Virus record (IMG/VR): IMGVR_UViG_3300021185_002566
Location: 1-20,068 of that record
Length of the DNA: 20,068 nucleotides
From: a virus
Strand: one strand, 5' to 3'
In this document: one piece after another, positions 1 to 20,068 of the stretch
How positions within the stretch are numbered: the first letter of the stretch is position 1
Layout: each line of letters starts with the position of its first letter
Notes under the pieces: model-generated
Database searches by the model: none
Seen by the model: only the letters and a program-made list of their open reading frames with translations
What the model was told of the DNA's origin: nothing
Made by a program: the position numbers and the translations under genes

Positions 1-81
1 CATGAAATCCGTCAAGGTCTAAGACCTGCCCCACGTGCATCAGGAAAATTCAGTGTTTGGAACGTCAGCGACAGACACTAA
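1..81 (+). CDS. C-terminal end of an unidentified upstream gene (partial)
   Basis: The frame starting at the first base is open from the window edge and ends at TAA 79-81, giving 26 residues (HEIRQGLRPAPRASGKFSVW, then NVSDRH). The tail is basic and contains no recognisable motif. An intrinsic terminator begins 8 nt after the stop, which fits the end of a transcription unit. By position, just before the PAAR/gp25/gp6 block, it could be another tail or baseplate gene (T4 has 53 and 5 here), but the fragment is too short to name. Confidence 0.6.
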   Translation, partial: HEIRQGLRPAPRASGKFSVWNVSDRH

Positions 82-89
82 AATCAACA

Positions 90-113
90 CCCTGCCCAAC
101 AGCAGGGTTTTTT
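90..113 (+). terminator. Rho-independent terminator
   Basis: A perfect 6-bp GC-rich stem (CCCTGC at 90-95, GCAGGG at 102-107) with a 6-nt loop is followed directly by six T residues (108-113). It lies 8 nt after the upstream stop codon and ahead of the next promoter, so it separates two transcription units. Confidence 0.88.
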
Positions 114-220
114 GATGCAGTTCCCTAGGGACAGTTAAACCGGGTGATCGCCGCCGTGCCCGTCGCGCCGAGCGAAAAAAGTACCGTCTATCTAAGCTAT
201 AAACGTTTCCCAGCGACCTC
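114..220. other. Intergenic control region with GC-rich patch
   Basis: No convincing ORF is present. It contains the 8-bp palindrome CCCTAGGG (123-130). At 141-174, 28 of 34 bases are G or C, in a window that is otherwise strongly AT-rich. Within it CGGG (141-144) can pair with CCCG (159-162). A run of six A follows the patch. It lies between the terminator and the late promoter. Its function is unknown. Confidence 0.5.
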
Positions 221-228
221 TATAAATA
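221..228 (+). promoter_or_regulatory. T4-type late promoter
   Basis: TATAAATA is an exact match to the T4 late -10 octamer recognised by gp55-type sigma factors. It sits in an intergenic gap, downstream of a terminator and 58 nt before the first start codon (286), where a promoter for the following late operon is expected. Transcription would start around 234-236. Confidence 0.85.
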
Positions 229-235
229 AAAAAAC

Positions 236-254
236 GGGATATTAAAAAAATCCC
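236..254 (+). promoter_or_regulatory. Possible small hairpin in the late-transcript leader
   Basis: GGGAT (236-240) can pair with ATCCC (250-254) around a 9-nt, mostly A loop. It would lie at or very near the 5' end of the transcript from the late promoter, so it might stabilise the mRNA end. The stem is only 5 bp and could be chance. Confidence 0.28.
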
Positions 255-285
255 CCAGTAAAAAAATCGCCTCTAGAGTCTGATT

Positions 286-492
286 ATGAAAGACTACGAT
301 AATTATATAAATCGTCAAGCAGAGATTTTGCAAGAATTCGATAATTTTGCAGATCAATTTGAAACACGAGCAGCAGAATCATTTAAGAACCCCCAAGATA
401 ATGATAAAAAGTATGACCTTCTCAAAGAAAGCATCCCAGCAGGAAATCTCGATAGAGGAGTTACTGGAGATAGTAGTAGGGAAACTGAGTGA
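286..492 (+). CDS. Small hypothetical protein, first ORF of the late operon (possibly the front half of a frameshifted gene)
   Basis: 68 aa, hydrophilic, starting MKDYDNYINRQ, with a helical-looking, acidic N-terminal half. It starts 58 nt downstream of the late promoter and has only weak ribosome-binding purines. The first ~45 residues look coding. The last ~25 (ending SSRETE) overlap the more convincing ORF in the +1 frame. Skipping one nucleotide between about 391 and 430 would join the two into one protein of about 110 aa. Three readings remain: two genes overlapping by about 80 nt, a translational +1 frameshift, or a 1-nt indel, perhaps in the C5 run at 391-395 or the A5 run near 406. 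No family is recognised. Confidence 0.5.
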   Translation: MKDYDNYINRQAEILQEFDNFADQFETRAAESFKNPQDNDKKYDLLKESIPAGNLDRGVTGDSSRETE

Positions 493-619
493 AATGGAGA
501 AAGAGATTGAGGGATTAAAGCATCCTCAATTAATGTATAAGCGCCCGGGTGGAAAGGAACACGAGAAGATAACCGAATTTTTAGATAATGTAGAGAACAG
601 ACTACAAGCATTAGAGTAA
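413..619 (+). CDS. Small coiled-coil hypothetical protein
   Basis: This frame is open from 311. The ATG at 413 (MTFSKKASQQ) is preferred because the residues before it look non-coding. ATGs at 347, 401 and 494 are also in frame. From 413 the product is 68 aa. The segment around SIEELLEIVVGKLSEMEKEI is a strong amphipathic helix, and a second helix ends the protein (TEFLDNVENRLQALE), so it is probably a small coiled-coil protein. Its stop TAA (617-619) overlaps the ATG of the next gene (TAATG), which suggests translational coupling and supports it as a real gene. It may be the back half of the preceding ORF. Function unknown. Confidence 0.7.
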   Translation: MTFSKKASQQEISIEELLEIVVGKLSEMEKEIEGLKHPQLMYKRPGGKEHEKITEFLDNVENRLQALE

Positions 620-1491
620 TGGCAATATTAGTACCTGGTCCTGGATTTATAGGTAGTGGATCAAACTGGATATTTTTCCCACCACCGAATGGATCAATAA
701 TGGGTACAGGGTTTCCACGTATGGGAACTAATTTAAATATATGGGAAATAATAGGACAGATCAGTATTACTGCAGTAGGAACAGTAGAATGCGGGACACC
801 ACCATTCGGCGAATTAATCACAAGCATTACAGTATACCCATGTTCATCGCATCCGCGATCAGGGAAGGGAGTAACTGTATTATTAGGTGGGGTAGGTGAT
901 ATACCAGAGATGTCATGTCCAAAATTCAGCGCACCATTTGTAACATATAATACTATAGCAGGGGCAGCAAAGACATTAACATTACCACAAGCAATCAATG
1001 GATATTACACAGAGAAATATTTGTGGGATGCTGGGATAGCATTTAGTGAGATGCATATGGGTAGTGAAGCAGAGGTAATGCCATTAGATAATATAAGAGC
1101 AGTAAGTCGTGGAGGATATGGGGTAATAAACCCGATATCAAATAAGATAAGGAGGAAGCGATTAAAGGTAAAGGATATACCTAGGCAGACGAATTTATTA
1201 CCAGTGGATACGTTATTTCCAAAAACTCTGCCAGAGGCGACTCGATTTGGTCCACCATATTATGAGAAAGCAGCAGCAGGATCAAATTATTTAATAGGAC
1301 ATCCACCATCATTAATAAGGATATTAAGATTTTTCTTTACTATTAAAGTAACAACAACATGTCCACCATATGTGTATATATTTTTCGCACATTTAGATGT
1401 AGAGAACAATTGGGATCATCATAAGAAGAGAGTAGAATATAGAGTAGCAAGGAATCGTAATCCACCACCCTATATAATAAACACAAAATAA
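619..1491 (+). CDS. Hypothetical structural-region protein, 290 aa
   Basis: 290 aa, rich in Gly, Pro and aromatic residues, with no signal peptide or clear membrane span. Proline clusters occur near both ends (FFPPPNGS, CPPYVYIF, NPPPYIINTK). The four cysteines lie in short motifs (VECG, YPCSS, MSCPK, TTCPP). The first ~120 residues look beta-rich. The centre is basic (NKIRRKRLKVKDI). It is coupled to the preceding ORF by TAATG and followed 11 nt later by the PAAR gene. This placement suggests a tail or baseplate component made together with the spike tip, but the family is not recognised. A 214-aa ORF on the opposite strand here looks like a shadow. Confidence 0.85.
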   Translation: MAILVPGPGFIGSGSNWIFFPPPNGSIMGTGFPRMGTNLNIWEIIGQISITAVGTVECGTPPFGELITSITVYPCSSHPRSGKGVTVLLGGVGDIPEMSCPKFSAPFVTYNTIAGAAKTLTLPQAINGYYTEKYLWDAGIAFSEMHMGSEAEVMPLDNIRAVSRGGYGVINPISNKIRRKRLKVKDIPRQTNLLPVDTLFPKTLPEATRFGPPYYEKAAAGSNYLIGHPPSLIRILRFFFTIKVTTTCPPYVYIFFAHLDVENNWDHHKKRVEYRVARNRNPPPYIINTK

Positions 1492-1502
1492 TAAAATAAC
1501 AA

Positions 1503-1808
1503 ATGGCATTAGCACCAAGTGGGATAAGTCGTTTAGGAGACTTAGAATCAGGTCATCAATGTTATTATCCTGTTGTATTAGTTACTGCATCACCAAATGT
1601 ATTAGTAAATAAAATATTTGCTGGTACGGAAGGATGTATAACAAAAACACATAGTTGTCCAAAGAAGCCACCACATCCTGATATAATAAAGAAAGGATCA
1701 ATAAAGGTTCGGATTAATAAAGTTGGAGCAGCACAAATTGGCAGTATATTACAACCAGGTGCTGCAGTTATGTGCGAGGGATCACATTCTGTATATGCAA
1801 CAATGTAA
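1503..1808 (+). CDS. PAAR-like baseplate spike tip protein (T4 gp5.4-like)
   Basis: 101 aa. PAAR proteins form a small metal-bound cone that sharpens the central spike of contractile tails. The order of elements fits the family: GHQCYYP near residue 17, SPNVLVNKIFAG (30-41), KTHSCP (48-53), KGSIKVRINKVGAAQIGSIL (64-83), and a closing CEGSHSVYA. H18, H50 and C91, perhaps with H95, are plausible metal ligands by analogy with the His/Cys site of PAAR proteins. The length is typical for a bare PAAR domain. It lies just upstream of gp25/gp6, as T4 gp5.4 precedes gp6. No good Shine-Dalgarno sequence precedes the ATG. The canonical PAAR tetrad is degenerate, so this is a family-level call. Confidence 0.82.
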   Translation: MALAPSGISRLGDLESGHQCYYPVVLVTASPNVLVNKIFAGTEGCITKTHSCPKKPPHPDIIKKGSIKVRINKVGAAQIGSILQPGAAVMCEGSHSVYATM

Positions 1809-1817
1809 GAAATGTGC

Positions 1818-1825
1818 TATAATAT
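1818..1825 (+). promoter_or_regulatory. Weak promoter-like AT octamer
   Basis: TATAATAT lies in the gap between the PAAR gene and the 47-aa gene. It contains a consensus sigma-70 -10 hexamer (TATAAT) and differs from the late octamer TATAAATA only in its 3' half. No -35 box is visible at the right distance. In AT-rich DNA this may be chance. Confidence 0.22.
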
Positions 1826-1845
1826 AAAAAACCTAAGGAGATCAA

Positions 1846-1989
1846 ATGGGAGTTCGTAGATCATTATCAGGTGAAGAGAGTATTGAAGCAATACCAAAGA
1901 GAACACGTCAAGGTAAAGGAAAGCATACAAAATATGCTGCTACATCTAGGAATCAAAAAAAGAAACGTTACAGAGGACAAGGTAGTTGA
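1846..1989 (+). CDS. Tiny basic protein, 47 aa
   Basis: It starts MGVRRSLSGE and ends KKKRYRGQGS. It is preceded by the best ribosome-binding site in this stretch: TAAGGAG at 1834-1840, 5 nt from the ATG. The product is strongly basic, with Lys/Arg runs in the second half (QGKGKHTKY, NQKKKRYRGQ), and likely disordered. It could bind nucleic acid or an acidic virion partner, but no family is recognised. The TGA stop overlaps the TTG start of the next ORF (TTGA). Confidence 0.75.
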   Translation: MGVRRSLSGEESIEAIPKRTRQGKGKHTKYAATSRNQKKKRYRGQGS

Positions 1990-2132
1990 GTAAAGAAGAA
2001 GATGTGCCAGAATGGTCAAAAGGTCCAGTACGAAGACCTGTAGACATAGGAGATTCTTTTCATGATTCAGGTATGGTATTAATTACTGATCCGAAGAGTG
2101 ATAAGTACTTAGATCGTAAGAAGGATGTATAA
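1986..2132 (+). CDS. Tiny acidic hypothetical protein, 48 aa, TTG start
   Basis: Reading from TTG 1986 (overlapping the previous stop as TTGA) gives 48 residues: start SKEEDVPEWSKGPVRRPVDI, end KYLDRKKDV. The TAA at 2130-2132 overlaps the SET-gene start (2125) by 8 nt. A purine-rich stretch (GAGGACAAGG) sits before the TTG. No ATG start fits; the only alternatives are a GTG at codon 7 or an internal ATG at codon 30. The overlap geometry on both sides supports a coupled small gene filling the gap. Function unknown. Confidence 0.6.
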   Translation: MSKEEDVPEWSKGPVRRPVDIGDSFHDSGMVLITDPKSDKYLDRKKDV

Positions 2133-2424
2133 AGCATTACCTAAATTTCTACACATTAAAGATAGCCCCGTCGCAGGACAGGGCATCTTTGCTAAAGAGG
2201 ATATACCAGATAACATGTATCTTGGTATATCACATATTGTAGTGGATGAAGAGATTATGAGAACACCTTTAGGAGGTTTTGTGAATCATAGTGATAAACC
2301 TAATTGCGTTAAAGGTTATGAAGATCAAGGGTGGGGTAAGATCTATCATATGACAACAATTAAACCTATTAAGAAGGGAGAAGAGTTATTTTTGAAGTAT
2401 ACCTTCTATAGTGTGCATAAATAA
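2125..2424 (+). CDS. SET-domain protein (putative protein lysine methyltransferase)
   Basis: 99 aa, nearly all of it a minimal SET domain. SET enzymes transfer methyl from S-adenosylmethionine to a lysine of a protein. The hallmark motifs are in order: GQGIFAKEDI (residues 18-27, N-terminal SET strand), GGFVNHSDKPNC (50-61, with the NHS of the cofactor-binding pseudoknot), and KKGEELFLKYT (83-93, with the tyrosine expected in the active site). No pre-SET or post-SET cysteine cluster is seen. It overlaps the 48-aa ORF by 8 nt and precedes gp25 by 17 nt, so it is probably expressed late with virion genes. The substrate is unknown; a virion or host protein is possible. Confidence 0.9.
   Translation: MYKALPKFLHIKDSPVAGQGIFAKEDIPDNMYLGISHIVVDEEIMRTPLGGFVNHSDKPNCVKGYEDQGWGKIYHMTTIKPIKKGEELFLKYTFYSVHK
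2416..2423 (+). promoter_or_regulatory. Weak late-promoter-like octamer before gp25
   Basis: CATAAATA matches the T4 late octamer in 7 of 8 bases and overlaps the end of the SET gene. A transcript would start near 2430, about 12 nt before the gp25 GTG. It is in coding DNA and may be coincidental. Confidence 0.25.
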
Positions 2425-2441
2425 CATAAAATCGTGTCACT

Positions 2442-2834
2442 GTGCCATCATTTGTCTCGTTTAAAGATCTTAAGATCACGTTTAAGCCACATCCAATAAC
2501 TAATGATCTGCAATTATCAAAAGATGAAGCTGCAGTAAAACAAGCTGTTATTAATTTGATAATGACAGTACCTGGTGAACGTCCATTCCAAAGTGCGATT
2601 GGATCCGAATTAAATAGATTATTATTTGAACAATTTGATTATGGTGTAGCTGCACAAATAGAAACTGAAATTAAGAGTACAATTAATAACTTTGAGCCAA
2701 GGGTTGATATTAATAGTATTGACGTAACACTTGATTATGACGCTAATGCCTTTGCAGTGCATTTAGAATATAATATACGTGGTCGCACAGATATACCCAA
2801 TAGTATCGATTTCCTACTCCAGAGAACACAGTAA
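2442..2834 (+). CDS. 25: Baseplate wedge protein gp25 (GPW/gp25 family)
   Basis: 130 aa, the normal length for gp25. In T4-like tails gp25 joins gp6 and gp53 in the baseplate inner ring, and its family core seeds sheath assembly. Visible family features are MTVPGERPFQ (residues 41-50), GSELNRLLFE (54-63), and the EPR motif (85-87, in FEPRVDI), followed by a beta hairpin and an NIRGRTD segment. The start is GTG; an in-frame stop lies 15 nt upstream and no ATG is available. No Shine-Dalgarno sequence is evident. The stop overlaps the gp6 start (TAATG). Confidence 0.95.
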   Translation: MPSFVSFKDLKITFKPHPITNDLQLSKDEAAVKQAVINLIMTVPGERPFQSAIGSELNRLLFEQFDYGVAAQIETEIKSTINNFEPRVDINSIDVTLDYDANAFAVHLEYNIRGRTDIPNSIDFLLQRTQ

Positions 2835-4645
2835 TGAAGTATACCCAATATAGTAATCTAGATTTTGAGAGTATTAAGGTAACTCTTAAAGATTATTTAC
2901 GAGCACAAACAGATTTTACTGATTTTGATTTTGAAGGTTCAACGTGGAGTAATTTACTTGATGTTTTAGCGTATAACACATATTATACAGCATTTAACAC
3001 CAATATGGTGGTAAATGAATTATTTTTAGAATCTGCTACGTTAAGAGATAACGTAATTACATTAGCAAAGCAATTAGGTTATAAGCCTAAGTCAGTAGTT
3101 GCACCAGAAGCAGTAGTAAACTTTAAAGTAACATTTACTGGAACATATCCATCTTCAATAATTCTTAAGAAAGGCACAGGTTTTGTAACAACATTTGATG
3201 ATAAATTATATAGATTTGTTGTTGTTGATGATTGGAACGTTCCTGTTACTGCAGGAGAAGCATTATTCAATAATATTAAATTATATGAAGGTACTGTAGT
3301 AGAAGATACATATGTAGTTAAAACAGCAAATGCTAAACAGAAATTTATTTTAAAGAATGGAAGTGCAGATACTAGTAGTATTAGAGTAAAAGTTTATCCT
3401 ACTGCAACTTCTTCATCTTTTGTATATTACACTCAAATTGATAATATTATCGATATAGGTAGTAAGGATAATATTTTCTATGTTGATGAAAGTTTAGATG
3501 AGCAATATCGTCTTTTCTTTGGGGATGGTGTTATTGGTAGAAAATTAGTCAATAATGAATTAGTTAAGGTTTCTTATCTAACTACAAGTGGATCAACAAC
3601 TAATGGCGCTTCTAAGTTTTCATTTAGTGGTATTTTATTAGATGTGAGTGGTAATAGTTACCCAATGCAAATATCTAATGTTACTACTGTCTCAAATGCC
3701 TCTGGTGGATCGGAACTTGAGAATATAGATCAAATCAAGTTCAATGCTCCAAAACTCTATTCATCACAGAATAGAGCAGTTACAGCAGCAGATTATGGAG
3801 CAATAGTACGTAAGATCTATCCATCAGTATCTGACATCATTGTTTATGGTGGAGAAGAGGAAAGATACCCTGAATTTGGTAAAGTAAAGATTTGTATTAA
3901 ACCAAATAGCGGATCTAATCTATCAGCATTTACAAAACAAGATATTGTACAAAAATTAAAGGATTATGCTGTTGCTTCAGTAACACCCGAAATTAATGAT
4001 CCTTCAGTTGTTTATATTGAATTGAACAGTAAAGTAACATATAGTATAAACAAAACTAATCAATTCCCAGAGGAAATAAAAACAAAAGTTATTAAAGTAG
4101 TAGATGATTACTCACAGCAATCAGAAACAGAGAAGTTTAACGGTAAATTCAGACATAGTAAGTATATTGGTGTAATTGATGAAGCAGATCAATCGATTAT
4201 TTCCAATATAACAACAGTTATGCTGAGGAAGGATTTTTATCCTGCTATCAACTCAACATATTTTTATGAATTATGTTATCAAAATTCATTTAAAAAGTCT
4301 TGTGCTGGGCCAGTTATCCAAAGTACTGGATTTGTTGTTTCTGAGTATCCAAATTATGTTGTTTATTTTGAAGATAGGGATCTCGGAAATGAACTGGGAT
4401 CTATTGTCCTATATAGAATAGATTCCGCTACTGGTGATAAAATTATCTTAAACGATAGTCTTGGAACAGTGGATTATGATAAAGCGGAAATAATGTTACA
4501 TGATTTAACTATTATCAAAGGTACAATGTTTGATAATAGAATTGAAGTTCGTGCCGAACCTGCGATTTCTGATATTTCTGCTGCACGAAGTCTTTATTTA
4601 GATGTAGATATATCAAATAGCAAATTTGCGGTATACCCAGAGTAA
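2834..4645 (+). CDS. 6: Baseplate wedge protein gp6 (baseplate J-like)
   Basis: 603 aa, similar to T4 gp6 (about 660 aa). gp6 dimers form the continuous inner ring of the baseplate with gp25 and gp53. The N-terminal region (FDFEGSTWSNLLDVLAYNTY, then NELFLESATLRDNVITLAKQ and LGYKPKS) is the typical helical start of gp6/gp47-like wedge proteins. At 226-232 it has RLFFGDG, followed by VIGRKLVNNELVKVSYLTTS, the FGDG...Y..TSG pattern of baseplate J-type proteins. VTAADYGAIVRKIYPSVSDI is a further family-like segment. It is coupled to gp25 by a 1-nt overlap and followed 6 nt later by the giant gene. Confidence 0.95.
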   Translation: MKYTQYSNLDFESIKVTLKDYLRAQTDFTDFDFEGSTWSNLLDVLAYNTYYTAFNTNMVVNELFLESATLRDNVITLAKQLGYKPKSVVAPEAVVNFKVTFTGTYPSSIILKKGTGFVTTFDDKLYRFVVVDDWNVPVTAGEALFNNIKLYEGTVVEDTYVVKTANAKQKFILKNGSADTSSIRVKVYPTATSSSFVYYTQIDNIIDIGSKDNIFYVDESLDEQYRLFFGDGVIGRKLVNNELVKVSYLTTSGSTTNGASKFSFSGILLDVSGNSYPMQISNVTTVSNASGGSELENIDQIKFNAPKLYSSQNRAVTAADYGAIVRKIYPSVSDIIVYGGEEERYPEFGKVKICIKPNSGSNLSAFTKQDIVQKLKDYAVASVTPEINDPSVVYIELNSKVTYSINKTNQFPEEIKTKVIKVVDDYSQQSETEKFNGKFRHSKYIGVIDEADQSIISNITTVMLRKDFYPAINSTYFYELCYQNSFKKSCAGPVIQSTGFVVSEYPNYVVYFEDRDLGNELGSIVLYRIDSATGDKIILNDSLGTVDYDKAEIMLHDLTIIKGTMFDNRIEVRAEPAISDISAARSLYLDVDISNSKFAVYPE

Positions 4646-4651
4646 AATTAG

Positions 4652-7600
4652 ATGAATACACAGATTTCTTCTCTAATTAAAGATCAGCTGCCAGATTTTA
4701 TTGTCAGTGAGTATGACAATTTTGCTAAGGTTCTTGAGGGTTATTATCAGCAAATAGAAAGTACAGGACAACCTGTAGATCTTATTAATAATCTCTCGAC
4801 ATATCGCGATATAGATTTTTATGAAAAGCATTTATTAAAAGAAAGAACCACATTAGAAGTTTCTATTAATACTACTGATGAAACAATTACAGTAGCAGAT
4901 GCTCAATCATTTCCAGATAGGAATGGTTATATTAAAATTGGTGACGAAATTTTGTTCTATAAGGAAAGAACAGACACACAATTTAAGGAAGTATCACGTG
5001 GTATCAGTGGAGCTACCACATTAGGTGATTTATATACAGAAACTAGTTTTATTTCTTCTGAATCTTTATCACACACAAAAGGTGTGAATGTAGATAATTT
5101 AAGTCATTTATTCTTATATGCTCTAGTAAAGTCTTTTGAAAGTGAGTATCTAGAGTCTTTTCCCGAAAAATATTTAAAAAATGATGTTGATAAGAGAACT
5201 CTTATCAAAAATATTGGTAATTTCTATAAAGTAAAGGGTAATAATAAATCTATTAGGTTTATTTTCAATACTATCATCTCAAAGAGTGCAGATGATATTC
5301 CAACAACATATAATCCAAAAGACCACACAGTAAAGATCTCTACATCTGATTGGGATTCTTCTTATGGCATCCAAGCAGTTGTTTTATCTGGAGATGCAAC
5401 CTGGTTAATTGGAGAAAAGGTAGTACAGCAGGGAGATCGTAATTTACCAGGTGTTTCTTATGCTTCTGCTATTGTAGAGAATGCATATCAGATTGGAACA
5501 GTTGATGGAGCTCCATTATGGAATTTTATATTAAACCCATCTACCATTAATGGTGATTTTGTTATTCCACAACAAACAGTTTTAACTAAACCCATTTCGC
5601 AGTCTATGGCGAATGGAGACTTAATTACTGTTGATTCTACATTTGGTTGGAAGGATCAGGAAGGAATGGTTGTTGTTAATGGTGAGCAAATCAAGTATTC
5701 TGCTAAATCAGCACGACAGTTCACTATTAAAAATCGTGGAGTCATCTATCAGATACACAGTAAAGGTGATAAAGTCTACAATTACTCTACAGCAAAGGGT
5801 GTAACATCCAATGGAGTAGTTTCTTTATTGGTTTATGGTATTTTAACAAGTTTAGATACTGATTCGTCAACAAATTTATCACAGCCTGGTGATAAGATAC
5901 AAATTTCAAAACCAGGATTTGAAACTAGAGATCCTATACTATATGATGAATTTAGTCAAAATTATAGATGGAAAGTAAATATAAATGCTGTTGGTCCATC
6001 AGTCCCCCTAAACCCAGTCATAGCAGCGAGTTTGAGCGACTACATTGCTGATGTTTCATCGATATATGAAGATGAGCAATATTATTATATTGCTACTTCT
6101 AGTTATCCTTCTACTCATATACTACCATCTACTGTTAGTGACACATTAGTAGATCCAAATTTATTAAAACTTATTCCCAAAAAGACAACTACTACTACTG
6201 AGGTGTTTAGTACACCCAGAGATGAAATTGGTGTTTTTGTTGATGGAACAATTGCGTATAGTTATAAGGACAAAAATTTAATTGAATATGGTCCTATTAC
6301 TAAGTTTAATATAAAAAATAGAGGTGCTGGTTACCAAAAACCTCCATATGTTCTAATTGATGGGAATCCCGATAAAGCAACTGCTGTTTTAACTGGTAAT
6401 AGTGTTAGTAATATTGTAACAACAGATAAAACAAATTACACCAATGCACCTTCAGTAGAAATTGTTAGTGGTAGGAAAGCAGATCTAAGACCAATTATAA
6501 CATCTGGTGCGGTTAGTAGTATACTTATTTTAGACGGAGGAGAATACTATTCTTCACCTCCTAGTATCATTATTGGTGATGAAGTAGGTAAAGGAAAATT
6601 TGCTGAATATATTGCAGTACTTTCTGATGGAAAGATTGTAGATACAATTAAAATTGATGGAGGAAAATATTATACACAAGAGAATGTTACTATAAATCTG
6701 ATACCAGATGCTTATTCTAATAGTGCTGTAGCGACAGCAGAAATTTATGAATGGATTAAAGACAGATATGTTACAAACAAACAGAATTTTGACAGTAACG
6801 GTGGGGTAGTTGTCACCAATAATGATAATGAGAGTCATTATGGTGTAGTTGTTAACCCCAAACTTTTAAGATATAGATTAGGTGATAGTTTAACATCATC
6901 AACATTAGAAGAAACTACTGTTGTTGCACACTCACCTATTCTTGGTTATGCTTATGACGGTCATCCCATATATGGTCCATATGGTCATTTAAATCCTCTT
7001 GATAAGAATTCTGCTATTGTCAGAATGAATAGTGGATATAATTTAAAGGCAGATAGATCAGATGGTCCTGTGTTGGATGATGCTCCATATCCTATGGGTA
7101 CATTTATCGATGACTATCAGTGGGTTGCTGATGTTAATACAGGTAAAACTAGGTTAGATCGTAATAATGGTAGGTTCTGTGTCACACCAGAATATCCTGC
7201 TGGTGTTTATGCATATTTTTTGACTATTAATGAAGATCAGGAACCAGTATTCCCATATATTTGTGGATATAATTTTTATTCGATTCCAGTAGCATCTAAT
7301 TATGAATATAACATCAAGCAAAGTTCTTTACCAAGAAATGCTAAACGTCTTTATATTTCAGGTACTTTAAAGAATGGTGATGGAGAAATTGCTATCATCG
7401 ATGATGTTTCATCAGGATCAGTTTCCTCTGTTGTTGTAGAGGACTCGCAACCATCCTTTACTATAGGCTCCAGGATTTATGTTGATAATGACCACACAGG
7501 TGGTGTAGGCGCTTCTGGGGTAGTTTCCTTGACATATGGTAAATCTGTCAAATCTTTAGAATCTAGATCACCTGCTGCAAATTTATTAACTTCATTAACG

Positions 7601-10600
7601 CCGTTATATTCATTTGCTGGTGATATTATCACTCAACCTTCTACTGGTGCTACTGGTGAATTATTACGTGATATTATTGAAGAAACATCTTTTGTTGTTA
7701 GAAATGTACAGGGCAAATTTGAACCAGAATTAGATCTTACTGTAGGAACATCATCCAAAACAATTAATTCTAGTTCTGTTGTGATGAACCTTTTACTTTC
7801 ACAGGATAGTAGTTATACAAAGGATGCTACTTTATCATTAGTTAAAAAAGCAGATACTAGTGATGTTATTGCTAGCGGAAAAGTTTTATCAGCGACAAAT
7901 GATCAAAATGCTGTTCGTGTACTTGTAGAAGTTGGAGATTTCAACGATTTTATCAATTATCAGGATGGAGATACTATTTTAAAGAGTAGTGATGTTGCTA
8001 ATACAGCAGGAACTGAAATTGAAATCGTAAAGCAGTTAAGTAAAGATATTGTTATTATTAGCGTACAGGATAATATTGCTATTGTTGAGACTGATGGCGA
8101 TCATAATATGGCGGAAGGAGATGTTGCCAATATTGAGATTGATCCTGACGAATCAACAACTGAATCAACATATTGGGTAAGAAGAAAGAAATTCCAAGAA
8201 TTGGATTTAGTTCCACAAGGATTCAATGGAAAATTAAATGATACTGGTATTGGACATTCTAGTTTAGTTGCATATGGTAGAGATTATGTTGCTGGCACGT
8301 ATAATGATGTAGAGTTAATTTTCAGTGACCATAATAAAGATAGAGAAAATATTGGTGCTGTAGGTGCATCAGGAAATGCTAAAGGAAAAATTATCGTTCC
8401 TTCTACTAATTTTGATGGTAGTGGTAATATTTCATCAATTGAAATTACTGATGGAGGAAAAGGATATTCTGTAGATGATATTTTAACAGTTAATTCTACT
8501 GATGTTCCTAAGATAGATCCTTCTGCTTCGAGTGTTACTATTTCTCCCCCACCAACAGCAAGTTACCTGAATGAAGATGAAGTAGAGGCTTTTGCAATTT
8601 ATAAGTTTACTGTAGGTTCTCCTGATCCAACATGGCATGCAACTGTACAAGAGGCATGGACAGATCTTACTACTAATGTTCTGCCATCACAAGCAGGTGT
8701 ATCATTTTGGACTTATCAGGATCATGATTTTTTAGTTGCTGATGGTAGTGCAATTTCTGTAAATGATCACTTAATTATTGATAGTGAAATTGTAAATGTA
8801 GTAGAAGTAACAGGAAATACAATTAAAGCTAGTCGTACTAATTTTGGTACATTTTCCACAGAACATGTTGAAAATTCTCTGGTTTCCCTTTTAGAACCTG
8901 GCAGTACTCCAACAGATATTTCTTCTGATATAGGATACTTTGATGCTGTTATTACTGTTACTTCTACTACTGGTATTGGTGACTATATAAAAATTAAGAA
9001 TGAGATCTTTAAAGTTGACAGTATTTCTGGAAATGATCTTACTGTTGTTAGAGGACAATTTGGAACATATCCACAATTGCATTATACTGGAGATGAGGTT
9101 CAGTTATACACATATACTCCAGATGTAACTACACTAACTACAGTTGCCCCAATTGCTACTAACGTAAGATTGTGGTATGTTAGTAAAAATGATGATATTT
9201 TTGAAGTAACTTATTCTATATCTAACGATGTACCTAGTCTGACAGATCAGATGTGGTTTACTGGAGATAATAATTCAGAGATTAATATTGGTTCTGTTTT
9301 TACAGATTATCCTAGTTATTCACCAAGACCACAATATAGACTCATTATTGATGGAGTTGAAAATCCATCGTATACAATGCGAGTTGGTTCTGTTTTTACA
9401 ATGGATGCTGTTATTGGTCATCCAATATGGATTGTTCATGATTATACAACTACACTAGCTAGTGATGGTGTGGCATTAGTAATGGATTCTTATAATGCAG
9501 TTAGTGGTGTTACTAATAATGGAGTTAATCAAACTGAAGGAGCTTCGCAAGAGCAAATAGTATTTACACCACAATATCCAGGAACATATTATTATGTTTG
9601 TACCATGCATCCAGAAATGAGTGGTATGATTACTGTTGTAGATGATGCAAGTGCTTCTATTCCTTTGATTGGTGTTCATAATATTGGTTTGGGTGTTGAT
9701 AGAACAGATGCAATATTAGATACGGTATATTCATTAGCAGAAGGTGATCACTTAAAGGTTAATGATGAAATTTTAAAGATTACTGCTGTTGATAATACAA
9801 CCAGAAAGGTTACTTTCGATAGGGCACAAGAAAATACTATTAAAGTTAACCATCCTTTAAATGATAATATAGTTGCTTATAAACCACACTATAGATTTAC
9901 TTTTAATCAAAAGATTTTTGGTAGTGATGCTAATGATCCTAGAGTCATTTCATATGACAAGGAAACTCATAAGTTATTAGTTGCTTTCGATTTTATACAC
10001 GAAGGTGCTACTAACCCTAGAGTAATTACAGAAATTTCTTCTTTCTTTGATCACAGTAATCCATCAAAGACAGTTTCTATCTCCAAAGCATATGATGTAT
10101 TAGAGAAATTACAATTCTCACCAGATAATACCAATTTTGAAACTAATCCAGTATTACAGATTCAAAAGTATTATTTCTATAAATTTGATACTAGTCATCC
10201 ATCTATGCTTGGTTCTTATTTGGATATTTCCACAAGTCCCAATTATAATATCTTTACTGAAGAGAAAGAAGTTGGATTGATTGAACCTGGTAATGCAGGT
10301 GCTCAAGTTAGAATTAGATTGGGTTATGGTCCTAATATTGGTGATGTAAAGAGAAAAACAGTTAATTTCATATCTTATTACTACTTCTTAACTACAGAAG
10401 ATATTGATACTGGCGGTTCTTATTTGAGTGTGCGAGAAGATCCCCTTGCTGGTGATAATACTATTATATACACAACTGATAATAAGTTTGTTTATAATTT
10501 AGATGGAGTTCCACAATACGATGGAACTGGTGATATTAGATATAGAGGAAGATCTGTTGGCAAAATTGCTTCTATTGCATTAGACAATTTGGGTTCCGAT

Positions 10601-13600
10601 TATATCTCTATGCCTAGAATTAAAGGAGTAGTTCCTGCACCAGAGTACAAAGCAGAAATAGAATGTATTAGAGATATTTTAGATCTAAATGTAAAGGAAT
10701 TAGTTCTCAAGAGTTCTGGTAAAGGATATTCAAAACCAGAAGCAGTAGTTTCTAATGGTGATGGCACTGGTTTGAAAATTAAAGTAACCAATGTTAACGG
10801 TTCTATTGTTAAGGCAGAAATTATAAACAAAGGATCTGGATACACATACACACCAACAATTGATGTTATTGAAACTGATAATAAGATATTCTTTAAATCA
10901 AATGAAATTGGTATACCGAAAAGTGTTAAATTCATTAAATATGGTTCTGGATATCACAATGATAATTCCATTATTCCATTTTTTACGTCACCTTATATTT
11001 TTACCCTATCAAATTTTGATACAGATGCTTTTCGGATTGGGGAAAAAGTTGAGCAGCGAGTTAATGGATTAGTTGTAGCATCTGGTACTGTTGCTAAGAA
11101 TGGTTGGACATTTGGATCCAATATATTGAGAATGGATAACATCACTGGTGTTTTTAGAGAAAGTTATTCTATTATTAATAAGAATCGTGGAAACAAGACT
11201 GCTTTTATTGTTTCTATTGAATATTCCAAATTTAATCCTATTACTACAACTAGGGAAAGACAATTAGGTAGATTTTCTTCAAATAGAGGACACCTTAATT
11301 CTGTTAATCAAAGAATTACTGATTCTGATTTTTATCAAGATTATTCTTATGTGATTAGGTCGAGAACTCAAGTTAAGGATTGGCGTAATGCAATCAAAGA
11401 GACAACCCATCCAGCTGGATTTAAAGTATTTGGTGAGGTTTATTTAGAATCAGAAGCATCTACATTAATGGATGTTGCTCAAGACCATACAGAAAAACAT
11501 ACAACATATGTTGTTCTTCCTCCGGTAAAAGTTACATCTCTTTCCACAAAGAGAACAATTACACAGAGATATTTCACTGCAATTAATCATCAAATTGAAA
11601 GAGGACAAGGTTCTGTCGCATTTGATGAATTTGACGAAACTTTAACAAGAACCAGAGAAATTACATTATCACCTGCTTTTGATGGTACTTTTGATTCTTC
11701 AACTGGTTTGCAAGTAGGAACAACTCAATTTAGTATTATTGATAAAAAAACTGGTCTTGCTTACCAACCATTTAATGAGCAGGAATTGATGATTACTATT
11801 GATGGTGTTGCTCAGCGGCCAATAACTTCATTTAGGGTTATTGGCAATCAAATCAAATTCTACGAACCGCCACTTGGTGAGAGGACTTCAGAAGGTCAAA
11901 TTGTATCTCCGCAAACTTTTTATGGTAGAGCATTTAAGTTTTCTGAAGATATTAATAATGTTCGTTATTTGAAGAGGTTGAAGAATATATCAGATGATTT
12001 TGATGGTAGACAAAAGAACTTTGATTTGTATTGGGAAGATGGAAGTATTGTTAAAACAGATTTGGATGAGAACTTATTGATATACCTTGATAGTATACTA
12101 CAGCAAGGATCTTATACTATTAAAAGATTTGTTAGTAACAATAAGACAGATAGACTTATATTCAAGAAGGCTCCGAAAAATTATGCAGATTTGCATAGTG
12201 ATGCTCCAAAATCTTTGCAAAATGAGCAATATTTTTATGGTCAAAGTGTTGGAAATTATCAAAGGATGCATATTGATGAGAATGTAATTCCTTATAGTCG
12301 CACAAATTCTTATATTATTTTCGATAAAGAGAATAGCGTAAAGGGATTTGATGATCCATTGTATGCATATGTTTATGTAAATGGTGTTTTACAACAAGAT
12401 TTAGATTCTTATATAATCTCTGGACCATCCATTAGATTCCACAAACCACTAAAATTCAGCAAACAATCTGATGGATCTTATATCACTGATAAAGTAGATA
12501 TTTTGTATTTTTATGGAAAGAATTATCAACCAACAGCAACTTGTTTTGATTTTGAAAGTGATGTTTTCTATAACAGAACAACAATTACATTTGATGGCGC
12601 GAATACTTATGATAAATTTTTAAGTTGGTTTGGTCCACAAGCATCATCAAGTACTTACGTTTACCAAATTCTTGATGGTAAAAAATATTTGTTTGGAAAT
12701 GTGTTGCGTGTTGTTCCATCTGCAGGAAATACATGGGTGGTGGATTTGCAATCACAAAATGTAAAGTTCAATGTTAATGGTAGAGTATATTTTACAAAAT
12801 CTCGTTCATTAGATGGTTCTAATGAAATAGATATTTCTTTCGATGATATTAATGTTCAATATAACACTAATACACAAGGAGAAAGACTTCTGAATAGATC
12901 AGAAATTAATATTTTATCATGGGCAGAAACTGGTGATAACTTAGATAGTTATCAGCATACAGGGGAATTGTTTAAAGAACACCCAACACTTAAAAAGAAT
13001 GATCGTATTAAAATTGATGGTGAGTTTGCATATCGTGATGTTAAGAGTGTACCTTTCTTTGCGAAATCAAAAGAATATAATGATGGTCATCAAGTATCAA
13101 ATAGTTTCTTTTCTAAAATTGCTGTAAGTGAATATAATGGAGAAAAACTTGGTGAAGGATTCAGTATTACTGCATCACTTACAAATGATACCATTAGTAA
13201 ACTTGACTGGAATAGAAGAGATCTTGAATTATATTTTGATAATGGCCTTTTATTGAGTCCAACTGCTTATAATTATTATACACCACCTATTATTAATTTT
13301 ATACCAGTTGATGGCAATGGTGGTGGAGCAAAAGCACAAGTTTTGGTTTATGGTGGACAAATCATAGACATTATTTTAGTTGATGGTGGATCTGGTTATA
13401 CAAAGCCACCAAAAATTGTAATTTCTAGAGGATATGATATTATTCGTATCGATGATACTTTTGAATCTTCTGCTGCAATTAAACTTCATAATGTTGGTTA
13501 TCAAGGAAGTTGGGCTGGTATGAATCCTAGTACTGTTTGTACTATTAATTTGTGGCGGCGAGAGTTAATGGAATCTTTTGCTGTCTTTATTCTTCCTCCC

Positions 13601-14323
13601 GTTACGGGACAAATTACTATAGTTGGTCAAACTATTATTGCGTTTGATCCAGGTTTAAATGCTTTAGAAAGATTTATTACTCAAATAGTGACACCTGCTG
13701 ATGAAAGCGTTGCGATGTCAAATGATTCCACTACTTATATTGAGAATGATATTGAATGTAAAATTAATGCTTCTTACTTAACATATGAGCATCCTGTTAC
13801 TAAACATACTTATTGCGGTATGATTGATATGTTACAAGAATCAGTAGAAAATCCATCATTGTATAATCAAGGTAAATTGGGATCAACTGTCGCTTCGTTT
13901 ATGGAATATCTTTATACTGATGTTGGTACATTGGGTACTGGTATTAGTTTGGAGCAATTTGAAATTTTCTACCCATTCATTTTGATTAATCAAAATCCTG
14001 GTAACTGGATGGAAAACTATGAGGTTGATTATAGTTCTATAACAACTAATGGTGTGTTATTCAATCCAGGAATTCCTTCCATCTCTAATCGTGCTGGATA
14101 TCTTAGTAGTGCTTTTAATCCAGGAGATACTTGGATGTACATTACAGGATCTACATCACACTTCCCTGCAACTGGTAAATTATTAGTTGATGGAGAGATT
14201 ATTAGGTATAGTGGATCGGTCAATGATGATCGTTTTATTATATCTGAAAGAGGTGTTGATGGAACTATAGAAGCATCTCATGCTATAGGAAAATATTTCC
14301 TTGAGACTGGCAAGTATAATTAA
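4652..14323 (+). CDS. Giant modular virion protein at the gp7 position, with gp7-like segments, YHYH and cupredoxin-like domains
   Basis: 3223 aa in one uninterrupted frame, about three times T4 gp7 (1032 aa), which occupies the same place between genes 6 and 8. Residues ~13-60 (LPDFIVSEYDNFAKVLEGYY) and ~160-212 (DKRTLIKNIGNFYKVKGNNK, SIRFIFN) resemble, as I recall it, the C-terminal part of T4 gp7. A later piece, ~2230-2260 (YVIRSRTQVKDWRNAIKE, HPAGFKVFGE, H2253), resembles a gp7 segment that in T4 follows closely. Between them lie a YHYH domain (~754-879), a cupredoxin-like domain (~1561-1665), and repeats of beta-rich motifs. Residues ~2380-2885 carry another repeat type, and the C-terminal end has one more motif copy. 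No signal peptide or membrane span is seen. It is probably a baseplate wedge protein with an extended peripheral decoration. The start ATG has only weak upstream purines. Confidence 0.9.
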   Translation: MNTQISSLIKDQLPDFIVSEYDNFAKVLEGYYQQIESTGQPVDLINNLSTYRDIDFYEKHLLKERTTLEVSINTTDETITVADAQSFPDRNGYIKIGDEILFYKERTDTQFKEVSRGISGATTLGDLYTETSFISSESLSHTKGVNVDNLSHLFLYALVKSFESEYLESFPEKYLKNDVDKRTLIKNIGNFYKVKGNNKSIRFIFNTIISKSADDIPTTYNPKDHTVKISTSDWDSSYGIQAVVLSGDATWLIGEKVVQQGDRNLPGVSYASAIVENAYQIGTVDGAPLWNFILNPSTINGDFVIPQQTVLTKPISQSMANGDLITVDSTFGWKDQEGMVVVNGEQIKYSAKSARQFTIKNRGVIYQIHSKGDKVYNYSTAKGVTSNGVVSLLVYGILTSLDTDSSTNLSQPGDKIQISKPGFETRDPILYDEFSQNYRWKVNINAVGPSVPLNPVIAASLSDYIADVSSIYEDEQYYYIATSSYPSTHILPSTVSDTLVDPNLLKLIPKKTTTTTEVFSTPRDEIGVFVDGTIAYSYKDKNLIEYGPITKFNIKNRGAGYQKPPYVLIDGNPDKATAVLTGNSVSNIVTTDKTNYTNAPSVEIVSGRKADLRPIITSGAVSSILILDGGEYYSSPPSIIIGDEVGKGKFAEYIAVLSDGKIVDTIKIDGGKYYTQENVTINLIPDAYSNSAVATAEIYEWIKDRYVTNKQNFDSNGGVVVTNNDNESHYGVVVNPKLLRYRLGDSLTSSTLEETTVVAHSPILGYAYDGHPIYGPYGHLNPLDKNSAIVRMNSGYNLKADRSDGPVLDDAPYPMGTFIDDYQWVADVNTGKTRLDRNNGRFCVTPEYPAGVYAYFLTINEDQEPVFPYICGYNFYSIPVASNYEYNIKQSSLPRNAKRLYISGTLKNGDGEIAIIDDVSSGSVSSVVVEDSQPSFTIGSRIYVDNDHTGGVGASGVVSLTYGKSVKSLESRSPAANLLTSLTPLYSFAGDIITQPSTGATGELLRDIIEETSFVVRNVQGKFEPELDLTVGTSSKTINSSSVVMNLLLSQDSSYTKDATLSLVKKADTSDVIASGKVLSATNDQNAVRVLVEVGDFNDFINYQDGDTILKSSDVANTAGTEIEIVKQLSKDIVIISVQDNIAIVETDGDHNMAEGDVANIEIDPDESTTESTYWVRRKKFQELDLVPQGFNGKLNDTGIGHSSLVAYGRDYVAGTYNDVELIFSDHNKDRENIGAVGASGNAKGKIIVPSTNFDGSGNISSIEITDGGKGYSVDDILTVNSTDVPKIDPSASSVTISPPPTASYLNEDEVEAFAIYKFTVGSPDPTWHATVQEAWTDLTTNVLPSQAGVSFWTYQDHDFLVADGSAISVNDHLIIDSEIVNVVEVTGNTIKASRTNFGTFSTEHVENSLVSLLEPGSTPTDISSDIGYFDAVITVTSTTGIGDYIKIKNEIFKVDSISGNDLTVVRGQFGTYPQLHYTGDEVQLYTYTPDVTTLTTVAPIATNVRLWYVSKNDDIFEVTYSISNDVPSLTDQMWFTGDNNSEINIGSVFTDYPSYSPRPQYRLIIDGVENPSYTMRVGSVFTMDAVIGHPIWIVHDYTTTLASDGVALVMDSYNAVSGVTNNGVNQTEGASQEQIVFTPQYPGTYYYVCTMHPEMSGMITVVDDASASIPLIGVHNIGLGVDRTDAILDTVYSLAEGDHLKVNDEILKITAVDNTTRKVTFDRAQENTIKVNHPLNDNIVAYKPHYRFTFNQKIFGSDANDPRVISYDKETHKLLVAFDFIHEGATNPRVITEISSFFDHSNPSKTVSISKAYDVLEKLQFSPDNTNFETNPVLQIQKYYFYKFDTSHPSMLGSYLDISTSPNYNIFTEEKEVGLIEPGNAGAQVRIRLGYGPNIGDVKRKTVNFISYYYFLTTEDIDTGGSYLSVREDPLAGDNTIIYTTDNKFVYNLDGVPQYDGTGDIRYRGRSVGKIASIALDNLGSDYISMPRIKGVVPAPEYKAEIECIRDILDLNVKELVLKSSGKGYSKPEAVVSNGDGTGLKIKVTNVNGSIVKAEIINKGSGYTYTPTIDVIETDNKIFFKSNEIGIPKSVKFIKYGSGYHNDNSIIPFFTSPYIFTLSNFDTDAFRIGEKVEQRVNGLVVASGTVAKNGWTFGSNILRMDNITGVFRESYSIINKNRGNKTAFIVSIEYSKFNPITTTRERQLGRFSSNRGHLNSVNQRITDSDFYQDYSYVIRSRTQVKDWRNAIKETTHPAGFKVFGEVYLESEASTLMDVAQDHTEKHTTYVVLPPVKVTSLSTKRTITQRYFTAINHQIERGQGSVAFDEFDETLTRTREITLSPAFDGTFDSSTGLQVGTTQFSIIDKKTGLAYQPFNEQELMITIDGVAQRPITSFRVIGNQIKFYEPPLGERTSEGQIVSPQTFYGRAFKFSEDINNVRYLKRLKNISDDFDGRQKNFDLYWEDGSIVKTDLDENLLIYLDSILQQGSYTIKRFVSNNKTDRLIFKKAPKNYADLHSDAPKSLQNEQYFYGQSVGNYQRMHIDENVIPYSRTNSYIIFDKENSVKGFDDPLYAYVYVNGVLQQDLDSYIISGPSIRFHKPLKFSKQSDGSYITDKVDILYFYGKNYQPTATCFDFESDVFYNRTTITFDGANTYDKFLSWFGPQASSSTYVYQILDGKKYLFGNVLRVVPSAGNTWVVDLQSQNVKFNVNGRVYFTKSRSLDGSNEIDISFDDINVQYNTNTQGERLLNRSEINILSWAETGDNLDSYQHTGELFKEHPTLKKNDRIKIDGEFAYRDVKSVPFFAKSKEYNDGHQVSNSFFSKIAVSEYNGEKLGEGFSITASLTNDTISKLDWNRRDLELYFDNGLLLSPTAYNYYTPPIINFIPVDGNGGGAKAQVLVYGGQIIDIILVDGGSGYTKPPKIVISRGYDIIRIDDTFESSAAIKLHNVGYQGSWAGMNPSTVCTINLWRRELMESFAVFILPPVTGQITIVGQTIIAFDPGLNALERFITQIVTPADESVAMSNDSTTYIENDIECKINASYLTYEHPVTKHTYCGMIDMLQESVENPSLYNQGKLGSTVASFMEYLYTDVGTLGTGISLEQFEIFYPFILINQNPGNWMENYEVDYSSITTNGVLFNPGIPSISNRAGYLSSAFNPGDTWMYITGSTSHFPATGKLLVDGEIIRYSGSVNDDRFIISERGVDGTIEASHAIGKYFLETGKYN
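6911..7288 (+). other. YHYH domain inside the giant protein (residues ~754-879)
   Basis: This segment has the family signature GYAYDGHPIYGPYGHL (765-780). It continues with APYPMGTFIDDYQW, a Leu-Asp-x-x-Asn-Gly-Arg-Phe run (LDRNNGRFCVTPEYPAGVYA), and a closing Pro-x-Phe-Pro-Tyr (PVFPYICG). YHYH domains occur in marine bacterial and phage proteins and have no settled function. The core Tyr, His and Gly positions are intact, so the domain is probably folded. Confidence 0.85.
9332..9646 (+). other. Cupredoxin-like domain inside the giant protein (residues ~1561-1665)
   Basis: The order of elements fits a cupredoxin beta sandwich: YRLIIDGVENPSYTMRVGSV, then GHPIWIV with H1590, then GVTNNG, then QIVFTPQYPGTYYYVC, TMHPEM and SGMITV. 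H1590, C1650, H1653 and M1656 would be the four type 1 copper ligands. The Cys-x2-His-x2-Met loop has the short spacing of amicyanin rather than plastocyanin. M1659 is another candidate axial ligand. Repeat-A modules flank the domain on both sides. Copper binding is inferred, not shown. Confidence 0.8.
11788..13300 (+). repeat. Protein repeat family D (three to four copies in the giant protein)
   Basis: A unit of about 50-60 residues: strand, (D/N)(G/S)xxQ, a strand with Tyr, I(K/R)FxxP, and a closing (F)YG. Approximate copies: 11788-11940 (MITIDGVAQRP, IKFYEPPLGE, FYGRAF), 12065-12240 (LIYLDSILQQGSYTI, LIFKKAP, FYGQSV), 12361-12530 (YVYVNGVLQQDLDSYII, IRFHKPL, FYGKNY), and a partial 13216-13300 (LELYFDNGLLLSPTAYNYY, INFIPV). 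The pattern resembles the NGxxQ...Y strand repeats of phage tail-fibre-like proteins. Confidence 0.6.
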
Positions 14324-14328
14324 CACTG

Positions 14329-14342
14329 TATAAATATAAATA
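14329..14342 (+). promoter_or_regulatory. Two overlapping T4-type late promoters before gp8
   Basis: TATAAATA occurs at 14329-14336 and again at 14335-14342, sharing two bases. Both are exact late octamers in the 62-nt gap between the giant gene and gp8. The start points would be near 14343 and 14349, leaving a leader of about 37-43 nt before the gp8 ATG. Confidence 0.85.
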
Positions 14343-14385
14343 AGACAGAAATCAAACCCCGTTCACCGTATCTAGTATTTTTTCA

Positions 14386-16257
14386 ATGGCTGCTATAATC
14401 TCCGAAAAGTTTAGAATTTTTAATGCAAAGCAGTTCTTAGAGTCTTTGACTGAAGGCGCTACGGACACATCTGCAGATCGATCTAGGATGTATTTCTTTG
14501 TAGGACGACCTCAAGCATGGAATTCGTTCCTAGAAATTTATTCCATCGATGGTGGATCATTCAGTGCAGGTCAATCAGTATATGTTGGTGCTGATTGGGC
14601 AAACGCTACATTTAGAGGAACTATCGAACAAGTACTAGATAATAGTTTAATTTTATCTTCTATTGGTCCTTTACCAACATCAGCACCATCATTGGGATCT
14701 TTACTAAAGGGTTATGATGGTTCTGCAAATACGAACGTTACAGCAAATACTGGGGTTTATAGGTATTCTAGGAATGATGTTCCTCCAGTTCCTTTAGATA
14801 ACCAGGTAGAAAAATACGATATATATGACGATATCATTGCATCTAAGAGGATTACTTCTTCTTATGCAAGATCAGTAATTCGGAGATACAATTACGATCC
14901 AATCACTAATCCTAGATTTGATATGTGGAAACCTGATTATTCTGATACTCCAGCTGGTGGTGGTCAGATTGGTAAATCCACAGGTACGGGTGCTACTTCG
15001 ATTTCTAACGCAAAATTTTACGTTATGAATCAAAGGTATGAGGTGTTTAAGTGCATCTATAATGGAGAAAGTGCTGCAAATCCAAGTGGAGTTGATGTTC
15101 AACACGAACCATTTACTGCTCCTTCTGCTGGATTGGGTACATATGATGCTGCTACACGCAATTTCACTGCTCCTGATAAATCATATATTTGGAAGTATGT
15201 GTTCACCATCCCAACAGATGATGTCTTAGCATTTCTTTCAACTGATTTTATGCCTATTGTTGAATCTGCTGAACCTACTAGGGTTGCTACCGAAGCAGCA
15301 GCAGTTGATGGATCAGTTGATGTTGCTGTAATCAAGAATGTTGGTGCAGATCTTCCTAATGCAGGTACATATTATGCACCAGTTCTTGGTGATGGTACTG
15401 GTGGTATTGTTAAAATTGTAACCACTGGTGGTACAATTGATACTGCTGAGTTGGTTCAAGTTGGTTCTGGTTATACCTATGCCACATGTCCTATTATAAC
15501 CGGCATTCCTCTTGGAACTGCAGGTAGTACAGAAGCAATTGGTTTGTTCTCTGATAGTGCATTTACTACTTCAGAAACAGTAACTGCAACTGACACTCCT
15601 TCTTTAGAGATAATTCTTTCACCACAGGGTGGACATGGTTCCGATTTAGAGACAGAATTGAATGCTAAGCGAGTAATGACAAATATTCGCCTCACTTTCA
15701 TCGAAAGTGCTGGTGATTTCCCTGTTGATAATGATTTCCGTCGTATTGGCATTATTAAAGATCCTCTTATTCCTGGTGGCGGTGATTTTGCTACCGATGA
15801 TACTCTTAACGGATTGTATGCTGTTAAGATTACAAGTACAACAGCAGATTATATTCCTGACGAAACAATCACTCAGACAGTTGCTGGCGGGACTGCATTG
15901 GGTCAAGTAGTATCTTGGACGCGAGATGTACCTGGAACTGCTCCGACACCTTCTACACCCGGTAGCGGCGTGTTGAAGTACATCCAATCACCACAAGTAC
16001 ATCAAAACAATGGTGTTGTTAGAGCATTTGAATCTAGTGCTGCTAATGCTATTACTGGCGATCAATCCAATACACCTGGAACTGTCCATCATGATTATGC
16101 AAATGGTACATTATTATTAGGTTGCACTTTTAATAGTGGATTGGCATCTCCAGAACTTCAAAACAACAGTGGAGATCTCATATACATAGAGAACAGAAGA
16201 CTAATCACCAGAGCTCCTGATCAAATCGAAGATATTAAATTAGTCATCGAATTCTGA
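14386..16257 (+). CDS. 8: Baseplate wedge protein gp8, enlarged
   Basis: 623 aa, against about 334 in T4 gp8. gp8 is a dimeric wedge protein that binds gp6 and gp7 in the outer baseplate. The ends match T4 gp8 as I recall it: N-terminal ISEKFRIFNAKQFLES and MYFFVGRPQAW, a middle part with YEVFKCIYNG and SYIWKYVFTIPTDDVLAF, DNDFRRIGIIKDPL (448-461), and C-terminal SGDLIYIENRRLITRAPDQI, then EDIKLVIEF. The extra length lies around residues 310-430 and 480-590. Those stretches include a family-B motif (QVGSGYTYATCPII) and a family-C-like unit (ETITQTVAGGTALGQVVSW), so they look like module insertions. No Shine-Dalgarno sequence is seen before the ATG; an overlapping late-promoter pair lies upstream. 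Confidence 0.93.
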   Translation: MAAIISEKFRIFNAKQFLESLTEGATDTSADRSRMYFFVGRPQAWNSFLEIYSIDGGSFSAGQSVYVGADWANATFRGTIEQVLDNSLILSSIGPLPTSAPSLGSLLKGYDGSANTNVTANTGVYRYSRNDVPPVPLDNQVEKYDIYDDIIASKRITSSYARSVIRRYNYDPITNPRFDMWKPDYSDTPAGGGQIGKSTGTGATSISNAKFYVMNQRYEVFKCIYNGESAANPSGVDVQHEPFTAPSAGLGTYDAATRNFTAPDKSYIWKYVFTIPTDDVLAFLSTDFMPIVESAEPTRVATEAAAVDGSVDVAVIKNVGADLPNAGTYYAPVLGDGTGGIVKIVTTGGTIDTAELVQVGSGYTYATCPIITGIPLGTAGSTEAIGLFSDSAFTTSETVTATDTPSLEIILSPQGGHGSDLETELNAKRVMTNIRLTFIESAGDFPVDNDFRRIGIIKDPLIPGGGDFATDDTLNGLYAVKITSTTADYIPDETITQTVAGGTALGQVVSWTRDVPGTAPTPSTPGSGVLKYIQSPQVHQNNGVVRAFESSAANAITGDQSNTPGTVHHDYANGTLLLGCTFNSGLASPELQNNSGDLIYIENRRLITRAPDQIEDIKLVIEF

Positions 16258-16293
16258 TTTTTGTCAACTCAAACCAGACGGTAGAATAATACG

Positions 16294-19200
16294 ATGCCAC
16301 AGAAGACTAATATCAAAGCAGCTCCTTATTTTGACGATTACGATCCGAGTAAAGATTTTTATAAAGTACTGTTCAGACCATCTTACCCTCTTCAGGGTAG
16401 GGAACTAAACACTTTACAATCTATACTGCAGAATCAGGTAGAGAGTTATGGTAAATATACCTTTAAGCAAGGTGACTTAGTTGTTCCTGGAGAAATTGGA
16501 CTTAACAAGAAATTAGATTTTGTTAAGTTATCTTCTGTATCTGAAGTTGCTGTAAGTATTGATGGGGAAATTGTATATCAAAAGTATGATATTGATGGAT
16601 TAGTTGGACAGAAGGTTAGTGGATTATCTTCTGGGGTTGTTGCTCTTATTGTAGATATAACTAAATCCACAGATAATAATAACGATACTTTGTATGTTAA
16701 GTATCTAACTGCTGGTTCTGGTGGTGATGAAGAAACTTTTAGACAAGGCGAAACACTAGAAGTAGTAGATGGTGTTAATTCTCCTTTGCTTGTTGTTGGA
16801 ACTGACGGTAGTGTTCTACCTACCAATGTTGCTGTAACAAATCCTGATACTGGTGTTGTCACTTTCATTGAAAGTGGAGCAATGGGTTATGCTTCTGCTG
16901 TTAAGGTTGAAGAAGGTGTTTATTTTGTTAATGGGTTTTTCGTAAGAAATGATGCTTCTTTACTTATTGTTGATGGATATGGTGATCAACCATCTGTTAA
17001 AGTAGGATTTACAGTATCAGAGTCTATTTCCACACCAGAAGGAGATAATACTCTTTATGATAATTCTTTTGGATCATCTAACTTTGCTGCTCCAGGAGCA
17101 CATAGGTTAAAGATTAATCTAGAATTAACTAAGTATTCTTATGATGCTATACCAGATAAGAATTTTATTCAACTCTTATCTGTCAAAAATGGCACAATAC
17201 AACGTCAAGTTAAAGCAGCTAATTATTCATTAATAGAAAAGACTCTTGCTAGTAGAACATATGATGAATCTGGCGATTATATTGTAGATAATTTTGATAT
17301 TGATCTTCGTGAATATTATCAGAAGGATGGGAATTTAGGAATTTATTCTTTGGGAATAGATGAAACCGTCAATGGTCTATCTCCATCTGAAGCCAGTAAA
17401 AAATTGATCGCATCCATCGGACCAGGTAAGGCATATATTCGTGGATACGAAATCATAAACAAGGAAACCAAATATTTAGAATTAGATAAGGCAAGGGAAA
17501 CATTAACACGAGATAATGTTAGTATTAAATCTACTGGATTAGCAAAGTTTACCATTAGTAATGTATACAATACTTTACCATTGAATGCTGATGGTGCAGA
17601 TCTTACGGCATACCCAACAGTATATTTGAATTCTGTTCCTAATGATGGTACTATTGGATCTAATGATACAGAGGAAGCACTTGATTATTTACAAACTATT
17701 GATAGAAGGGGTCTTACCTTTGATAAAGATTATGGTATTAAAACCATTTATGTAGAATCTTCTATTGGATTGGGTACTATAGATGAGACTAGTATTGAAG
17801 CTAATACTCCATCTAATATGGCAGATTTGAAGACATTGTGGTTTATACAATCAAGAACTAATGCTGGTGCAGTATCTACAGTTGAAACAGTAAAAACAAT
17901 TTCCTTCGCTAAAGTAACTAGGCCAGAAGTTGGTGATGTTAATGCTCAATATTTGCAATTAACTCTTTATGGTAGAAAAGACTTTTTAGATGATCTCTTT
18001 ATTGAGTATGATGATAATATTGGAACTAGGAGGAGACTGCTATACAATTCACTTGCTAATGCACAGCAAGAGACTGACGAAGTAGGTCATATTGTTGATT
18101 ATAATCAAACTATTACACCTCTTATTGGTGTAATGAAACCAAAGGATTTTAGTGCTGTTAAGAGAGCCGATGGTTTTAATCAAGATACAGACATTATTTA
18201 CTCTAAAGGAAGACTTGCTGACGGAAGTCAATTATATAATGGAATTTTCTCTTTATCCTATTTCAACCCAGTATTCTTTACTAAACTATTAGTAGATTCT
18301 GATATTTCTTCTGATTTTACTTCAGGTAAGTATATTACTGGATCATCTAGTGGTGCATATGGAGTAATCGAAGGTGATTCTAATGGTTATCTTTCTTCTG
18401 GCAAGAGTCTTTTTGTAAAGACATTATCTGGTACTTTTGAGTCTGGAGAAACAATTTATAGTGAAGATGGTGGAATTCTACGTATTGCACAAGAAAATAC
18501 GATTTCACATTTTGTTGTTTCCAGACAAGGAACAGGGTACACAGTAGATGCAAAAATGTCTGTCAATGGCATTTCTTTTGAACCAACTGATATCTTTATT
18601 GGTATTAATGGTGGAACTGTATACAAAGCAGAAATTAAGAATCGTGATGCAGTTAATGTAGTATATTCAAATCCACCAACTATTGATGTTAGTGGTACTA
18701 ATACTATCCCTGTAAATATCATTCCGGTGTTGTTTAAGAATACAGTAACTACATATTCAGCACAGAATGTTAAGTCGATGTATTCCACTTTTGGATCATC
18801 TAATATTTTCACTGCTGATGTGGAAATGACTAATACAGATTATGCGTCTACCATTGCTGTAACTGAATATACATTCTCCGGCACTAAAGGATATAGGTAT
18901 ATTGAATGTAATGGTTTTGGTATTAATATACCAGATCTTATTCAGGGTGATATTATTCAGTTTAACGACACGACTGGTCGTGTTAATAAGTTTGTAGTTG
19001 AGCATGTAACTAATGCCGAAGGTGCTAATAAGTCAAGAATTTATTTCAATGGAGCATTACCAGATAGCATAACAGCAGAATCTGTTGTTAAAATGCGTCC
19101 TATTGTAAAGGATACTGCTAGTTCGACACTGTTGTACCCAACAGGAAGTAAAGAAGTTAGTAGTTTGATTAAAAATTCTGAAGATACTAGAATTAAGTAT

Positions 19201-20068
19201 TATATTAGAAGGGATTTTATTACTAGTGGTACTGATACTGGAGGAAATATTACTTTTGTTGCTCAACTTGGTTTTGGTACACAAAGATTTGCAGAGTATA
19301 ACGAGAAGGATTTCTTAATTACTGTTCTTGATAAGGGTAATTCCAATACTGTAAGTACAGGAGATATTATTTACGTTTCTCCTGATTTTGTAGAAACTAA
19401 AAATGTTGCTGATGATACTTCTGGTTTGTCTTCAGGAAGTATTACATTAACATTCCCATCTAATTATTTTGGCACAAATGTTACTAGTTTCCCCAAATTA
19501 AAGTTAACTGCTACGATTGAAGTAAGTAAAGCAAGGCCAAAAGTAAAAACTGTTGTTAACAATAAGAGAATTGTTATTACAGCTGGTGGCGATAAGGTTG
19601 TTCCTTTACGTGGTATTGATTATGATAATGATAGTACAGAGTCATACACATATTCTGATGCATTTAAGATTAAGTATGTTTATGAAGGAACTAGTCAAAC
19701 ATCACCAACTGTAGATGTAAATGGTAATTTAATTGTTGGATCAGATATAACTCATAAGTTTACATTTGATGATGGTCAGAGAGATACTTTTTATGATGTT
19801 TCTCGACTTGTATTAAAACCAGGATTCACTGCACCGAGTGGTATTCTTGTAGTTGCTTTTGATTACTTTGAACATTCACAAGGAGATTTCTGCACCATTG
19901 ATTCTTATGTACATGAAGATGGTGTTGTTGCTGATGAAGTTCCTAACTTCAATTCAAATGTTCATGGTATAGTCAGCTTGAGGAATGTTTTAGATTTCCG
20001 TCCTAAAGTAGATTATAATTCAGTTATTACTGGTTTTCAAGATATTTCTTTATTATCTCAAGCAGAAT
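16294..20068 (+). CDS. DUF4815-like virion structural protein (partial, runs off the window)
   Basis: Open from ATG 16294 to the window edge: 1258 codons without a stop. The N-terminus (KAAPYFDDYDPSKDFYKVLF, RPSYPLQGRELNTLQSILQN, QVE) and the later GPGKAYIRGYEI (~376-387), FNPVFFT and LRNVLDFRPKV fit the DUF4815 family of large phage virion proteins, recognised from memory. It follows gp8 by 36 nt, where T4 has genes 9 and 10, so a role at the baseplate periphery or fibre attachment is plausible but not shown. Internal modules include a family-B motif (RQGTGYTVDA) and family-C-like units (VGQKVSGLSSGVVALIVDI; SGKYITGSSSGAYGVIEGDS). No strong Shine-Dalgarno sequence or late octamer precedes it, so it is probably cotranscribed with gp8. 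Confidence 0.85.
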   Translation, partial: MPQKTNIKAAPYFDDYDPSKDFYKVLFRPSYPLQGRELNTLQSILQNQVESYGKYTFKQGDLVVPGEIGLNKKLDFVKLSSVSEVAVSIDGEIVYQKYDIDGLVGQKVSGLSSGVVALIVDITKSTDNNNDTLYVKYLTAGSGGDEETFRQGETLEVVDGVNSPLLVVGTDGSVLPTNVAVTNPDTGVVTFIESGAMGYASAVKVEEGVYFVNGFFVRNDASLLIVDGYGDQPSVKVGFTVSESISTPEGDNTLYDNSFGSSNFAAPGAHRLKINLELTKYSYDAIPDKNFIQLLSVKNGTIQRQVKAANYSLIEKTLASRTYDESGDYIVDNFDIDLREYYQKDGNLGIYSLGIDETVNGLSPSEASKKLIASIGPGKAYIRGYEIINKETKYLELDKARETLTRDNVSIKSTGLAKFTISNVYNTLPLNADGADLTAYPTVYLNSVPNDGTIGSNDTEEALDYLQTIDRRGLTFDKDYGIKTIYVESSIGLGTIDETSIEANTPSNMADLKTLWFIQSRTNAGAVSTVETVKTISFAKVTRPEVGDVNAQYLQLTLYGRKDFLDDLFIEYDDNIGTRRRLLYNSLANAQQETDEVGHIVDYNQTITPLIGVMKPKDFSAVKRADGFNQDTDIIYSKGRLADGSQLYNGIFSLSYFNPVFFTKLLVDSDISSDFTSGKYITGSSSGAYGVIEGDSNGYLSSGKSLFVKTLSGTFESGETIYSEDGGILRIAQENTISHFVVSRQGTGYTVDAKMSVNGISFEPTDIFIGINGGTVYKAEIKNRDAVNVVYSNPPTIDVSGTNTIPVNIIPVLFKNTVTTYSAQNVKSMYSTFGSSNIFTADVEMTNTDYASTIAVTEYTFSGTKGYRYIECNGFGINIPDLIQGDIIQFNDTTGRVNKFVVEHVTNAEGANKSRIYFNGALPDSITAESVVKMRPIVKDTASSTLLYPTGSKEVSSLIKNSEDTRIKYYIRRDFITSGTDTGGNITFVAQLGFGTQRFAEYNEKDFLITVLDKGNSNTVSTGDIIYVSPDFVETKNVADDTSGLSSGSITLTFPSNYFGTNVTSFPKLKLTATIEVSKARPKVKTVVNNKRIVITAGGDKVVPLRGIDYDNDSTESYTYSDAFKIKYVYEGTSQTSPTVDVNGNLIVGSDITHKFTFDDGQRDTFYDVSRLVLKPGFTAPSGILVVAFDYFEHSQGDFCTIDSYVHEDGVVADEVPNFNSNVHGIVSLRNVLDFRPKVDYNSVITGFQDISLLSQAE

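Follow-up and report, generated by a model that had tools for sequence, protein, structure and literature searches.

A cupredoxin-like domain was predicted inside a giant baseplate protein of a virus, with His, Cys, His and Met in cupredoxin order and register, and the same domain was found to recur widely, as a module, in the tail and baseplate proteins of phages. On balance we favor the reading that it is a metal-pinned beta-sandwich contact module, with copper as the predicted metal, that was inserted into a baseplate wedge protein.

The window, as we call the whole stretch of 20,068 bases of viral DNA that was analyzed, had the baseplate gene order of cyanomyoviruses. A PAAR-like ORF (1503-1808), whose scores were below curated cut-offs, was followed by a SET-domain ORF of 99 aa (2125-2424, + strand; PF00856, E 1.3e-10) and by gp25 (2442-2834). 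Then came a gp6-like baseplate wedge subunit (2834-4645, + strand; phrog_219), a giant VrlC-like virion protein of 3223 aa (4652-14323, + strand), a gp8-like baseplate wedge subunit (14386-16257, + strand; phrog_438 and PF09215) and, last in order, a long DUF4815/phrog_358 protein. The order of gp25, gp6, giant protein and gp8 was identical in S-CAM3 and S-CAM1; in the latter, an ORF annotated as ferredoxin occupied the slot of the window's SET-domain ORF, beside gp25. The giant protein matched phrog_4406 (virion structural protein) and phrog_2885 (baseplate wedge subunit), and one orthologue (H193) carried the annotation VrlC. VrlC apparently stands in for T4 gp7, according to a pelagimyophage paper (PMC7029224). 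A YHYH domain was located at aa 695-860 of the giant protein (6734-7231, + strand; PF14240, E 1.2e-25, 91 bits); by eye, its name-giving motif seems to be YAYF here. A jumbo-phage survey describes this domain as a predicted metal-dependent hydrolase of baseplates, and the words cupredoxin and copper are absent from that survey (PMC7824862).

The cupredoxin-like domain covered aa 1560-1663 of the giant protein (9329-9640, + strand) by the model and the alignments, in agreement with the first-pass annotation, which had put a domain of cupredoxin strand order at approximately aa 1561-1665 (9332-9646). The predicted type 1 metal ligands were exactly those named there: H1590, the first His, in GHPIWI (9419-9421); C1650, the thiolate (9599-9601); H1653, the second His (9608-9610); and M1656, the axial ligand (9617-9619), all on the + strand. 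The ligand loop CTMHPEM was of the form C-x2-H-x2-M, which is the spacing of amicyanin, as had been proposed. It occurred once in the giant protein against 0.0005 occurrences expected (2000 shuffles of the protein), which, with the fold and the family, rules out a chance motif. By eye, the stretches on both sides of the domain (aa 1400-1545 and 1670-1750) resembled repeats of a module of about 65 aa with the core D-x-I/L-K-I/V-N/D-x-E-I, and similar stretches were seen near both ends of the giant protein.

When aa 1551-1668 (118 aa) were modeled by AlphaFold2 with our family alignment A2 as input, a pLDDT of 89.3 and a pTM of 0.80 were obtained. In the DSSP assignment of the model, H1590 (model residue 40) was directly before strand E42-52, strand E94-100 ended at C1650 (residue 100), and H1653 and M1656 (residues 103 and 106) were in the loop preceding strand E107-113, the arrangement of cupredoxins. 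The top PDB matches in Foldseek were rusticyanin, amicyanin and AcoP, then NirK and plastocyanin, with TM-scores up to 0.55 among the matches listed; immunoglobulin domains were mixed in from rank 12 downward. Both amicyanin and plastocyanin, against which the first-pass annotation had wished to see a predicted structure compared, were thus among the fold matches. The best 50 rows of VIA-align were all of cupredoxin type and all copper proteins apart from one factor VIII entry, which we take to be cupredoxin-like as well. Their Z values ranged from 8.8 (rmsd 3.0 over 87 residues) to 6.2 and are middling by the standard that the tool itself gives, which lends weight to the sequence evidence. 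The model is a confident one and indicates that aa 1560-1663 probably adopt the cupredoxin fold, a Greek-key beta-sandwich.

The window domain was recognized weakly by curated family models. It scored 21.0 bits (E 3.4e-4) on Cupredoxin_1 with a cut-off of 27, 15.3 bits on PF00127 (Copper-bind) with a gathering score of 21.2, and 18.4 bits on TIGR02657 (amicyanin, NCBIfam) with a cut-off of 110.2. These scores, below every curated Pfam and NCBIfam cut-off, count against the metal-pinned reading. Alignment A2, from which the HMM used below was also built, consisted of the window domain, eight giant-protein orthologues and 71 of the 76 listed IMG/VR rows, with a mean column identity of 30%. At E ≤0.01, its 80 rows gave Copper-bind for 25, the At5g54830-like domain for 14 and Cupredoxin_1 for 8. 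The A2 profile matched plastocyanin, amicyanin and rusticyanin of the PDB at E 2e-5 to 5e-5, with no protein that is a phage protein by name among the best 60 of 74 matches. In hhalign, all four ligands were in register with those of four true cyanophage plastocyanins (probability 68%, E 4.7e-5).

Type 1 blue copper proteins are small separate electron carriers. Amicyanin, plastocyanin and rusticyanin are alike with the window domain in fold, ligand set and ligand order, and they differ from it in being such carriers, whereas the domain is part of a 3223-aa virion protein. Rusticyanin also has a GTYYYVC stretch in common with the domain, and amicyanin has the C-x2-H-x2-M loop. Amicyanin by descent was rejected, since loop length alone fits and the amicyanin score was far below its cut-off (18.4 of 110.2 bits). 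Plastocyanin as the identity of the domain was rejected as well: that family wants a C-x2-H-x4-M loop in a short exported protein, the window has C-x2-H-x2-M inside a giant one, the score was below the Pfam cut-off, and the cyanophages examined mostly carried a distinct petE gene.

It counts against copper that virion assembly takes place in the cytosol, a compartment with little free copper; on such general grounds zinc is favored, and zinc or no metal is possible. Cys-His-His-Met with an amicyanin-like loop is nevertheless the classic copper set, and the nearest solved relatives of the domain are copper proteins. Both points argue against a site in which zinc or iron takes the place of copper and acts only as a structural pin. 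The report of His-coordinated iron sites in the tail protein gp37 of T4 (PMC11705849) is on the side of that reading, which we consider improbable.

True plastocyanin genes were found in addition to the tail module. Eight of the ten cyanophage records examined had a true petE above the Pfam cut-off (66.9 to 74.1 bits), and the six virion-type copies listed from these records scored 13.3 to 19.8 bits on PF00127, all below it. Cyanophage petE thus occurs in the same phages as the tail module and aligns with the window family at all four ligands; unlike the module, it is a separate gene with an open frame of 107-131 aa that exceeds the PF00127 cut-off. The four petE sequences displayed had a CxPHxGxGM loop and a signal-like N-terminus. 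P-SSM2 (L006, NC_006883.2) carried four tail-type copies in three ORFs in addition to petE. In S-SCSM2R, the gene annotated PetE (L161, PQ898602.1 170926-171432) was a tail-type cupredoxin-like domain adjoining genes annotated FhaB and peptidase S8, and the true plastocyanin was at 79-321 of the record, a warning that a gene called petE automatically in a marine virus may in fact encode a tail domain. In passages of two papers from the literature search, plastocyanin is treated only as a host-derived metabolic gene.

It is conceivable that the tail site is a redox-active copper center, which would sense the cell surface or pass an electron during adsorption. The type 1 ligand set is intact, cyanophages carry true plastocyanin genes as well, and S-CAM1 has the ferredoxin ORF beside gp25. 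However, the true plastocyanin is a separate gene, and no redox partner or electron path was visible in the virion; because no partner was in sight, we judged electron transfer very unlikely.

The first-pass annotation had presented the site as unexpected. It is no isolated case: marine cyanophages commonly carry this module in their tail and baseplate proteins. When a tail copy of P-SSM2 was used as query, 353 of the 50,697 phage records searched contained relatives at a threshold of E 0.01 (350 at E 0.001). By name these were Synechococcus (271), Cyanophage (55), Prochlorococcus (19), Marine (4), Pelagibacter (2), uncultured (1) and Actinomycetia (1), so that nearly all carriers were named as marine cyanophages. 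For scale, gp6 of the window reached 373 "Synechococcus" and 61 "Cyanophage" records, both being tallies by name and not matched records. With the window domain as query, 23 phage records were reached, and the P-SSM2 tail copy was found by tblastn at E 2e-8. Among 60 evenly stepped rows of the 353-record search, 42 were annotated as gp9-like "baseplate wedge tail fiber" (connector), and the others as tail pin, tail fiber, minor tail, virion structural or hypothetical proteins, with one PetE.

The last ~110 positions of phrog_677, the gp9-like connector family, corresponded to this cupredoxin-like domain. All nine chosen carriers that were scanned matched phrog_677, up to position 408-410, and the window copy (P0001) matched it at 369-410 of 412 (E 4.4e-6). 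The window domain also fitted the module pattern HP...GVTNNG...YY-x-C-x2-H-x2-M-x-G in alignments A1 and A2. The C-terminal part of the phrog_677 connector is the same domain with H-C-H-M as in the window protein. It sits in tail-fiber connectors and fibers, whereas the window copy is inside a giant VrlC-like baseplate protein and has a longer stretch from the first His to Cys than the phrog_677-type copies. In 142 distinct ORFs, one copy was found in 119, two in 19 and three in 4; the domain was at most 15 aa from the ORF end in 30 of them and further inside in 112. The second ORFs of L054, L063, L076 and L047 each had three copies in tandem, and in L063, L047 and L076 one or two of these copies were without ligands and retained the G-x-YYY motif.

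In BFVD, 29 viral models matched (E ≤0.001). The top five were proteins of marine or uncultured phages, mostly tail proteins, and a few lower-ranked matches were from unrelated viruses. Fold matches in BFVD included "beta-sandwich" proteins of Pithovirus (A0A481Z6J5) and Marseillevirus (A0A481YVH3) and a "blue type 1 copper protein" of Fadolivirus (A0A7D3QVK4), the last two at E 0.003. In bacterial and archaeal loci, the HMM found the domain in 11 of 12, as 12 copies; His, Cys and His were present in all 12, and Met in 11 with Gln in the remaining one. Nine of these copies aligned with the phage profile at E 9.4e-40 (hhalign). The bacterial HPF...Y-x-C-x2-H-x2-M domains (Marivirga, Flavobacterium, Acidobacteria and others) are clear homologues of the phage module, in proteins of unknown role and not in virions, some with DUF7282 or CHRD. 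Two Marivirga proteins (L151 and L152) had four and six DUF7282 stretches, respectively, before a C-terminal cupredoxin-like domain.

To score ligand conservation, 216 phage copies were collected, of which 23 were set aside as cut or gapped at a ligand and 193 were scored. A filter at 80% identity, which removes overlapping loci of the same contigs, left 80 distinct copies. This count excludes the bacterial loci L149-L160, loci L184-L195 (petE loci plus four duplicates of loci with the virion domain) and the true plastocyanin L183 (hence 80 rather than 81). Five rows were left out of A2, including two ligand-losers (one copy each of L122 and L071); their loci are still within the set of the 80-copy count. 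All four ligands were kept in 69 of the 80 copies, and each single ligand was kept in 74 (H1653 and M1656) or 75 (H1590 and C1650). Some patterns of the single-sequence scan overlapped ligands, so the conservation of the first His and of Cys is biased upward, and the fairer figure is that of non-seed copies, those through which no locus had been retrieved: among 25 distinct ones 19 were intact, with all copies in loci L126 and above counted as seeds. When copies were first counted, using another profile and a threshold of 90%, all four ligands were present in 91 of 105.

When ligands were lost, they tended to be lost together: one was lost in five copies, two in two, three in three and all four in one. 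At least three were missing in 4 of the 80 copies compared with 0.097 expected when columns were shuffled independently, a level reached in 0 of 10,000 shuffles, although this figure is not a strict probability because the phage copies are related to each other. Loss of four never occurred in 10,000 column shuffles. Four control columns, hand-picked from the most conserved non-ligand columns minus the never-varying one, were of similar conservation (kept in 77, 76, 73 and 72 of 80) and never lost three together; all four control residues were kept in each of the six copies that had lost at least two ligands. The ligands thus covary as a set in the wider family, a point that the first-pass annotation had proposed to check. 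Loss as a set is the pattern expected of a functional metal site. Since copies without ligands retained the fold residues, the beta-sandwich can persist without metal, which counts against the metal-pinned reading.

The domain was carried in the giant protein by three lineages. The window, L002 and L003 had H-C-H-M, as did the eight displayed sequences of the S-CAM1 lineage (10 IMG/VR loci). The S-CAM3 lineage (5 IMG/VR loci, 4 distinct sequences) had H-C-H-A, with Ala for the axial Met, which counts against the metal-pinned reading. Natural blue copper proteins without a Met ligand exist, and M98A amicyanin, crystallized with Cu(II), was among the fold matches; the S-CAM3 Ala therefore weakens the case for copper and does not break it. 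His-Cys-His was intact in every giant-protein orthologue sequence examined. The concern that close homologues might lose ligands was accordingly borne out for the axial Met in S-CAM3 and not for the other three positions.

The same data bear on a rival reading, in which the fold serves the phage simply as a sandwich for adhesion or spacing, with the ligands an inherited relic or binding nothing in the virion. We consider this reading unlikely and clearly less probable than the metal-pinned module. Ligand-free copies persist in other tail proteins with their fold residues kept (YSAM, HSSV, FAVM and DSNI at the ligand positions), suggesting that the fold can serve without metal, and the S-CAM3 clade has Ala for the axial Met. 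However, a relic would be expected to lose its ligands one by one and not as a set, most distinct copies keep all four in spite of the low mean identity of A2, and His-Cys-His is unbroken in the orthologues.

The domain lies within a removable segment of the giant protein. In BLASTP of the giant protein (P0002) against its counterpart in AG-345-P14 (L141), aa 1-1306 aligned with 1-1288 at 66% and aa 1671-3223 with 1286-2827 at 61%, so that AG-345-P14 lacks a segment of approximately aa 1307-1670 (8570-9661, + strand) that holds the domain; the left border is approximate, similarity being weak on that side. The cupredoxin HMM had no match in the giant ORF, as far as it was covered, of S-PM2, Sf-CH1a, Syn1, S-RSM4, S-CAM4, S-MbCM7 and S-B43. 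Seven of these eight records, AG-345-P14 included, had such a domain in another ORF (E ≤0.001), S-CAM4 having first entered the relatives because of its own copy; in S-PM2, none was found in any other ORF at E 0.001. Three ligands were missing from the S-B43 copy, and in S-RSM4 and Sf-CH1a the domain was seen partly or in pieces.

Between the window and L003, dN was 0.072 in the domain and 0.086 just upstream, compared with 0.009-0.024 elsewhere. The domain changed faster than the rest of the giant protein in two of eight orthologue pairs (window/L003 and L129/L130; p 8e-5 and 7e-4, unadjusted), not in the six others, and slower in one (p 0.02, unadjusted); the eight pairs overlap and, having sequences in common, are not independent. 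On these counts we claim no general positive selection on the domain, striking as window/L003 is, and host-driven diversification is not general.

For the metal-pinned contact module, we propose the following. A portable cupredoxin module would have been inserted into the cyanophage baseplate wedge protein, forming a Greek-key beta-sandwich with a single metal site of type 1-like character (His-Cys-His plus Met). The metal, most probably copper, would be acquired after assembly or on release and would fasten to each other the loops at one sandwich end. The loop face so stiffened, presumably exposed on the outside, may contact the host surface or neighboring tail parts, with a role in contact or stability. 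Within the family, the x positions of C-x2-H-x2-M are variable, which would be expected of a loop face that meets diverse partners. Taken as a whole, the first-pass interpretation is partly supported: it stood as to the fold and the four-ligand site, and it needs change in that the module is no isolated case and that the S-CAM3 orthologues have Ala at the axial position.

Among the open-access papers listed by full-text search and judged by title and start of abstract (subscription papers and preprints being outside the scope of the search), none was on a cupredoxin in phage virions. Old as the cupredoxin fold is, the papers so listed do not describe it as a module widespread in virions. The textbook role of blue-copper sites is to carry electrons in respiration and photosynthesis. 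A conserved site of this type, with ligands kept or lost as a set, in the tails of marine phages that are very common would put the fold to a new use. Iron in phage tails has been proposed through the His-x-His sites of T4 gp37 and the Ferrojan (Trojan) horse hypothesis (PMC11705849). That proposal likewise places a metal site on tail proteins of marine phages; it concerns iron held by HxH motifs, whereas the window domain is a predicted cupredoxin. With the tail cupredoxin module, copper would join the list of metals possible in phage tails. As the module is a single domain of 118 aa, it allows a direct bench test by metal content and color. A broader idea, which we hold to be doubtful, is that holo type 1 copper centers are general on marine cyanophage tails, with copper from the sea or the lysate taken up onto gp9-type connectors and VrlC-type baseplate proteins and the copper face engaging the host envelope. 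If true, such centers would parallel the Ferrojan horse with copper in place of iron. Phages would then make up, as particles, a measurable share of the kinds of organic ligand that bind copper in the ocean, and their adsorption would require copper.
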